DNA of 64,000 nt from Dyadobacter jiangsuensis (GTDB lineage Bacteria > Bacteroidota > Bacteroidia > Cytophagales > Spirosomataceae). The notes under the pieces were generated by a model that saw only the letters and a program-made list of their open reading frames with translations, was not told the origin of the DNA and searched no databases. How positions within the stretch are numbered: the stretch's first letter is position 1; the number at the start of each line of letters is the position of its first letter. Of this stretch, positions 1 through 64,000 are shown in pieces. The DNA is taken from NCBI RefSeq assembly GCF_003014695.1, contig NZ_PYAS01000009.1, positions 62,001 through 126,000 on the forward strand, read 5' to 3'. Both the position numbers and the translations under genes were made by a program.

Positions 1-950
1 ATCTGGGGCACGGGCCGTTTTCCCATGTGCTGGAGAGTGTGGTGCTCCCCGGCGTTCCGCATGAAGCGATTACGCTGGTGATGATGAAGGACCTTAACCG
101 CCAGTTGAATGGCCGGCTCGATATCGCTATCCAGATGTTCGAGGGGAAGTATCCGCGCAAGTTTTATCACCAGATGATTTCCAGTCAGCTGGATATGGAC
201 CGGATGGATTACCTGAACCGCGACAGTTTCTACACGGGCGTCATTGAAGGCTCCATTGGTGCCGATCGCCTGATTAAAATGCTGGATATCAGCCATGACC
301 AGCTGGTGGTGGAGGAGAAGGGGCTGTTGAGTATAGAAAACTTCCTGCACGCACGCAGGCTTATGTACTGGCAGGTGTACCTGCACAAGACGCTTCTGAG
401 CGCGCAGGCGATGCTCACGCAGATCATGCACCGCGCCCGTGAACTGGCTGCGGCGGGTGAGCAACTTTTTGCAACGCCCGATTTCGCACGCTTCTTGTAT
501 AACCGTTTTACACTTGCCGATTTCGATAATGAGCCCGATTTGCTGGAGGCATTCAACGGATTGGACGATAACGACGTATGGGCATCTGTAAAAGGATGGA
601 GAACACACCCAGACCCTGTTTTGTCGACGTTGTGCCAAATGCTCCTGGATCGGAACCTGTTTAAAATCAGCTTTTTTAACGAGCCGCCGGGGGAAGAGGT
701 GCTGGCGCCGCTCCGGGAGCGGCTGATGGCGCGGGGGATCTCCGAAACGGATATGAAATATTTTCTGATCACCGGCGAAACCACTAATTGGGCCTATGCC
801 AAAGAGCAGGACCCGATACGCGTTAAAATGAAAAAGGGAAATTTGCTGGATATCGCCGATGCGTCCGACATTCCGACCATCGAAGCCCTCACTAAGATTG
901 TACGCAAGTACTATGTATGTTGGGGTAAAAATGTATCTTTGCGTGGTTAA
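1..950 (+). CDS. HD-domain phosphohydrolase (COG1078 family), 5' end cut by window
   Basis: The frame is already open at the first base. It begins with LGHGPFSHVLES, the characteristic second half of the HD metal-binding motif (HD-x-GHGPFSH) of dGTPase-like HD phosphohydrolases. The codon at 27 is therefore not a start, and the N-terminus with the first metal ligand lies outside the window. The remainder of about 315 residues is helical and contains the LDMDRMDYLNRDS segment typical of COG1078 proteins related to dNTP triphosphohydrolases. The family is soluble and cytoplasmic; the substrate cannot be read from sequence. The stop at 948-950 is about 80 bases before lpxD, and a promoter-like element for lpxD overlaps the end of this gene. 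Confidence 0.88.
   Translation, partial: LGHGPFSHVLESVVLPGVPHEAITLVMMKDLNRQLNGRLDIAIQMFEGKYPRKFYHQMISSQLDMDRMDYLNRDSFYTGVIEGSIGADRLIKMLDISHDQLVVEEKGLLSIENFLHARRLMYWQVYLHKTLLSAQAMLTQIMHRARELAAAGEQLFATPDFARFLYNRFTLADFDNEPDLLEAFNGLDDNDVWASVKGWRTHPDPVLSTLCQMLLDRNLFKISFFNEPPGEEVLAPLRERLMARGISETDMKYFLITGETTNWAYAKEQDPIRVKMKKGNLLDIADASDIPTIEALTKIVRKYYVCWGKNVSLRG
934..941 (+). promoter_or_regulatory. Candidate -7 box for lpxD operon
   Basis: TATCTTTG is an exact match to the Bacteroidetes -7 element TAnnTTTG. It overlaps the last codons of the HD gene and lies about 90 bases before the lpxD start. No convincing -33 TTTG is found at the expected spacing, so this is only a candidate. Confidence 0.35.
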
Positions 951-1030
951 TCAGGACCCTAAAAAGAAGGCAGAATTAATAATTTTTACAACGTACACGA
1001 ATACTATTACCTGAAATTAGCCGATAAAAT

Positions 1031-2071
1031 ATGAAATTTACTGTCAGCGAGATTGCTCAGATGCTGAATGGAACTGTTGTTGGAAATGATCAGATTACAA
1101 TTAGTTCGGCTGCAAAAATTGAAGAGGGCCTGCCGGGTTGTATTTCTTTTCTGGCCAATAGCAAATATGAGCATTATATCTACTCCACACAGTCTTCGGC
1201 AGTAATTGTCAATAAAGATTTTACTCCCAAAAAAGATATTTCAGCGACGTTGATCTACGTCGAAAATGCCTACACCGCCTTCACAATCCTGCTGGAAGAA
1301 TACCAGAAACGCCTCGCCGGCATCAAGTCGGGGGTGGAGCAGCCGAGTTTTATCGGAGAGAACAGCCAGACGGGAGAGAACTGTTACCGGGGCGCATTTT
1401 CCTATATCGGGAAAAATTGCGTGATTGGAAAAGAGGTGAAGATTTACCCGCAGGCCTGGTTGGGCGATGGGGTCGAGGTGGGCGATTACTCGGTGATCCA
1501 TCCCGGCGTGAAAATCTACGATAACACGGTGATCGGCAAGAATGTGACGATTTTTGCAAACACGGTGATCGGCAGCGACGGATTCGGTTTCGCACCGCAG
1601 GCCGATGGTAGCTATAAAACGATCCCGCAGCTCGGAAATGTGGTGATAGAGGATAATGTAAGTATCGGCGCCAATGCGACGATCGACTGTGCGACAATGG
1701 GCTCGACGATTATCCGCCAGGGAGCGAAAATAGATAACTTGGTTCAGATCGCACATAATGTAGAGATTGGAAAAAATACCGTAATTGCGGCCCAGTCGGG
1801 AGTGTCCGGTTCTACTACCGTCGGCGAGCAATGCGTGATTGCCGGTCAGGTCGGTTTGGTTGGACATATTACGGTGGCAAACAATACTAAGATCGGGGCT
1901 CAGAGCGGGCTCGGCAAATCCATTAAAAAGGAAGGCCTGTCGCTATCGGGCTCCCCCGCCAGGGACCTGAACGAACATTTACGGTCCATGGCTTTGGTGC
2001 GCAGGCTGCCTGAGCTGGAAGAACGGCTGAAAGACCTGGAACGCAAACAGGAAACGTCTGATTTTCAGTAA
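1031..2071 (+). CDS. lpxD: UDP-3-O-acylglucosamine N-acyltransferase LpxD
   Basis: Third enzyme of lipid A synthesis: it transfers a 3-hydroxyacyl chain from acyl carrier protein to the 2-amino group of UDP-3-O-acylglucosamine, in the cytoplasm. The 346 residues have the LpxD layout: an N-terminal uridine-binding domain (about 1-100), a left-handed beta-helix built of hexapeptide repeats (about 105-300) and a helical C-terminal tail. The expected catalytic histidine is His242 in the motif [10 protein letters not shown]. Length is normal for the family. It starts the cluster lpxD, lpxC-fabZ, lpxA, with 45 bases before the next gene, so co-transcription is likely. Confidence 0.97.
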
Positions 2072-2116
2072 TACAGCATCCCGGACGCACCTTATTTAGA
2101 AAAGGAAATAGATATA

Positions 2117-3508
2117 ATGAACGAAAAACAACAAACCATTTCTAAGTCTGTATCCGTAACTGGAGTGGGTTTACATACCGGTGTTGTCGCTACGATGACA
2201 TTCGTGCCGGCGCCAGCCAACCACGGGTACAAGTTTCAACGTGTTGATTTACCCGACCAACCCATTGTAGATGCAGATGTCGATAATGTAGTGGATCTTT
2301 CCCGCGGTACTACCATCGAGCAGAACGGCGCGAGAATCCATACGGTTGAACACACACTTGCCGCCCTGGTAGGTTTGCAGATTGATAACGTGCTGATCCA
2401 GCTCGACGGCCCTGAGCCTCCGATCATGGACGGCAGTTCTATCAAATTCGTGGATGCGCTGCTGGATGCCGGTATCGAAGAACAGAATGCATACCGCAAT
2501 TATTTCGAAGTTCCGGAATACGTACATTATAAGAATAAGGATAAGGATACCGAACTGGTGGCATTACCGCTTTCGGACTATCGCCTGACGGTGATGGTGG
2601 ATTACAACTCTACCGTCATCAGCAGCCAGCACGCTTCTCTGAACGATATCACGTTGTTCAAAGACGATATCGCATCGTGCCGCACATTCGTATTCCTGCA
2701 CGAGCTGGAAGCACTTTACAAGCAAAATCTGATCAAAGGAGGCGACCTGACGAATGCGATCGTGATCGTTGATCGCGAAGTGCAAGACGGCGAACTGGAT
2801 CACCTGTCGCAGCTTTTGAACAAGCCGAAAGTGAGTGTCGACAAATCCAAGGGAATTTTGAATAATGTAGACCTGCATTATTCCAATGAAATGGCACGCC
2901 ACAAGCTGCTCGACCTCATTGGTGACCTCGCGCTGGTAGGCCGGCCGATCAAGGCGCAGATCCTGGCGGCACGCCCGGGCCACGCTGCGAATGTGGCTTT
3001 GGCTAAGAAAATCAAAAAACTGATCAAGTCCGGAAAAGGAGACATCCCGCAATACGATCCTAACAAGGCTCCCGTATTCGATATCAACCAGATCGGTCAG
3101 TTACTCGCACACCGCTATCCGTTCCAGATGATCGACAAAATCATCGCGCTGGATGAAAACAGCGTGGTAGGGGTGAAGAATGTGACGATCAACGAACAAT
3201 TTTTTCTGGGGCACTTTCCGGGGAACCCGGTAATGCCCGGCGTCTTGCAATTGGAAGCAATGGCGCAAACGGGGGGAATTCTGGTGCTTTCCAGCGTTCC
3301 CGATCCGGACAACTACTGGCCATACCTCATCGGAATTGATGCTTGCCGTTTCCGTCGCAATGTTTTTCCGGGGGATACAGTTATTTTTAAATGTGAATTC
3401 ACTTCGCCGATGAAGAGGGGGATAGTTAAAATGAGCGGCCGGGGATATGTAGCCGGACAGCTGGTGTGTGAAGCGGATATGATAGCAAGCCTGGTAAAGA
3501 AAAAATGA
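2117..3508 (+). CDS. lpxC-fabZ: Bifunctional LpxC deacetylase / FabZ dehydratase
   Basis: A fusion of UDP-3-O-acyl-N-acetylglucosamine deacetylase (LpxC, about residues 1-300) and (3R)-hydroxyacyl-ACP dehydratase (FabZ, about 320-463). LpxC catalyses the committed step of lipid A synthesis and is zinc-dependent. The ligand motifs are present: HTVEH at 75-79 and RHKLLD at 261-266, plus GPEPPIMDGSS. The FabZ half has LLAHRYPFQMID and GHFPGNPVMPG, with catalytic His366 and Glu380. The fusion is known across Bacteroidota. FabZ draws hydroxyacyl-ACP into fatty acid elongation while LpxA and LpxD use the same pool, so one polypeptide ties both fates. Its stop overlaps the lpxA start by four bases (ATGA). 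Confidence 0.97.
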   Translation: MNEKQQTISKSVSVTGVGLHTGVVATMTFVPAPANHGYKFQRVDLPDQPIVDADVDNVVDLSRGTTIEQNGARIHTVEHTLAALVGLQIDNVLIQLDGPEPPIMDGSSIKFVDALLDAGIEEQNAYRNYFEVPEYVHYKNKDKDTELVALPLSDYRLTVMVDYNSTVISSQHASLNDITLFKDDIASCRTFVFLHELEALYKQNLIKGGDLTNAIVIVDREVQDGELDHLSQLLNKPKVSVDKSKGILNNVDLHYSNEMARHKLLDLIGDLALVGRPIKAQILAARPGHAANVALAKKIKKLIKSGKGDIPQYDPNKAPVFDINQIGQLLAHRYPFQMIDKIIALDENSVVGVKNVTINEQFFLGHFPGNPVMPGVLQLEAMAQTGGILVLSSVPDPDNYWPYLIGIDACRFRRNVFPGDTVIFKCEFTSPMKRGIVKMSGRGYVAGQLVCEADMIASLVKKK

Positions 3509-4317
3509 CTCAACCATTAGCATATATCCATCCTGACGCTAAGATTGCTCAGAATGTAGAGATTGAACCCTTTGCAATGATCCATGCCGATGTTGAGATC
3601 GGGGAAGGATCTTGGATAGGATCACACGCTGTAATCAACTCCGGTGCGCGTATTGGTAAAAACTGTAAGATCTATCCCGGTGCCGTCGTTTCGGCAACAC
3701 CGCAGGATTTGAAATACAATAATGAATACACGCTGACGGTGATCGGCGACAATACGACGATTCGCGAGTATGCGACGATCAGCCGTGGTACCGAAGAGCA
3801 CTGGAAAACGGTGGTAGGCTCCGATTGCCTGATCATGGCTTATGCGCACGTGGCGCACGACTGCCGGGTTGGCAACAATGTCATCATTGGCAATAATGTG
3901 CAAATGGCCGGGCACGTCCATGTGGGCGACTGGGCTATTGTGAGTGCATTGAGCGCAGTACATCAGTTTGTCAAAATTGGTATCCACGCATTCGTATCGG
4001 GTGCTTCGCTGGTACGGAAAGATGTGCCTCCCTTTACCAAAGCTGCACGCGAGCCTATTTCCTATGTGGGTATCAACTCAGTTGGCTTGCGGAGAAGAGG
4101 CTATACCAATGACCAGATCACCGAGATCCAGAATATCTATCGCTACGTCTACATGAAGGGCCTCAACAATGCGGAAGCACTTCAAAAGATCGAGCTGGAA
4201 ATGGCGCCTTCGGACGAACGCGACGAAATCATCAATTTTATCCGCAACTCAGAAAGGGGTATTATGAAAAGCCCGTTCCAGACAACCGGAGCGAGCGAAA
4301 CAGAAGCTCAATCATGA
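3505..4317 (+). CDS. lpxA: UDP-N-acetylglucosamine O-acyltransferase LpxA
   Basis: First enzyme of lipid A synthesis: it acylates the 3-hydroxyl of UDP-GlcNAc from hydroxyacyl-ACP. The 270 residues open with hexapeptide repeats of a left-handed beta-helix (about 5-190), followed by a helical domain with the family motif GLRRRGY. The catalytic histidine is His118 in AHVAHDCRVG, equivalent to His125 of the E. coli enzyme. It shares the sequence ATGA with the end of lpxC-fabZ, which suggests translational coupling. A strong hairpin terminator follows directly. Confidence 0.97.
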   Translation: MTQPLAYIHPDAKIAQNVEIEPFAMIHADVEIGEGSWIGSHAVINSGARIGKNCKIYPGAVVSATPQDLKYNNEYTLTVIGDNTTIREYATISRGTEEHWKTVVGSDCLIMAYAHVAHDCRVGNNVIIGNNVQMAGHVHVGDWAIVSALSAVHQFVKIGIHAFVSGASLVRKDVPPFTKAAREPISYVGINSVGLRRRGYTNDQITEIQNIYRYVYMKGLNNAEALQKIELEMAPSDERDEIINFIRNSERGIMKSPFQTTGASETEAQS

Positions 4318-4323
4318 TAATAT

Positions 4324-4353
4324 GAAAAAGGGTCCGCTGCCGGACCCTTTTTC
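4324..4353. terminator. Bidirectional terminator between lpxA and MOSC gene
   Basis: A 13-bp perfect stem (GAAAAAGGGTCCG paired with its complement) around a CTGC loop, with A and T runs forming the outer stem. It sits between convergent genes, so it can end transcripts from both sides. Confidence 0.88.
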
Positions 4354-4354
4354 A

Positions 4355-5158
4355 TTATTCAAGGACCAGAACCTGGTCTCCTATATTCAATTCTCCAAAA
4401 TCCTGCACCGTCACATTCTGCCCGAATAATATCTTGTTGCCATTCCGGCGGTAGCTTGCCAGCGTTTTGAGCGGCTCGGCTCCTTTTTCGGCGGTTTCAG
4501 GGTTAATGGTCGTGAGTACGCAGCGTGCGCAGGGCTTCACTACTTCGAAACGCAGATCGCCGATGGTAATGTGCTTCCATTGATCTTCTGCAAATGCTTC
4601 GGTGCCGTTGATGACGAAATTGGGACGAAAACGCCGCATTTCAATCGGCTCCGCGAGGCGGCTGTTCAGATCATCGAGAGAAGCCTGTGAAATGACCAGG
4701 TATGGAAAACCGTCGGCAAAACTTACGTTCTCGTTGTGCCGCGCATAGCGTGGATCCGCCTTCCTTTGGGTCGAATCGGGCATTACTACCAGCCGGAGTT
4801 TCATTCCAAGCTGCCGGGTAAGCCAGGTGTCGGCTTCGTCGGAAACCGTAAGTGCTTCCGCGGTATCGTCCCACACTTGCACGGTAACGGGCAATGCGGT
4901 TACCGGTTTGTAGGGCACGAGTACAAAATCCGCCGGATCGGCGCGGAGATATATTTTCAATCCTTCTTCTTCCAATGCGACGTCTATCAGCGCCATTTTC
5001 GAATGGGCGCGCTGAGTGATGAATACATTTTCTTCATCAATGATCATCCATCGACGATCGTATTGGAGTCCTCTTTCTTCGGTTAATGCTTTGGTGAGCC
5101 TGATCCCGCCGAGGGATTTTACGGGGTAGACCCAGATTTCTGACAATGTCATGGCCAT
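4355..5158 (-). CDS. MOSC domain protein (YcbX/mARC-like)
   Basis: 267 residues with an N-terminal MOSC_N beta-barrel domain (about 1-120; WVYPVKSLGG near the start) and a C-terminal MOSC domain (about 130-265). The motif KPCARCVLTTI carries the conserved cysteine that binds molybdenum cofactor in mARC and YcbX proteins. Family members reduce N-hydroxylated compounds with electrons from a partner. There is no 2Fe-2S ferredoxin domain at the C-terminus, so this resembles the short form that needs a separate partner. The start is two bases after the stop of the NHL-repeat gene, so it is likely the last gene of that operon. Confidence 0.88.
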   Translation of the reverse strand: MAMTLSEIWVYPVKSLGGIRLTKALTEERGLQYDRRWMIIDEENVFITQRAHSKMALIDVALEEEGLKIYLRADPADFVLVPYKPVTALPVTVQVWDDTAEALTVSDEADTWLTRQLGMKLRLVVMPDSTQRKADPRYARHNENVSFADGFPYLVISQASLDDLNSRLAEPIEMRRFRPNFVINGTEAFAEDQWKHITIGDLRFEVVKPCARCVLTTINPETAEKGAEPLKTLASYRRNGNKILFGQNVTVQDFGELNIGDQVLVLE

Positions 5159-5160
5159 GA

Positions 5161-6492
5161 TTATTCGATGGTCAGCTTACGTATACGTTGATTAGCTGAA
5201 TCTGTAACAAAAAGATTTCCGTCTTTGTCCAAAGTACATCCCTGAGGATGCTTAAAAAGTGCATTTTCGCCGGTTCCTTCCTCGTACCCTTCGGTTTCGC
5301 CTTTGCCCGCGAGCGTCGTCACATACCCGTCGGGGTACACGAGGCGAATGCAGTGATTCCATAAATCGTTCACATAAAGGTTTCCGAGCTTGTCGATCTG
5401 GATATTACAAGGTTGGTTAAACATGGCCTGGCCTGCTTCGCCGTCGCGGTAGCCGGTGTGAGTAGGCATGCCGGCAAATGTAGTTACCATGCCATCCGGT
5501 GTGATCTTGCGAATGCAATGGTTGTGTTTATCAGCGATGAAGACGTTCCCGTTTTCGTCGAAATTCAGGTAGGAGGGCATGTAAAACTTGGCATCCCTCA
5601 GTTTCCCATCGGCATAGCCCGGTGTGCTTCCTGCGAAAGTAGTCACCTGGCTGTTTGCCAGTTTACGGATGAGGCCATTCTCGGTATCGCAAATCCATAG
5701 CACACCTGTTTTATCCAGTTTCACACCGTAAGGCCGTTTGAATTGCGCAGATGCCAGGCCGCCGTCTGCCGCCCCCGGGCGATTTGGCTCACCGGCCACG
5801 GTAGTAAGTGTGCCGTCGGGAAAGAGTTGGCGGATGGCGTGGTTTTCATGATCCGCGACGAATATGGACCCGTCGGGGGCCAGTTCGACGCCGATCGGGA
5901 ACTTCATCAACCCCTGGTTGCCTTTGCCGTCTTTGAACCCCCCGCTCGCAGCGCCCGCGACGGTGGAAGTGCTGCCGTCGGTTTCAATGCGCCTTACCAT
6001 GCAATTGCCGAGGTCGGCGGCGAACATAACGCCCTTGCTGTCCATGGCAATGTTGTACAGTGTCCCGAACTTGGATTTTTGAGGCGTCCCATCCTCGTAC
6101 CCGCCGAGTCCGCTGCCTGAAAAGTAACTCGTGGTGGCCGTGTAGAGATACCGGAATGCTGCCGCAGATGCGACTTCTTTACCGTTCACTGTCAGGACGA
6201 GTTTTCCTAAACCGCATTTGTCGGGGACTAATGCTGATATTTCAGTATCGGTAACAGCATTGATGGTCGCTTTCAAGCCATTGATTTGAAGCGAAACCTT
6301 TGCTGCATCCGTGCCAAAATGCTTGCCCTGGATTTTGATAACAGTACCTTTTTTGCCTGAAAGCGGGGAAAAACCAGTCAACTCTAGAGGCTCGTTACCA
6401 CCGTTCGCAGGCGGGGTGGGCGATGAGGAGTCACTGCACGACAGCCAGATCGCAGAAAGGATGATGAGTGTATATTGGATGAGCGCTCTCAC
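5161..6492 (-). CDS. IPT/TIG and NHL-repeat lipoprotein
   Basis: 443 residues. The N-terminus is a lipoprotein signal (hydrophobic stretch ending in LSCS, Cys at about 19), so it is probably anchored in the outer or inner membrane. It is followed by a TIG/IPT immunoglobulin-like domain (about 36-118: SPLSGKKGTVIKIQGKHFG). Next comes a beta-propeller of about five NHL repeats with recurring patterns such as ADLGNCMVRRIETDG and DKHNHCIRKITPDG. NHL propellers bind partners or ligands; no enzyme activity can be assigned. The start codon is GTG and overlaps the upstream TGA as GTGA, so it is translationally coupled to the sugar-dehydrogenase-like gene. Confidence 0.85.
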   Translation of the reverse strand: MRALIQYTLIILSAIWLSCSDSSSPTPPANGGNEPLELTGFSPLSGKKGTVIKIQGKHFGTDAAKVSLQINGLKATINAVTDTEISALVPDKCGLGKLVLTVNGKEVASAAAFRYLYTATTSYFSGSGLGGYEDGTPQKSKFGTLYNIAMDSKGVMFAADLGNCMVRRIETDGSTSTVAGAASGGFKDGKGNQGLMKFPIGVELAPDGSIFVADHENHAIRQLFPDGTLTTVAGEPNRPGAADGGLASAQFKRPYGVKLDKTGVLWICDTENGLIRKLANSQVTTFAGSTPGYADGKLRDAKFYMPSYLNFDENGNVFIADKHNHCIRKITPDGMVTTFAGMPTHTGYRDGEAGQAMFNQPCNIQIDKLGNLYVNDLWNHCIRLVYPDGYVTTLAGKGETEGYEEGTGENALFKHPQGCTLDKDGNLFVTDSANQRIRKLTIE

Positions 6493-8117
6493 GGGTTGAC
6501 GACAAATCGGGTGGTAACCTGCTGTTGCTGCGACTCTACTTGAAGCACATACGTGCCGGCCGGAAGTTTGGAAACATCCAGCTCGGTTTCCCCGTTTACC
6601 TGCCGCTTTTCGCGGATCAGCGTGCGGCCGGTCATGTCGGTGACGGTCAGCTGGGTATTTTGCAGGGTTGCCGATCCTTCAATCCGCATTCTGCCCCGGA
6701 TCGGGTTTGGGTATACAGTGAATGCGCTACGCGTCGGCTCTACCGCGGTGACTATTTCTTTCGGAAAAGTAATTTCCCAAATCTGGCCCTGGCCTTCGAG
6801 CACATATAATTTGTTATCGACGATCGTCGCATCGGTAGGCTGGAAAAAGTCAGAGGCAATGCGGTAGGCATTCAATGTGTAATCGTCGCCAGCTGCATTT
6901 TTCTTTAAATCGAGCATCAGCAAATCCTGCCCGGGATCCTGCATCGGCCCGTAGGTAGCGGAGCCTTCCTGGAAATTCAGCACAAACCCTTTGCCTTTGT
7001 ACTCGCCCCCGAAGCCTGATTTTGTATCAAAAACCAACCCTAACGGTGATCTGTGGGCGGTGAAGGTGCCCATGGTTTTACCGTTTTCGCTGGCGTCCAT
7101 CACCTTTCCGCTGGCCGGGTCGCGGTACATGTCGGCGTCGGGTCCGGCATTCTGGATCGGTTTGCGAAAAGTGAGGTTCTGTGGTTTTTTAGGGTATTGC
7201 GGATCGTCGTGAAATGCGCCGATCTGGTAGGCTGTGTAATTGCGGTTGATCAGCTTGTCGTCTGTCGGCTTGTATCCAGCAAACTGCATAGGCGTGTCGT
7301 TGCCGCCCATTTCCCACGGAAAACCATAATGCCCGCCGGGCCTTATCCAGTTCATTTCTTCGGGATCGTCGCGGTCGCCGGAATTTTCGACGCTGAACAG
7401 GTCGCCATTGGCCGCAAATGCAAGGCTGAAAGCGTTTCGCACGCCGCGCGCGTATACATAAGGCGCGAGGGCGGCAGAGTCATTGGGCAATTGGAGGTTT
7501 TCGGTATTGGCGGGTATTTTGAAGATGCAGGCTGTCAATGGCACTTCGCGCAGGCCGGGGTAGAGGCCCTCATTATCTTTCACCTCGCCATGGTCGGTGC
7601 GGGAGCCGCTCGCTATGAACATATCCTTGCCGTCGGGCGAAAAGCAAATAGCGCTGAATGCGTGGTCGAAAAGCGTTTTGGAAGAGGCATGTTCTGCCGT
7701 TTTGAAAATCTCGGTCCAAGCCAGTTTGCCGCCGGTCAGCTTGGCTTTCACGGCTTTCCCATAGCCCGATACACCCTGCGTAATGACCACATTGCCGGCC
7801 AGATAAACGCTGCCTTCGTGCAATGCAAGCCCCTGCATGTAGTTAATGCCATGGTCCTGGGCCGAGGCCAGTCTTACAATAGTATAATTCCCCGATCCGT
7901 TCGGAGTCAGGTGGAAAAGATCGCCATTCCAGGCGATGGTGTAAAACGACTTGTCGGAAGCATCGTACGCGATCCTGGTTTGGGTATCGGTACTGTCGAT
8001 CCGGAAGAATGGCTTGATCGTCAGGTCGCCGCGGAGTGTGCGTGCCGGTTGTGCGAAAAGCGGGCCGGTCGCCCACAGGATTGAAAGAAAAAGAATGCCC
8101 AGGCAAAAGTGTTTCAT
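6489..8117 (-). CDS. PQQ-type sugar dehydrogenase-like beta-propeller with T9SS sorting domain
   Basis: 542 residues. A Sec signal peptide ends near FAQ (about 23). A large beta-propeller domain follows (about 35-440), with features of the glucose/sorbosone dehydrogenase family, for example YARGVRNAFSLAF, NSGDRDDPEEMNWI and PGGHYGFPWEMGG. The last 75 residues form a type A T9SS sorting domain (YPNPIRGRMRIEG ... LPAGTYVLQV ... RFVVNP), so the protein should be exported by T9SS and left on the surface or released. Whether it binds PQQ cannot be decided by eye. It overlaps the NHL lipoprotein gene by four bases and is probably the first gene of a three-gene operon. Confidence 0.85.
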   Translation of the reverse strand: MKHFCLGILFLSILWATGPLFAQPARTLRGDLTIKPFFRIDSTDTQTRIAYDASDKSFYTIAWNGDLFHLTPNGSGNYTIVRLASAQDHGINYMQGLALHEGSVYLAGNVVITQGVSGYGKAVKAKLTGGKLAWTEIFKTAEHASSKTLFDHAFSAICFSPDGKDMFIASGSRTDHGEVKDNEGLYPGLREVPLTACIFKIPANTENLQLPNDSAALAPYVYARGVRNAFSLAFAANGDLFSVENSGDRDDPEEMNWIRPGGHYGFPWEMGGNDTPMQFAGYKPTDDKLINRNYTAYQIGAFHDDPQYPKKPQNLTFRKPIQNAGPDADMYRDPASGKVMDASENGKTMGTFTAHRSPLGLVFDTKSGFGGEYKGKGFVLNFQEGSATYGPMQDPGQDLLMLDLKKNAAGDDYTLNAYRIASDFFQPTDATIVDNKLYVLEGQGQIWEITFPKEIVTAVEPTRSAFTVYPNPIRGRMRIEGSATLQNTQLTVTDMTGRTLIREKRQVNGETELDVSKLPAGTYVLQVESQQQQVTTRFVVNP

Positions 8118-8143
8118 ACAATCCCATTTAGGTTAATACTATT

Positions 8144-9142
8144 TCAAAACTCCATCCTCGCAAGCGGACTGGCCGTCTGGTCGCAGAAATCGCCTGCTTC
8201 GAACTTGTAATGAGCCGCGATCGCGATCATGGCCGCATTGTCGGTGCAGTATTCGAAAGCAGGAATATACACATTCCAGCCCAGCTGTTCGCCGAGTTCC
8301 TGCAACGATTTGCGCAAACCTGAGTTAGCGGATACGCCGCCCGCGATCGCAATCTCCTTAATACCGGTTTCGCGGGATGCCTTTTTCAGTTTTTTGAGGA
8401 GAATATCAATTAATGTGAACTGAATGCTGGCGCAGATATCGGCTATATTTTCCTTGATGAAATCCGGGTTCTGCCGGACCTGCTTTTGGAGAAAATACAA
8501 AAACGAAGTTTTGATCCCGCTGAACGAAAAGTCTAGCCCCGGTATTTCCGGAAGCGGGAATGGAAAGGCTTGCGGGTTTCCCTGCGAGGCATATTTGTCG
8601 ATTAACGGGCCGCCCGGATAGGGCAGGTCAAGCAGCTTGGCAGTTTTATCAAAAGCCTCTCCCACGGCGTCGTCGCGCGTTTCACCAATGATTTCCATGT
8701 CGAGCGGGCCGGTCACTTTCACGATCTGCGTATGCCCGCCGCTCACGGTAAGGCACAGGAACGGGAATGCGGGTTTGGGGTCGTCGATGAAATGCGCAAG
8801 CACGTGCGCCTGCATGTGATTGATCTCGATCAGCGGAATATCCAGCCCGAGCGCCATCGACTTCGCGAACGAAGTGCCTACCAGCAAAGCACCCAGCAAA
8901 CCCGGTCCCTTGGTAAAAGCAATGGCATCCAGGTCTTTTTTTGCTATTTTTGCATCATTCAATGCTTTGTCCACCACAGGCAGAATGTGTTGCTGATGCG
9001 CTCTCGAAGCCAGCTCCGGGACGACGCCGCCGTACTGGGTGTGGATGAGTTGTGTAGCAACAACATTGGAGCGGATATTCCCGTTTGTTATAACAGCTGC
9101 GGAGGTTTCGTCACACGACGATTCAATGGCGAGGATATTCAT
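8144..9142 (-). CDS. tsaD: tRNA N6-threonylcarbamoyladenosine synthase subunit TsaD
   Basis: TsaD transfers the threonylcarbamoyl group to A37 of tRNAs that read ANN codons, working with TsaB, TsaC and TsaE in the cytoplasm. I start it at MNILAIESSCDETS (9142), which is where the family begins. An in-frame ATG 36 bases upstream would add a meaningless 12-residue leader and run into the promoter region. Metal ligands are in NHMQAHVLAHF, and the nucleotide site includes GGHTQ and GGVSANSG. The length of 332 residues is normal. It is divergent from tamB; the 26-base gap to the dehydrogenase-like gene allows read-through. Confidence 0.96.
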   Translation of the reverse strand: MNILAIESSCDETSAAVITNGNIRSNVVATQLIHTQYGGVVPELASRAHQQHILPVVDKALNDAKIAKKDLDAIAFTKGPGLLGALLVGTSFAKSMALGLDIPLIEINHMQAHVLAHFIDDPKPAFPFLCLTVSGGHTQIVKVTGPLDMEIIGETRDDAVGEAFDKTAKLLDLPYPGGPLIDKYASQGNPQAFPFPLPEIPGLDFSFSGIKTSFLYFLQKQVRQNPDFIKENIADICASIQFTLIDILLKKLKKASRETGIKEIAIAGGVSANSGLRKSLQELGEQLGWNVYIPAFEYCTDNAAMIAIAAHYKFEAGDFCDQTASPLARMEF

Positions 9143-9159
9143 ACTGTGGAAAATATTCG

Positions 9160-9167
9160 CAAAATTA
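9160..9167 (-). promoter_or_regulatory. Candidate -7 box for tsaD
   Basis: On the minus strand this reads TAATTTTG, an exact TAnnTTTG match, placed so that transcription would begin about 10 bases before the chosen tsaD start. This also argues against the upstream in-frame ATG. No clear -33 element was found. Confidence 0.35.
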
Positions 9168-9211
9168 AGCATTAACAATAAGATAAGCAGTATCCCGCTG
9201 CGAAGCTGTAT

Positions 9212-12200
9212 ATGTTAAAATTCCTGAAGGCGCTTGGTAATGGTCTGATCGTGGTTGTCATCTTCGTGCTGCTGGCGCTTGGGATTGCTACCACCGCATT
9301 ACAGCTTCCTTCTGTGCAAACCTGGGCGGTGCGGCACGTAACGGCCGAAATCTCCACCAAACTGGGGTATCCAATCAGCATTGAAAGGGTTAATATCAAG
9401 TGGTTCGACGTCGTTTCGCTGGAAGGGGTTTCTGTGAAGGATTCCTCGGGCGCGGACATGATCGACGTCGGCCGGCTGGATATCAATCTGAATGTCAACA
9501 ACATTATGCGCGACTCGGCGAAGGAGATATTTCTCGACGAAGTCAATGTATACCGGCCTAATGTGCACCTGGTAATCGTGCCGAAATCCGGCGATCTCAA
9601 TATCGACGGGTTCATTGCCCGCATTAATGAGCTCACGGCGCCCGCAGTGCCACGGCCGCCGAACGCGCCCGAAAACAATACGCCTTTCATTATCGGTAAA
9701 GCCAAGGTGATCGATGGTACTTTCGGTTACGACGATCCCCGCCAGCCCCGCGATCGTGGTTCGAGGGTATTTGACTATTCGCATTTCAGTCTCAAACACC
9801 TCTACGGCGAGCTCAGCGATTTCCTCGTTCAGGGAGATACCATTGCATTTCGCGCCAAAAACCTGAAAACGGTCGACAAGCAAACGGGCCTGGAAATGCA
9901 CGATCTCGATACGAAATTCCTTTTCTGCCAGAAGAAAATGGAGTTGAAGGAACTCGACGCGCACATCGGTAACTCGCATTTGAAGGACGAGGTGATATTC
10001 TACTACAACCGCTCGGGCGAGTTGGGCGATTTCAACCACAAGATCCGCATGAAAGGGCATCTGGTCGGCAGCCGGGTGGATTCGCAGGACCTGGGATTGT
10101 TTTCAAGTTATATTGATGGGCTGAATGAGACCTGGCTGATATCGGGCGATTTCAATGGGAAGGTTGATGATTTTCTGCTTTCCAATACCGACCTGCATTT
10201 TGGCAAAAACAGCAGGCTCATCGGCGATATCGGCTTCAAGGGACTCCCGACGATCGAAGGCGTACTGATGGATATCCGGCTGTCGGTTTCCAAAATCGAC
10301 CCGGTGGATCTGGTTCAATATTACCCGGAATGGGACATGCACCCCGATTTGCAGAAATTCGGCTACACGCTGCTGGATGGCACGTTCAAGGGAACGCTGG
10401 AAGATTTTGCGGTGAATGCCTCGGCCTCGTCGGAGCTAGGGGAGCTTTCTGGCGATTTGGTGTTTCATATCGCCGATGCCAAATCGACGACCTATTCGGG
10501 TGGGGTCAAAACAGCGTCTTTCAACCTGGGTACTTTGCTGGAAGACGAGGATAACTGGCAGGAACTGGATTTTGAAGGGAAGGTATACGGAAAGGGATTG
10601 GAGCTCTCGGTGGCTTCCGCGGACATGAACGCGCTGGTGCACCGGGTGGGTTTCCGAAATTATGACTACAAAAACATCCGGTTGAGAGGCAATCTGCAAA
10701 ACCAGTATTTCAACGGACTGGTGAGTGCCCGCGACAGCAACCTCGTGGTCAATCTCGACGGCGAGTTCGATCTTTCGAAGCAACAGAACATGTTCGACGT
10801 CAAAGGGCTTATTGAAAGAGCCAATTTGAAGGAACTGGGTCTTAGCGAAGATCCGATCACGCTCCGTACGCAATTGAACGTGAATGTGACGGGTAATACG
10901 GTCGACGAACTCGTGGGGAATGCCAAATTGCTGAATACCTACCTCGTGATGACCAATAAAGAGCGGAACCTCGTGGTAGATACGCTCGTGTTGTCTTCGC
11001 GAAATCACCTTGGAAAGCGCCGTTTGCAGCTTGATAGCGAATTCCTGACGGCGAAGGTAGAAGGCAACTTCCTGCCCACGCAGGCCTGGAAGGATGTGAG
11101 TCAGGTTTTGGAAGAATATAAATTGTATTTCTTTGAAAACGAGGCCAGCCGGAACGAATACTATGCCCGGAAGCCGTTGAAGATGCTTTCGCGGAGGTAC
11201 GATATCGATTACTCGGTTCAGACGCACAACCTGTCGAAGTTCCTGGCTTTCCTGAGCCCGGATATTTACATTTCACGCGGCGCAAAGGCGGAGGGGATCT
11301 TTAAAATGGATAATACGGCCGTGCTGACTTTCAATGCGGTATCGGATACGGTGAGCTATGGTAAAAACCATTTCATGAATGCAGAAGTGGATGTTACTAC
11401 TTCCAAATTTGTGAACAGCGCCGAGGTACTTGCTTCCATTCTCGTGACGTCCGATAAGCAGCAGATCAGCAAGATGGTACCAACCGAGAAAATGGAGCTG
11501 GAAGGTACCTGGGATGTGGACCATATCGATTTCAATGGCGCGGTTCACCAGGTAAAAAGCACCAACCGGGCCAATCTCGCTGGGGAGATACGGTTCCTGC
11601 CGGCCGGTCTGGATATTGGTTTCAAAAATTCAAAACTCAATCTGCTGGATGAAGAATGGAATGTGCCTTCGGAGAGCCTGATTTCGATTGTGGGTGATGA
11701 TATTACCATGTCGAACCTCGGTTTGGTGAGTGGCAAACAGCGCATTTTTCTCAGCGGAACCGCCTCCGAAGATCCGGAAAAGAGCCTGCTGCTGGATATC
11801 AAAAACTTCAAGCTGGCCAGTTTGAACCCCGTGTTCAATACCAAACTATCGGGTATTATGGATGGCTCGGCGAAGGTGAAAGACATTTACAACAGCGTTA
11901 TGCTGGACGCGAATTTCGCGATCGAAGGCCTTGGGTATGGACAGTACGAATTCGGAAACCTGCTCGGCACCGGCGACTGGGACCAGATCACCAGCGAGTT
12001 GCAGATCGACGCCCAACTGAGTAAGAATGCACGTCGGGTTTTCAGCCTGGTAGGATCATACCGTCCGAAGCTCGAAACAAATACCCTGAATCTGAAAGCC
12101 ATTTTCAATCAGGCGGATTTCAAAGCGCTCGAACCGTTCGCGGAGGGATTGGTATCGGATATCAGCGGAACGGCGCAAGGGGTGGTATCGATCAGAGGCG

Positions 12201-13837
12201 TGGTCGACGCACCCGTTTTGGAAGGCTCGCTTACGGTGGACAAGGGCCGTATGAAGTTCGATTACCTTCAATCGGTGTTTACATTCAGTGATAAAATCAA
12301 TTTCTCCGAAAGCGAGATCACCGGTAACAATATTCTCGTGACCGATTCCGATGGTAACACGGCGACGTTGCGCGGCGGGGTCTTTCATGATGGGTTCAAG
12401 TATTTCTCCCTCGGTTTCAATGCCGATCTCCGCAATTTCAAAATTTTAAATACCATTGCTAAGGACAACGATATGTTCTATGGAACGGCCTATGTAACAG
12501 GCCCGGTGGCGGTGTACGGCCCGATCGATAACCTGAACATCGAAGCCAATGTGACCAGCAACAAAGGAACGCGCATTCATATTCCGCTGGATGGAGCTAC
12601 CGAAGTGGTCACGCAGGATTATATCCAGTTTGTCAGCAAAATGGTGCCCGCCGACAGCACTACCGGCGCTCCTGCTGTCGATTCCATCGCGCGGAGCCAC
12701 ATTGCGGGCGGGATTAAAATGGATTTCAATTTCAACCTTACACCCGACGCGACCTGCGAGATTATTTTCGACCGGCAAACCGGCGACGTGCTGCGCGGGA
12801 ACGGAAGCGGGCGTCTCAACCTCAACATCGATACCCAGGGCGATTTCACCATGGCAGGAACGTATGAAATCGAAAAGGGGGAGTATAATTTCACGTTGCA
12901 GAATGTCATTAACAAGAAATTCAATATCAAACCGGGCAGCAGGATCATATGGGCTGGTGACCCCTATGGTGCACAGCTCGACGTAAAAGCCGGGTACACC
13001 CAAATGGTTTCGTTGGCAGGCGTGTTGCCTAATACCGGCAATTTGGGGAACAACAGTGGGGATGCATTATCGAGAAGGTATCCCGTGGAAGTGACCATCG
13101 GGCTATCGGAGCGGCTGATGTCGCCTACGATCCGGTACGACCTCAAAATCCTGGATAATCCGTCGCTAAGCGCTTACCGCGGTCAGCTGGAAGCATTTCA
13201 GAACAAGTTGAAATCCGACGAACAGGAGCTGAGCCGGCAGGTGAGCAGCTTGCTCGTTGTGAACCAGCTATTGCCTGAAAGCAGCCTGGCGACGGTGGGC
13301 AGTCAAAACTTCCTGGGAAGCAGTATCAGCGAGCTCGTTTCGAACCAGATCAGCCGCTGGGCTTCGGGTATCAACGAAAACCTGGAAGTGGGTGTTTCGG
13401 GCCTTTCATTGGATCAGAATGCATTGAATAACTTGCAGCTTCGCTTTTCCTACCGCTTCCTGAACGACCGCTTCCGCGTCACGCGTGACGGGCGTTTCAC
13501 TTCGGGTACCCAATCGCAAACGGGTGCTTCGCAATATGATGCGGCGAGCCTGCTCGGTGAATGGACATTGGAATACTGGTTGAATGCCAAAGGGTCGGTG
13601 CGGGTGAAAGCCTACAACCGGAATATCCAGAACAACCTGGTGTTCAACACCGGTACGTTCACAACCGGCGGTGTGAGCATGCAGTTTACCCATAGCTTCA
13701 ACCGCTTCACGCGCTCGCCGAAGCCGGGCGTGCGGATACCCTTCCTGCCTGCGGATTCCATTCGTCAGGATGCCCCGCAGGATGCCAAACAGGATACCAC
13801 AAGAAAGCTGATTTCAGAAAAAGACCCTACTCGCTAG
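9212..13837 (+). CDS. tamB: TamB-family translocation/assembly module protein
   Basis: 1541 residues. An N-terminal membrane anchor (about 10-32) is followed by a very long beta-rich periplasmic region and a C-terminal DUF490/TamB domain (about 1080-1500). This is the layout of AsmA-like bridge proteins such as TamB, which span the periplasm and are implicated in lipid transport and outer-membrane protein assembly. Segments like GTYEIEKGEYNFTLQNV and YRFLNDRFRVTRDG are typical of the C-terminal domain. No tamA (Omp85) gene is adjacent. The 3' end overlaps the convergent thioesterase gene by 11 bases, so no terminator separates them. Confidence 0.92.
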   Translation: MLKFLKALGNGLIVVVIFVLLALGIATTALQLPSVQTWAVRHVTAEISTKLGYPISIERVNIKWFDVVSLEGVSVKDSSGADMIDVGRLDINLNVNNIMRDSAKEIFLDEVNVYRPNVHLVIVPKSGDLNIDGFIARINELTAPAVPRPPNAPENNTPFIIGKAKVIDGTFGYDDPRQPRDRGSRVFDYSHFSLKHLYGELSDFLVQGDTIAFRAKNLKTVDKQTGLEMHDLDTKFLFCQKKMELKELDAHIGNSHLKDEVIFYYNRSGELGDFNHKIRMKGHLVGSRVDSQDLGLFSSYIDGLNETWLISGDFNGKVDDFLLSNTDLHFGKNSRLIGDIGFKGLPTIEGVLMDIRLSVSKIDPVDLVQYYPEWDMHPDLQKFGYTLLDGTFKGTLEDFAVNASASSELGELSGDLVFHIADAKSTTYSGGVKTASFNLGTLLEDEDNWQELDFEGKVYGKGLELSVASADMNALVHRVGFRNYDYKNIRLRGNLQNQYFNGLVSARDSNLVVNLDGEFDLSKQQNMFDVKGLIERANLKELGLSEDPITLRTQLNVNVTGNTVDELVGNAKLLNTYLVMTNKERNLVVDTLVLSSRNHLGKRRLQLDSEFLTAKVEGNFLPTQAWKDVSQVLEEYKLYFFENEASRNEYYARKPLKMLSRRYDIDYSVQTHNLSKFLAFLSPDIYISRGAKAEGIFKMDNTAVLTFNAVSDTVSYGKNHFMNAEVDVTTSKFVNSAEVLASILVTSDKQQISKMVPTEKMELEGTWDVDHIDFNGAVHQVKSTNRANLAGEIRFLPAGLDIGFKNSKLNLLDEEWNVPSESLISIVGDDITMSNLGLVSGKQRIFLSGTASEDPEKSLLLDIKNFKLASLNPVFNTKLSGIMDGSAKVKDIYNSVMLDANFAIEGLGYGQYEFGNLLGTGDWDQITSELQIDAQLSKNARRVFSLVGSYRPKLETNTLNLKAIFNQADFKALEPFAEGLVSDISGTAQGVVSIRGVVDAPVLEGSLTVDKGRMKFDYLQSVFTFSDKINFSESEITGNNILVTDSDGNTATLRGGVFHDGFKYFSLGFNADLRNFKILNTIAKDNDMFYGTAYVTGPVAVYGPIDNLNIEANVTSNKGTRIHIPLDGATEVVTQDYIQFVSKMVPADSTTGAPAVDSIARSHIAGGIKMDFNFNLTPDATCEIIFDRQTGDVLRGNGSGRLNLNIDTQGDFTMAGTYEIEKGEYNFTLQNVINKKFNIKPGSRIIWAGDPYGAQLDVKAGYTQMVSLAGVLPNTGNLGNNSGDALSRRYPVEVTIGLSERLMSPTIRYDLKILDNPSLSAYRGQLEAFQNKLKSDEQELSRQVSSLLVVNQLLPESSLATVGSQNFLGSSISELVSNQISRWASGINENLEVGVSGLSLDQNALNNLQLRFSYRFLNDRFRVTRDGRFTSGTQSQTGASQYDAASLLGEWTLEYWLNAKGSVRVKAYNRNIQNNLVFNTGTFTTGGVSMQFTHSFNRFTRSPKPGVRIPFLPADSIRQDAPQDAKQDTTRKLISEKDPTR

Positions 13838-14354
13838 TGCCTGCGGCCAGTTCATGCTTGATCGCATGAATGCGGTCGTTGAAATGCAGGTTTGGGAAAT
13901 CGAGGCCCGGTACGCAAGTTGCGCCCAGGTAGTCCATGACCTCCTTCGGGTGCGGCACGCGCTGCCCGGAGGCAATGCTGATATGCTTGGAAGTGGTCCA
14001 CAGCACCGTTTTGAGCTCCGTACGCAGGTCGTTGGTCATGAAATACTCGGTTACCATCGTATCTTCATTATAGTAGATCACGCGCGAGGTAATGCGCACC
14101 CATTCGCTGATGCGCGCGGGCCTTACGTAAGCGATCTGGTGCTGGTACACGACCCAGCTCGTGCGCAGCTCGCGGAACATCGCTTCGAAACTGAAACCAT
14201 ACAGTTTGGAAACCTGGTCTTCCCGCGCATTGAAGAAGTAATCGAAGTATTTGGAGTTGTTCAAGTGCATCAGCGGATCGCAATCCTGAAAACGGATGAT
14301 CACCCTCGATTCCGCCTCGACGGGCATGTCGGATAGTTTGGCAGTAAACAGCAT
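13827..14354 (-). CDS. Acyl-CoA thioesterase, hotdog fold (4HBT family)
   Basis: 175 residues with a single hotdog domain. The motif RFQDCDPLMHLNNSKYFDYF matches the 4-hydroxybenzoyl-CoA-thioesterase type, in which the aspartate before the helix activates water to hydrolyse an acyl thioester. The following region (SWVVYQHQIAYVRPARISE) fits the central beta-sheet. The substrate is unknown. It is transcribed towards tamB with an 11-base 3' overlap, and 27 bases separate its start from the stop of the upstream lipoprotein gene, so the two may form one unit. Confidence 0.82.
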   Translation of the reverse strand: MLFTAKLSDMPVEAESRVIIRFQDCDPLMHLNNSKYFDYFFNAREDQVSKLYGFSFEAMFRELRTSWVVYQHQIAYVRPARISEWVRITSRVIYYNEDTMVTEYFMTNDLRTELKTVLWTTSKHISIASGQRVPHPKEVMDYLGATCVPGLDFPNLHFNDRIHAIKHELAAGTSE

Positions 14355-14381
14355 GGTTTTTGGTTTATCTTGTTAGAAGTG

Positions 14382-14777
14382 TCATTCTCCGCGGTACCGC
14401 ACGGCCAGCCCGCTCAGCATATAGCCTTCCTTATTCACGCTCGTGTAGTATTTGTATTTGACGTTAATGATCGCGTCGGCGCCGATTTTCTGGGCCTTCA
14501 TCACCAGCCGCGCCGTCAGGAGCTCCTTCGTCTTGGCGTCATTTCCGCGAAACATCATTCTTCTGTCCTTGGTTTGGTCGGCCGTAAGTGAATCCTCGCT
14601 CCCTATTTCCACCACCGCGAGTTCGGAATATGGGCGTTCCAGCGGCTGGTTGTCGTACAGGACCTCAATCGGATATTTGGTATTGGATGAAATGGGTATT
14701 CCGTTGCCGGCGCAAGCGGAAAGCAGGACAGCTGCAAGGAAGGAAAACAGGATCGGGGCTTTTTTAATTGTGGTCAT
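14382..14777 (-). CDS. Small lipoprotein with a YbjQ-like domain (tentative)
   Basis: 131 residues. A lipoprotein signal peptide ends in LLSACAG (lipidated Cys near 22). The C-terminal part (about 85-115) has LVMKAQKIGADAIINVKYKYY, which recalls the 'GAdAvigvr' strand of YbjQ-like/heavy-metal-binding domains; this assignment is tentative. It is probably an envelope lipoprotein of unknown role. It shares direction and close spacing with the downstream thioesterase gene and is divergent from the M16 peptidase gene. Confidence 0.6.
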   Translation of the reverse strand: MTTIKKAPILFSFLAAVLLSACAGNGIPISSNTKYPIEVLYDNQPLERPYSELAVVEIGSEDSLTADQTKDRRMMFRGNDAKTKELLTARLVMKAQKIGADAIINVKYKYYTSVNKEGYMLSGLAVRYRGE

Positions 14778-14945
14778 TCTCTTTCAATGAGGGACAGGTT
14801 TGAAAACGCATATGCAACCCATACACGCTGAATACGACATTATGTTGCAACGTATATTATTTTGCCATTTGTCACCAATCCATTGGTAAATGTGATATTC
14901 TGCACTATTTTCAAGGATTATAAATCTAAACTAATGGTTTTTAAT

Positions 14946-17756
14946 ATGGTCATGAAATCTAAAAGAACAAATTTGTTCAGGTACGGCTCGCTTGTCGGAA
15001 TGATGCTTGCTGCGATGCTGGCGATGCCTTCCGAAGCACAGCAGCTGCCGAAAGGCGTTACAAAGGTGACGTCCGTGGAAGGGATTACGGAATACAATCT
15101 TGAAAACGGCCTGAAAGTGCTCATGTTCCCCGATCCGTCGAAGCCGACCATCACGGTGAACGTCACCTACCTGGTAGGCTCGCGCCATGAAGGTTACGGG
15201 GAAACGGGGATGGCTCACTTGCTCGAACACCTTGTATTTAAAGGTTCTCCGAAGCATACCAACATTCCGCAGGAACTTACCGAGCACGGCGCACGGCCGA
15301 ACGGCACGACGTGGTATGACCGAACCAATTATTTCGAGACCTTCGCGGCTTCCGACGAAAACCTGAAATGGGCACTCGACCTCGAATCCGACCGGATGGT
15401 GAACTCGTTTATTGCCAAAAAGGACCTTGATAGTGAATTCAGCGTGGTGCGTAACGAGTTCGAATCGGGTGAAAACAGTCCGTTCCGCGTGCTGATGCAG
15501 CGGGTTATTTCAGGTGGTTACCTGTGGCACAACTACGGCAAATCGACGATCGGTAACCGCTCCGACATCGAACGCGTACCCATCGAAAACCTGCAAGCAT
15601 TCTACAAAAGATATTACCAGCCCGACAATGCGGTGCTGACTGTGGCCGGTAAGATCGACGAGCCCAAGACGTTGGCATTGATCAACGATTATTTTGGCAA
15701 AATACCAAAACCGACCCGCGTTCTTCCGCATTCCTACACCGTGGAGCCTACCCAGGACGGCGAGCGTTTTGTGGAGCTCAAAAGAACCGGCGACGTACAG
15801 ATGCTGATGGCCATGTACCACATTATGCCTGGCTCGCACGCCGACTATCCGGCGATGGAGGTGCTTACCGAAGTGCTTACGACAGAGCCGAACGGCAGAT
15901 TGTACAAAAACCTGGTGGATACCAAGAAAGCATCGTCTCAATTTGGATACACATTCCAGCTGTACGATCCCGGCTTTGTATTGTTTGGGGCTGAGATCCT
16001 GAAAGAAAAATCGCTGGACGAAGCCAAAAAAGCATTTACCGCCACGCTCGATTCTACCGCCACGTTTAAACCTTCGAAAGAAGATGTGGAAAGAGCCAAA
16101 ACGACGATCCTCAAAAACTGGGACCTCGAATTCCGGAACTCGGAGAGGGTTGGGCTAAGCATCAGCGAATCTATTGCTACGGGCGACTGGCGTTTGGCAT
16201 TCCTGTTCCGCGATAATATCCGCAAAGTAACACCGGAAGATGTGGCCCGGGTGGCGCAGTATTATTTCAAGCCTTCGAACCGCACGTTGGGAACATTCAT
16301 GCCGGAGGCCAATCCGGTGAGGGCTGAAATCCCCGAAGCGCCGAAAGTGGCTGACCTCGTGAAAGATTATAAAGGAGAGGCTGTGGTAGCGGAAGGCGAG
16401 GCATTCGATCCTTCGCCTGCCAATGTAGAGAGCCGCACGACGCGTGTTGAGAAAGCCAACGTTATTGAAACGGCATTGCTTCCTAAAAAGACGCGTGGAA
16501 ATGTAGTTGCCGCACGCATTTTCCTCCGCTTCGGCGACGAGAAGAGCCTGCAAAACAAGGCCACCATCTCCGACCTGACCGGATCGATGCTGGACAAGGG
16601 TACCAAAACCAAAACCCGCCAGCAGGTAAAAGATGAATTCGACCGTCTGAAAGCGCGCGTCAGCTTCTTTGGTAATACCAATCAGGCTGGTGCCAGCATT
16701 GAAACGACCAAGGAAAACTTGCCGGCCGTGATGAAACTGGTGGCGGAAGTATTGAAAACGCCGGCATTCGACGAAAACGAGTTTGAAAAACTGAAACAGG
16801 AAGAACTCGCGGGCATCGAATCGCAGCGCAGCGAACCGCAGGCCATTGCATTTAACCAGTATCGTCGCATTACGTCGCCTTACCCGAAGAGTGATGTGCG
16901 TTACGTGGGTACATTCGATGAGGATATTGAGGGCATTAAGGCCACGACGATCGATCAGATCCGCCAGTTCCACAAGGATTTTTATGGAGCGAACAATGCC
17001 TCTGCAACGGTGGTGGGCGATTTCGATAAAGATGCGATCCAGAAGATACTGAACGACGAGTTCGGAAGCTGGAAAAGCGCCAAGCCATTTACCCGCATTG
17101 CGTCGCCTTACCAGGCCGTAAAAGCCGAGAACAAGGCGATCGAAACGCCGGACAAGGCTAATGCGATGTTTGTGGCCGGGTTGAATATCCCGTTACAGGA
17201 TACCGATCCCGACTATCCGGCATTGATTATGGGTAACTATATGCTCGGCGGTGGCTTCCTGAATTCTCGCCTCGCTACCCGCATTCGTCAGAAGGAAGGG
17301 TTGAGTTACGGGGTGGGCTCTCAATTCTCGGCGAGCCCGCTGGATAAGAACGGTACATTCATGTCATATGCGATTTATGCGCCTCAAAATGCCGAGAAAC
17401 TGGAAGCGGCGTTTAAAGAAGAGATAGAAAAGGTGATGAAGGAAGGGTTTACGGCGGACGAGTTGAAAGCCGCCAAATCGGGATATCTGCAATCCCGGCA
17501 GGTAGCACGCTCGCAGGACGCGTCGCTCACGACGACCCTCAGCAGTAACCTTTATCTAAATCGTACCATGCAATGGGATGCTGATTTTGAGAAGAAAATC
17601 GAAGCATTGACACCGGATCAGATCAAGGCTGCATTTAACAAGCATATCGACTACAACAAGCTCGTCATCATCAAAGCCGGTGATTTTGAGAAGGCCAAAA
17701 AAGGCGCTCAAACCGGCGGCGCACCCGCGCAGCTTGGCGGAAGTGATAAAAAATAA
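14946..17756 (+). CDS. Secreted M16-family zinc peptidase (two-unit)
   Basis: About 936 residues with two tandem M16 units. The N-terminal unit carries the inverted zinc motif HLLEH (about 91-95) and the downstream glutamate region NEFESGE, so it should be an active pitrilysin-like peptidase. The second unit (about 510-925) has no HxxEH and is presumably the inactive half that closes the chamber. A signal peptide ends near PSEAQ, placing the enzyme in the periplasm or outer membrane. Starts at 14934, 14946 and 14952 are all in frame; I prefer 14946 or 14952 because they give a normal signal peptide, whereas an upstream start near 14862 would add a non-signal leader. A terminator follows. Confidence 0.88.
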   Translation: MVMKSKRTNLFRYGSLVGMMLAAMLAMPSEAQQLPKGVTKVTSVEGITEYNLENGLKVLMFPDPSKPTITVNVTYLVGSRHEGYGETGMAHLLEHLVFKGSPKHTNIPQELTEHGARPNGTTWYDRTNYFETFAASDENLKWALDLESDRMVNSFIAKKDLDSEFSVVRNEFESGENSPFRVLMQRVISGGYLWHNYGKSTIGNRSDIERVPIENLQAFYKRYYQPDNAVLTVAGKIDEPKTLALINDYFGKIPKPTRVLPHSYTVEPTQDGERFVELKRTGDVQMLMAMYHIMPGSHADYPAMEVLTEVLTTEPNGRLYKNLVDTKKASSQFGYTFQLYDPGFVLFGAEILKEKSLDEAKKAFTATLDSTATFKPSKEDVERAKTTILKNWDLEFRNSERVGLSISESIATGDWRLAFLFRDNIRKVTPEDVARVAQYYFKPSNRTLGTFMPEANPVRAEIPEAPKVADLVKDYKGEAVVAEGEAFDPSPANVESRTTRVEKANVIETALLPKKTRGNVVAARIFLRFGDEKSLQNKATISDLTGSMLDKGTKTKTRQQVKDEFDRLKARVSFFGNTNQAGASIETTKENLPAVMKLVAEVLKTPAFDENEFEKLKQEELAGIESQRSEPQAIAFNQYRRITSPYPKSDVRYVGTFDEDIEGIKATTIDQIRQFHKDFYGANNASATVVGDFDKDAIQKILNDEFGSWKSAKPFTRIASPYQAVKAENKAIETPDKANAMFVAGLNIPLQDTDPDYPALIMGNYMLGGGFLNSRLATRIRQKEGLSYGVGSQFSASPLDKNGTFMSYAIYAPQNAEKLEAAFKEEIEKVMKEGFTADELKAAKSGYLQSRQVARSQDASLTTTLSSNLYLNRTMQWDADFEKKIEALTPDQIKAAFNKHIDYNKLVIIKAGDFEKAKKGAQTGGAPAQLGGSDKK

Positions 17757-17782
17757 GATTAAAATAAAATTAAGATTCAGAG

Positions 17783-17811
17783 AACCGGTCGTGAAAAGCA
17801 CGCCGGTTTTC
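17783..17811 (+). terminator. Terminator after M16 peptidase gene
   Basis: AACCGG, one bulged base and CGTG pair with CACG and CCGGTT around an AAAAG loop, followed by a T-rich stretch. It lies 27 bases after the stop codon and separates the peptidase gene from the promoter of the phosphatase pair. Confidence 0.72.
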
Positions 17812-17834
17812 TGCTTTTAAACGTAGTACATCTT

Positions 17835-17842
17835 TATCTTTG
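17835..17842 (+). promoter_or_regulatory. Candidate -7 box for first phosphatase gene
   Basis: TATCTTTG matches TAnnTTTG exactly and stands 46 bases before the ATG at 17888. If real, transcription begins near 17849, which rules out the possible TTG start at 17840. There is no clear -33 element. Confidence 0.4.
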
Positions 17843-17887
17843 CCGAGTAATATTTACACGGAACCTCACGCTGTCAATAGCATCCAC

Positions 17888-19573
17888 ATGAAATTGATCT
17901 ATCATCCGCTTCTCAGAGTTTTGTTCGCCGGACTCGTCATTGTTCAACCTGCTTTTGCCCAAACCAAAAGTAAAACAGGGGCGTCAGCTCCCGCAGCGGC
18001 AACCAAGCTGGAAAGGCCCAAACTCGTAGTCGGCATGGTCGTTGACCAGATGCGTTACGACTACCTGTACCGCTACTACGACAAGTACAAAGAGGGCGGT
18101 TTGAAAAGGCTTATCAATGAGGGTTTCAACTGCCGGAACAACCATTACCATTATGCATTGACCGTAACGGCAGCCGGGCATTCGGCCGTGTACACGGGTT
18201 CGATGCCGGGCATTAACGGTATTGTGGGTAACGACTGGTATGACGTTGCGCAAGCTAAAAATGTGTATTGTACCGATGATAACACGGTTGCGACGGTGGG
18301 CAGCAGCAATGTAACAGTCGGTAAAATGTCGCCGCGAAATCTGCTGGTTACCACGGTTACCGACCAGCTTCGCATCGCGACCAACTTTCGCTCGAAAACC
18401 GTTGGAGTGGCGATCAAAGACCGCGCTTCCATTCTACCGGCAGGTCATGCGGCATCAGGCGCTTACTGGTTTGATTCCAAAACAGGGAACTTCGTGACGA
18501 GTACCTACTACATGGACAATCTGCCGCAGTGGGTTGCGGATTATAATGCCCTGAAAAAGCCTGCCGAGTACATGGGCAAAGGCTGGAATACATTGTTACC
18601 CATTGCGGAGTATACCCAAAGCTCACCGGACGATGTGCCGTGGGAAGGGAAACTTTCGACCGCTGCCAAGCCGGTGTTCCCGCATGACCTGACCGGCAAT
18701 GCAGGCGACGCATACGGCCCGATGACCACTTCGCCGTGGGGTAACACCATTACCAAGGAAATGGCCATCGCGGCGATTAAGGGCGAAAACCTTGGCAAAG
18801 GTGCCGACACCGACTTCCTCGCCGTGAGCTTTTCTTCTCCCGACCGCATCGGCCATATGTTCGGGCCGAACTCGGTGGAGCAGGAGGATGACTACCTGAA
18901 ACTGGATCGCGAATTCGCCGATTTCTTCAACTTCCTCGACAGCTGGGCAGGCAAAGGAAACTATACCGTATTCCTCACTGCCGACCACGGGGCCATGGAT
19001 GTGCCGGCATTCTGGCAGGAGCATAAGTTGCCCGCTGGCTTGCTGAATGCCACGACTCTGACCCGCACCATCGTGAAAACACTGAATGATGCTTATGGCG
19101 AGGCTGAATATGTTTCTGCATTTGAAAACTACCAGCTTTACCTCAACAAGGCGACCCTGAAAGAGAAGAAGATCACCGTGGCGGACGTGTACCAGACACT
19201 GCGCGACGCATTGCTGGCGGTAGATGGCGTAGCCGATGTGATTAACCTGCGCGATATGGGTAAAGCGCCTTTGAATACCTATCAGTTGGAGCTGTTTAAG
19301 AACAATATCAACGCCAAGCGCAGTGGCGATTTGCAGGTATTGCTGCAACCCGGCTGGTTTGCTTCGACCATGAGCACCGGCACCGACCACGGCACTCCTT
19401 ATAACTACGATACGCACGTGCCATTCCTGCTGTACGGCTGGGGAATCAATAAAGGTGAGACGCTCCGCCGGACCTCTATTGCCGACATTGCCCCTACAAT
19501 TTCCGCGTTGCTGCACATTCTGCCTCCGAGCGGTAATGTCGGCAACCCGGTACAGGAAGCATTGAAAAAGTAA
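17888..19573 (+). CDS. Alkaline phosphatase, PafA type (paralogue 1)
   Basis: 561 residues of the alkaline phosphatase superfamily, close to the PafA group (phosphate-irrepressible phosphatases of Flavobacterium and Elizabethkingia). The active site can be read off: metal ligand Asp53 in VVDQMRYDY, nucleophile Thr94 in TAAGH, the Asn of GNDW 21 residues later, and the Lys and Arg of IKDRAS. Further metal ligands are in PDRIGH, TADHG and TDHGTPYNYD. The Lys/Arg pair marks monoesterases rather than phosphodiesterases. A signal peptide (1 to about 25, ending AFAQ) sends it to the periplasm. It is followed by a close paralogue in the same direction. Confidence 0.9.
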   Translation: MKLIYHPLLRVLFAGLVIVQPAFAQTKSKTGASAPAAATKLERPKLVVGMVVDQMRYDYLYRYYDKYKEGGLKRLINEGFNCRNNHYHYALTVTAAGHSAVYTGSMPGINGIVGNDWYDVAQAKNVYCTDDNTVATVGSSNVTVGKMSPRNLLVTTVTDQLRIATNFRSKTVGVAIKDRASILPAGHAASGAYWFDSKTGNFVTSTYYMDNLPQWVADYNALKKPAEYMGKGWNTLLPIAEYTQSSPDDVPWEGKLSTAAKPVFPHDLTGNAGDAYGPMTTSPWGNTITKEMAIAAIKGENLGKGADTDFLAVSFSSPDRIGHMFGPNSVEQEDDYLKLDREFADFFNFLDSWAGKGNYTVFLTADHGAMDVPAFWQEHKLPAGLLNATTLTRTIVKTLNDAYGEAEYVSAFENYQLYLNKATLKEKKITVADVYQTLRDALLAVDGVADVINLRDMGKAPLNTYQLELFKNNINAKRSGDLQVLLQPGWFASTMSTGTDHGTPYNYDTHVPFLLYGWGINKGETLRRTSIADIAPTISALLHILPPSGNVGNPVQEALKK

Positions 19574-19589
19574 TCTCGAAAAGTATTCC

Positions 19590-19637
19590 ACTGCGGTCAT
19601 GCCGGGTTCGGACAGTACCAGGCTCCGCAGTTTTTTT
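19590..19637 (+). terminator. Possible intergenic terminator or attenuator between phosphatase genes
   Basis: ACTGCGG (19590-19596) pairs with CCGCAGT (19625-19631), enclosing a 28-base loop with its own small CCG/CGG hairpin, and seven T follow. The second gene starts 23 bases after the T run, so the element would end or attenuate transcripts from the first gene. Confidence 0.5.
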
Positions 19638-19659
19638 GTTTTATCTAAATCCCTTAATC

Positions 19660-21330
19660 GTGAGAAAATTAGCTTGCTGGGTACTGGCTGCAATGGCTAC
19701 GACGGCCGTTTCTGCACAAACTCCCAAGAAGGCGGCTGCAAAAGCGACCGCGACAAAAGCCTCGACTATTGCCCGTCCCAAACTGGTGGTAGGTATTGTG
19801 GTGGATCAAATGCGTTATGATTATTTGTACCGCTATTATGACCAATATACCGAGGGCGGTTTCAAAAGAATGATGAATGAGGGCTTCAACTGCCGTAACA
19901 ACCATTACAGCTACGCGCTTACGGTTACGGCCGCGGGTCACGCGTCTGCGTATACGGGCTCGGTACCCGCAATCAACGGTATCGTAGGTAACGAATGGTA
20001 CGATCCGATTGCGAAACAGGATGTGTATTGCGTGGAAGACAGTACCGTGAAAACCGTAGGAAGCAGCAATGTGGCGGTGGGTAAAATGTCTCCCAAAAAC
20101 CTGCTCGTGAGCACGGTGACCGACCAGCTTCGCATTGCGACCAACTTCCGCTCCAAAACCATCGGCGTGGCGATCAAAGACCGCGGCTCGATCCTGCCCG
20201 CAGGCCATGCTGCGAATGCCGCCTACTGGTTTGACTCCAAAACCGGTAACTGGGTGAGCAGTACCTATTACATGGACGACCTGCCGCAATGGGCCAAAGA
20301 TTACAATGCGAAGAAAATGCCTGCCGCTTATGCGCAAAAGGGCTGGGACCTCCTGCTGACAGCGGACGCGTACACGCAGAGCTCTCCCGACGATGTACCC
20401 TGGGAAGGGAAGCTGCCCGGAGCGAAAAAACCGGTATTCCCTTATGAACTCGTTGGAATGGCGGGTGATGCATTCGGGATTGTGACCGACACCCCGTGGG
20501 GTAACACCATCACGAAGGAAATGGCTATCGAGGCGATCAAAGGCGAGCAGCTTGGAAAAGGGAAAGATACCGACTTCCTGGCAATCAGCTTTTCATCGAC
20601 CGACAAGATTGGCCACCGTGTAGGACCGAACTCGGTAGAGCAACAGGACGATTTCCTGCGCCTGGATCGCGAGTTTGCCGACTTGTTCAACTTCCTCGAC
20701 GGCTGGGTAGGAAAAGGCCAATATACCGTATTCCTCACCGCCGACCACGGAGTGGTGGATGTTCCGGGCTTCGCGAAGGAGCATAAGCTGCCGGCCGGCC
20801 TCGTCGACCGTAAGTTGCTCACCAATGCCGTTACCGACGCGCTGAATGAGGCTTTTGGAAAAGATAAATATGTGGTGGCGACGGATAACAACCAGCTTTA
20901 TTTTGACCACGGACTGCTGAGAAAAAAGAACATCACCATCGCAGCCGTGCACAGCGTGGTACGCGACGCAGCATTGACGGTACCGGGCATTGCAGACGTG
21001 ATCGACCTGACCGATATGGGCAAGGCGCCGCTCAATACCTACCAGCTGGAGCTGTACAAAAACAACGTGAATGCGAAGCGCAGCGGCGATTTGCAGGTAA
21101 TATCGCAGCCTGGCTGGTTCTACGGAACGTCCACCGGAACCTCGCACGGAACGCCTTACAATTACGACACCCAGGTGCCGTTTGTGATGTTTGGCTGGGG
21201 GATCAAACAAGGGGAAACTGTGAAAAGAACGTCTGTTTGCGACATCGCCCCGACGATCGCTTCATTGCTGCACATTTTGCCAGCCAGCGGCAACATCGGG
21301 CATCCGGTAGAGGAGGCGCTGAAAAAGTAA
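19660..21330 (+). CDS. Alkaline phosphatase, PafA type (paralogue 2)
   Basis: 556 residues, clearly a tandem duplicate of the preceding gene: long identical stretches, such as the segments around DQMRYDYLYRYYD and KAPLNTYQLEL, persist throughout. All active-site landmarks are kept: VVDQMRYDY, TAAGH with the nucleophile Thr, the Asn of GNEW, IKDRGS, TDKIGH, TADHG and SHGTPYNYD. Two aspartates or histidines near the last metal ligand differ (TDHG to TSHG, DTHV to DTQV), so metal environment or specificity may differ slightly. The probable start is a GTG at 19660, giving a short signal peptide ending VSAQ; a TTG at 19636 is the alternative. Confidence 0.88.
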   Translation: MRKLACWVLAAMATTAVSAQTPKKAAAKATATKASTIARPKLVVGIVVDQMRYDYLYRYYDQYTEGGFKRMMNEGFNCRNNHYSYALTVTAAGHASAYTGSVPAINGIVGNEWYDPIAKQDVYCVEDSTVKTVGSSNVAVGKMSPKNLLVSTVTDQLRIATNFRSKTIGVAIKDRGSILPAGHAANAAYWFDSKTGNWVSSTYYMDDLPQWAKDYNAKKMPAAYAQKGWDLLLTADAYTQSSPDDVPWEGKLPGAKKPVFPYELVGMAGDAFGIVTDTPWGNTITKEMAIEAIKGEQLGKGKDTDFLAISFSSTDKIGHRVGPNSVEQQDDFLRLDREFADLFNFLDGWVGKGQYTVFLTADHGVVDVPGFAKEHKLPAGLVDRKLLTNAVTDALNEAFGKDKYVVATDNNQLYFDHGLLRKKNITIAAVHSVVRDAALTVPGIADVIDLTDMGKAPLNTYQLELYKNNVNAKRSGDLQVISQPGWFYGTSTGTSHGTPYNYDTQVPFVMFGWGIKQGETVKRTSVCDIAPTIASLLHILPASGNIGHPVEEALKK

Positions 21331-21346
21331 TTTTAGAATGAAATTG

Positions 21347-21385
21347 AAAAGCCGTGGGTTCGAGTAGATCGGGCCCACGGCTTTT
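21347..21385. terminator. Bidirectional terminator after phosphatase pair
   Basis: A 12-bp perfect stem (AAAAGCCGTGGG with CCCACGGCTTTT) around a 15-base loop, followed by T. It lies between the phosphatase gene and the convergent nfeD-like gene and can serve both. Confidence 0.85.
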
Positions 21386-21406
21386 TGTTTGGGTTAATAT
21401 TAGAGA

Positions 21407-21841
21407 TCAGGATTCTTCTACGATGAGGACAATGCCCTCTGTTTTTTTAATCACCACTTTACTGCCCGCTGGGATATTATGATGGTTTTCCGAAATGGCT
21501 TTCCATTCGGCGCCCCGGTAGTAGATCCGGCCTTCGCCATTACCGGGAATATCGCGGATCACCATGGCGGTTTCGCCGGTGAACTCACTGTATTCTGCTG
21601 CGGAACGGCGTTCGAGCAAATTGCGGGCGTGTTTCCGGAGTACGAGTAGTGAAACCAACGAAATGGCCGAAAAAGCCAGTATCTGGCTTTCGGTGCTCGG
21701 CAGTAGCCCGATAGACGTGAGAAGGGAAGTCAATAATGCGCCGGCCGCAAAAAAAACGAATACAAGCAGGACGCTGACCAGCTCTGCCAGCAGCATTACC
21801 AGCCCTACGATGAGCCAAATCTGAGGTAAGGTCAAATCCAT
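21407..21841 (-). CDS. NfeD-family membrane protein
   Basis: 144 residues. Two to three transmembrane helices occupy about 8-75, followed by a C-terminal OB-fold domain (about 85-144; ETAMVIRDIPGNGEGRIYYRG) as in short NfeD proteins. NfeD proteins partner with SPFH/stomatin-like proteins in membrane microdomains, and here the SPFH gene is immediately upstream, four bases away, confirming the pairing. There is no serine-protease (ClpP-like) domain, so this is the short form. Confidence 0.88.
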   Translation of the reverse strand: MDLTLPQIWLIVGLVMLLAELVSVLLVFVFFAAGALLTSLLTSIGLLPSTESQILAFSAISLVSLLVLRKHARNLLERRSAAEYSEFTGETAMVIRDIPGNGEGRIYYRGAEWKAISENHHNIPAGSKVVIKKTEGIVLIVEES

Positions 21842-21845
21842 GATA

Positions 21846-22760
21846 CTATTGCTTGTGTTCCGACGATTTGACTACGGTTAATGCCGTCGCGATGAGCGAA
21901 CCCATGTCGGCGAGGTTGGCCGGGAGGATGAGCGTGTTGCCGGCTTTGGCTATTTTCCCGAATTGCTCTACATAATTTTCGGCCACCTTTAATTGCACAG
22001 CCTCGGCGCCACCTTCCTCACGGATCGCCTGGGCTACCAAACGGATACTTTCGGCCGTAGCTTCTGCTACCGATTTCAATGCCGAGGCCTCACCTTCCGC
22101 TTCGTTGATTTGACGCAGGCGAATACCTTCCGATTCCAGTACCACTTTCTGTTTCTGGCCCTCAGCTACGTTAATGGCCGCCTGCTTTTCACCATCCGAT
22201 TGCAGGATCACCGCACGTCGTTCGCGTTCAGCTTGCATTTGCTTTTCCATCGCATTCAATACGCTTTGCGGTGGGGTAATGTTCTTGATTTCGTAGCGAA
22301 GCACCTTCACGCCCCAGCCTGTGGCCGCTTCATCGATCGATTCCACCACAGCACGGTTGATTGTCATACGTTCCTCGAATGTCTTGTCGAGGTCGAGCTT
22401 GCCGATCTCACTCCGCATGGTGGTTTGCGCCAGCTGGATTACCGCAAATGTGTAATCCGAAATACCATAAGCCGCTTTACGAGGGTCGATTACCTGGATG
22501 AATATGACCCCGTCCATGCGCACCTGCACATTGTCGCGGGTGATACAGATCTGCTCGGGAATGTCAACAGCCGCTTCTTTGAGCGTGTACTTATAAGCGA
22601 TCCGGTCGAAAAAGGGAATGATGAAGTTGACGCCCGGTTGCAGGACGGCGTAAAATTTTCCCAAACGTTCCAGAATGTAAGCACTTTGCTGTGGGACAAC
22701 CTTGACGGTCATCAGAATGGTGAGCACCACCAGGACGAGCAGAACAATGAAAGGGGTCAT
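21846..22760 (-). CDS. SPFH/stomatin-like protein (QmcA type)
   Basis: 304 residues with one N-terminal membrane helix (about 2-22) and an SPFH domain (about 25-190; QQSAYILERLGKF, VDIPEQICITRDNV). A long coiled-coil follows, rich in Ala, Glu and Lys (AEGEASALKSVAEATAESI). Such proteins form ring-like cages around membrane proteases and organise lipid microdomains. It is co-transcribed with the nfeD-like gene, a common arrangement in bacteria. Confidence 0.92.
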   Translation of the reverse strand: MTPFIVLLVLVVLTILMTVKVVPQQSAYILERLGKFYAVLQPGVNFIIPFFDRIAYKYTLKEAAVDIPEQICITRDNVQVRMDGVIFIQVIDPRKAAYGISDYTFAVIQLAQTTMRSEIGKLDLDKTFEERMTINRAVVESIDEAATGWGVKVLRYEIKNITPPQSVLNAMEKQMQAERERRAVILQSDGEKQAAINVAEGQKQKVVLESEGIRLRQINEAEGEASALKSVAEATAESIRLVAQAIREEGGAEAVQLKVAENYVEQFGKIAKAGNTLILPANLADMGSLIATALTVVKSSEHKQ

Positions 22761-22881
22761 AACAAGTCGGTTTAAGGTCTATGGCGAAAATAGCACGAAG
22801 TAGCGTTCAATCCTATCGCTCTCGGACTAATGTCAGGTAACGGTGCCCGTCGGTCGATGTCCCGGATAAATGGTCGGGCGG

Positions 22882-25602
22882 TTAAAAGATCAACAGCTTC
22901 CGCCGGCCCAGATCTTCGCCCGCGCTTGTTCGTAAGCGCATCACGTATACGCCTGCGGGTAAACGCGAAACGTTGAAAGTGAAGTTCTGAGCCATTGTGA
23001 CTTCCAGAATTTTACGACCGTAGCAGTTGTAAAGCTCGCCTGTGTAACCTTCATTTTGTCCATCGGAGGCATTTTCAATATGAATCTCGTAAACAGGGTA
23101 ACCGACCGGAATGATCACCCATTCAACTTGCTTGCAGGGCAATTTGATGAAGCGCATGGCCGAGTTTTCATGCGTGCTGTCGTTATCCGTGATTTGCAGA
23201 CGATAATAGTTTGATGCATCGGGGTAAGAGTCCTCGAAATGATAGTAAGACGTGGTATTGGGAGAGCCCGATGCCTCAATGCGGCCTATTTCATGAAAGT
23301 TCCTGGCATCTTTGCTGCGCTGCACTGAAAAGTGGGACGCATTTACTTCCTCCGATGTGCTCCAATCCAGCCGGACTTTGCAGTTTTCGGCTTTGACCGA
23401 AAAATCCTTTAATCGAACTGGTAACGGATTGGTAACAACGCTACTCAAATACGCAAATACCGCCGCGGTTACGGCGATCTCCTGAACGGTAAATTCAGAC
23501 ATTTCAACGGCCTGACGGGCATCGGTATAGCGGCGAAGCACGGGGTAAGGGTCTTCTTTCTTGTAGCCGTAAGGATACCGGTTCAACGAGTCCTGGATTA
23601 CAAAACTCGACAGGCGGTTCATCAGCAGAGAAGCCGCCGGTCCGAAAACGGGCACACCGGGTACGGGTTGAGCGTATTGGCCAGGCACGGTCGACCAATG
23701 CAATGGGTACATCGGTGAATGCACACTGGCGCCTGTGATGAAGCATTGCGCCAGCGGATTGTTACCCAACGGAATATCAACCTGGATTTTAGCATAATCC
23801 AGTAATTCCTGCTTTTGGAGCAGGTGCGCAAACATGATGTAGTCAAAAGCGTAGCTTTGGGCCATTCCAAAGGAACCGTAGCCCACATATCCTTTGAAGT
23901 GGTGGTAGGCACCATGATAGGCATGGATTTTCATGGTCCTGTTGTAGTAGTTGACCAGCACCTCGTTGGTTAGCTTGTTTTTGAATTCATCTACAAATGC
24001 ATTGTTTATATTGAAAGTCGTAGTTGCATAGGCCCACGCCGCTTTGAAAGTGTGCTGTTGCCAGCTCATAGTCGCGTGAAACTGGTGCGGTATCTGGCCA
24101 TACCATTCATTGAAATCCGCATTGTATTGTGCTTCACCGGTTGTTTTGTACAGTTCCGCTGCGGCCCACGCACGGTTGTCGGCGTCGATCGGGTCGGGGT
24201 AGGGACCGGCGGAAATGCCCGGCATATTGACCGGCGGCGTAGGGGTGGTGTGACTTTTCAGGAACGTCCATGCATTTCGCGCTTTTTCGAGGCACAGCGC
24301 GGCATAAGCAGCATCGAAGTTCTTGAAATTTCTCGCAGCCATAGCCATGGCGGCAGCGAACAGGGCAGTCGACTGCGTCGTTTTCTCGGAAATGTAAAGG
24401 GTATTTTGTTCCTCGCCCGGCAGGCCTTGTGACCAGGTGGCCGGGGTGACGCGAAAATACACGCCGCCGTCGGGTGCCTGCATTTGCAACAGCCAATCGG
24501 TTTCGTATCTGGCCTCGTCGAGCCAGTCGGGGATGCCGTTGCCGCTTTCCGGAATGTCGAGGTGGTTATCCGGGAATTTTTGAGGGTATATTTCAAATGC
24601 GGTGAACATGATGAACAACGCGCTGGCTGCTGTGGGGACGTAACGTCCGTAGTCACCGGCATCGAGCCAGCCACCGTGTATTGGCAGTTCTGTGCCCGGC
24701 GGGTAATCAGAGGCTGAGTAAAGTGGCGAATTAAGGTGCGATGCGTGGATTTGTGCGGTTTGGGCAGGTAATCCTTCACGGGCCCATACGCCTCCGTAAG
24801 CGGCTTCAATTTCCTCTGATCGCTGGTAGTATAATGCTCTGGCTGTGTTGAAATAGAGTGTGTCGTAGCAGTCCGAAGCGATCGTAAACACTTCGGAACG
24901 GCCGTACCCGGGTATATAAACGTAGTATTTGCCCGGTGTTTCCAAGGCTGAAAAATCCATTTCAAATACGATTTCCCCGCTGAATGCGGAATCTGACCGG
25001 AGATACTGACAAGTTCCGTTGAACGCGACCTGCTGATTTTCGCCGATTACCTGAAAAGCAGGTGGTGCCAGTGTGTCTATGGGCATAAACCAGGCATCTC
25101 CCAGGAACCGGCCCAATTTCCCAAGCTTGGGGCTTTCGGGCAGATAACCTACCTCGTTTGCTTTTACATTTCCCAGGATTTCGGCGTCGCTAAAAATGAA
25201 AGTGGTATCCAGGCTTGCGGCATTACCGTCGGTATCGATGATGTTGTCGACCAGCAAATGGTAAGAACTACTGTTTTTCAGAGGTTTTTCAAAAATCAAG
25301 TACAATTCAAAAACGATAGAGGGTTCGTCCGAAGGAGTGAGTCCCTTTACGAAGCTATGCCGACCAATCCGAACCGGTTGTGTGACCGTTTGGTAGTCCG
25401 GATCGGCTGCGGATTGCAGCGAATAGCGCTTTGGGTCATAGCAACCGGTAGTATCGAACCTTTCGTTGATTGTAAGCAAAACGACCTGGCTTGATACCGG
25501 CGAAAAAGTGATCACGGGGTTTCCCGGCAACGAGCCCGCAGGCTGTGCATTTGTGTAGCTTACTGTCAGCAGCAGCAGCATGAGTACCGATCTTTCCATC
25601 AC
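22882..25602 (-). CDS. Glycoside hydrolase family 9 enzyme with T9SS sorting domain
   Basis: 906 residues. Signal peptide (1-19), an N-terminal immunoglobulin-like domain of the CelD type (about 130-235), then the GH9 (alpha/alpha)6 barrel (about 245-715). The catalytic base is in GGWLDAGDYGRY. The catalytic acid is inferred to be Glu near 708 in TVQEIAV, matching the 'NEVAI' region of GH9 enzymes. A beta-rich segment follows, and the C-terminus (GRKILEV ... LPAGVYVMRL ... RRKLLIF) resembles a T9SS sorting domain. Family enzymes cleave beta-1,4-glucans or related beta-glucosidic links; exact substrate unknown. It stands alone, without SusC/SusD genes. Confidence 0.88.
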   Translation of the reverse strand: MMERSVLMLLLLTVSYTNAQPAGSLPGNPVITFSPVSSQVVLLTINERFDTTGCYDPKRYSLQSAADPDYQTVTQPVRIGRHSFVKGLTPSDEPSIVFELYLIFEKPLKNSSSYHLLVDNIIDTDGNAASLDTTFIFSDAEILGNVKANEVGYLPESPKLGKLGRFLGDAWFMPIDTLAPPAFQVIGENQQVAFNGTCQYLRSDSAFSGEIVFEMDFSALETPGKYYVYIPGYGRSEVFTIASDCYDTLYFNTARALYYQRSEEIEAAYGGVWAREGLPAQTAQIHASHLNSPLYSASDYPPGTELPIHGGWLDAGDYGRYVPTAASALFIMFTAFEIYPQKFPDNHLDIPESGNGIPDWLDEARYETDWLLQMQAPDGGVYFRVTPATWSQGLPGEEQNTLYISEKTTQSTALFAAAMAMAARNFKNFDAAYAALCLEKARNAWTFLKSHTTPTPPVNMPGISAGPYPDPIDADNRAWAAAELYKTTGEAQYNADFNEWYGQIPHQFHATMSWQQHTFKAAWAYATTTFNINNAFVDEFKNKLTNEVLVNYYNRTMKIHAYHGAYHHFKGYVGYGSFGMAQSYAFDYIMFAHLLQKQELLDYAKIQVDIPLGNNPLAQCFITGASVHSPMYPLHWSTVPGQYAQPVPGVPVFGPAASLLMNRLSSFVIQDSLNRYPYGYKKEDPYPVLRRYTDARQAVEMSEFTVQEIAVTAAVFAYLSSVVTNPLPVRLKDFSVKAENCKVRLDWSTSEEVNASHFSVQRSKDARNFHEIGRIEASGSPNTTSYYHFEDSYPDASNYYRLQITDNDSTHENSAMRFIKLPCKQVEWVIIPVGYPVYEIHIENASDGQNEGYTGELYNCYGRKILEVTMAQNFTFNVSRLPAGVYVMRLRTSAGEDLGRRKLLIF

Positions 25603-25670
25603 ATTTCATGTTTGATTTGGGATAGCAGGAATCGATAGCTGTGCCGTTGGCGGTGCTGAATTAGTAATAA

Positions 25671-25709
25671 ATCCCAACCGGCAGTGCTTATTTATCAGCC
25701 GGTTGGGAT
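25671..25709. terminator. Hairpin downstream of acyl-CoA dehydrogenase gene
   Basis: ATCCCAACCGG (25671-25681) pairs perfectly with CCGGTTGGGAT (25699-25709), an 11-bp stem with a 17-base loop. The A/T-rich flank on the minus-strand exit side gives a weak U tract. It probably ends the acyl-CoA dehydrogenase transcript. Confidence 0.6.
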
Positions 25710-25758
25710 AATTATGGTAGTATTTAAAAAGAAGATATCGGAATGACGGGAGCGGGAA

Positions 25759-26925
25759 TTAATTCCTCAATATCTCCTTGGAAATCACTATTTTCTGTAT
25801 CTCACTCGTACCCTCGCCGATGGTACAGAGTTTGCTGTCGCGGTAGAATTTCTCGGCGGGATAATCTTTCACAAAACCATAACCCCCGAATATCTGCACG
25901 GCTTCGTTGGCAACGCGTACAGCGGTTTCGGAGGAGTGGTATTTGGCCACCGAACTCGCTAATGTTACTTTTTCGCCGGCATCTTTTAATGAAGCGGCGT
26001 GGAAGGTGAGTAATGACGAGGCCTGGACGTCGGTGTACATATCGGCGAGTTTGAACGCAATGGCCTGGAAATCGCAGATCGCTTTCCCGAATTGCTTACG
26101 CTCTTTGGAATAATCCAATGCGACCTCGTAAGCACCCCATGCGGTGCCTACGCCCAACGCGGCAATGGAAATGCGGCCGCCGTCGAGCACTTTCAATGAT
26201 TGTATAAAGCCGTCGCCGATTTCGCCGAGCCGCTGGCTGTCGGGAATGCGGCAATCCTGAAATAGCAATTCCACGGTTTCGGAAGCACGCATACCGAGCT
26301 TGTCTTCCTTGCGGCCTGCGCTGAAACCGGGCGTATTGGTGTCGAGGACGAATGCGGTAGCCCCGTGCTTGTCGCCTGGTTCGCCGGTACGGGTCATGAC
26401 AACCAGCACATCGGCGCTTTTACCGTTGGTAATGAAGTTTTTGGAGCCGTTAATCACCCAGTCATCACCATCCCGCACGGCTACTGTGCGCATATTGCCC
26501 GCGTCGGAACCCGTATTGGGCTCGGTAAGCCCCCATGCGCCTACGAGCGAGCCCGAGGCGAGGCCGGGGAGGTATTTTTGTTTCTGTTCGTCATTGCCGA
26601 ACATATAAATATGATTGGTGCAAAGTGAATTGTGCGCCGCCATCGACAAGGCTACCGAGGGGTCAACTTTCGCCAGTTCGACTATGGCTGTCACATATTC
26701 GCGGTAGCCGAGGCCCGCACCACCCAGGTGCTCAGGAATGAGCATGCCCATGAGGCCAAGCTCTCCCATTTGTTTGAAAAGTTCTTTCGGAAAATGCTGC
26801 AGGTCATCCCAGGTACGGATGTTGGGTTTGATGTGCAGCGCGGCGAAATCCCTGACGGTTTGTTTGATAAGGTTACAAATTTCGTCGGAGGGGTTTATAG
26901 TCAGGTCTTTTTCTCGTGTGTCCAT
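25759..26925 (-). CDS. Acyl-CoA dehydrogenase
   Basis: 388 residues, the normal size of the FAD-dependent acyl-CoA dehydrogenase family, which oxidises acyl-CoA to trans-2-enoyl-CoA and passes electrons to electron-transfer flavoprotein. The three-domain layout is recognisable: N-terminal helices, the central beta-domain with WGLTEPNTGSDAGNMRT, and the C-terminal helical domain. The catalytic glutamate is the first Glu of IGEGTSEIQ near the end, in the position used by short- and medium-chain enzymes. QIFGGYGFVKDYPAE is the usual FAD/tetramer region. Chain length is not deducible. It is monocistronic, and divergent from ugd. Confidence 0.93.
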   Translation of the reverse strand: MDTREKDLTINPSDEICNLIKQTVRDFAALHIKPNIRTWDDLQHFPKELFKQMGELGLMGMLIPEHLGGAGLGYREYVTAIVELAKVDPSVALSMAAHNSLCTNHIYMFGNDEQKQKYLPGLASGSLVGAWGLTEPNTGSDAGNMRTVAVRDGDDWVINGSKNFITNGKSADVLVVMTRTGEPGDKHGATAFVLDTNTPGFSAGRKEDKLGMRASETVELLFQDCRIPDSQRLGEIGDGFIQSLKVLDGGRISIAALGVGTAWGAYEVALDYSKERKQFGKAICDFQAIAFKLADMYTDVQASSLLTFHAASLKDAGEKVTLASSVAKYHSSETAVRVANEAVQIFGGYGFVKDYPAEKFYRDSKLCTIGEGTSEIQKIVISKEILRN

Positions 26926-27039
26926 AGGTGTTGATGATTATATTTGTGTGATTACCCAATGATAGTGAGAATGCAACAAAATCGCTAGCCAGTAACGAAC
27001 AAATACAAATCGCGAAGGTGAACATTCGCTTAAAAAAAT

Positions 27040-27047
27040 TACTTTTG
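27040..27047 (+). promoter_or_regulatory. Candidate -7 box for ugd
   Basis: TACTTTTG is an exact TAnnTTTG match, about 90 bases before the ugd start. The 212-base intergenic region is A/T-rich and otherwise shows no gene. A -33 TTTG is not obvious. Confidence 0.38.
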
Positions 27048-27137
27048 CAACCGTCCTTACGCACTGGACTTAGTTAAGTACAATTCCCGGATTTTATTAA
27101 ACAAGTGCCAAAACAGCTATATAATAATTAACCGTAT

Positions 27138-28454
27138 ATGAAAATTGCAGTAGTAGGAACAGGATATGTTGGTCTGGTAACAGGTACCTGCTTTGCCGAG
27201 ACCGGCAACCAGGTGACTTGTGTCGATATCGACGTCAGAAAGGTTGAACGCCTTCAAAAAGGAGAAATACCCATTTACGAGCCGGGCCTCGACGTGCTGT
27301 TCGACCGCAATGTGGCGGAAGGACGCTTGTTGTTTACGACCAACCTGGCCGAAGGTATCAAGGATGCGCAGGTGATATTCCTCGCATTACCAACGCCTCC
27401 GGGTGAAGACGGCTCTGCCGACTTGAAATATATTCTCAAAGTTGCAGACGATCTAGGACCAATCCTGGATCAGTACGCGGTGATTATCGACAAGAGTACG
27501 GTGCCTGTGGGAACGGCTGAGAAGGTACACGCTGCGATCGCTAAGAATGCGAAAGTGGACTTCGACGTGGTATCGAATCCCGAGTTCCTCCGCGAAGGTG
27601 TTGCCGTGGAAGATTTCATGAAACCCGACCGCGTGGTGGTAGGCACAACCTCGGAAAAAGCCAAAAAGGTAATGGAGAAGTTGTACGCTCCGCTGGTGCG
27701 ACAGGGCAACCCCGTGATCTTTATGGATGAGCGCTCGGCAGAAATGACCAAATACGCCGCGAACTCGTTCCTGGCGATGAAGATCACGTTCATGAACGAA
27801 ATCGCGAACCTTTGCGAGAAAGTAGGTGCCAATGTGGACGATATTCGTCGTGGTATCGGAACCGACAGCCGTATCGGCAAGCGCTTCCTTTTTGCGGGTA
27901 TCGGATATGGCGGTAGCTGTTTCCCGAAAGACGTACAGGCGCTGGCTAAGACTTCTAAAGATTACGATTACGACTTCCGCATCCTGAAATCGGTGATGGA
28001 CGTGAACTACGACCAGAAGAAGAAGTTGCTCCCGATGGTGGAAAACTACTTCGCCGAAGGCCTGAAAGGTAAAACGATCGCGGTTTGGGGATTGGCATTC
28101 AAGCCTTACACCGACGATATTCGTGAAGCACCTGCATTGGAAAACATCGAAGCGTTGCTCGAAGCCGGCGCGAAAATAGTGGCTTACGATCCGGAAGCGA
28201 TGACGAACGTAAAAGGTATTTTGGGAGATAAAATCACCTTCACCCACACGCCTTACGCAGCGCTCGATGACGCGGATGCATTGATGATCTTTACCGAATG
28301 GCCTCAGTTCCGCACGCCGGAATTTGAAAAAATGGGTAAACTGCTGAAAAACAAAGTGGTTTTCGACGGTAGAAACCTGTACGAACTCGATCAGATGCGT
28401 GAAATGGGCTATACCTATTACAGCATCGGTCGTGAGAAGGTGGTGCCTGCCTGA
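27138..28454 (+). CDS. ugd: UDP-glucose 6-dehydrogenase
   Basis: 438 residues. Oxidises UDP-glucose to UDP-glucuronate with two NAD+, in the cytoplasm. The N-terminal Rossmann motif is GTGYVGLVTGTCFAETG and the catalytic cysteine sits in GYGGSCFPKDVQAL. The C-terminal UDP-binding domain has VWGLAFKPYTDDIREAPAL. The gene is followed after 36 bases by the UDP-glucuronate decarboxylase gene, so the pair should turn UDP-glucose into UDP-xylose. Confidence 0.96.
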   Translation: MKIAVVGTGYVGLVTGTCFAETGNQVTCVDIDVRKVERLQKGEIPIYEPGLDVLFDRNVAEGRLLFTTNLAEGIKDAQVIFLALPTPPGEDGSADLKYILKVADDLGPILDQYAVIIDKSTVPVGTAEKVHAAIAKNAKVDFDVVSNPEFLREGVAVEDFMKPDRVVVGTTSEKAKKVMEKLYAPLVRQGNPVIFMDERSAEMTKYAANSFLAMKITFMNEIANLCEKVGANVDDIRRGIGTDSRIGKRFLFAGIGYGGSCFPKDVQALAKTSKDYDYDFRILKSVMDVNYDQKKKLLPMVENYFAEGLKGKTIAVWGLAFKPYTDDIREAPALENIEALLEAGAKIVAYDPEAMTNVKGILGDKITFTHTPYAALDDADALMIFTEWPQFRTPEFEKMGKLLKNKVVFDGRNLYELDQMREMGYTYYSIGREKVVPA

Positions 28455-28490
28455 TCATAAAATAGTAAATACTTTAACTTACTCATCTTA

Positions 28491-29483
28491 ATGAAACGTG
28501 TTTTAATTACGGGAGCAGCAGGTTTCCTGGGTTCGCACCTCTGCGAGCGTTTTTTAAAGGAGGGAATGTATGTGATCGGGATGGACAACCTGATCACCGG
28601 TGATATGCGCAACATCGAACACCTGATGCCGAACCCGAACTTCGAGTTCTATCATCATGATGTGACCAAATATGTGCACGTACCGGGCGAGCTCGATTAC
28701 ATCATGCACTTCGCATCTCCCGCCAGTCCGATCGACTATCTGAAAATCCCGATCCAGACGCTCAAAGTAGGGGCAATGGGAACACATAACCTGCTGGGAT
28801 TGGCCCGTGCTAAAAAATCACGTTTCATTATCGCTTCCACTTCGGAAGTATACGGCGATCCGCTCGTGCATCCGCAAACCGAAGATTACTGGGGTCACGT
28901 GAACCCGATCGGGCCGCGCGGCTGCTACGATGAGGCGAAACGTTACCAGGAAGCTATTACGATGGCATACCATAGCTATCACGGCATCGAAACCCGTATC
29001 GTGCGCATATTCAATACATATGGGCCAAGAATGCGCCTCAACGACGGACGTGTGTTGCCTGCATTCATGGGCCAGGCATTGCGTGGTGAGGACATTACCG
29101 TGTTCGGTGATGGTACCCAAACCCGTTCATTCTGCTACGTGGATGATTTGGTGGAAGGTATCTACCGCCTGCTGATGAGCGACTACTCGTTGCCTGTCAA
29201 CATCGGTAACCCGAAAGAGATCACCATCGGCCAGTTTGCCGAAGAGATTATCAAGCTGACCGGAACCGACCAGAAAGTGGTGTACAAGCCGCTTCCACAG
29301 GATGATCCGAAGCAGCGCCAGCCGGACATTTCCAAAGCGAAGGAAATCCTGGGCTGGGAGCCGAAAGTATCCCGCGAAGAAGGTCTCAGAATCACTTACG
29401 ACTACTTCCGCAGCCTGCCGAAAGAGCGCCTGTACGAAGAGTCGAACCACCGGGGCTTCGAAGGTTTCTCAGCTAACAAATAA
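28491..29483 (+). CDS. UDP-glucuronate decarboxylase (UDP-xylose synthase)
   Basis: 330 residues of the extended short-chain dehydrogenase family, UXS subgroup. The NAD-binding motif is [10 protein letters not shown], the catalytic YxxxK is in YDEAKRYQE, and [14 protein letters not shown] with GPRGCYDE is typical of UXS enzymes. It decarboxylates UDP-glucuronate to UDP-xylose through a 4-keto intermediate. The position directly behind ugd supports this assignment over a dTDP-glucose dehydratase. The product would feed capsule, exopolysaccharide or glycoprotein synthesis, but no glycosyltransferase lies beside it. Confidence 0.94.
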
Positions 29484-29502
29484 TTTTATGAAATCTATAT
29501 TT

Positions 29503-29522
29503 CCCCGGACTTTAGTCCGGGG
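29503..29522. repeat. Palindromic hairpin, copy 1
   Basis: CCCCGGACTTTAGTCCGGGG is a perfect palindromic hairpin with a two-base loop. A second copy with the same core, GGACTTnAGTCC, lies 50 bases downstream. Short twin hairpins of this type resemble REP/BIME elements mobilised by RAYT transposases; no RAYT gene is in the window. Confidence 0.7.
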
Positions 29523-29571
29523 CGTTGGATTTTTTATCATTCGATTTTGAGCTATTGCTTCAATCCCATTG

Positions 29572-29591
29572 CCCTGGACTTCAGTCCAGGG
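29572..29591. repeat. Palindromic hairpin, copy 2
   Basis: CCCTGGACTTCAGTCCAGGG is a perfect palindromic hairpin. It differs from copy 1 by compensating changes that keep the stem paired and keep the GGACTTnAGTCC core, which indicates that the structure is being conserved. Confidence 0.7.
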
Positions 29592-29605
29592 ACCTTAATC
29601 AAACA

Positions 29606-29630
29606 AAAAACCCGCCAAAAGCGGGTTTTT
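29606..29630. terminator. Bidirectional terminator between UDP-xylose genes and frr
   Basis: CCCGC and GCGGG pair around a CAAAA loop, with five outer A-T pairs forming the A and T tails. It lies 25 bases after the frr stop on the minus strand and can also stop transcripts from the UDP-xylose genes. Confidence 0.85.
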
Positions 29631-29655
29631 GTTTGGTTAAGGTAGGGAATCAGTC

Positions 29656-30216
29656 TTATACTTCCATGATCTCCTTTTCCTTCACGGAGAATATCTGTTC
29701 GATTTTTGCCACAAAGCTGTCGGTCAGTTTCTGAACGCGCTCTTCACTCGATTTTACCAAATCCTCGGAAACACCTTCCTTGGTCAGTTTTCTCAATGAG
29801 TTGTTCGCGTCCTGACGGATGTTACGGACGTTAATCTTCGCGGTTTCGATCTCGTTTTTAGCACGTTTTACAAGCTCGCGACGGCGTTCTTCATTCAATG
29901 GGGGAACAGAAATCCGGATGAACTCGCCATCGTTTGACGGGGAGAAGCCCAGGTTGCTATTACGGATCGCCTTTTCGATATCGTTGATGATTTTCTTCTC
30001 GAAAGGTTTGATCGCCAGTGTCCGTGCGTCGGGCGTGTTGATTGTCGCCACGTTCTGGATCGGCGTCATTGAACCATAGTATTCGATCTGAAGACCTTCC
30101 AGCATTTGGGGAGATGCTTTTCCGGCGCGGATTTTACCTAATTCAATAATAAGGTGCTTGATTGCGCCGTCCATCGTATCCTTGGCGTCATCCAGATATA
30201 ATTCTATTTCTTCCAT
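29656..30216 (-). CDS. frr: Ribosome recycling factor
   Basis: 186 residues, the usual size. RRF splits post-termination ribosomes with EF-G. Recognisable segments are IRAGKASPQMLEGLQIEYYG, PFEKKIINDIEKAI and ISVPPLNEERRRELVK, and the C-terminal three-helix bundle ends in the expected region. It follows pyrH with 24 bases between, the order found in most bacteria. Confidence 0.97.
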   Translation of the reverse strand: MEEIELYLDDAKDTMDGAIKHLIIELGKIRAGKASPQMLEGLQIEYYGSMTPIQNVATINTPDARTLAIKPFEKKIINDIEKAIRNSNLGFSPSNDGEFIRISVPPLNEERRRELVKRAKNEIETAKINVRNIRQDANNSLRKLTKEGVSEDLVKSSEERVQKLTDSFVAKIEQIFSVKEKEIMEV

Positions 30217-30240
30217 TGTTTTATAGTAAGCTGTATTTTT

Positions 30241-30963
30241 CTATTGGTTCGAAATCAACGTTCCGACATTGCCGCCCATCACCAGGTCGTAAAGGTTGCC
30301 CGGTTTGTTCATGTCGAATACGATGATCGGCAGATCGTTTTCCTTGCACAACGTGAATGCGGTAAGGTCCATGATCTTGAGGTTTTTGGACAAAGCTTCA
30401 TCAAATGAAAGCTGGTCGTACTTGGTAGCAGTCGGGTCTTTTTCGGGATCGGCTGTATAAACGCCGTCCACGCGCGTCCCTTTCAAAACCACTTCCGATT
30501 CCGACTCAATGGCACGAAGGCCTGCGGTGGTGTCGGTTGTAAAATAAGGGTTACCGGTTCCCGCTCCGAAAATCACCACACGGCCTTTTTCGAGGTGACG
30601 AACAGCACGGCGGCGGATCAACGGTTCGCAAACCTGCTCCATTTTGATGGCCGACATCAGGCGTGTGTTCATTCCGTGTTTTTCGAGTGAGCTCTGGATT
30701 GCCATCCCGTTGATCACGGTTGCGAGCATACCCATGTGATCGCCCTGCACACGGTCGATCCCCGATTTCTCCACGGAAGCCCCGCGGAAAATGTTTCCAC
30801 CACCAATTACGATTGCAACCTGCACGCCTACCTCGGTAATCCTTTTGATTTCCTTGGCATAATTGTCGAGAATGTTAAAGTCGATGACCTGGGCTTTATC
30901 GCCCCCGTTGAGTGCTTCTCCGCTGAGTTTCAGTAATAAACGTTTGTATTTTGGTTCCGGCAT
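30241..30963 (-). CDS. pyrH: UMP kinase
   Basis: 240 residues. Phosphorylates UMP to UDP with ATP; hexameric bacterial type of the amino-acid kinase fold. Motifs are [30 protein letters not shown] and [11 protein letters not shown]. The start at 30963 ([10 protein letters not shown]) fits the family; upstream in-frame codons would add a 33-residue leader overlapping the biotin-carrier gene. It is part of a minus-strand run of dus, biotin carrier, pyrH and frr. Confidence 0.97.
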
Positions 30964-31024
30964 GGTTGTGAGTGGTGTTTTGATCCGTAAAAATAAGCGG
31001 ACGAAGTTCAGATTCACAAGTAAT

Positions 31025-31552
31025 TTAGTGAAACTCCAATAATACCTGGTTTTTTTCCACAATCTGTCCGGGCGTCACTTTCAGCGTCTTAATGACCCCG
31101 CTACCCGACGATTTGATCACATTTTCCATTTTCATGGCTACCAGCACGAGCAGGTTGTCGCCCTTGGTAATGCTGTCGCCTTCGGCCACGGCAATGGATT
31201 GGATCAGGCCCGGCATTGGGGCCTTTACGTTGTTGATCTTTTGTGCGGAGCTATTCTGCATGCCCATTTTTTCGAGCAAAAGATCGAGGTCGTCCTTTGC
31301 CGCGGTGTGATAATGCTGGCCGTTGATGAGCAGATGCGTCGTTTTCTCAGCCGGGTTACGGTCGAGTACCTCGATATTGTAGGATTTGTTGTTCCAGATT
31401 ACGTGAAAGCGGTTGTTGCCAAGCGCCGCAATGTCGCCGTCGAATGCACTACCATTGATAAACCAGCCTTCTTTCCGTTGGTCTATTTCAAATGCATGGT
31501 TGCTTTCAGGCTGTTCGGCCTGCGGTTTGTTGCCCACATTTACTTTCAGCAT
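31025..31552 (-). CDS. Biotin carboxyl carrier protein of an acyl-CoA carboxylase
   Basis: 175 residues. The C-terminal biotinyl domain (about 100-175) has [11 protein letters not shown], whose lysine between the two methionines is the biotin site, and [15 protein letters not shown] on the opposite hairpin. The N-terminal 100 residues match the linker regions of stand-alone carriers in Bacteroidota propionyl/methylmalonyl-CoA carboxylases. The likely catalytic partner, a carboxylase beta subunit, is encoded at 53863-55422. It overlaps the end of the dus gene by seven bases, and pyrH follows after 61 bases. Confidence 0.88.
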
Positions 31553-32535
31553 ACCATTTCGCTGTAATCGTTGGAGATTTCTTTGAGGATGCTGTCGAGT
31601 TCGTCGAATGTAGGCGCTTCCACGAGGCGCATTCTGTAAGGTTTGAAGTGTTCCAGCCCTTTGAAATAGTTGGTATAATGCCTTCTCATTTCAAAAACGC
31701 CCGCTACCGGCCCTTTCCAGCGGATGGAGAATTCGAGGTGCCTGCGGCAGACATCCACGCGTTGTTCCATCGTTGGCGGCGGCAGTTTTTCGCCGGTTTT
31801 GAGGTAATGCTTGATTTCGTTGAAGATCCAGGGATTACCGATCGTAGCGCGGCCGATCATGATGCCGTCCACGCCGTAGGTATTTTTGTATTCCAAAGCC
31901 TTCTCGGGCGTATCGATATCGCCATTACCGAAAATGGGGATGGTAATGCGCGGGTTTTCCTTCACTTTGGCAATGAGCGACCAGTCGGCGGCACCTTTGT
32001 ACATCTGCACGCGGGTACGGCCGTGAATGGACAGCGCTTTAATGCCAATATCCTGCAAACGCTCCGCTACATCCTGAATGTTTTTGGTATTGTCATCCCA
32101 ACCCAGCCGTGTTTTTACCGTCACCGGCAAATGCGTCGATTTAATCACCGACTCGGTCATTTTGACCATTTTCGGAATATCCTGCAACAATGCAGCGCCT
32201 GCGCCGCGGCATGCGACATTCTTCACGGGGCAGCCATAGTTGATATCGATCAGGTCGGGGTTCACGCGCGACGCGATTTCCGCGCAAGAGCCCATGGTTT
32301 CCACGTCGCTGCCGAAAAGCTGGATGCCTACCGGTCTTTCGTACTCAAAAATATCCAGTTTCTGAACACTTTTGGCTGCATCACGAATGAGTCCTTCCGA
32401 CGACACAAATTCGGTGTACATCAAATCGGCCCCGTTTTCCTTGCATACCGCACGGAAAGGCGGATCGCTCACGTCCTCCATAGGCGCCAGCAGCAACGGA
32501 AAATCACTCAGTTCTATATTTCCAATCTTAACCAT
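31546..32535 (-). CDS. dus: tRNA-dihydrouridine synthase
   Basis: 329 residues. An FMN-dependent TIM-barrel (about 10-240) and a C-terminal helical tRNA-binding domain. It reduces uridines of the tRNA D-loop with NADPH. The family motif INYGCPVKNV carries the catalytic cysteine, and APMEDVSDPPFR opens the barrel; the K-T-R-x-G-W motif (VKTRLGWDD) is also present. It looks most like the DusB group. It is the first gene of the run continuing to frr, with a seven-base overlap into the biotin-carrier gene. Confidence 0.94.
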   Translation of the reverse strand: MVKIGNIELSDFPLLLAPMEDVSDPPFRAVCKENGADLMYTEFVSSEGLIRDAAKSVQKLDIFEYERPVGIQLFGSDVETMGSCAEIASRVNPDLIDINYGCPVKNVACRGAGAALLQDIPKMVKMTESVIKSTHLPVTVKTRLGWDDNTKNIQDVAERLQDIGIKALSIHGRTRVQMYKGAADWSLIAKVKENPRITIPIFGNGDIDTPEKALEYKNTYGVDGIMIGRATIGNPWIFNEIKHYLKTGEKLPPPTMEQRVDVCRRHLEFSIRWKGPVAGVFEMRRHYTNYFKGLEHFKPYRMRLVEAPTFDELDSILKEISNDYSEMVC

Positions 32536-32674
32536 AATCCTTCAACACCGCTTCGCAGTAATATGTCCCATTGCACTACCCATTGGAACTCCCGAAGAAG
32601 CAACCATCTGGGCACGTGAGCTTTGCGAAGCCCTTATTTATTAATTGATAATAAACTGTAAATTTACACCAATT

Positions 32675-33640
32675 ATGCAAAATAGTAACCCGAATCTGGT
32701 TGTTTCGCGCGTACCCGGCACCTGGGGCAGTTTATTGGTACTGGTTGGCTTTATGCTTATCGGCATGGCAGTAGGCAATGTACTGGCTGTAATGGTGCTC
32801 GCTGTTTACCTCGGTGCGGACACCGAAGACGTTACTGCCCTGCTCACCCAGCTCTTTGCCGAACCCGAAAAAATACCAAATGGATGGAATGCGCTGATGA
32901 TCATGCAGGGTACGGTCCATTTCTTTTCCTATTTGCTTCCCACGCTCATTTACTGGTTCTATATCGAACGACGTACAATAAGCGACCTCAGCACAACTCG
33001 TAAACCGGTGTGGTATATTTGGGTGCTGGCGTTTTTGCTGGTACTGGCGTTTATTCCGGCCAACAGTAAGTTTATCGAATGGAACCAGGCGATGGATCTG
33101 CCGGATGCATTGTCGGGGCTCGAAAAATGGATGCGTGACAAGGAAGACCAGCTTTCGGTGATGACGGAATTTCTTACGAGTTATACCAGTTTCGGTCAGT
33201 TGCTGATCGCATTGTTTGTCGTGACCGTGCTTCCGGCGCTGGGCGAGGAAATCCTTTTCAGAGGGGTGATCCAGTCGAAGCTTTTTCAGGAATTACGTAA
33301 TATTCACGCCGCGATCTGGGTGTCGGCCGCGATTTTCAGTGCTATTCACTTTCAGTTTTATGGCTTTCTGCCGCGTATGATGCTTGGTGCATTGTTCGGC
33401 TATCTGTATTATTGGACCGGCAATTTGTGGGTCGCGGTACTGGCGCATTTCGTCAATAATGGTTTTGTGCTGGTAATGATGTACTTACATAATGTAGGCC
33501 TGGTGGATATCAATATTGAGGAAGAAAAATCGATGCCATTCATGCTCATTGCGGCTTCGGCCGTGGTCTCAGCCGCCATTCTGCAAGTGATCAGAAGGGC
33601 CCGCCAGGGAGTGGGAACGGGTGTTCCGCGCAACTTTTAA
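32675..33640 (+). CDS. CPBP-family intramembrane metalloprotease
   Basis: 321 residues with about eight transmembrane helices. The CPBP (Abi) domain lies at about 175-290, with the glutamate motif GEEILFRGVIQ, the histidine motif FSAIHFQFYG and HFVNNGFV. These residues form the metal site of Rce1-type intramembrane proteases. The role in bacteria is mostly unknown. I start at MQNSNPN (32675); the earlier ATT codon has no support. The gene leads into the DUF2007 gene and cdsA with 24 bases of spacing. Confidence 0.9.
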   Translation: MQNSNPNLVVSRVPGTWGSLLVLVGFMLIGMAVGNVLAVMVLAVYLGADTEDVTALLTQLFAEPEKIPNGWNALMIMQGTVHFFSYLLPTLIYWFYIERRTISDLSTTRKPVWYIWVLAFLLVLAFIPANSKFIEWNQAMDLPDALSGLEKWMRDKEDQLSVMTEFLTSYTSFGQLLIALFVVTVLPALGEEILFRGVIQSKLFQELRNIHAAIWVSAAIFSAIHFQFYGFLPRMMLGALFGYLYYWTGNLWVAVLAHFVNNGFVLVMMYLHNVGLVDINIEEEKSMPFMLIAASAVVSAAILQVIRRARQGVGTGVPRNF

Positions 33641-33664
33641 GATAATTTAACATTTTCAAAAATA

Positions 33665-33886
33665 ATGGAGGAGAATTGGGCGAAGGCCTACCAGAGCGGA
33701 CAGGCGATCCGGGCCGAAATTGCCCGGGAAATTTTGGACCAGAATGGAATCGGGGCAGTGATTGTGAACAAACAGGACAGCAATTACCCGATTTTTGGAA
33801 ACTTTGAAGTGCATGTGCCCGCGGCCGACCTTGCAACGGCCCAAACAATACTAACGAATGAAGAAGCGCTTAAACAACCTGAGTAA
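33665..33886 (+). CDS. DUF2007 small protein (putative signal-transducing)
   Basis: 73 residues, matching the DUF2007 family: a compact alpha/beta protein of the PII-like/ACT-type shape. The central part (AREILDQNGIGAVIVNKQDSNYP) and the tail (FEVHVPAADLATAQTIL) are diagnostic. Function is unknown. Its 3' end overlaps cdsA by 29 bases, in a different frame. Confidence 0.82.
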   Translation: MEENWAKAYQSGQAIRAEIAREILDQNGIGAVIVNKQDSNYPIFGNFEVHVPAADLATAQTILTNEEALKQPE

Positions 33887-34691
33887 TTTACAGCAAAGAA
33901 CCATCACCGGGTTGGCGGGCGTATTTGTCATTATTAGTTGCATTGTTTACAGTGAATGGTCGTTTTTGCTGCTTTTTTGCGCCATCAGCTCCCTCACGCA
34001 GCTGGAATTTTACAAGCTGCTCGGGCTCGATGGTAACCAGCCTCTTACATATTATGGCACGTTCTGTGGCACAGTCATGATGCTTCTTGCGTATTTGATT
34101 GAGCAGGACATTGTCGAGTTTGAAAACTACTTCATTATCAGCCCGCTGCTGTCAATGATATTTTTTATCAAACTCTATAAAAAGAACGACCTGAAACCCT
34201 TTACGAACATCGGTTTTACGTTCCTGGGCATTATTTACGTCGCATTGCCGTTCGCATTGATCATCGTGATGGCGCTGCGGGGAGGAACTTACAATTACGA
34301 GATCGTACTGGGTAGCTTGCTACTTCTGTGGGCGTCGGACATCGGGGGGTATTTCGCAGGTACCAAGTTTGGAAAAAGGAAACTGTTCGAACGCATTTCT
34401 CCCAAAAAATCCTGGGAAGGATCCATGGGCAGTGCGGTTTTTGCGGGCATCATCGCGTTTGCGCTGGGGCATTATTTCCGTACCTTCGAACCCTGGAAGT
34501 GGTATTGCATCGGCGCGATCATCGTGGTGGTGGGTACTTACGGCGACCTGGTGGAGTCGTTGTTCAAACGGAGCATTGCCATCAAGGATTCGGGAAGCAG
34601 TATTCCCGGCCACGGCGGCTTTCTCGACCGTTTCGACGGCCTTTTGCTGTCGGCACCATTTATTGTTACATTTTTGAAGTTATTTTCCTGA
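33858..34691 (+). CDS. cdsA: Phosphatidate cytidylyltransferase
   Basis: 277 residues with about eight membrane helices. Makes CDP-diacylglycerol from phosphatidate and CTP for all phospholipids. The family signature is at about 230-258: SLFKRSIAIKDSG followed by PGHGGFLDRFDGL, which holds the metal-binding aspartates. The N-terminus of this gene lies inside the end of the DUF2007 gene, so ribosomes probably re-initiate. The window's LpxA, LpxC and LpxD serve the lipid A branch of the same envelope, but from a separate locus. Confidence 0.96.
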   Translation: MKKRLNNLSNLQQRTITGLAGVFVIISCIVYSEWSFLLLFCAISSLTQLEFYKLLGLDGNQPLTYYGTFCGTVMMLLAYLIEQDIVEFENYFIISPLLSMIFFIKLYKKNDLKPFTNIGFTFLGIIYVALPFALIIVMALRGGTYNYEIVLGSLLLLWASDIGGYFAGTKFGKRKLFERISPKKSWEGSMGSAVFAGIIAFALGHYFRTFEPWKWYCIGAIIVVVGTYGDLVESLFKRSIAIKDSGSSIPGHGGFLDRFDGLLLSAPFIVTFLKLFS

Positions 34692-34856
34692 GCGAAATCG
34701 CTTTGTATAATTCATAGGGCAATGCCCGGTTACTCAGGTCGTTTGTAAAATAAGGAACGGAATTTTTACATGCATTCGGCAAACACTATTTGAAGGGAAA
34801 TTTATCATCGTGCTAATCAAAGTTTCCGGGCTTTCCCGGGGCGTAATCTGGAAGGA

Positions 34857-35609
34857 ATGAAACGGAGTCTTTTAATATTTTTCCTCGTGCTGGCGGGAAT
34901 GTTGTGTGGGCGGGAAGCTTTTGCTCAGGGCGAACAGAAGGCGATTATCTTCTCGGGGGTAGTCGTAGGAGGTAAAACCACAGAGCGGTTGCCGGGTGCC
35001 ACCATTTTTATCGTGAATGCGGGGCGGGGAACGCTTGCCAAAGGCGATGGCTCATTTACTATCCCGGTTTTCCCGGGCGATAGCATCGTGTTCAGTTATG
35101 TGGGGTATAAAAAACAATTCCACATTGTACCGAGAGGCTATAACTCGGACATCTACTCGGCTATCGTGGCCTTGCGCGAGGACGTGGTGACACTTTCCGG
35201 CGTGACGATCTATCCTTATTCGACCGAAGAAGAATTTAAAAAGGCCTTCCTCGCACTCAAATTGCCCGATCAGGCTGAGCGCGATGCATTGGCAAAGAGC
35301 ACCGACCCCGACTACATCAACCGCCTTGCCGCGCAGATGCCCAACAATGCGCAGACCAACTACCGGTACTCGATGGATCAGCTGATGTTCGGACGTGAGT
35401 CGGCGGCGAACAAGGGTTTTGCGACCAGTTTTCCATTCCTCAACCCATTTGCATGGGCTAAGTTTATCAAATCCGTCAAAAACGGGGATTTGAAACAAAA
35501 GGATTGGAGCAAAGAACTGAATGCAACTCCGCGTGAAAATATCACGAAGCAGGATTTCATCGTTCCCAGCCAGGCTGAAATCGATGCCAGAAAAAAGAAC
35601 AACGACTAA
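34857..35609 (+). CDS. Exported protein with carboxypeptidase-like regulatory domain
   Basis: 250 residues. Signal peptide (1 to about 23, ending AFAQG), then a CarboxypepD_reg-like beta-sandwich (about 30-112; FSGVVVGGKTTERLPGATIF ... GSFTIPVFPGDSIVFSYVGYKK). Such domains also form the N-terminal extension of TonB-dependent receptors. The remaining 130 residues are helical and polar with no family I recognise. No membrane anchor or sorting domain is visible, so a periplasmic adaptor is likely. Its stop overlaps the convergent LpxH-like gene by four bases. Confidence 0.75.
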   Translation: MKRSLLIFFLVLAGMLCGREAFAQGEQKAIIFSGVVVGGKTTERLPGATIFIVNAGRGTLAKGDGSFTIPVFPGDSIVFSYVGYKKQFHIVPRGYNSDIYSAIVALREDVVTLSGVTIYPYSTEEEFKKAFLALKLPDQAERDALAKSTDPDYINRLAAQMPNNAQTNYRYSMDQLMFGRESAANKGFATSFPFLNPFAWAKFIKSVKNGDLKQKDWSKELNATPRENITKQDFIVPSQAEIDARKKNND

Positions 35610-36415
35610 ACGGCCGCCGGTTCGAATTTCTTCAATTCCAGGTTTTTTCCGTCAAATACGGCATAGTGCTGCTGCGTAACCCATTCTCCGAGGTTAATGT
35701 AGCGTGAATGTGCACTGACGTGCATGTCCAGCACCAGATGCCGGTGCCCGAAAATGTAGTAATCGTGTGGGGCTGCGGCTTCTACTTCACGGCAGTATTG
35801 AAATAACCACTCATTATCCGCGCCTAAAAAACGCTCTTCACCCTTATTCACATTCGCCAATCGGCTGCGTTTCGACCACTCGGAGGCGATCCACATGCCT
35901 ACGTCCGGGTGCACGACGCGGAAAAGCCATTGGAAAAATCGGTTTTCGAATACCTTCTTTAAAAATTTGTAAGTGTGGTCTCCCGGGCCCAGGCCGTCGC
36001 CGTGGCCAACGAGGAGCTTTTTCTGGCCTGCCGGTGAGGTAATGGTGAAGCTTACCGGGTTGCGGTAAATAGGTGCTCCGAGCTCTTCGGTGAGGTATCC
36101 CGACATCCACATATCGTGGTTGCCTGTGAAAATGACAAGCTCAATCCCTTCGTCGGCCAACTCGGCCAGCTTGCCCAGCAAACGCACAAAGCCTTTCGGT
36201 ATCGCCCGGTTGTATTCAAACCAGAAATCAAAAATATCGCCTACCAGGAAAATAACCTGAGCATCGTGCCTGATCGATTCGAGCCAGCTTACGATGCGCT
36301 TTTCGCGTTCCCGGCTTGCGGACGCGGTGGGTACTCCGAGGTGAAAGTCCGACGCGAAGTAAATGCGACGCCCGGGGCGAAGGGTAATGTTTTTTTGCTG
36401 GAATGAAAGACTCAT
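35606..36415 (-). CDS. lpxH: UDP-2,3-diacylglucosamine pyrophosphatase, LpxH-like
   Basis: 269 residues of the calcineurin-like phosphoesterase fold. The metal ligands are in SDFHLGV, GDIFDFWF, GNHDMW, GHGDGLGPGD and GHRHL, in the order of LpxH. The enzyme cleaves UDP-2,3-diacylglucosamine to lipid X plus UMP on the inner face of the membrane, the step after LpxA, LpxC and LpxD. The distance from the lpx cluster is normal in Bacteroidota. LpxI or LpxG is less likely because the LpxH-type motifs are present. It is divergent from the small exported protein downstream. Confidence 0.86.
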   Translation of the reverse strand: MSLSFQQKNITLRPGRRIYFASDFHLGVPTASASREREKRIVSWLESIRHDAQVIFLVGDIFDFWFEYNRAIPKGFVRLLGKLAELADEGIELVIFTGNHDMWMSGYLTEELGAPIYRNPVSFTITSPAGQKKLLVGHGDGLGPGDHTYKFLKKVFENRFFQWLFRVVHPDVGMWIASEWSKRSRLANVNKGEERFLGADNEWLFQYCREVEAAAPHDYYIFGHRHLVLDMHVSAHSRYINLGEWVTQQHYAVFDGKNLELKKFEPAAV

Positions 36416-36525
36416 GTAGATTGGTCAAATGCGGTGCAATTTACGATGTTCGCGGAAAATGCAGCGATGGTATGGTTTTTCAGCAGGCTCTTTCTAGCTT
36501 GCATCCATTTTAAACAACCTGAGAA

Positions 36526-37269
36526 ATGAAACGCTACATATCCATCTTCGCCCTCTCGGTGTGCCTCCTGGGCGCTGTTCTGCCGGCAACGGCCCAGGCC
36601 CCGAAAAAGATCCCTGCCGACAAGCAGCGCATTACGCTCTGGAAGCCCGACAAAGGTCAGTACTATTTCAGCCACGCCCTGGTTTTTGATTACCAGAACA
36701 AGGCGGATAAGACTGCCGGGACGATCAAAATCCACCTCGACCCGGTTACCGGCGCTATGTGTTTTGTGAAAGAGACCAGTTTCGGGCAAGGCGGTAGGTC
36801 CTTCGATTTCGTGATCGGCTTCCCCGACGGGAAATACATTTTCTGCGGTACGGATGAGGATGGGAAGAAAGTGAGGATTAATGAGGTGGTAAAGGAATTC
36901 AAGCCTGATGTGGATACGAAAAAGCAACAGCAGGACGATTTCAAAACGTACGTCGTTCCTACTGAAAACAAAAGAGAGGATTTTGGTTTTGCCAGCACGG
37001 AGTACGATCTGACCTACGCCACTTCCGGCAGTCAGGAAAAAATCTGGCTTACCTACACGCCATTCAGCGTGTACCCGCTCTACGGCCTCGAATTTGTCGA
37101 AAGTGCTGTGAGCTTACCGGTTTCGTTCGATTACATGAACTTGCTGCCTCCGGATCTGCTGCTTTCTGAGATCAATTCGAAGGATGTGGTATTGAAACTG
37201 AAAAGCTTTGGAAAGGACCCTTACACGGCGAATACAAAGGGTTATACCATATTGAAGGTGAATGATTAA
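36526..37269 (+). CDS. Exported protein of unknown function
   Basis: 247 residues. Signal peptide (1 to about 24; ends ATAQA). The mature part is beta-rich and polar, with several aromatic clusters (WKPDKGQYYFSHALVFDYQ) and no motif I can name. No lipobox and no sorting domain, so it is probably a soluble periplasmic protein. No operon partner: the next element is a palindromic repeat and a convergent gene. Confidence 0.68.
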   Translation: MKRYISIFALSVCLLGAVLPATAQAPKKIPADKQRITLWKPDKGQYYFSHALVFDYQNKADKTAGTIKIHLDPVTGAMCFVKETSFGQGGRSFDFVIGFPDGKYIFCGTDEDGKKVRINEVVKEFKPDVDTKKQQQDDFKTYVVPTENKREDFGFASTEYDLTYATSGSQEKIWLTYTPFSVYPLYGLEFVESAVSLPVSFDYMNLLPPDLLLSEINSKDVVLKLKSFGKDPYTANTKGYTILKVND

Positions 37270-37279
37270 TATCTAGGGT

Positions 37280-37352
37280 GTCACCCTGAGCGCAGTCGAA
37301 GGGCATGTACGACGCCGCCGTACGGACTGTCTTCGACTGCGCTCAGACTGAC
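37280..37352. repeat. Large palindromic repeat (REP/BIME-like)
   Basis: A 73-base element. A 15-bp perfect stem (TGAGCGCAGTCGAAG at 37287-37301 with its complement at 37331-37345) is framed by GTCA/TGAC pairs and encloses an inner GTACG/CGTAC hairpin. The core CTTCGACTGCGCTCA is of a kind dispersed in many bacterial genomes. It lies 3' of both convergent genes and could act as a terminator or mRNA-end protector. Confidence 0.78.
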
Positions 37353-37378
37353 ATTTGTGATTATCAGGCTGCACTATG

Positions 37379-37948
37379 TTATGCATTCTCCGCAGGTGCG
37401 GCTTCCGTTATTACGGCTTCCGCCGCTGGAATTTCAACATCTGCTGCCGCAACCTGTGCGCGTTCGGCCATCACTTCGCTTAGCGGGCGCATATTGGCCG
37501 GAATCTCCGGTTCTTTATCTTCATCCGCCGAATATGGGAACACATCGAGGATAGGCGTAAGGGTAATATCAGTTACCTCGTAAGGGATCAGGAAGTTGCG
37601 CATGCTTTCGTTGATCCGGTCGAGGGCTTGCTGGATGCCTTCCGCATTCACCAGCATATAATTCACGATTTTTTTCTCCTTACCGCTTTTTTCATCCACG
37701 GAGAAGTAAATGACCTTTGCTTTGAACCACTGTTCGCCTTCTTCATAAGAGAAGAGGTCGGCCAGGCGCATTCTGCTGATGGCCGTCACGCTGAAATCGC
37801 TGGCATCGGTGAGGATCTGCTTGTACAGCCTCGCTTCCGACTCGGTGTATGAAACTGCATCTACGAGGTAAGTCTCGTTGATCGTTTTCAACCTTCCTGC
37901 TTCATCTTCTTTTTGATACCGAATTTTTCCTAAATACCAGCTGGCCAT
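37379..37948 (-). CDS. DUF4494 family protein
   Basis: 189 residues. The first 150 residues match DUF4494, a Bacteroidota-specific cytoplasmic family of unknown role (MASWYLGKIRYQKEDEAG, LVDAVSYTESEARLYKQ, VNAEGIQQALDRINESM). The last 35 residues are rich in Ala, Glu and Val, likely disordered. The start at 37948 is supported by a full promoter match just upstream, whose transcript would start about 27 bases before it; earlier in-frame codons would lie upstream of that. Confidence 0.85.
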   Translation of the reverse strand: MASWYLGKIRYQKEDEAGRLKTINETYLVDAVSYTESEARLYKQILTDASDFSVTAISRMRLADLFSYEEGEQWFKAKVIYFSVDEKSGKEKKIVNYMLVNAEGIQQALDRINESMRNFLIPYEVTDITLTPILDVFPYSADEDKEPEIPANMRPLSEVMAERAQVAAADVEIPAAEAVITEAAPAENA

Positions 37949-37981
37949 TGTTCGTGTTGATTGGGTGAAAATTAGAGTGTG

Positions 37982-38013
37982 CAAATGTAGAGGCTGGCAC
38001 GAAAGCACGCAAA
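37982..38013 (-). promoter_or_regulatory. Bacteroidetes-type promoter for DUF4494 gene
   Basis: On the minus strand TTTG (38013-38010), 20 bases of spacer, then TACATTTG (37989-37982). Both boxes and the spacing match TTTG-N19-21-TAnnTTTG. This is one of the two best promoter matches in the window. Confidence 0.72.
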
Positions 38014-38095
38014 AAAATAACACCAGAAACTAATAATCCCCGCCCGGGGTATGCGTTCTGATACCTACTGTTTAACTTGCGTAAAATACATTGTA

Positions 38096-38728
38096 ATGAA
38101 AAAACACATTTGGTTGGCTGCAATCGTCCTTGTTGCGGCTGTAATGACAAGTTGCGGCGTGAGTCGCCAGGTTTCGGAGGCGAAGGTTTTTGGTGATTGT
38201 AAATATGATATTGCATCGGTCGATAGCGTGTACCTCGCCGGGATCGACATCCGCGAGTTCAGGAACATCAGGAGTTTCAGCGATTTCGACCTGGCCAGAT
38301 ATCCGCGCCTGGCAATGGGACTATTGAGAAAAGATGTGCCCTTAAATCTCCGGGTAAATGTGGATATTACCAACCCCACCCGCAAACGCGCGGCGATCAA
38401 CCAGCTGGAATACAAAGTACTGCTCACTGAAAGCGAGATTTTCAACGGATATTTGAGTCAGCTGATTGAAGTAATGCCGGGCACCACGCCTACGCGTGTA
38501 CCCGTAAGCCTGCAAACCAATGCCTACCAGTTACTTTCGAACGACAAAACGCGCGATCAGTTTGTGAACATGATCCTCGCCCTGACCGGCAAGTCGGATG
38601 CCAAACCATCGAAGTTTGTTGTGAAAGTGAGGCCGACGTTGGATATTGCCGGAAAGCAGGTCAATTATCCTGGTTACATTACTTTCGAAAAAGAAATAAC
38701 CAGCCAGATGATCACCGGAACACGGTAA
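38096..38728 (+). CDS. Lipoprotein with LEA-2-like domain
   Basis: 210 residues. A lipobox MTSCG places the lipidated cysteine near 20. The mature protein carries a LEA14/WHy-like beta-sandwich (about 85-195; VPLNLRVNVDITNPTRKRAAI), a fold found in stress-related proteins. Role unknown. I start at MKKHIW (38096); the longer frame lacks a signal peptide. The next gene, encoding a membrane protein, starts 34 bases on, so a small operon is possible. Confidence 0.74.
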   Translation: MKKHIWLAAIVLVAAVMTSCGVSRQVSEAKVFGDCKYDIASVDSVYLAGIDIREFRNIRSFSDFDLARYPRLAMGLLRKDVPLNLRVNVDITNPTRKRAAINQLEYKVLLTESEIFNGYLSQLIEVMPGTTPTRVPVSLQTNAYQLLSNDKTRDQFVNMILALTGKSDAKPSKFVVKVRPTLDIAGKQVNYPGYITFEKEITSQMITGTR

Positions 38729-38762
38729 GCAGGCACATTCAGTTCCCAAACACCCCTACATT

Positions 38763-40586
38763 TTGAAGCTATTTCTCGAAGATCCTCATCTGTTTGAGTA
38801 TTACAGCCTTGTTGTTGTGCTGCTGCTGCTGTTTGGAGCTACGTTTTTGATAGAAAAGATAAAGCCCTGGCGGCAATGGACCGGCATCGGCCTGATTGTA
38901 CTGCCGGTGCTCTATTTTTTTATTCTCCTCGATGCGCACCTCGTCAATATTCCCTATACCGACGATTTTAACCTGCTCGAAACCGTTCAGAAACTGCGCA
39001 ATGCGGATAGTTTTACCGGAATGCTGAAAGCGCTTTTCGAGCAGGTGAACCAGCACCGGTTTGGTTTCGAGCGGATTGTGATGCTGATCATGTTCGTGTT
39101 GACCGGCACGGTCAATATCAAAACGCAGATCATTATCGGGGATCTTTTTATGCTTGGGATAGGCTGGTTACTTTACCTGAGCTTTAAGAAGGAGGGTATT
39201 GCGTGGTACTGGTTCATTCCCGTTCCCTATATACTTTTCAATCTGGTTTACTTTGAAAACGCCTATTGGGGCATTGCAGCGCTGCAAAACACACCGCTGA
39301 TCTTTTTTGCGATGCTGACCGCCTATGGCCTCGCTCGGGCAGATGAAAAGGGTTTCCGCATCGGGCTCATTGCCGCATTGCTTACAACCTTTACGAGCGG
39401 CAGCGGCTTGCTGGCGTGGATCGTGGGAATGATCATACTGGCGTTTCAAAAGCGTTTCAAAAACCTGTTTGTGTGGATTGCGGCCAGCGCTGCGGTTTTG
39501 TTGTTCTATTTCTTTTTCGATTACCAGTTTGTCAGTTCGCCGGGCGAAAAGGTCTGGAACCATCCGTTTTTCAATGCGATCTTCGTGATGGCATTTTGGG
39601 GCAATGCCTTGTACCTCGACGTCCGGCATCCGCTCGTGCCCGTGTTTCATAAGGACATGATCGCTTGCGTCGTGCTGGGTGCCGGTATCACCTTTATTTT
39701 CGCAGTATGGGCATTGAGGATATTGCTTGCGCGCAAACCTGTTTGGTCGGACTGGTTCCTGCTGGGCACAATGATGTTCGTTATGGGTACGGGCGCAATG
39801 TTCGTTATCAGCCGGCCGATTAACAACTACGTTATGTACGGCGGTACCGTGTTTTCGAGGCGATACATGATATTCGGCGTCGTGCTGGTTGCAGCTTGCT
39901 ATGTCTGTACGGTAATTGTTTTGAAAAACTTCAAATCCTGGAAGAAACTGGTAGCCGTCGTTGCGATGCTGTTTTTTGTCGGATTGAATTTCGTGAGCTA
40001 TTTTACCTCTATCGTATCGATCCGGAAGCTGCACGACGACCTGGTGATCGATAGCTACTTCTGGAAAAACTACAAGACATTTCTGACCATCGGGGACTTG
40101 TTTACCGACATCCCGTTCTGGAACCACCCCACGCGTATGCGCGACCTGATCATCGGGCTTGAATCGGATGGAATTACGGATTTTTACCAGTTTTACGATA
40201 TGCCTGCGCAGGAAGACCTGATCCGCCAGACTGCTTCGGGAAAACCGTTCTCGGGGACTTTCGACGCGCAATCTCAATACAGAAATGGCGAAAGTAATCT
40301 TCCCGCAAAATATTTCAAGTTTTCTGTGACGCCGGAGAAGGTTCAAGAGGGAACGTTTTACATTGTCCTCGAATCAGACCGGAATACCATCGTACTCCCG
40401 GCGGTTCCCGAGGCCAATACCGTTTCCGATTTTTTACAAAAAGCCTCATATTACAGCAACAATTACCAGTACTCGCTTTATAAGGCGAAGCTTCCCGAGG
40501 GAAAATACCGTGCGTGGATCATGTCGCGCGGCGCATCCCGGAAATGGGAGTCGACTGCTACCGGAAAGCAAGTACTATTTTACTAG
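38763..40586 (+). CDS. Polytopic membrane protein, possible GT-C-type transferase
   Basis: 607 residues. Ten or more transmembrane helices over about 12-430, then a soluble C-terminal domain (about 440-607) of beta-rich character. After the second helix comes an extracytoplasmic loop with NIPYTDDFNLLE; an acidic pair in that loop is a hallmark of GT-C glycosyltransferases such as GtrII-like proteins. This suggests, but does not prove, transfer of a sugar from a lipid carrier. The only reasonable start is the TTG at 38763; no family can be named with certainty. Confidence 0.6.
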   Translation: MKLFLEDPHLFEYYSLVVVLLLLFGATFLIEKIKPWRQWTGIGLIVLPVLYFFILLDAHLVNIPYTDDFNLLETVQKLRNADSFTGMLKALFEQVNQHRFGFERIVMLIMFVLTGTVNIKTQIIIGDLFMLGIGWLLYLSFKKEGIAWYWFIPVPYILFNLVYFENAYWGIAALQNTPLIFFAMLTAYGLARADEKGFRIGLIAALLTTFTSGSGLLAWIVGMIILAFQKRFKNLFVWIAASAAVLLFYFFFDYQFVSSPGEKVWNHPFFNAIFVMAFWGNALYLDVRHPLVPVFHKDMIACVVLGAGITFIFAVWALRILLARKPVWSDWFLLGTMMFVMGTGAMFVISRPINNYVMYGGTVFSRRYMIFGVVLVAACYVCTVIVLKNFKSWKKLVAVVAMLFFVGLNFVSYFTSIVSIRKLHDDLVIDSYFWKNYKTFLTIGDLFTDIPFWNHPTRMRDLIIGLESDGITDFYQFYDMPAQEDLIRQTASGKPFSGTFDAQSQYRNGESNLPAKYFKFSVTPEKVQEGTFYIVLESDRNTIVLPAVPEANTVSDFLQKASYYSNNYQYSLYKAKLPEGKYRAWIMSRGASRKWESTATGKQVLFY

Positions 40587-40611
40587 GGCTGCCAACGCCT
40601 GCTCCTCATTT

Positions 40612-41376
40612 ATGCAAATACTTACCTACAACCTGAACGGCATTCGCGCCGCATTAAAAAACGGCCTGCTCGATTGGCTTCAAACCACGCCGGCTGATAT
40701 TCTTTGTTTTCAGGAAGTGAAGGCAACGCCTGATGTTGTCGACCTTTCGGGCTTCCGGGAGCTGGGCTACGAGCTGGCAGGCTGGCATGCGGCCGAGAAA
40801 AAGGGTTATAGCGGGGTGGCAATATTTTCCAAAATCAAGCCGGATTATGTGGTGGAGGGATGTGGTATTCCGGCCTATGATTCGGAAGGACGTGTGTTGA
40901 GAGCTGATTTCGGCGATATCACCGTGCTGAATTGCTATTTCCCGTCAGGTACCAGCGGTGACGTGCGCCAGAGCGTGAAAATGCGCTTCCTGGCCGACTT
41001 TTTTATTTGGGTTAACGAATTGAGAAAGGAGCGCCCGAACCTGATTATCTGCGGCGACTATAATATCGCGCATACTGAAATCGACATTCACGACCCGGTA
41101 AGGAACCAGAAATCGTCCGGTTTCTTACCCGAAGAGCGCGCCTGGATGACCGAGTGGTTCGCCAACGGCTACACCGACGCATTCCGTTTTATGAATCCGA
41201 CCCTGCGGCAATATTCCTGGTGGACCTACCGTGCCGGCGCTCGCGGCAATAACAAAGGCTGGCGTATCGATTACATTTCCGTAGCCGATCCCATCAAAAA
41301 CCGCATTACCGCCGCCCGCCAGTACAACGACGCCGTCCATTCGGACCACTGTCCGGTGTGGTTGGAAATTCAATAG
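40612..41376 (+). CDS. xth: Exodeoxyribonuclease III (AP endonuclease)
   Basis: 254 residues. Mg-dependent exonuclease/AP endonuclease of base-excision repair. Landmarks: TYNLNGIRAA at the start, FQEVKA (metal-binding Glu), GDYNIAH, WWTYRAGARGNNKGWRIDY and SDHCPVWLEI with the catalytic His. The start at 40612 (MQILTYNLNG) is the family start; the codon region before it overlaps the upstream membrane-protein gene in another frame and has no homologue. Confidence 0.94.
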   Translation: MQILTYNLNGIRAALKNGLLDWLQTTPADILCFQEVKATPDVVDLSGFRELGYELAGWHAAEKKGYSGVAIFSKIKPDYVVEGCGIPAYDSEGRVLRADFGDITVLNCYFPSGTSGDVRQSVKMRFLADFFIWVNELRKERPNLIICGDYNIAHTEIDIHDPVRNQKSSGFLPEERAWMTEWFANGYTDAFRFMNPTLRQYSWWTYRAGARGNNKGWRIDYISVADPIKNRITAARQYNDAVHSDHCPVWLEIQ

Positions 41377-41453
41377 GGCATTGGGGTAAATGTGTGTTTT
41401 TATAGCTGAAATGTCTGTTTACTTTTAAAGGTAGACAAACTCTTTATTAAGCT

Positions 41454-42038
41454 ATGGAATACATATGGCCAATCGTTTTGAACTTCGGTAACATGATGGA
41501 CGAAGAAGATTTCTTTCGATTCTGTCAAATTAATGAAATGGTAGATTTTGAAAGAGATTCGGCAGGGAATGTTGTTGTTCTGCCTTTATCCGGTGCCAGG
41601 GGCGGCATTATCGGAGCGCATCTTACCTGGGCACTGTCTTCCTGGAATATCGATTCGCAACTTGGAGTAGGATTCGGTTGTTCTGCTGGCTTCACACTGC
41701 CGAACAAAGCGGTGAGATCACCTGACGCATCCTGGATGACGGCCGAGAAATGGAATCAACTTTCAAGGGATGAAAAGGAACGTTTCGCTCCGGTTTGCCC
41801 GGATTTCGTTGTCGAACTCAGGCATAACGGCCATGGTTTGCAATTCCTTCTGAACAAAATGCGGGAGTACATTGATAACGGTGTTCAATTAGGTTGGCTA
41901 ATAGATCGCTTCGACAAGAAGGCCTACATATTCCGTGCGGACGGGTCAGTTGAAATAGTTGGAATTAATGCGGTACTTTCGGGCGAAAAGGTTTTGCCGG
42001 GTTTTTCACTCGACCTTCGTAAGCTACTGAAAGCTTAG
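41454..42038 (+). CDS. Uma2-family (DUF820) putative endonuclease
   Basis: 194 residues, PD-(D/E)xK fold of the Uma2/DUF820 group. PDASWMTAEKWNQL and PDFVVELRHNG provide the acidic residues, followed by KMREYIDNGVQLGWLID. Uma2 proteins are widespread but lack a proven role; many genomes hold several copies. It stands alone with no toxin, methylase or transposase beside it. Confidence 0.84.
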   Translation: MEYIWPIVLNFGNMMDEEDFFRFCQINEMVDFERDSAGNVVVLPLSGARGGIIGAHLTWALSSWNIDSQLGVGFGCSAGFTLPNKAVRSPDASWMTAEKWNQLSRDEKERFAPVCPDFVVELRHNGHGLQFLLNKMREYIDNGVQLGWLIDRFDKKAYIFRADGSVEIVGINAVLSGEKVLPGFSLDLRKLLKA

Positions 42039-42063
42039 CCTGGCATCTTAAACGTACATCATC

Positions 42064-42669
42064 TTGTTCCAATACTTCCTCATCTACAAGCCTTTCGGAA
42101 TGCTCTCGCAATTCTCACGCGAGGGCGATCATCAAACGCTGGCTGACCTCGATTTTACATTTGCCAAAGACATTTACCCGGTTGGGAGGCTGGACGCCGA
42201 TAGCGAAGGGCTTTTGTTGTTAACCAACGACAATTTCCTTAAAACGAAACTCCTTGAACCGCGCAACAGGCACACGCGTACCTATTACGTCCAGGTGGAA
42301 GGCGAGGTGACGGAAGAGGCTTGCCGGCAGCTATCCGGAGGTGTGAATATTTCCATTAATGGGAAACAATATAAAACGCTCCCCGCCGAAGTGTCGAAAA
42401 TAGCGGAGCCGGAGCTACCCGAACGCAATCCGCCGATCCGTTTCCGGAAGAATATACCTACTTCGTGGATGTCGGTTACATTGCATGAAGGCAAGAACCG
42501 GCAGGTGCGGCGGATGACGGCGGCCGTCGGTTTCCCGACGCTCAGGCTGGTGCGCTGGTCTATCGGAAAAATTTCATTAGCGGATAAAGAAATAAATTTT
42601 CCTAAACCAGGGGACGTATGGGAAGTTACGCCGAAAGAGGCTAAACTTTTTTATGAAAGGACCTTTTGA
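42064..42669 (+). CDS. RNA pseudouridine synthase, RluE/RsuA-like
   Basis: 201 residues. Isomerises a uridine in rRNA. The catalytic aspartate is in PVGRLDADSEGLLLLTND, and HEGKNRQVRRM is the conserved C-terminal motif. There is no N-terminal S4 domain, which fits RluE (23S rRNA U2457) rather than RsuA or RluB. The start must be TTG at 42064, since the sequence FLIYKPFGMLSQF is already family core. The exact target is inferred. Confidence 0.86.
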   Translation: MFQYFLIYKPFGMLSQFSREGDHQTLADLDFTFAKDIYPVGRLDADSEGLLLLTNDNFLKTKLLEPRNRHTRTYYVQVEGEVTEEACRQLSGGVNISINGKQYKTLPAEVSKIAEPELPERNPPIRFRKNIPTSWMSVTLHEGKNRQVRRMTAAVGFPTLRLVRWSIGKISLADKEINFPKPGDVWEVTPKEAKLFYERTF

Positions 42670-42695
42670 CGAGGGGATAAATCATTTGCCCTGAC

Positions 42696-42725
42696 TTGCC
42701 AAACCGGAGAGAAGGCTTAATTTTG
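42696..42725 (+). promoter_or_regulatory. Bacteroidetes-type promoter for mutS
   Basis: TTG (42696-42698), 19 bases, then TAATTTTG (42718-42725), a full match to the consensus. The transcript would start near 42732, 27 bases before the TTG start codon of mutS. It supports both this start and independent transcription of mutS. Confidence 0.72.
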
Positions 42726-42758
42726 TACAAATCCTTGTTCTTAAAATTAGGCTGATAA

Positions 42759-45353
42759 TTGGCAAAGGCACACAAAGAAACTCCGCTTAATAAACAATAC
42801 AATCAGATTAAAGCCAAATACCCCGGAGCACTGCTGCTCTTCCGGGTTGGTGACTTTTATGAGACTTTCGGAGAGGATGCGGTAAGAGCTTCCAAAATTT
42901 TGGGCATTGTGCTTACGCGCCGGAACAATGGCGGTGCGCATGAAGAGCTGGCGGGTTTTCCACACCATTCACTGGATAATTATCTGCCGAAACTCGTCCG
43001 TGCGGGCGAGCGCGTCGCGATTTGCGATCAGCTCGAAGACCCGGCTGCGGCGAAAGGGATTGTCAAGCGCGGAGTAACGGAGCTTGTTACGCCCGGGGTG
43101 TCGTTCAACGACAATGTGCTCGATATCCGCAAAAACAACTACCTGGCGGCGATACACGTCGGCAACGACGGCCTTTACGGAATCGCATTCCTGGATATTT
43201 CCACAGGCGAATTCATGGCGTCGCAGGGTAATGCGGCCTACGTGGACAAAATGCTGCAAGGCTTCGGTCCGGCCGAGGTATTGTATTGCAAAAAACACAA
43301 GCAGGAATTTAACGAGCTCTTCGGAGGGAAATACCATACTTTTCACCTGGAAGACTGGTGCTTTGGCTATGATTATGGCTACGAGCAGCTTACAGGACAT
43401 TTTCAAACGACTACATTAAAAGGCTACGGCATCGAAGCGCTGCCGATGGGAGTTATAGCGGCGGGGGTGATTTTGCATTACCTGCGCGAAACCGAGCATA
43501 AGGAAGTTGCGCATATCAGCCGCATTACGCGGTTGGAAGAAGAGAAATACGTGTGGCTCGACCGTTTCACTGTCCGTAACCTCGAACTCGTTTACCCTCA
43601 GCAGGAAGGCGGTGTGCCGCTGATCGACATTCTCGACCACACAGTGACGCCGATGGGCGCGAGGCAGCTGCGGAAGTGGATGGTATTACCGTTGAAAGAC
43701 AAAGCGCCCGTAGAGGAGCGCCTGAGCGCGGTAGCGCATTTCCTCGCGCACGAAGAGCTTCATGAATCGCTGGTAGGATGTTTCAAGCAGATCGGTGACC
43801 TGGAACGATTGATTTCCAAAGTGGCGGTGCGCCGCATCAATCCGAGGGAATTGGTTCAGCTTAAAAAATCATTGAAACAAATTGCCCCAGTAAAGGAACT
43901 GCTTACAGGTGGAATGCTGGATAAATTTGCTTCCCAGCTGGATGCGTGCGAGGCATTGGTCGATAAAATCGAGCGCGAACTTCGCGATGATGCACCCGTG
44001 CTCTCTAACCAGGGCCGCATGATTCAGAGCGGCGTGGACAGCGAGTTGGACGAATTGCACGCCATTTCGTATGAAGGCAAAGACTACCTGATCAAACTCC
44101 AGAACCGCGAGATTGAACGGACGGGCATTGGTTCGCTAAAAATTGCCTACAACAAAGTTTTTGGCTATTATCTCGAAGTCACCCACGCACATCAGAGCAA
44201 GGTTCCTTCCGATTGGATCAGGAAACAGACGCTCGTGAATGCGGAGCGATACATTACGCCGGAGCTCAAAGAATACGAAGAAAAAATCATGAATGCGGAG
44301 GACCGCATTTCGACGATCGAATTCCGGATATTCAGTGAAATCGTTCAAACGGCTTCGGAATATGTGGCTGCTATCCAGCAGAATGCACAGGTAATATCGG
44401 CGCTGGATGTGCTGAGCTCGTTTGCATTGGTTGCCCGGAAGAATAAATATGTGCAACCCGTTATCAGTGAGGGTAATGAGCTGGATATTAAGGAGGGGCG
44501 TCACCCGGTAATTGAGCAGCAATTGCCCGTGGGCGAAAGTTACGTACCAAATGACGTTTACCTCGACGACGCCAGCCAACAAATCATCATCATTACGGGG
44601 CCGAACATGGCCGGTAAGTCGGCATTGCTCCGGCAAACGGCGCTTATTGTATTGATGGCGCAAATGGGCAGTTTTGTCCCTGCCAAATCGGCTACGATCG
44701 GTCTGGTCGACAAGGTTTTCACCAGGGTAGGGGCGAGCGATAACCTCAGCAAAGGGGAAAGTACCTTCATGGTGGAAATGACCGAGACAGCGAGCATTCT
44801 CAATAACCTGAGCAGCAAAAGCCTGGTGCTGATGGATGAGATCGGGCGGGGAACAAGCACCTACGACGGCGTTTCCATCGCCTGGGCGATTACAGAGTAC
44901 CTCCATAGCCAATCCAATTGCAGGCCCAAAACGCTTTTCGCAACGCACTACCACGAGCTGAACCAGCTTGCGGAAGATTTCCCGCGCATCAAAAACTTCA
45001 ATGTGGCCGTAAAGGAAGTGGACAACAAGGTGGTTTTCCTGCGGAAGCTCAAACCGGGCGGCAGTGCGCACAGTTTCGGTATCCACGTGGCGCAGATCGC
45101 CGGTATGCCGCAGCCGATCGTCCTGCGCGCGAGCGAGATCATGCAGCACCTGGAAAAAGACCACGTGGCACACGAGCACAAGAAGCGGGTGAAGGATATT
45201 CCCAAAAACAACTTCCAGCTCAGCATTTTCGAACCGGCCGACCCGAAGCTGGACGAACTGAAAGAAAAGTTGATGCTCGTGGATGTCAACACACTATCGC
45301 CCATCGAAGCATTGCTGAAACTGAACGAGTTCCAGAAGCTTATCAAGAAGTAA
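42759..45353 (+). CDS. mutS: DNA mismatch repair protein MutS
   Basis: 864 residues, full length. Domains in order: mismatch-binding domain I with LLFRVGDFYETFGEDA (the Phe-x-Glu wedge), connector, lever, clamp, and the C-terminal ATPase. Walker A is GPNMAGKSALL and the Walker B region is LVLMDEIGRGTST; ATHYHEL is the H-loop. It recognises mispairs and recruits MutL. The start codon is TTG, preceded by a good promoter. The small MutL-binding extension of long MutS forms is present at the end. Confidence 0.98.
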   Translation: MAKAHKETPLNKQYNQIKAKYPGALLLFRVGDFYETFGEDAVRASKILGIVLTRRNNGGAHEELAGFPHHSLDNYLPKLVRAGERVAICDQLEDPAAAKGIVKRGVTELVTPGVSFNDNVLDIRKNNYLAAIHVGNDGLYGIAFLDISTGEFMASQGNAAYVDKMLQGFGPAEVLYCKKHKQEFNELFGGKYHTFHLEDWCFGYDYGYEQLTGHFQTTTLKGYGIEALPMGVIAAGVILHYLRETEHKEVAHISRITRLEEEKYVWLDRFTVRNLELVYPQQEGGVPLIDILDHTVTPMGARQLRKWMVLPLKDKAPVEERLSAVAHFLAHEELHESLVGCFKQIGDLERLISKVAVRRINPRELVQLKKSLKQIAPVKELLTGGMLDKFASQLDACEALVDKIERELRDDAPVLSNQGRMIQSGVDSELDELHAISYEGKDYLIKLQNREIERTGIGSLKIAYNKVFGYYLEVTHAHQSKVPSDWIRKQTLVNAERYITPELKEYEEKIMNAEDRISTIEFRIFSEIVQTASEYVAAIQQNAQVISALDVLSSFALVARKNKYVQPVISEGNELDIKEGRHPVIEQQLPVGESYVPNDVYLDDASQQIIIITGPNMAGKSALLRQTALIVLMAQMGSFVPAKSATIGLVDKVFTRVGASDNLSKGESTFMVEMTETASILNNLSSKSLVLMDEIGRGTSTYDGVSIAWAITEYLHSQSNCRPKTLFATHYHELNQLAEDFPRIKNFNVAVKEVDNKVVFLRKLKPGGSAHSFGIHVAQIAGMPQPIVLRASEIMQHLEKDHVAHEHKKRVKDIPKNNFQLSIFEPADPKLDELKEKLMLVDVNTLSPIEALLKLNEFQKLIKK

Positions 45354-45405
45354 CTATTTATCTCATGTTATACCAATCAATCTCCTACAACCGCTAACCT
45401 AGTTT

Positions 45406-46596
45406 ATGAAAAATTCGACCCGCTTTCAGTTGATGGCCATGATGTTCCTGCTCTATTTTGTGTGGGGTGCATGGTACGGGCAAATGAGCAAGTATATGTT
45501 TACGGAACTGGGCGCGACGGGCGTCCAGGTGGGCAATGCCTACGCGGCATTCTCCATTGCGATGATCATCGCGCCATTCTTCGTGGGTATGATCGCCGAC
45601 CGTTATTTCGCGGCACAAAAAGTGCTGGGCATATTAAGCCTTGCAGGTGCTGCTATTTTGTATGTGCTGGCGGAAGTGAAAGACCCCGACACGTTTTTCT
45701 GGGTGATCCTGGCCTACTGTATCACTTTCGCTCCGGCGATGTCGCTCACGACGTCTATCGCCATGCAGCAGGTTACCGATTCGGAAAAGGACTTTCCCGC
45801 GATTCGCGTAATGGGAACAGTAGCCTGGATCGCGGTAACCAACATCATCGGATACTATGAAATTGGCGGTACCGCATTGATTTTCAAGATTTCGATGTTT
45901 ACGGCTGCATTTCTCGGCGTTTACTCTTTCTTCCTGCCTGATACCCCTCCAAAGCCAACTTCACACACCTCTTTCTCGGATATTCTGGGTTTGGATGCGT
46001 TTAAATTGTTCAAAGACCGCTCTTTCGCGATCTTCTTTATTTCTTCGCTGCTGATCTGTATCCCATTGTCGTTCTACTACGCCATGGCAAACCCGTCGCT
46101 GACGGATTCGGGCATGACCAACGTGGAAAATAAAATGTCCCTTGGGCAGGCTTCCGAAGTTGTATTTATGTTACTGATCCCGCTGGCGTTTTCACGTTTT
46201 GGCGTGAAATGGATGCTGGTAGTAGGTCTTATTGCCTGGATCATCCGCTTCATCGGCTTCGGTTACGGCGATGCTTCCAGCGAATGGCTACTTTACCTGG
46301 CGATTGTGCTGCACGGCGTTTGCTACGACTTTTTCTTCGTTACCGGCCAGATTTACACCGACAGCAAAGCGGGCGAGCAATACCGTTCTTCGGCGCAAGG
46401 CCTGATCTCCATCGCTACTTACGGCATCGGAATGGGTATCGGTTCGTGGATTGCCGGTGTGGTGGCTGATATGTACACGGTCGACAATGTGAAAAACTGG
46501 ACGTCGATCTGGATGGTGCCGGCTGGTATTGCAGCCGTAGTACTGGTACTCTTCGTGTTGTTCTTCCGCGATAACAAGGTTAAAGCCGCAGCATGA
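45406..46596 (+). CDS. Nucleoside:H+ symporter family (MFS) transporter
   Basis: 396 residues, 12 predicted transmembrane helices, matching the nucleoside:H+ symporter branch (NupG/XapB-like) of the major facilitator superfamily. Typical segments are FVWGAWYGQMSKYMF near the start, FVGMIADRYFAAQKVLG between helices 2 and 3, and FFVTGQIYTDSKAGEQYRSS. It imports nucleosides with protons in characterised members; substrate here is inferred. It shares the sequence ATGA with the next gene. Confidence 0.86.
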   Translation: MKNSTRFQLMAMMFLLYFVWGAWYGQMSKYMFTELGATGVQVGNAYAAFSIAMIIAPFFVGMIADRYFAAQKVLGILSLAGAAILYVLAEVKDPDTFFWVILAYCITFAPAMSLTTSIAMQQVTDSEKDFPAIRVMGTVAWIAVTNIIGYYEIGGTALIFKISMFTAAFLGVYSFFLPDTPPKPTSHTSFSDILGLDAFKLFKDRSFAIFFISSLLICIPLSFYYAMANPSLTDSGMTNVENKMSLGQASEVVFMLLIPLAFSRFGVKWMLVVGLIAWIIRFIGFGYGDASSEWLLYLAIVLHGVCYDFFFVTGQIYTDSKAGEQYRSSAQGLISIATYGIGMGIGSWIAGVVADMYTVDNVKNWTSIWMVPAGIAAVVLVLFVLFFRDNKVKAAA

Positions 46597-46961
46597 AATC
46601 GTTCGTAACCATAGGCCTTCTGATATTGTCCAACGCCTTCATGACCATGGCGTGGTACGGGCATTTGAAATTCAAGGAGATGGCCTGGTTCAGTAAACTG
46701 GGGCTATTCTCCATTATCCTCATCAGTTGGGGGATAGCCCTGTTTGAATATTGTTTTCAGGTTCCTGCCAACAGGATCGGCTTCAAGGAGAATGGCGGGC
46801 CATTTTCACTGGTAGAGCTGAAAGTGATTCAGGAAGTAATCACGCTGGTCATTTTCATGGTTTTCACTTTGCTTTTCTTCAAAACAGAAACTTTCCGCTG
46901 GAACCACTTCGTCGGGTTCGTTTTCCTGGTCCTGGCAGTTTACTTCATATTCAGGAAATAA
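46593..46961 (+). CDS. DUF486 (DMT-type) small membrane protein
   Basis: 122 residues, four transmembrane helices, full-length DUF486. Diagnostic text: NAFMTMAWYGHLKFKEM, FEYCFQVPANRIGF and LKVIQEVITLVIFMVF. Related to half-size drug/metabolite transporters; no substrate is known. The start overlaps the transporter stop by four bases, so translation is coupled. Confidence 0.88.
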   Translation: MKSFVTIGLLILSNAFMTMAWYGHLKFKEMAWFSKLGLFSIILISWGIALFEYCFQVPANRIGFKENGGPFSLVELKVIQEVITLVIFMVFTLLFFKTETFRWNHFVGFVFLVLAVYFIFRK

Positions 46962-46997
46962 AAAGAGCCTGCAAGTTTCGCTTGCAGGCTCTTTTTA
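46959..46997. terminator. Bidirectional terminator
   Basis: A 17-bp perfect stem (46959-46975 with 46981-46997) around a TTTCG loop, with A and T tracts at the outer ends. It ends both the nucleoside-transporter operon and the convergent RNA-binding gene. It is the strongest terminator in the window. Confidence 0.9.
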
Positions 46998-47009
46998 CAA
47001 TGTAGTATT

Positions 47010-47684
47010 TTAGTCCCAATCGTCGCCACCACCAAACCGGCGGCCGTAGTCTTTCGAACCGCCTCCGCCTTTTTTGTTGCTGTAACGGTCTTCCATTTTC
47101 GGTCTTCCTCCCTGGTGACGGTTATGGTCATGTCCGCGGTCGTGGTGCCCCTTGTCGCGCTGCTTGTCGGGCTGGCGGAAGTTGTTGCCTCCTCCCGAAA
47201 AGCCCCGGTCGCTAAAGTTGCGTTCGGCAGGTCTTGCCGGTGCGCTCGGTGCGTCGTCATCGTCCTGATCGTCGTCGTCAACAGACGGTTCTTGCCGGGT
47301 ATAATCCCTTCCTGTATTTCTATCTTGAGTATAAGGCGTTCTGTTACCTGGACCGTCATTTCCCGCCGGTCGTGGCCGGTTAAAGCCTTCCCGGTTGCGC
47401 GTATCGGGCCGGGAAGTGCCGCCACCGCCGTCGCTTCTGGGTTCTCTCTTCTGGGATTCGTTTACAACCAGAGGCCTGCCATACATATCCGCCCCGTTCA
47501 ATGCACTAATGGCAGCTCTCGCTTCTGTTTCATCGGGCATTTCAACAAACCCGAACCCTTTGCTTTGACGCGTAATTTTGTCAATGATAATTTTCGCCGA
47601 GCTCACTTTACCATACTTTTCGAAAGCTTCACGCAGCTCGCTTTCCTTTAACTTAAAAGAAAGACTACCAACAAAAATGTCCAT
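47010..47684 (-). CDS. RRM RNA-binding protein with low-complexity tail
   Basis: 224 residues. One RRM (about 1-80) with RNP2 (IFVGSL) and RNP1 (KGFGFVEM), so the aromatic RNA-binding residues are intact. Residues 85-224 are low complexity, rich in Arg, Asp, Gly and Asn, with RGG-like and RDxx repeats. This layout is common in Bacteroidota and resembles cyanobacterial Rbp and plant glycine-rich proteins; in Bacteroides such proteins affect many mRNAs. The tail may support condensation or unspecific RNA contacts. Confidence 0.88.
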   Translation of the reverse strand: MDIFVGSLSFKLKESELREAFEKYGKVSSAKIIIDKITRQSKGFGFVEMPDETEARAAISALNGADMYGRPLVVNESQKREPRSDGGGGTSRPDTRNREGFNRPRPAGNDGPGNRTPYTQDRNTGRDYTRQEPSVDDDDQDDDDAPSAPARPAERNFSDRGFSGGGNNFRQPDKQRDKGHHDRGHDHNRHQGGRPKMEDRYSNKKGGGGSKDYGRRFGGGDDWD

Positions 47685-47798
47685 GAAACGCCTTGATTTT
47701 ATTGATTTTAGATGTAATAAATATATTTTACTTTATCCACTCAAGAGCCAAAGTCGGCTTATTTACTTTTCTTGGTCTTGATTTTCTGATTATTATAT

Positions 47799-47806
47799 CA
47801 AAGCTA
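47799..47806 (-). promoter_or_regulatory. Candidate -7 box for RNA-binding protein gene
   Basis: The minus strand reads TAGCTTTG, an exact TAnnTTTG match, with a TTG 22 bases upstream (one more than ideal). It would give a 5' leader of about 108 bases that is very A/T-rich. Confidence 0.42.
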
Positions 47807-47853
47807 AATAAAATTGCCCAAAGTGATCCAAGGGGACATTTTTTAATTTTTTT

Positions 47854-48309
47854 CTATAATTTAAGTCTGACGTCATAAACAAAATCACGGACCGATCGGA
47901 TGGAATAGGTTACAGCCCTGCGAAATAGCGGATTGAGCAGGAAATTGAATTCATCGTCCATGATAGCGGAAGGGATTTTGATAATCCCGTAATCGGCCTT
48001 CCGGAGCAAATGAGTACCAAAATCTTTGGCCGAAGCGGGTGCAGGGGCATTCTTCCAATCGCCGGGCAGGGCGCTGACCGGCAATTCTAAAATATAGTCA
48101 GGGTCTACTTCAAACGCGGTAATACTGAGCGCCCGCGGAATGTCATCTATGTTTACATTGGCCGTATATTCCAGCAACGCCAGCGCGCGGCTTTCCGAAG
48201 TATAAATGCAGGGCGTAAGCGGGTGGTTCCAGCGGCCGCCATGCAGGCGTGCACCTTCGCCGTCGAGGTCGCGGGCGTAACGTGTGCGCCCGACTCTGTA
48301 AACGATCAT
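47854..48309 (-). CDS. RES-domain toxin
   Basis: 151 residues. RES domain: RVGRTRYARDLDGEGARLHGGRWNHP, then IYTSESRALALLEYTAN. The conserved Arg, Glu and Ser of RES proteins are present. Characterised members (MbcT, ParT) degrade NAD+ or ADP-ribosylate PRPP synthetase. The gene directly follows a matching antitoxin gene, with 11 bases between, so this is a type II toxin-antitoxin pair. The start is ATG at 48309. Confidence 0.9.
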   Translation of the reverse strand: MIVYRVGRTRYARDLDGEGARLHGGRWNHPLTPCIYTSESRALALLEYTANVNIDDIPRALSITAFEVDPDYILELPVSALPGDWKNAPAPASAKDFGTHLLRKADYGIIKIPSAIMDDEFNFLLNPLFRRAVTYSIRSVRDFVYDVRLKL

Positions 48310-48320
48310 CGGCTACGGCA

Positions 48321-48833
48321 TCAAGAATAAACCCCGTAATCAATGCGCCCGATCATATTTTTGATTTCTTCGCGGCCGAACTGATTATCCAGGAAGTCAA
48401 AAGGCCGCTGGCCTCCCAGCGCCTGATTAGGCCTGAAAACCCAGCTATTGAAACGCGCTGCGTCTTCGAATACTTCGTATCCGTAAGAATAAATATCAGC
48501 CAGGCTAACGATCCGCTCGCTTAGGGATTGATTAAACTTTTCATCCCCCTTTTTATTGATTAGCGTCGCCCGCGCCACCGACAATGCATGGGCCAGCTGA
48601 TCATAGTCCAAACCAGCCTTCTCCTTAAACAACTCAAAATCATTCTTGCTGATCCCTTTCCGGATCATCTCGATTTTCTGAAAGCTGGTCATCTGGCTTT
48701 CGGGCTTTTGCAGGGAGGTTTTGAAGATAATACCGGGGTGTTGCGCGCCATAATAGGCAGCATAAGGTTCATTAAAAGTGGCCCCCGGGCCGTCCTCTGG
48801 CTCCGGATATGGCTTAGGTGTGTGCTTTTTCAT
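48321..48833 (-). CDS. Xre/MbcA/ParS-family (DUF2384) antitoxin
   Basis: 170 residues. An N-terminal tail (1-45) with many Pro and Glu, a helical Xre-like DNA-binding core (about 50-105) and the C-terminal toxin-binding DUF2384 domain (about 110-170; FNSWVFRPNQALGGQRPFDFL). It neutralises the RES toxin by blocking its active site and should repress its own promoter through the palindrome just upstream. The low-complexity N-terminus is longer than in most family members. Confidence 0.9.
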   Translation of the reverse strand: MKKHTPKPYPEPEDGPGATFNEPYAAYYGAQHPGIIFKTSLQKPESQMTSFQKIEMIRKGISKNDFELFKEKAGLDYDQLAHALSVARATLINKKGDEKFNQSLSERIVSLADIYSYGYEVFEDAARFNSWVFRPNQALGGQRPFDFLDNQFGREEIKNMIGRIDYGVYS

Positions 48834-48848
48834 AATGATCTAAATATT

Positions 48849-48878
48849 TACTAAATCCAGTATAAATTTATACTAAAT
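48849..48878. promoter_or_regulatory. Operator candidate of the toxin-antitoxin operon
   Basis: AGTATAAATTTATACT (48859-48874) is a perfect 16-base palindrome, 26 bases upstream of the antitoxin start. A direct repeat TACTAAAT occurs at 48849-48856 and 48871-48878, two helical turns apart. This arrangement fits cooperative binding of an antitoxin dimer. Confidence 0.6.
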
Positions 48879-48892
48879 GTACGGAAATAAAA

Positions 48893-48915
48893 ATGCCCCG
48901 CAAATAGCGGGGCAT
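48893..48915 (-). terminator. Terminator after the HEAT/DUF1080 gene
   Basis: ATGCCCCGC pairs with GCGGGGCAT around a five-base loop, nine bases after the stop codon, and the minus-strand exit side is U-rich. It separates the gene from the toxin-antitoxin operator. Confidence 0.82.
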
Positions 48916-48923
48916 CTCCAAAA

Positions 48924-51900
48924 TCATTTTTTCTTCTTATTCTTTTTCTTTCCTGTTTCCACCGGTTCTGGTGCCACTTTGGTGAGGTCTTTGACGCGGA
49001 TGTTCCTGAATTTGAGTTCGGAACCGTGGCCAAGGAACCCGAGGTGGCCGCTGGTTCTTTTAAGTCCCGGGTGATCCTTATGATCGGCAGTGCCGTTTTT
49101 GCTGGCTTCTGCAAGGTCGCCATCCAGGATTACGGTGCCGTTCAGGGTTACCTTGATTTTCGAGCCTTGCACGCGCACTTCTTCGTAGTTCCACTCGCCA
49201 ATCGGTTTCAAATAGCCTCTTTTCGCAGGAATAATGCCGTAGGCTGAACCGTGGTACTGGTATTCGTGCAGATCCTTGTAAATCTCTGCTTCGTTGTCCA
49301 GAATCTGAATTTCAGTTCCTACGTACGCCGCGTCGCCTTCCATCGGCGTGCGGATACCCAGGCCGTTGTTGGCACCCGGCGTAAGCTGAAACTCGAAACG
49401 GAAGTCGAAATCGCTGTATTCATCTTTGGTGTACAGGTTGCCTTTGCCGCCTTTTTTAGGATCGACAACGAGTTCGCCGTTTTGAATGAAATAGTCGGTT
49501 TTGTTACCCACCCATTCAAACATATTGGTACCGTCGAAGAGGACTTTGAAATCATCCTTCTGCTCGGCTTCGGGCAATGTAAATTCAGGACGAGGGATTT
49601 CACGAACGTAGATATCACGGTAGTGGATCTCGTTGCCGTGCGCCTGTAATTCGAGTTGTTCTTTCGCGAAGATAGGCAAGTTGCGATCCCAGTAGTTTTC
49701 GAGCACTACATTGTCTACCACATTCTCACCATTCAGATCCACCGATACGCGGTCGCCGATCATCGTGATATGGAAGGTATTCCATTCGCCGATCGCATTG
49801 TCGGCTACTTTCGAAGGCTTGCTCGGGTTTTTCTGGTTGTTATAAAGCCCTCCCGAACCCACCTGCGCGCCTACGCTTACACGTGAGGTATCCCAGATCT
49901 GCACCTGCGGCGTACCGCGGAGGTAAATACCTGCGTCACCGTCTTTCTGGATTTTCCAATCGACGTACATTTCGAAATCGCCGTATTGTTTTACGGTGCA
50001 AAGGTTGTCGCCATGGCCGGAGAACACGAGTTCACCATCTTTGGCAAACCAATCCTTGAATGCAGCTTCATCCGCTTTTTTCTGTTTGAAAGCCAAAGTG
50101 TCGGCGCTCATTTTGCGGCGTGCGATCGGGTTTTGTACCAAACCTTTCCAGCCTGAAAGGTCTTTGCCATTGAACAATGACACAAAACCTTCGCCAGTCG
50201 GCAACTCAGCCAAATGTTTGCGGATGGATTCGCGCTGGTAATCAGCATCCTGTCCTTTCAAAAGAGGACCCGCTTTGGTAAGCAGCTCACGGATTTCGGC
50301 GCTGTACAGGTTTTTGTTAGCCAATGCGATGTTCATCACGGCCTGCGCTGCTGCCTGTTGTGTACCGGCGTTATCCAGGTATTTTCCTGCCAGTAATAGC
50401 GAATTGAAAGTCCGGTTTCTTCCGAGCTCTTTCAAAATGGCTTCTTTCTGTGCATCGGTTTTCGCGATCGCCAATGCCTCACGAAGCATAATCACCTTGT
50501 TGGCAGCCGTCTTTCCGGACTTTGCTGTTGTAGCTACATAGCCTGTCAATGCGGCATTGAAATCATCTGTGTCGCTGGTGTTGCGCGCAATTGTCAGCAA
50601 TTCTCCGGCTGCGCTTGCATCCGACCATGCCGAGAGAGCCGCAATGGCCGATTTCTTTTTCGCGGCATCTCCGTTTCCATAAGCTTCGGCCACTGATTTC
50701 AGCGCTTTTTTACCGCCAATACCTGCCAAAACCGCAAGGTAATTACCTTGTTTATCGGCAGGGGCAGCCTGTATTTGTTTCAAAACAGCGTCTGTCTGGC
50801 TATTCACATCACCACTTTCCTTAATCGCCGCGTCGATAGCGCTCTGCGTGGCTGCAACCTCGTCGGCATTGGAAACGGTATTCAGCAAGGTATAGAGCTG
50901 TGGCAAATCGTTACCGGTAGCCAGGGATTTCAATGCATTGAAAGCCGATTTCCGCACTTCGGGATTGGTATTTTTCAATTGTGCGGAAACAACCGGAAGC
51001 TTGGAACTCGCTCCACGGGCAGCCAGTACGTCGATTAAGGCCGATTGTGAAGCCGCAGGAAGGGTAGGAATGGCGGTTGCCACCTGATCCACGAGCGAGG
51101 CACCTTTAATCGTAAGCAAGCTGCTCTTAACTGCCGCTATTTCGTCCGCAGTGGCTGTTTTCAGAACCGGGATCAGTTTGGCAATGCTGCTTTCCTGACC
51201 GATTCTGCCGGCAGCCCAAATGGCAGCGGTTTTTACTTTGCTATCCTTCGAAGCCAATGCTTTCAAAACGACCGGCAATGCATCTTTCGATTCCGCACGG
51301 CCCAGCATAGTGATGATCTCCGCCTGCACGGTAGGAGTCGCCTTTTTGTATGCATTCAGCCAAGGCGTAGTGCCATCGGCCATCAGGTATTTCTGGCCCA
51401 GTTTCAATGCAGCAGCGCGGTATTGTGCGTCGCTGCTCTGCAATGCGCTTACGAGCACTGGTACAGATTCTCTCTTTTTGATATCCGAATAAATCTTCAA
51501 TGCAGAAGAACGCGTCGCTGATTGCTTCGCATCAGGTGTAGCCTTGATCAAAGCGAGCGCCGCTTTTTCAGCGGAGGCTGCATTACCATTGGCCGCCAGA
51601 TTTGCGAGGTATTTGAGGTAAACAGCCGTAGCATCCGCTTCATCGTAACCATAAGCGGCTTTCTGCGCAGCGCCTGCCAGGATACTTTCCGAAGAAGGCG
51701 AGCCGATTTCCGAAAGCGCATAAAGGCTTACCTTACGCAGCTTGGTGTCGGAGTTGGCAGCGGTTTTTTCGATGGCGGGAGCAGCTTCTTTGTTGTGGCT
51801 GCCGCCCAATGCCTCGGTGATCGCGAGTTGGGCGCCTCCGTTGGCATTGTTTAGCGCTTGCAGCAATGCAGCTCCGGCAGCTGGCGAGCCAATGCGTGCC

Positions 51901-52361
51901 AGCGTTCGCGCAGCAGGTTGCGAAAGCCGCTCGTCTTTGAGATAACCTTTCAAAACATCCACTGATTCATCCTTGCCCACTGTTTGGAGCTGATAAATGA
52001 GGAAATTTTTGCTGTCGGGATCGCTTACTTTCGACAATGCTTCGCCATAGGCCTCGGCCGCGTCTTTACGCAATGCTTCTTTGCCGGCCTGGGACGCATA
52101 ATAGGTGAAGCCACCCAATGCATATTGGATTTTGGTATTGTCTCCTTTGCCGAGCGGTGTCAGCATGGAGGCAATCTGCACCAGGCCGGGCTTGCCGAGC
52201 TGGGCAAGCTCTTCCATGTTTTTCTTCAGTGCAGCCTCGTTTTGGGAAGGCAGTTTCGCCAACACCGCCTTCACTTTGGCGTCGAGCGAGTTGTCGGATT
52301 GGGCCATCAGCTGCGAGGAAGCCAGGCAGAGGGCCATGATAGGGTAAAGTCTTTTTTTCAT
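48924..52361 (-). CDS. Giant exported protein: HEAT repeats plus two DUF1080 domains
   Basis: 1145 residues. Signal peptide (ends near LMAQ; start at 52361, MKKRLYP), then about 650 residues of HEAT-type helical repeats (about 30-700), then two DUF1080 (3-keto-disaccharide hydrolase) beta-sandwiches at about 717-930 and 937-1120, and a lysine-rich tail. The first DUF1080 domain opens with SLFNGKDLSGWKG and the second with VLFDGTNMFEWVG. Characterised DUF1080 proteins act on glycosides previously oxidised at C3. The upstream gene, ending 55 bases away, encodes a Gfo/Idh-type oxidoreductase, so the two probably act in sequence. HEAT repeats may scaffold the substrate or partner proteins. Confidence 0.9.
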   Translation of the reverse strand: MKKRLYPIMALCLASSQLMAQSDNSLDAKVKAVLAKLPSQNEAALKKNMEELAQLGKPGLVQIASMLTPLGKGDNTKIQYALGGFTYYASQAGKEALRKDAAEAYGEALSKVSDPDSKNFLIYQLQTVGKDESVDVLKGYLKDERLSQPAARTLARIGSPAAGAALLQALNNANGGAQLAITEALGGSHNKEAAPAIEKTAANSDTKLRKVSLYALSEIGSPSSESILAGAAQKAAYGYDEADATAVYLKYLANLAANGNAASAEKAALALIKATPDAKQSATRSSALKIYSDIKKRESVPVLVSALQSSDAQYRAAALKLGQKYLMADGTTPWLNAYKKATPTVQAEIITMLGRAESKDALPVVLKALASKDSKVKTAAIWAAGRIGQESSIAKLIPVLKTATADEIAAVKSSLLTIKGASLVDQVATAIPTLPAASQSALIDVLAARGASSKLPVVSAQLKNTNPEVRKSAFNALKSLATGNDLPQLYTLLNTVSNADEVAATQSAIDAAIKESGDVNSQTDAVLKQIQAAPADKQGNYLAVLAGIGGKKALKSVAEAYGNGDAAKKKSAIAALSAWSDASAAGELLTIARNTSDTDDFNAALTGYVATTAKSGKTAANKVIMLREALAIAKTDAQKEAILKELGRNRTFNSLLLAGKYLDNAGTQQAAAQAVMNIALANKNLYSAEIRELLTKAGPLLKGQDADYQRESIRKHLAELPTGEGFVSLFNGKDLSGWKGLVQNPIARRKMSADTLAFKQKKADEAAFKDWFAKDGELVFSGHGDNLCTVKQYGDFEMYVDWKIQKDGDAGIYLRGTPQVQIWDTSRVSVGAQVGSGGLYNNQKNPSKPSKVADNAIGEWNTFHITMIGDRVSVDLNGENVVDNVVLENYWDRNLPIFAKEQLELQAHGNEIHYRDIYVREIPRPEFTLPEAEQKDDFKVLFDGTNMFEWVGNKTDYFIQNGELVVDPKKGGKGNLYTKDEYSDFDFRFEFQLTPGANNGLGIRTPMEGDAAYVGTEIQILDNEAEIYKDLHEYQYHGSAYGIIPAKRGYLKPIGEWNYEEVRVQGSKIKVTLNGTVILDGDLAEASKNGTADHKDHPGLKRTSGHLGFLGHGSELKFRNIRVKDLTKVAPEPVETGKKKNKKKK

Positions 52362-52416
52362 CAGATATGCCGGTGCCGCAAGCCCGAATAGGCCTGTCAG
52401 CGTAGCTTTTAGGTTC

Positions 52417-53694
52417 TTAAATGGTCCAGGGAGCACGCATTGGCTGGTTGATCAACCGGTTGGCGCCTTCGTCGTCGATAAATTCCTGCTTGTCCGGATC
52501 GAATTTCAATGAGCGGCCCAGGCGCAATGCGATGAGGCCCATGTTTACGATCGTACAAGAGCGGTGACCGTTTTCTTCGTTCAATGCGAACTTTTTGCGG
52601 TTCTTCACGGCGTCCACGAAGTCGGTAATCTGTGGTTCGGGATCGGGGAATGCGGCGAGTTTCTTTTCCAGGTCCGGAATATCCGATTTGAAATTTTGGT
52701 ACAGCTTGCCTTTCGGGCCCTCGATGTACGCTACTTTATCGTCTTTGGCCTCGCCGTCGAGCACGATCTGGCAGCCATCGGCATAAGTGTAGGTAATGCG
52801 GCGCCAGGTTCCTACGGCTTCGGTATGTTGCTGAGGGGCATCCACTTCCACACTTACAGGGCTGGTATCGTCCTTGCCGAGGAAATATTGAATCGGGTCA
52901 ATGTAATGCTGGCCCATGTCGCCCAGGCCGCCGCCATCGTAATCCCAATAGCCACGGAAGGTCCCGTGCACGCGGTGCTCGCTGTATGGCTTGTACGGCG
53001 CGGGTCCGAGCCACATATCATAGTCGAGCTCGGCTGGTACCGGTTGAGGTGCATTGTTTGTTTTACCTACCCAATAGAACTTCCAGTCGAAACCGGTATG
53101 CTTGCTCACGGTCACTTTCAATGGCCAGCCGAGCAAGCCGCTCTGAACGAGTTTTTTAATGGGTTTTACGGTGGTATTCATTCCGTAGAAATTGCTTTCG
53201 AAACGGAACCAGGTATTGAGACGGAACACTCTTCCATGCTGCTGGACGGCCTCTACCAGGCGCTTGCCTTCGCCAATGGTACGGGTCATCGGTTTCTCGC
53301 ACCACACGTCCTTGCCCGCGCGGGCAGCATCGGCGGCGATAATGCCATGCCAATGCGGAGGCGTCGCCACGTGCACGATGTCCACCTCGGGAAGCTGGAT
53401 CAGCTCGCGGTAGTCGGAGAAGGTTTTGACGCCCTTGTCAACCATATTTACCGCAATGTCGAGGTGTTTTTTATCCACATCACACAATGCAACTACTTTG
53501 GTGCCGGCATAAGGGATGTGGCCGCGGCCCATGGAGCCGGTTCCAACGATAGCCTTGGTGAGCGTGTCGCTAGGGGCGAGGTAACCTTTCCCCAGCACAT
53601 GGCGGGGAACGATCGAAAACGTTGCCAGCGTCGCCAGTGAGCCTTTGATAAAGCTCCTGCGTGAGGACGCGGAAAGTCCTTTCTCTTCTTTCAT
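52417..53694 (-). CDS. Tat-exported Gfo/Idh/MocA oxidoreductase
   Basis: 425 residues. Twin-arginine signal SRRSFIKGSL near the N-terminus followed by a hydrophobic stretch, so the folded enzyme with bound cofactor is exported to the periplasm. The Rossmann domain has TGSMGRGHIPYAG, and CEKPMTR holds the expected catalytic-site lysine of the Gfo/Idh/MocA family. The C-terminal domain follows (GDMGQHYIDPIQY). Family members oxidise or reduce sugars with tightly held NAD(P). The pair with the DUF1080 gene suggests C3 oxidation of glycosides. Upstream lies a 168-base region with strong hairpins. Confidence 0.92.
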   Translation of the reverse strand: MKEEKGLSASSRRSFIKGSLATLATFSIVPRHVLGKGYLAPSDTLTKAIVGTGSMGRGHIPYAGTKVVALCDVDKKHLDIAVNMVDKGVKTFSDYRELIQLPEVDIVHVATPPHWHGIIAADAARAGKDVWCEKPMTRTIGEGKRLVEAVQQHGRVFRLNTWFRFESNFYGMNTTVKPIKKLVQSGLLGWPLKVTVSKHTGFDWKFYWVGKTNNAPQPVPAELDYDMWLGPAPYKPYSEHRVHGTFRGYWDYDGGGLGDMGQHYIDPIQYFLGKDDTSPVSVEVDAPQQHTEAVGTWRRITYTYADGCQIVLDGEAKDDKVAYIEGPKGKLYQNFKSDIPDLEKKLAAFPDPEPQITDFVDAVKNRKKFALNEENGHRSCTIVNMGLIALRLGRSLKFDPDKQEFIDDEGANRLINQPMRAPWTI

Positions 53695-53758
53695 TCGTTA
53701 AGGTTCTTTTAGGAAGTAAAACTGATTGTTATGTGCTTGTGAAATTAGGACAATATCA

Positions 53759-53818
53759 GGAATGCGCCAAAGCATTCCCGGGCATTACCCGATATTAATG
53801 GGGTAATGCCTCGGAATG
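53759..53818 (-). promoter_or_regulatory. Switching hairpins upstream of the Gfo/Idh gene
   Basis: GGCATTACCC (53781-53790) pairs with GGGTAATGCC (53801-53810). The segment GCATTCC (53772-53778) can pair either with GGAATGC (53759-53765), forming a hairpin next to the first, or with GGAATG (53813-53818), extending the first stem. No U-tract follows, so a simple terminator is unlikely; the role is open. Confidence 0.45.
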
Positions 53819-53862
53819 GGCCGTAAAATCAGAGAAAATGGGCAATACGCCCTGCGTGCTCG

Positions 53863-55422
53863 TTACAATGGAATATTGCCGTGCTTCTTTTTGGGGAGCA
53901 CATCCACCTTGTTTTCCAGCATTTCGAAGGCGCGGATGAGCTTCGCGCGGGTCTGGTCGGGGTAGATCACCTCATCGATATAACCGCGGTGCGCGGCCCG
54001 GTAAGGGTTCGCAAATTTGTGGGTATAGTCGTCGATTTTTTCCTTCAATTTCTCCGCCGGATTTTCGGCTTGTGCAATCTCCCGTTTGAAAATGATTTCG
54101 GCCGCACCGCTCGCGCCCATTACGGCGATTTCGGCGGAAGGCCATGCAAAGTTCATATCCGCGCCGATGTGCTTGGAATTCATCACATCATAGGCGCCCC
54201 CGTACGCCTTGCGCGTGATCACGGTAATGCGCGGAACCGTCGCCTCGCAGAATGCATACAGCAGTTTCGCGCCGTTGCTGATGATCGCATTCCATTCCTG
54301 GTCGGTACCGGGAAGGAAGCCGGGGACATCTTCCAATACCAACAACGGAATGTTAAAACAATCGCAAAACCGCACAAAACGCGCCGCTTTCTGGCTCGCA
54401 TGGATGTCGAGCACACCCGCAAGCACGGCGGGTTGGTTGGCTACAATGCCAATGCTGCGGCCGGCAATGCGCGAGAAGCCCACGACGATATTTTCAGCAA
54501 AATTTTCGTGTACTTCAAAAAAACTGTCGGGGTCGGAAAGCTCGGTGATTACCTCCCGCATATCGTAAGGCTGGTTGGCATTCTCCGGAATGAGCGTATT
54601 CAATGCCGGGCGAAGCTCGTCGCCGGGTGTGTAAGGATACCGAGGCGCATCGTCCTCACAATTTTGCGGCATATAGCTCAGCAGCTTTTTGATTGACTGC
54701 AGGCATTCGACTTCATTGGCCGAAACAAAATGCGTTACGCCCGATTTTGTGGCGTGCGTCATCGCACCGCCGAGTTCTTCCGAAGTTACTTCTTCGTGCG
54801 TCACCGTTTTGACCACATTGGGTCCGGTCACGAACATATAGCTCGTGTTTTCAACCATTAATATGAAATCCGTGATCGCAGGCGAATATACGGCACCGCC
54901 GGCGCAAGGGCCCATTACAGCCGAAATCTGCGGTATGACCCCGGAAGCCAGCGTGTTTTTGTAAAAAATATCCGCATAACCTGCAAGCGAGAGCACCCCT
55001 TCCTGAATGCGCGCGCCACCCGAGTCGTTGAGGCCGATCAGCGGGGCGCCGTTTTTCATGGCGAGGTCCATCAGCTTGCAGATTTTTTCCGCATGTGTTT
55101 CCGAAAGCGAGCCGCCGAAAACGGTGAAATCCTGTGCGAAAACGTAAACCAGCCGGCCATTAACTTTGCCGTAGCCTGTTACCACGCCGTCGCCGAGGTA
55201 ATGCTCCTTGTCCAGCCCGAAATCCTTGCTGCGGTGCATCACAAATCGGCCTATTTCTTCGAAGGAGCCTTTGTCGAGTAGAATGGAAATGCGTTCCCGG
55301 GCGGTGAGCTTTCCCTTTGCATGTTGCGCCTGGATCCTGTTTTCACCGCCGCCCAGTTCAGCCTCAGCGTTTTTTTGATCTAAAAGTTCTTTTTTTGAAA
55401 CAGCGGCTGATAGGGATTCCAT
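53863..55422 (-). CDS. Acyl-CoA carboxylase beta subunit (PccB type)
   Basis: 519 residues. Two carboxyltransferase halves: N-terminal (about 30-260; [38 protein letters not shown]) and C-terminal (about 280-500; [37 protein letters not shown]). It moves CO2 from biotin to an acyl-CoA, most often propionyl-CoA, and would use the carrier at 31025-31552. No alpha subunit (biotin carboxylase) lies in the window. Methylmalonyl-CoA decarboxylase is the main alternative, since it shares the fold. Confidence 0.92.
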
Positions 55423-55440
55423 GTAATGCGGGGATATGGT

Positions 55441-55448
55441 TACATTTG
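55441..55448 (+). promoter_or_regulatory. Candidate -7 box for porQ
   Basis: TACATTTG is an exact TAnnTTTG match, 59 bases before the porQ start, in the divergent region with the carboxylase gene. A -33 box is not clear. Confidence 0.4.
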
Positions 55449-55507
55449 TTGGTGAACGGTTATAAATATAGCTGCATTTTAATGATTAGGGAAATTATTG
55501 GACGTTT

Positions 55508-56599
55508 ATGAGGAGCACAGGCTGCGGTTTGCTTTTCCTGATCACATGGCTTTGTGCGCCGTGGAATGCCGCTTTCGCCCAGGTCACGGGCGGCCGTACC
55601 CGTCTGGATTTTCTTCAATTGCCCGCCCAGGCACGTAGTACCGCGTTGGGTTCCAACCACATTACCGCGCAAGGCAATGATCCCTCATTGTTTCTTCAAA
55701 ACCCTGCTTTGCTCGATTCCGCGAAGATCAACAATGTATCGTTGAACCTGATGCCCTACCTGGCGGATACGAAGTTTGTGAATATGGGTTATGCCAACCG
55801 GGTCCGCAAAACGGGCGGCACCTGGGCAGTAGGACTGCAATACCTGAACTACGGCACCATGCAGGAAACCGACGACATAGGCAATGTGGTAGGGGAGTTC
55901 CGTGCGGCGGATTATGGGTTATCTGCCGGTTATGGCCACACCATAGGCGCATTCACGCTCGGCGCGACGGCCAAATTCGTAGGAGCATCGATTGAAAGCT
56001 ACCAAACCTGGGGAATGGCGTTCGACTGGGGTGCCACATTCCGGCACCCGCGTGAGGACCTGACGATCGGTTTCGTGGCTAAAAACTTCGGTTTTTTAAA
56101 GCAGAACTACAATGGCGCGAATACGCCGGTGCTGCCATTCGATATGCGGGTAGGGGTAACTTTCAAACCCCAATACATGCCCATTCGCGTGTCGCTGACG
56201 GCCCATCACTTGAACCGGTTCGATATGGTTTACAACGACCCGAACCTGTTTTATACCTACGACATTAATGGCACTAAACTGCCCAAAAAAGTGGGAGTAG
56301 CAGAAAAGCTGGGCAGGCATCTGTCGCTCGGCGCAGAGATTTTGGCACATCCCAATTTCCGTATTCTGCTGGGCTATGATCACCTGAAACGGCAGGAACT
56401 CCGCCTGACGAACCGCGGCGCATTAGCGGGTTTTTCGTTCGGTGCGTGGCTACGTGTTAAGCGTTTCGAGGTCGGTTATGGCCGGGCGCAATATGTACCA
56501 GGCTTTGGCAGCAGCTCCATTTCCATTGTGATGAACCTCAAAAACGGGTTTGCCAGAAACAAATGGGACGAGCCGGTGAAAGCCAGGCCCGTCCGGTAA
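55508..56599 (+). CDS. porQ: PorQ-like type IX secretion protein
   Basis: 363 residues. Signal peptide (to about 24; AAFAQ), then an outer-membrane beta-barrel of about 14 strands (FadL/PorV-like). The motif ARSTALGSNHITAQGNDPS and the repeated strands match PorQ, an accessory protein of the attachment complex that links T9SS cargo to lipopolysaccharide. Cargoes in this window are the dehydrogenase-like protein and the GH9 enzyme. It ends nine bases from a convergent reductase gene. Confidence 0.86.
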   Translation: MRSTGCGLLFLITWLCAPWNAAFAQVTGGRTRLDFLQLPAQARSTALGSNHITAQGNDPSLFLQNPALLDSAKINNVSLNLMPYLADTKFVNMGYANRVRKTGGTWAVGLQYLNYGTMQETDDIGNVVGEFRAADYGLSAGYGHTIGAFTLGATAKFVGASIESYQTWGMAFDWGATFRHPREDLTIGFVAKNFGFLKQNYNGANTPVLPFDMRVGVTFKPQYMPIRVSLTAHHLNRFDMVYNDPNLFYTYDINGTKLPKKVGVAEKLGRHLSLGAEILAHPNFRILLGYDHLKRQELRLTNRGALAGFSFGAWLRVKRFEVGYGRAQYVPGFGSSSISIVMNLKNGFARNKWDEPVKARPVR

Positions 56600-56608
56600 T
56601 GCAATGCG

Positions 56609-57136
56609 CTATCTGCGTGTGTAATGCAGCTGCACCAAACCTTTTTCAAAAGACTTACTGCTCACGAAAGTAAGGTTTTGCTCCGGCCGACCGTCTTTGA
56701 ACAGGCGGATGCCGTCGCCGAGGAGAATGGGAATCAATGAAACGATGTACTCGTCGATCAGGTCGAGTTGCATGAGCTGGTTCACCACTTCCGCGCCGCC
56801 ATCGACGAAAATGTGTTTCCCTTCTTTTTGTTTCAGCTCTTCGATGAATGCTTTCAGGTCGCCGGTATGAAAGCGGACATTGCCTTCCTGCGCACGCGGT
56901 GTACGCGTCACGATGTGATATTCCTTATCGGCACGCAGATATTCAATGCCCATGGCCTGCACCTTATCATACGTTTTGCGGCCGATGATCACGGTGTCGA
57001 TCGTATCGATGAATTCGGCATAGCCGTAATCTTCGCCTTCTTGTTCCACGAGTGACAGGAACGTCAGATCATCGTCGTGTTTGGCAATGTAACCGTCGAG
57101 GCTGGCGGCAATGTAAACGAATACTTTTCTGGTCAT
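56609..57136 (-). CDS. RibD C-terminal/dihydrofolate-reductase-like protein
   Basis: 175 residues. DHFR-like fold of the RibD C-terminal family: VFVYIAASLDGYIA at the start, TVIIGRKTYDKV, and HIFVDGGAEVVNQLM. Family members reduce pterin- or pyrimidine-like substrates with NADPH; the function of the single-domain forms is mostly unknown. It is not a FolA-type DHFR, because the usual folate-binding Asp/Trp motifs are absent. Confidence 0.84.
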   Translation of the reverse strand: MTRKVFVYIAASLDGYIAKHDDDLTFLSLVEQEGEDYGYAEFIDTIDTVIIGRKTYDKVQAMGIEYLRADKEYHIVTRTPRAQEGNVRFHTGDLKAFIEELKQKEGKHIFVDGGAEVVNQLMQLDLIDEYIVSLIPILLGDGIRLFKDGRPEQNLTFVSSKSFEKGLVQLHYTRR

Positions 57137-57208
57137 AGCTAGTGATTTGGTTAGTACAGGAAAAATAGGATAGCTGTTTCCCGTAAAAAGTTGGAACCAC
57201 TAGCGCGA

Positions 57209-58702
57209 TTAGACGACTTTTCCTTTTTCCAGTTTCAAATAATGCTTCACACAGCTTGGAATCTCGTTTGGGTAATGCGAAACGTAAATCAGCGTCCGCT
57301 GATCGGTATCACAAATCGCATTCACAACGGACTTGAAGTAGTCGATAGCGTCGGTATCCAGTCCCTGACAAGGCTCGTCAAGAATGAGGAGCGGTGGGTT
57401 TTTAACCAATGCACGCGCCAGCAGCACCATTCTCTGCTGACCTTTTGATAGTTGCGAGAAGTCTTTTTCGATCAGTTCATGCACGTGCAGAAGTTCGGCC
57501 ACTTCATGTACACGTTCGATCTGCGTTTCGGTGAGTTTTTTAAAGAAAACACCGGTGGCGTCGAAAAAGCCGGAGGCAATGGTCTTGAAAACGGTGGTAT
57601 TTCTGGGGAAATATAAATGCAGTTCCGGCGAAACGTGCCCGATCTTTTGCTTGATATCCCAGATGGAAGCGCCCGCGCCACCCCGTTTTTGATCGAACAA
57701 ATCATAATCATTGGCAAAGCGCTGCGGATTATCGGCCGTGATAATGCTGAGTAAAGTCGATTTGCCGGAGCCATTCGGGCCGGATAACGCCCATTTTTCT
57801 CCTTTCCCAATTTTCCAGCTTACGCCGTCGAGAATCTGATCTTCACCGTATTTGACGCGGATGTTTCGCAAATCGAGCGCATTCTTAAAACCCGTGAATT
57901 CGGGATGACCGAAATGAGCCAGTTTTTGCGAATCAGGCTGCGGGAAGTGATGGGTGTGGGCAGCTGCCGACCGAAATTGTGCTACGGGTTTTTGTGCTTC
58001 AATCTTCCCGGCTTCCAGTTCGAGCACGTCGGTTATGCATGGCGGGATTTCGGTGGCTGTGGTGGCCATGATAATGGTCACGCCTTGTTTGGTCAGTTCG
58101 GTCAGGGCATTGCGGAGCACCTCGCGCGAATGCACATCGAGGCCGCTGAATGCATTGTCGAGCATGAGCACCTTTGGCTTTTTCAAGAGAGATTTGGCCA
58201 AAAGCATCCTCCTCGTTTCTCCGTTGGAGAGCGTCACAAACGGGTGGTCGAGTAAATGGGTAATGGACAGCAGGCCGCTTACCCGCGCCAATTCGTCATC
58301 ACTCACTTTGGACGGTGCCAATCTCACGGATTTGTCGTCGACGGTACCGACCGGTTTCAATTGGTCGGTCAGGATCGCACGCACGCTGGGAGCGCGTTCG
58401 GACTCGTACGCATGAAAGCGCTGCTGGTAGTATTCGGCGCCGGCACTCACAATGCGGTTGAATGAATAGTCGTTGGAGGCAAGCTCGATATTCTCCCGGA
58501 CGGGTGTGGTCCAGTCGTAAGCTATTTTGCCGGTGAGTACGGGCCATTTTCCGGCGATCACTTCCAGCAGCACCGATTTGCCGGAGCCATTCGGGCCAAT
58601 GATCGCCCAGTTTTTTCCTTGTTCAATATTCCAGTTGATTTCAGAAAGGACCGTTGATTCGTATTTGCGGACGGATACGTTTTGAAGCGAAATGAGTGTC
58701 AT
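57209..58702 (-). CDS. Double-ATPase ABC protein (ModF-like)
   Basis: 497 residues: two ABC ATPase domains in one chain and no membrane segment. NBD1 (about 1-225) has Walker A GPNGSGKSVLL and signature LSNGETRR, but its Walker B ends LMLDNAFSGLD, with Asn in place of the catalytic Glu. NBD2 (about 265-497) has GPNGSGKSTLL, LSKGQQRM and a normal LLILDEPCQGLD. So only one of the two sites keeps the catalytic Glu. The layout is like ModF/PhrA and unlike classical importers; it may be a regulator or a partner of an unlinked permease. The start at 58702 is MTLISLQNV. Confidence 0.88.
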   Translation of the reverse strand: MTLISLQNVSVRKYESTVLSEINWNIEQGKNWAIIGPNGSGKSVLLEVIAGKWPVLTGKIAYDWTTPVRENIELASNDYSFNRIVSAGAEYYQQRFHAYESERAPSVRAILTDQLKPVGTVDDKSVRLAPSKVSDDELARVSGLLSITHLLDHPFVTLSNGETRRMLLAKSLLKKPKVLMLDNAFSGLDVHSREVLRNALTELTKQGVTIIMATTATEIPPCITDVLELEAGKIEAQKPVAQFRSAAAHTHHFPQPDSQKLAHFGHPEFTGFKNALDLRNIRVKYGEDQILDGVSWKIGKGEKWALSGPNGSGKSTLLSIITADNPQRFANDYDLFDQKRGGAGASIWDIKQKIGHVSPELHLYFPRNTTVFKTIASGFFDATGVFFKKLTETQIERVHEVAELLHVHELIEKDFSQLSKGQQRMVLLARALVKNPPLLILDEPCQGLDTDAIDYFKSVVNAICDTDQRTLIYVSHYPNEIPSCVKHYLKLEKGKVV

Positions 58703-58755
58703 GCGAAAACCAGGTAATGAAAGAGCAAATACCAAAATTTTGGCTTGAAATGGAA

Positions 58756-58784
58756 ACAAAAAGAGCATCCGTTACGGGATGCCC
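58756..58784 (-). terminator. Terminator after the DJ-1/PfpI gene
   Basis: GCATCC pairs with GGATGC around a six-base loop, with a U-rich exit (five A on the plus strand at 58758-58762). It separates the DJ-1-like gene from the ABC gene. Confidence 0.62.
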
Positions 58785-58816
58785 TGGCTAAGCGTTTGAA
58801 TCAGTGATTAATGCAG

Positions 58817-59368
58817 TCAATGGTGGAATTCCATATTAAACTCCCGGATCATGGTGCTCACGAATGCCGAAAGGTCGTCGGTGGTGCGGCTGGTGACAAG
58901 TCCGTTGTTGGTTACCACTTCCTGATCCACCCATATTGCGCCGGCATTTTCGAGGTCGTGGCGGATGGCGGCGTACGAAGTGAGCGTACGGCCCAGCACC
59001 ACGTCGGCGTCGATCAGGATTTGAGGGCCATGGCAGATCGCCGCCACAGGTTTTCCCGCGATAAAGAACGATCGTACAAAGTCGACAGCCTTTTGGTTGA
59101 TCCTCAGCGCATCGAGGCCCATTACCCCGCCCGGGAGCAGCAGTGCGTCGTAGTATTCGGCACGTGCCATTTCGAGCGGGACGTCCACACGGTGGTTTTC
59201 GCCCCAGTCCAGATGGCTCCATCCTTTCACAATGTCCTTATTGGGCGAAATAACGTGGGTAGTCGCGCCGCGTTGGTTTAGGACTTTTCTGGGGCAGGTC
59301 ATTTCAACCTGCTCAAATCCATCGGCAACCAGTATCGCGACTTTGATTGAATTCAGTGATTGTTCCAT
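58817..59368 (-). CDS. DJ-1/PfpI-family protein (YhbO-like)
   Basis: 183 residues. Class I glutamine-amidotransferase-like fold. The nucleophile cysteine sits in VAAICHGPQ on the elbow, and the upstream glutamate region is DGFEQVEMTCP. Members include the PfpI protease and the protein deglycases YajL/YhbO, which protect against glyoxal-type damage. Cannot be decided further. It precedes the ABC gene with a terminator between, and follows clpB. Confidence 0.86.
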   Translation of the reverse strand: MEQSLNSIKVAILVADGFEQVEMTCPRKVLNQRGATTHVISPNKDIVKGWSHLDWGENHRVDVPLEMARAEYYDALLLPGGVMGLDALRINQKAVDFVRSFFIAGKPVAAICHGPQILIDADVVLGRTLTSYAAIRHDLENAGAIWVDQEVVTNNGLVTSRTTDDLSAFVSTMIREFNMEFHH

Positions 59369-59446
59369 GGATTTAGGTGTGGATTAAAAGGTTAGATTAT
59401 AAGAATAAATAATTGTACAAAAAATATGCCAATAAATTGACTTGCT

Positions 59447-59468
59447 TTTGGGTCGTGCACGCGTCAAA
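59447..59468. promoter_or_regulatory. Imperfect palindrome upstream of the DJ-1 gene
   Basis: TTTG, three bases, CGTGCACG, three bases, CAAA: an 8-base perfect core with symmetrical TTTG/CAAA arms, 80-100 bases upstream of the DJ-1-like start. This could be a regulator site; there is no direct evidence. Confidence 0.25.
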
Positions 59469-59533
59469 GGGGCGATGCGCAGCTTCCACAACGTGGGAAT
59501 GAGGCCTGCGGTAAATCCCGATTTGGGGAAAAT

Positions 59534-59558
59534 AAAAAGAGCGGCATCGCTGCCGCTC
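59534..59558 (-). terminator. Terminator after clpB
   Basis: GAGCGGCA pairs with TGCCGCTC around a TCGC loop, with five U on the minus-strand exit. It lies 24 bases after the clpB stop codon. Confidence 0.85.
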
Positions 59559-59581
59559 CCTGTATTAGCACTATTTCGTGA

Positions 59582-62185
59582 TTAGATTTCTACACTTCCA
59601 ACGTTTTCGAAGACCAGTTCGCCTTTTGAATCGAGCTCCATCATGATCACCGAATCTTTCGCAACCTGCCCGCTCAGAATACCTTTCGATAATTCATTCA
59701 GGATTCTTCTTTGAAGCACCCTTTTCAGCGGACGCGCACCGAATGCCGGGTCGAAACCGTCTTCCCCGAGCTTGGTCAACGCTTCGTCGGTCGCGTCGAG
59801 CGTGATACCTTGTTCTTTCAGCATATGCTGGATGCCTTTGAACTGGATATCCACGATTTTGCGGATGTTTTTCAATGTCAATGGTTCGAACAGCACGATC
59901 TCGTCGATACGGTTCAGGAACTCTGGTCTCACCGATGCTTTCAACAGATCGAGTACCGCCTGTTTGGCTTCTTCGACGATCAGCGTGTGGTTCCAGCCCT
60001 CGTCTTCCGCGAATTTCTCCTGGATAATATGGCTGCCGATGTTCGACGTCATGATGATGATCGTGTTTTTGAAATTCGCCACACGACCTTTGTTGTCAGT
60101 CAATCGGCCTTCGTCCAACACTTGCAGCAGGATATTCCATACATCCGGGTGTGCTTTTTCGATTTCGTCGAGCAGGATCACGCTGTAAGGTTTGCGACGC
60201 ACGGCTTCGGTCAACTGGCCGCCTTCGTCGTAGCCCACGTATCCTGGAGGCGCGCCTACGAGGCGGCTTACCGCGTGGCGTTCCTGATACTCGCTCATAT
60301 CGATCCGCACCATGGCATTCTCGTCGTTGAACAGGTACTCGGCCAGGGTTTTTGCGAGCTCGGTTTTACCTACGCCGGTCGGGCCGAGGAAGAGGAAGCT
60401 GCCGATCGGCCGTTTCGCATCCTGCAAGCCTGCGCGGCTGCGGCGTACAGCGTCGGATACCACTTCGATGGCCTCATTCTGGCCAGCTACGCGCTGGTGC
60501 AAATGCTCTTCGAGTTGCAGCAGCTTCTCGCGGTCGCTTTGCAGCATTTTGCTGACAGGGATGCCGGTCCATTTGGCGACTACTTCGGCAATATCTTCCG
60601 GCGTAATCTCCTCCTGCATCAGGCTTTCCGCGTGCTCCGATTTTTGAAGTTCTTCCAATTTGGCCTGAACCTCGGGAATGCGGCCATAGCGGATCTCGGC
60701 TACTTTACCGAAATCACCCGAACGTTCGGCCTGCTCGGCTTCGAGGCGCAGCTGCTCGCTTTGTTCTTTCAATGCGCGCACTTCATTCACTTTACCCTTT
60801 TCATTTTCCCATTGGGCTTTCAGGGCATTACGTTGCTCGCCGAGGTCGGCAATTTCTTTGTTAAGGACGGTTTCCTTGTCCTTGTTGTTCTCACGGCGGA
60901 TCGCCTCGCGCTCGATTTCGAGCTGCATAATGCGGCGGTTCAGTTCGTCGAGCTCTTCGGGTACGCTGTCCATTTCCAGACGTAACTTGGAAGCGGCTTC
61001 ATCCATTAAGTCAATCGCCTTGTCCGGAAGGAACCGATCGCTGATGTAGCGGTTAGAAAGCTCCACGGCAGCAATGACCGCGTCGTCCTGAATCCGAACC
61101 CCGTGGTGCAATTCGTATTTTTCCTTGATACCTCTCAGAATACTGATCGCATCGGAAATGTTTGGCTCGTCCACCATGACAGCCTGAAAACGACGTTCCA
61201 GGGCCTTGTCTTTCTCGACATATTTCTGGTATTCTTTCAGCGTGGTAGCGCCAATCGCGTGCAGTTCGCCGCGTGCCAATGCCGGTTTCAGCAAGTTGGC
61301 TGCGTCCATGGCACTTTCGCCACCGCCGCCCGCGCCGATCAGTGTGTGGATCTCGTCAATGAAAAGCACGATCTCACCTTCCGAATCGGTTACCTCTTTG
61401 ATAACCGCTTTCAGCCTTTCCTCAAATTCACCTTTGTATTTCGCACCGGCGATCAGCAAACCTAAATCGAGCGATACGATCGTTTTCGATTTCAGGTTTT
61501 CGGGAACGTCGCCCTGCACGATACGCTGGGCCAATCCTTCCACAATCGCGGTTTTACCCACACCCGGCTCACCGAGCAGGATCGGGTTGTTTTTGGTACG
61601 GCGGCTCAATATCTGCAACACCCGCCTGATTTCTTCGTCGCGGCCGATCACCGGGTCGATTTTGCCGGCTTTGGCCAATTCATTCAAATTTTTGCTGTAC
61701 CGTTCCAGGGAGCGGTATTTGGCTTCTGCATTTTGATCTTTCACAGGGTTATTCTTTCCTCTTAGTTCTTTGATTGCATTGATCAGTTCCTTCTCATTGA
61801 ATCCCAGCTCCTTCATCATGTTGGCTGTGGAATCTTTTCCGCTGAGAATACCCAGGATCAGCAGCTCTATGCTGATGAATTCGTCCCCGAACTCTTTCAG
61901 GTAATTCTGTGCCTTTCCACTGGCAGCTGCCATATCGTTGCCCAAATAGGGCTGTCCCCCGCTTACACGCGGGTACCCGTCCAATATTTTCTGCAAACGG
62001 TTATTGAGTACGTCTGCGCTGATATTGAGCTTATTCAATAGAAATAGAGACGTGTTGGGGTCTTCTTCCAAAATGGATTTCAACACGTGTCCCGTTTCAA
62101 TAGCCTGCTGCTGGTTTCCCTGGGCCATTTGGGCGGCGTGCTGGATGACCTCCTGCGCCTTGATAGTATATTGGTTAAAGTTCAT
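59582..62185 (-). CDS. clpB: ATP-dependent disaggregase ClpB
   Basis: 867 residues, full length. N-terminal repeat domain (about 1-145), NBD1 with GEPGVGKT, a middle coiled-coil domain (about 400-530), NBD2 with GPTGVGKT and [10 protein letters not shown], and a C-terminal domain ending in VGSVEI. It extracts and unfolds aggregated proteins with DnaK. No obvious heat-shock promoter was found; the 123 bases upstream to the next gene's stop were not informative. Confidence 0.97.
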
Positions 62186-62308
62186 AGCGTTGATCGCATT
62201 GTTAATGATGTAACGCTAAATGAAAAATGGTGTGCCGACCGGTTAAATCGGAAATTTTGTCTCAAAAGAGTGACGGAATGCGATTCTTTCGGACAAAATG
62301 GCAAGAAA

Positions 62309-62773
62309 TCAATGGATTTTCTTCTCAATCTTCTTATGGATTTCGAGCGTTTCGGCCAGGGCCGCGGAGCCGTACCACATCAGTAAGTCCATGTCGAGCA
62401 GCTTCGCCTGTACGGCCGGGTCGGTTTCGACGAGCTTTCGGCCTTCCTCGATCGAGTCCGCATTGAGGATGAAAATACCCCGGTACTTGTCGTTTTTGAA
62501 GAACGGCCCTGCTACCACGAGCTTTCCGGTTTCGGCCAGGCGGTTGATATTCTGCATATGCCCGGCAAAAGCACTGTCCGATTTGCTTTTAGGAACGTTC
62601 GTCGCGCTGCCGGTTTTCAGAAGCACCATGACATACTTTTTCATACCATATTCATCCGCGTGGAGCTTTTTGGCGAGCGTGGAATCGTAAGCGGTGTTGG
62701 TGGATTGGGCAATGCCGTCTTGGGAAACAGCCGACAGGCAAGCCAGCAGGAGTGTGGCGCACAGTGTTTTCAT
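62309..62773 (-). CDS. Exported YCII-related protein
   Basis: 154 residues. Signal peptide (1 to about 22, ending GIAQS) and a YCII-like ferredoxin-fold domain (about 45-150; MVLLKTG ... LAETGKLVVAGPFFKND ... FILNADSIEEGRKLVETDPAV). The YCII fold is normally cytoplasmic and has a His-Asp pair; the His appears as His of FAGHMQNINRL. The export signal is the oddity. Possible small-molecule-binding or scavenging role. Confidence 0.84.
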   Translation of the reverse strand: MKTLCATLLLACLSAVSQDGIAQSTNTAYDSTLAKKLHADEYGMKKYVMVLLKTGSATNVPKSKSDSAFAGHMQNINRLAETGKLVVAGPFFKNDKYRGIFILNADSIEEGRKLVETDPAVQAKLLDMDLLMWYGSAALAETLEIHKKIEKKIH

Positions 62774-62855
62774 CAGTTATCCATTTAAGTATAGGTTAAT
62801 GAATAAATGTATTGAAATTTTGACTGAAAAGGAATGTACGCCGGTACCAAAAGCA

Positions 62856-62886
62856 AGAAGCTGCACAGGTACTCTGTACAGCTTCT
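62856..62886 (-). terminator. Terminator after lysA
   Basis: GAAGCTG and ACAG pair with CTGT and CAGCTTC, with one mismatch in the stem and a five-base loop. The minus-strand exit (TTGCTTTTGG) is moderately U-rich. It lies 24 bases after the lysA stop. Confidence 0.65.
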
Positions 62887-62909
62887 CTCTATTTATTTGC
62901 ATGTAAATC

Positions 62910-64000
62910 TTAAAGATCGATTTGTGTTTTCAGCAAATCCTCCATCGTCTCGCGCCGTCTCACCAACTTCGCCACGCCGTTGTCGATCAGCACTTCGGCC
63001 GGCCGGAAGCGGGCATTATAGTTTGAACTCATCGTCAGGCCATACGCGCCTGCATTCAGGAACACCAGCACGTCGCCCTTCCGAACTTCGGGGAGTTCGC
63101 GGTCGGTTGCGAACGTGTCGGTTTCGCAGATATAGCCTACTACATTATAATGTTTCAACTCACCTTTCGGGTTTGAAATATTGAGAATATGGTGGTAAGA
63201 ACCATACATCATCGGGCGGATCAGGTGGTTAAGGCCCGAATCCACATGCACGAAGTTGCGCGCGGGATCTTCTTTTACCACATTGGTGGTCACAAAAAGG
63301 AAGCCCGATTCGCTCACCAGGAACTTGCCCGGTTCAAACCAGAGCTGCAACTCGCGACCATATTCCTGGCAGAAAGTCTGGAATCTTTTCGAGATTTTTT
63401 TACCCAGCAAATCCATATCCGTAATGGCATCGCCAGGCAAATAGGAAACTTTAAAACCACCACCGAGGTCGACCACTTGCAAGTCGGGGAAATGCTTGGC
63501 GGTTTCGAAAAGGATATCGGCCACTTTCAGGAATGGCTCGGCATCCTTAATATCCGAACCGGTATGCTGGTGCAAGCCGATCACTTTAATGTCGTATTTT
63601 TTGATCACCTCCAAAATCTGATCCAGCAGCAGCACCGAAATCCCGAATTTGGAATCGGCATGTGCCGTCATGATCTTGGTATGCCCGCCCGCAGCCACGT
63701 TTGGCTTGATGCGGATCATGCAGGGTTTGGTATTGCCGTAAGTTTGTCCAAACCATTCGAGCAGCGGAATGCTGTCGACGTTCACAATGGCCCCGGCTTC
63801 AACGGCTTCGCGTACTTCCTCAAAGTCTACGCCGCTGGGTGTAAATGTGATTTGGCCGGCATCATAACCCGCCATTTTTCCCATTTCAAATTCGCCCGGC
63901 GACACCACATCCAGTTCCACGCCGATTTCGCGCATCAGTCGGAGCACGGCCAGGTTAGTATTGGCCTTGCAGGCATATTTGATCTTCATATTCACGCCGG
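62910..64000 (-). CDS. lysA: Diaminopimelate decarboxylase, 5' end beyond window
   Basis: About 363 residues are in the window; the first 30-40 residues are cut off by the window end, so the GTG at 63995 is not the true start. It decarboxylates meso-diaminopimelate to lysine with PLP. The PLP lysine is in KYACKAN, the PLP-phosphate and substrate region includes HQHTGSDI and VDLGGGFKVSYLPGD, and the active site tail has VGYICETDTFATDREL with the catalytic cysteine. Fold type III. Confidence 0.95.
   Translation of the reverse strand, partial: GVNMKIKYACKANTNLAVLRLMREIGVELDVVSPGEFEMGKMAGYDAGQITFTPSGVDFEEVREAVEAGAIVNVDSIPLLEWFGQTYGNTKPCMIRIKPNVAAGGHTKIMTAHADSKFGISVLLLDQILEVIKKYDIKVIGLHQHTGSDIKDAEPFLKVADILFETAKHFPDLQVVDLGGGFKVSYLPGDAITDMDLLGKKISKRFQTFCQEYGRELQLWFEPGKFLVSESGFLFVTTNVVKEDPARNFVHVDSGLNHLIRPMMYGSYHHILNISNPKGELKHYNVVGYICETDTFATDRELPEVRKGDVLVFLNAGAYGLTMSSNYNARFRPAEVLIDNGVAKLVRRRETMEDLLKTQIDL

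Follow-up and report, generated by a model that had tools for sequence, protein, structure and literature searches.

A candidate oxidise-then-cleave glycan pair in Dyadobacter jiangsuensis: a Tat-signalled Gfo/Idh/MocA oxidoreductase encoded next to a HEAT-DUF1080-DUF1080 protein

In the BT2156-BT2159 pathway of Bacteroides (AL2/AL3 in Alistipes), an exported Gfo/Idh dehydrogenase and an exported DUF1080 protein are reportedly encoded by neighbouring genes. An exported enzyme of Gfo/Idh fold is also found in Zymomonas, whose glucose-fructose oxidoreductase (PDB: 1h6d) has a locked cofactor, as do the likewise exported aldose-aldose oxidoreductases; its substrates are free glucose and fructose, it offers a model for redox recycling without an external acceptor, and we know of no DUF1080 partner for it. 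The solved BT3469 structure (PDB: 4jqt) holds two DUF1080-like stretches in one chain of 431 residues. The Bacteroides dehydrogenase BT2158 is already termed periplasmic in a passage of PMC11300592. In Caulobacter, according to a section of PMC9007349, extracytoplasmic oxidation by LacABC, a three-component membrane-bound lactose dehydrogenase, is followed by the action of CCNA_01705, a protein with a single DUF1080 domain and a putative signal peptide, whose hydrolase role was proposed from mutant fitness and not assayed.

In the 64,000-nucleotide stretch of Dyadobacter jiangsuensis DNA that was analysed (the window), a gene pair shares its fold families with the BT2156-BT2159 type of pathway and differs from it in its parts (Table 1). 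Where that pathway has a single free DUF1080 domain, the partner of the oxidoreductase here carries two, together with a HEAT solenoid; the Caulobacter system differs by its three-component membrane-bound dehydrogenase and its single DUF1080 domain. The coordinates, strand and sizes of both genes and the gap between them were re-derived and agree with the first-pass annotation, whose domain architecture was borne out by Pfam and is not a product of chance. Tandem-repeat DNA as a source of artefact was ruled out (no such repeats were found), and a promoter and terminator scan gave signals not in excess of those in shuffled sequence. The corresponding gap in relatives is 15-177 nt (76 loci with both starts present and an unbroken oxidoreductase, the starts being script-picked).

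Table 1. Features of the gene pair, in window coordinates.
Feature	Position	Strand	Basis
Gfo/Idh/MocA oxidoreductase, Tat-signalled, 425 aa, PF01408 + PF19051	52417..53694	-	Pfam, alignment, solved relatives
Twin-arginine motif SRRSFIK, oxidoreductase residues 11-17	53644..53664	-	Sequence; RRxF[LIV] in relatives
EKP motif, oxidoreductase residues 133-135	53290..53298	-	Alignment
GGGLGDMGQH motif, oxidoreductase residues 254-263	52906..52935	-	Alignment; Asp259 and His263 expected to be catalytic
Intergenic gap, 55 bases	52362..52416	-	Sequence
Exported HEAT-DUF1080-DUF1080 protein, 1145 aa	48924..52361	-	Pfam, relatives, structure model
Sec-type signal peptide without lipobox, large-protein residues 1-21	52299..52361	-	Sequence
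HEAT alpha-solenoid, large-protein residues 26-719	50205..52286	-	HEAT_2, model, conservation
D1, first DUF1080 domain, residues 725-922, divergent subfamily, fixed Asp809 and Gln819	49596..50189	-	Pfam, alignment
D2, second DUF1080 domain, residues 929-1126, canonical core	48984..49577	-	Pfam, alignment
C-terminal tail, lysine-rich, poorly conserved, residues 1127-1145	48927..48983	-	Sequence, model, alignment

The oxidoreductase matches PF19051 over the whole length of the profile (505.9 bits) and PF01408 with an E value of 2.4e-21. Export of both proteins was assessed visually and from motifs: the oxidoreductase begins with SRRSFIKG followed by a hydrophobic stretch, and RRxF[LIV] is present in 76 of the 77 relatives with a readable oxidoreductase start. 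The oxidoreductase is very highly conserved (in an alignment of 36 sequences, the mean column identity is 81%). EKP, whose lysine we take to be catalytic from its role in the Gfo/Idh family, is invariant in all 36 aligned oxidoreductases, with EKPM in 77/77 relatives; the Asp and His of DMGQH, presumably catalytic as in other Gfo/Idh motifs, are invariant in the same alignment (D259 and H263, 36/36), and the motif is missing only from one frame-broken gene among 77 relatives. The catalytic motifs and the export-type N-terminus expected of a BT2158-type dehydrogenase are thus both present. By sequence as well as fold, the best solved relatives are 8tdf and 8tdh, titled glucoside-3-dehydrogenase AL3 in the PDB, the sequence match covering just the nucleotide-binding part and a block surrounding a shared GDM..H; fold matches also include 1h6d and 5a02 (glucose-fructose and aldose-aldose oxidoreductases), the structure model itself being only moderate (mean pLDDT 71). 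Against the NCBIfam model BT_2158_fam the protein scores 156.6 bits, a partial match far below the equivalog cut-off of 750, and it is therefore not an equivalog of that family but a member of another subfamily, with full-length PF19051. At most, its sequence suggests that it may work like a BT2158-type glycoside 3-dehydrogenase.

Taken at its longest, the open frame of the large gene begins with a GTG and encodes 1170 aa; with the ATG at 52361 as start, the product has 1145 aa and a signal peptide (MKKRLYPIMALCLASSQLMAQ). None of 80 relatives scanned, 79 of them with a readable N-terminus, has a lipobox pattern. The HEAT part (HEAT_2, E 6.5e-35) is all-helical with high pLDDT in the predicted model and is far less conserved than either DUF1080 domain, and the tail has a mean identity of 22%, with pLDDT below 50 over residues 1129-1145. 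When the whole model was searched with Foldseek, DUF1080 chains and HEAT-type solenoid proteins were matched separately and each in part, and no query TM-score among the 50 matches listed exceeded 0.27; the arrangement of the domains in the model is uncertain (pTM 0.58). GH16, a label in the RefSeq name of a relative, is not among the six matches that the large protein gives in Pfam (E up to 0.01). An apparent 2807-aa fusion in one relative was rejected, as its frame crosses a stretch of N.

PF06439 matches the large protein in two stretches (268 bits in all; single-domain scores 143.7 and 139.1, each over profile positions 1-187, with a cut-off of 26.8). D2 keeps the polar core of the family (N-x-G, E-x-Q, W-N and N-G) as Asn998, Gly1000, Glu1017, Gln1019, Trp1057, Asn1058 and Asn1074, each the commonest residue at its position in the 20 DUF1080 domains that the genome has elsewhere, and the first six are identical in all 43 aligned sequences. 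In D1, D809 replaces the Asn and Q819 the Glu, both fixed in 43/43 sequences, while Q821, W860, N861 and N877 are retained. By sequence, D1 is a distinct DUF1080 subfamily with these fixed changes, and the two domains are not equivalent. A decayed remnant is ruled out for D1, since no other region of the protein is as conserved: it has 73 invariant positions and an identity to the window protein of 72% among the 31 most distant aligned relatives (D2, 68%; HEAT, 38%). In four sampled genomes the partner of the oxidoreductase lacks D1 (two also have a shortened HEAT part), which points to D2 as the constant element of the large protein. The C-terminal DUF1080-like stretch of 4jqt aligns to D2, and that structure, which unlike the large protein has no HEAT solenoid, is a precedent for tandem DUF1080 domains, which had at first been thought unusual.

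The two genes are paired almost without exception. Of the 80 best relatives of the large protein, 79 have the oxidoreductase gene immediately upstream (two of these copies are cut by a contig start and one is frame-broken); at the remaining locus the contig begins inside the large gene. The oxidoreductase is also upstream in all 30 loci retained after the search for relatives, a set that includes the window and shares many species with the 80. Among 296 sampled Bacteroidota the full-length large protein occurs in five, always with the oxidoreductase upstream, and nine of the ten sampled genomes carrying the oxidoreductase have a HEAT-DUF1080 partner (own genome included in both counts), the exception being G182. 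Within Dyadobacter the full-length protein is found in 36 of 37 genomes, own included, the other being 81% complete. Ordinary synteny of close relatives does not explain this, as the pair persists where its other neighbours are lost: by one ORF-and-BLAST method applied to the 80 loci, the large protein was recovered in 79 and the oxidoreductase in 76, as against 25 for the next upstream gene of the window and eight for each of the next two downstream. Dehydrogenase and DUF1080 genes that are adjacent and conserved as a pair, the mark of a 3-keto-glycoside locus, are found here, and such near-obligate pairing speaks for steps that follow one another.

The wider surroundings vary. A TIM-barrel protein forms part of the BT2156-BT2159 type of pathway, and one of the AP_endonuc_2 family lies directly upstream of the pair in 8 of 50 non-Dyadobacter loci (8/80 overall); 15 of the 50 have a same-strand SusD-like gene upstream, and the pair can adjoin SusC/SusD in other genera. 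Neither a SusD-like nor a TIM-barrel gene was seen beside any of 30 Dyadobacter loci, within the flanks covered, or among the seven window neighbours scanned (45406 to 56599), which also lack a second dehydrogenase; a genome search at E 1e-6, run without a positive control, gave no homologue of the TIM-barrel protein from one of these relatives. Sulfatases near the pair in three loci looked at hint at sulfated glycans as substrate for a few relatives.

We consider it probable, with some reserve, that the two genes form one exported glycoside-cleaving unit that oxidises its substrate and then eliminates and/or hydrates. On the sequence evidence an oxidise-then-cleave pathway, as first proposed, is likely: the export-type N-termini, the pairing, the EKP and DMGQH motifs and the D2 core agree with it. 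The novelty of an exported dehydrogenase does not survive the BT2158 precedent. Solved structures of related DUF1080 proteins bear the PDB titles 3-keto-2-hydroxy-glucal hydratase or 3-keto-glycoside eliminase/hydratase, so the cleavage may be elimination and hydration rather than simple hydrolysis. The oxidoreductase would leave the cytoplasm through Tat with tightly bound NAD(H) and would oxidise a glycosyl residue at C3. The acidified sugar would next be cleaved by elimination, and/or the enone product hydrated, by the large protein, in which D2 would be the main catalytic domain and D1 a further, specialised site for sugar, while the solenoid would keep substrate or enzymes together. The simplest way to recycle the reduced dehydrogenase would be for it to reduce the 3-keto sugar that is released, which would make hydrolysis the net reaction and require no external electron acceptor. 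The chemistry is favoured by the AL3 and hydratase/eliminase titles among the best solved relatives and by the invariance of the expected dehydrogenase residues and the D2 core. Counting against the unit are the BT_2158_fam shortfall, the AL3 match confined to parts, the altered D1 core, the unpaired G182 and the lack of SusD-like and TIM-barrel genes in Dyadobacter flanks. The pair is most likely a variant of the recently described oxidise-first sugar breakdown; what is new is that it has a HEAT scaffold, that D1 is divergent and that the pairing is near-obligate.

Judged by family conservation, the DUF1080 domains do not both lack active-site residues, and the linkage of the two genes is kept in related genomes; on that basis, neither of the two outcomes named beforehand as refuting the proposal was seen. 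It is nonetheless possible, though we lean against it, that D1 or both domains are non-catalytic carbohydrate-binding modules and that the main task of the HEAT protein is to present glycans to the dehydrogenase. In Thermogutta proteins described in part of PMC5673643, the DUF1080 annotation overlaps with that of CBM66; Asp809 and Gln819 stand in D1 where Asn and Glu prevail, and D1 is absent from four partners of the oxidoreductase. Against this reading, Gln occurs at the 819 position in 4 of the 20 DUF1080 domains found elsewhere in the genome, and D1 is highly conserved, although such conservation would also fit a binding site.

That the pair trims or recycles the cell's own surface or periplasmic glycans instead of feeding is a question of role and not of chemistry. 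The near-universal presence in Dyadobacter, the missing SusD-like genes there and the strong conservation of the oxidoreductase are in line with such envelope work, which we nevertheless regard as unlikely given the patchy occurrence in the phylum (5/296) and the SusD, TIM-barrel and sulfatase genes adjoining the pair in other genera. Less probable still is an exported enzyme for free sugars of the glucose-fructose oxidoreductase kind, with the DUF1080 protein working independently on ordinary glycosidic bonds: the fold matches to 1h6d and 5a02 and the endo-xanthanase/lichenase role given for the DUF1080 protein THTE_1561 in a section of PMC9007349 agree with it, but the best sequence and fold matches are glucoside-3-dehydrogenases, and the pairing favours successive steps.

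DUF1080 domains are abundant, and few are characterised. With one architecture bound almost one-to-one to one dehydrogenase across Bacteroidota, the candidate oxidise-then-cleave pair is a clean test pair for asking whether stepwise oxidation and elimination are used where ordinary glycosidases leave glycans alone, and it raises the question of what a helical scaffold and a divergent second DUF1080 domain contribute. The genome as a whole has 22 DUF1080 matches, and a 470-residue frame elsewhere in it encodes a tandem protein of the size of 4jqt.

The two genes lie 55 bases apart in an 8.27 Mb genome, and their nearest relatives are found in Dyadobacter. The oxidoreductase has a twin-arginine motif at its N-terminus, covers the Pfam profile PF19051 end to end (505.9 bits) and also matches PF01408, and the large protein combines HEAT repeats with two PF06439 (DUF1080) domains, D1 and D2 (143.7 and 139.1 bits), behind an ordinary Sec-type signal without a lipobox. 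The first-pass annotation, which proposed an exported oxidise-then-cleave glycan system, had described the same genes, gap, export and domains, and coordinates, Pfam and N-terminal motifs bear this description out. The lipobox pattern matched none of 80 large-protein relatives scanned (N-terminus readable in 79). Just downstream of the large gene lies a toxin-antitoxin-like pair, whose RES and Xre/MbcA-type genes were each recovered at just 8 of the 80 related loci.

Coordinates of the gene pair and the adjacent genes in the window
Feature	Coordinates	Strand	Length
Gfo/Idh/MocA oxidoreductase	52417-53694	-	425 aa
Large HEAT-DUF1080-DUF1080 protein	48924-52361	-	1145 aa
RES-domain protein and Xre/MbcA-type antitoxin	47854-48833	-	

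A pattern-seeded scan of one genome per species (84,980 species) returned 372 stretches with a relative of the large protein, and the best 80, all Bacteroidota as judged from record titles, were used. The oxidoreductase lies directly upstream in 79 of these best 80 of 372 (cut by the contig start in L069 and L089 and frame-broken in L082), and in the remaining locus, L075, the contig begins inside the large gene; the linkage on which the original proposal depended is thus conserved in related genomes. The intergenic gap spans 15-177 nt across the 76 loci with both starts (picked by script) and an unbroken oxidoreductase. An ORF-and-BLAST comparison of the 80 loci recovered the large protein in 79 and the oxidoreductase in 76, the window's next gene upstream in 25 and the two genes directly downstream in 8 each, so that ordinary synteny is much weaker than conservation of the pair. 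The pair is real and strongly conserved, and its two products probably function together.

Within Dyadobacter, 36 of 37 genomes, our own included, encode the full-length large protein, the exception being an assembly that is 81% complete; elsewhere in the same order it occurs in 1 of 22 genomes. All 30 loci kept from this search, the window among them, have the oxidoreductase upstream, and they overlap in several species with the best-80 set and are therefore not independent of it. Among 296 sampled Bacteroidota genomes, again including our own, 5 encode the full-length large protein (E ≤ 1e-100) and 10 the oxidoreductase (E ≤ 1e-60); the partner in these ten is HEAT-D1-D2 in five and HEAT with a single DUF1080 domain in four (G206, G227, G259 and G175), and no HEAT-DUF1080 partner was found in G182. 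Beside the same oxidoreductase, the loci L155, L157, L158 and L159 carry graded partners, with a short HEAT region and one DUF1080 domain (499 and 554 aa) or a long one and one DUF1080 domain (951 and 931 aa). Rhabdobacter roseus has two complete copies of the pair on separate contigs (L054 and L083). At L156 (5257-6528), an oxidoreductase 75% identical to that of the window has a GH127-type gene upstream, and no HEAT-DUF1080 partner was found in that genome.

Mean identity to the window protein over 42 relatives is 46% for HEAT, 76% for D1 and 73% for D2 (38, 72 and 68% in the 31 relatives with HEAT below 50%), with 12, 73 and 58 invariant positions, respectively. Set against the genome's 20 other DUF1080 domains, D2 retains the polar core (N998, G1000, E1017, Q1019, W1057, N1058 and N1074); it differs from the most frequent residue at several sites, mostly non-polar ones (e.g., L1110; Q in 16 of 20). 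The expectation that conserved residues are retained thus holds for D2, "retained" referring to the DUF1080 family core rather than to the catalytic residues of characterised enzymes. In D1, position 809 is D (N in 18 of the 20) and position 819 is Q (E in 14, Q in 4); because all 43 aligned sequences carry both residues, as do three D1-like proteins without HEAT from other genomes (L160-L162), D1 is a real subfamily. In a tree of 46 oxidoreductases, whose root is uncertain given a very distant outgroup, partners without D1 appear in at least two places, a pattern consistent with D1 having been lost repeatedly and suggesting that D2 is the constant part of the partner.

A model of the large protein built from the 43 aligned sequences (mean pLDDT 87, pTM 0.58, relative placement of parts unreliable) has an all-helical solenoid at ∼26-719 and beta domains at ∼725-922 and ∼929-1126. 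Its top Foldseek match is 4jqt (BT3469), and D2 as query matched two stretches of the 4jqt chain, the better at 215-430. Further DUF1080 structures matched are 3osd (BT2157), 8tda (B. thetaiotaomicron "BT2"), 9fbe, 8v31 (Alistipes AL2) and 8rr2, and the PDB titles of 8tda, 8v31, 8rr2 and 9fbe name a 3-keto-2-hydroxy-glucal hydratase or a 3-keto-glycoside eliminase/hydratase; many of the remaining matches are eukaryotic HEAT-type solenoid proteins. A second tandem-DUF1080 protein of the same genome (C13:29617-30891; L003/L014; 470-residue frame) matches 4jqt/BT3469 in size and is too short to hold a HEAT solenoid.

The oxidoreductase model (pLDDT 71) has the Alistipes glucoside-3-dehydrogenase AL3 as its top structural match, and the blocks around EKP and GDM..H are common to both proteins. 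All 36 aligned oxidoreductases share the nucleotide-loop residues G51, G53, M55 and G56, EKP (133-135) and D259-H263 (DMGQH); we take EKP and DMGQH to have the catalytic roles known for the family. EKPM occurs in 77 of 77 relatives and DMGQH in all of these except the frame-broken L082 (76); the stricter GGGL[GS]DMGQH matches 72 and a strict loop pattern 74, the remainder showing conservative changes. Against NCBIfam BT_2158_fam the oxidoreductase scores 156.6 bits, below the 750 bits of membership.

Because flanks reached at most 6 kb, and less in several loci, neighbour counts are lower bounds. The flanks of the 30 Dyadobacter loci showed no SusD-like gene; in L068, one of these loci, a SusC-like gene lies on the opposite strand. 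Among the 50 non-Dyadobacter loci, a SusD-like gene precedes the pair on the same strand in at least 15, and an AP_endonuc_2 TIM-barrel protein is encoded immediately upstream in at least 8, which all come from Bacteroides or Parabacteroides (two of each Pfam-checked); the TIM-barrel protein of L072 has a signal-type N-terminus. In a Parabacteroides distasonis record, genes for a sigma factor and FecR, a stretch with no annotated gene where SusC is expected, and genes for SusD, an arylsulfatase and a GH109-type Gfo/Idh protein precede, in this order, those of the oxidoreductase and the HEAT protein (annotated as a family 16 glycoside hydrolase), and a histidine kinase gene follows. L164 (NZ_OY725779.1), labelled a 375-kb P. 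distasonis plasmid, carries recQ and murB and may be chromosomal sequence.

AP_endonuc_2 TIM-barrel proteins are commonly named sugar phosphate isomerase/epimerase. Two 2024 papers, in Nature and Angewandte Chemie, reportedly describe oxidation, elimination, hydration and reduction, and a Ca2+ centre in BT2157. BT2156 is annotated as a sugar phosphate isomerase/epimerase (PMC10434189), AtOGE, a TIM-barrel enzyme of Agrobacterium, acts as a Mn-dependent 3-keto-glucoside eliminase (PMC10628242), BT2158 is termed a periplasmic glycoside 3-dehydrogenase (PMC11300592) and BT2157 a 3-ketotrehalose hydrolase (PMC9007349), a Caulobacter DUF1080 protein is proposed to be a periplasmic 3'-ketolactose hydrolase, and a lactose phenotype was seen for none of ten DUF1080 genes in a Pedobacter (both PMC9007349). 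Given periplasmic BT2158 and the Caulobacter proposal, exported oxidise-then-cleave systems are already known. No report of a HEAT plus tandem-DUF1080 architecture was found in the available text of the literature searched, which excludes most subscription journals and where DUF1080 and HEAT repeat co-occur in a single paper, as separate table rows.

The most economical reading would have the dehydrogenase, its cofactor locked, oxidise C3, D2 carry out elimination and/or hydration while D1 serves as a second site, and the dehydrogenase finally reduce the 3-keto sugar. In Bacteroides and Parabacteroides loci the TIM-barrel protein could be the eliminase and the DUF1080 protein the hydratase; in loci with no TIM-barrel gene nearby, as in Dyadobacter, both steps may fall to the two DUF1080 domains.

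Of three loci from one family with a single-DUF1080 partner (L157-L159), the latter two were scanned for sulfatases: downstream of the pair, L158 has two on its strand, and L159 has one, further away and on the opposite strand. Adjoining the pair at L158 (9688-13982) are a DUF1501 protein and a DUF2231-PSCyt1-PSCyt2-PSD1 membrane cytochrome-type protein, a conceivable electron acceptor at that locus.
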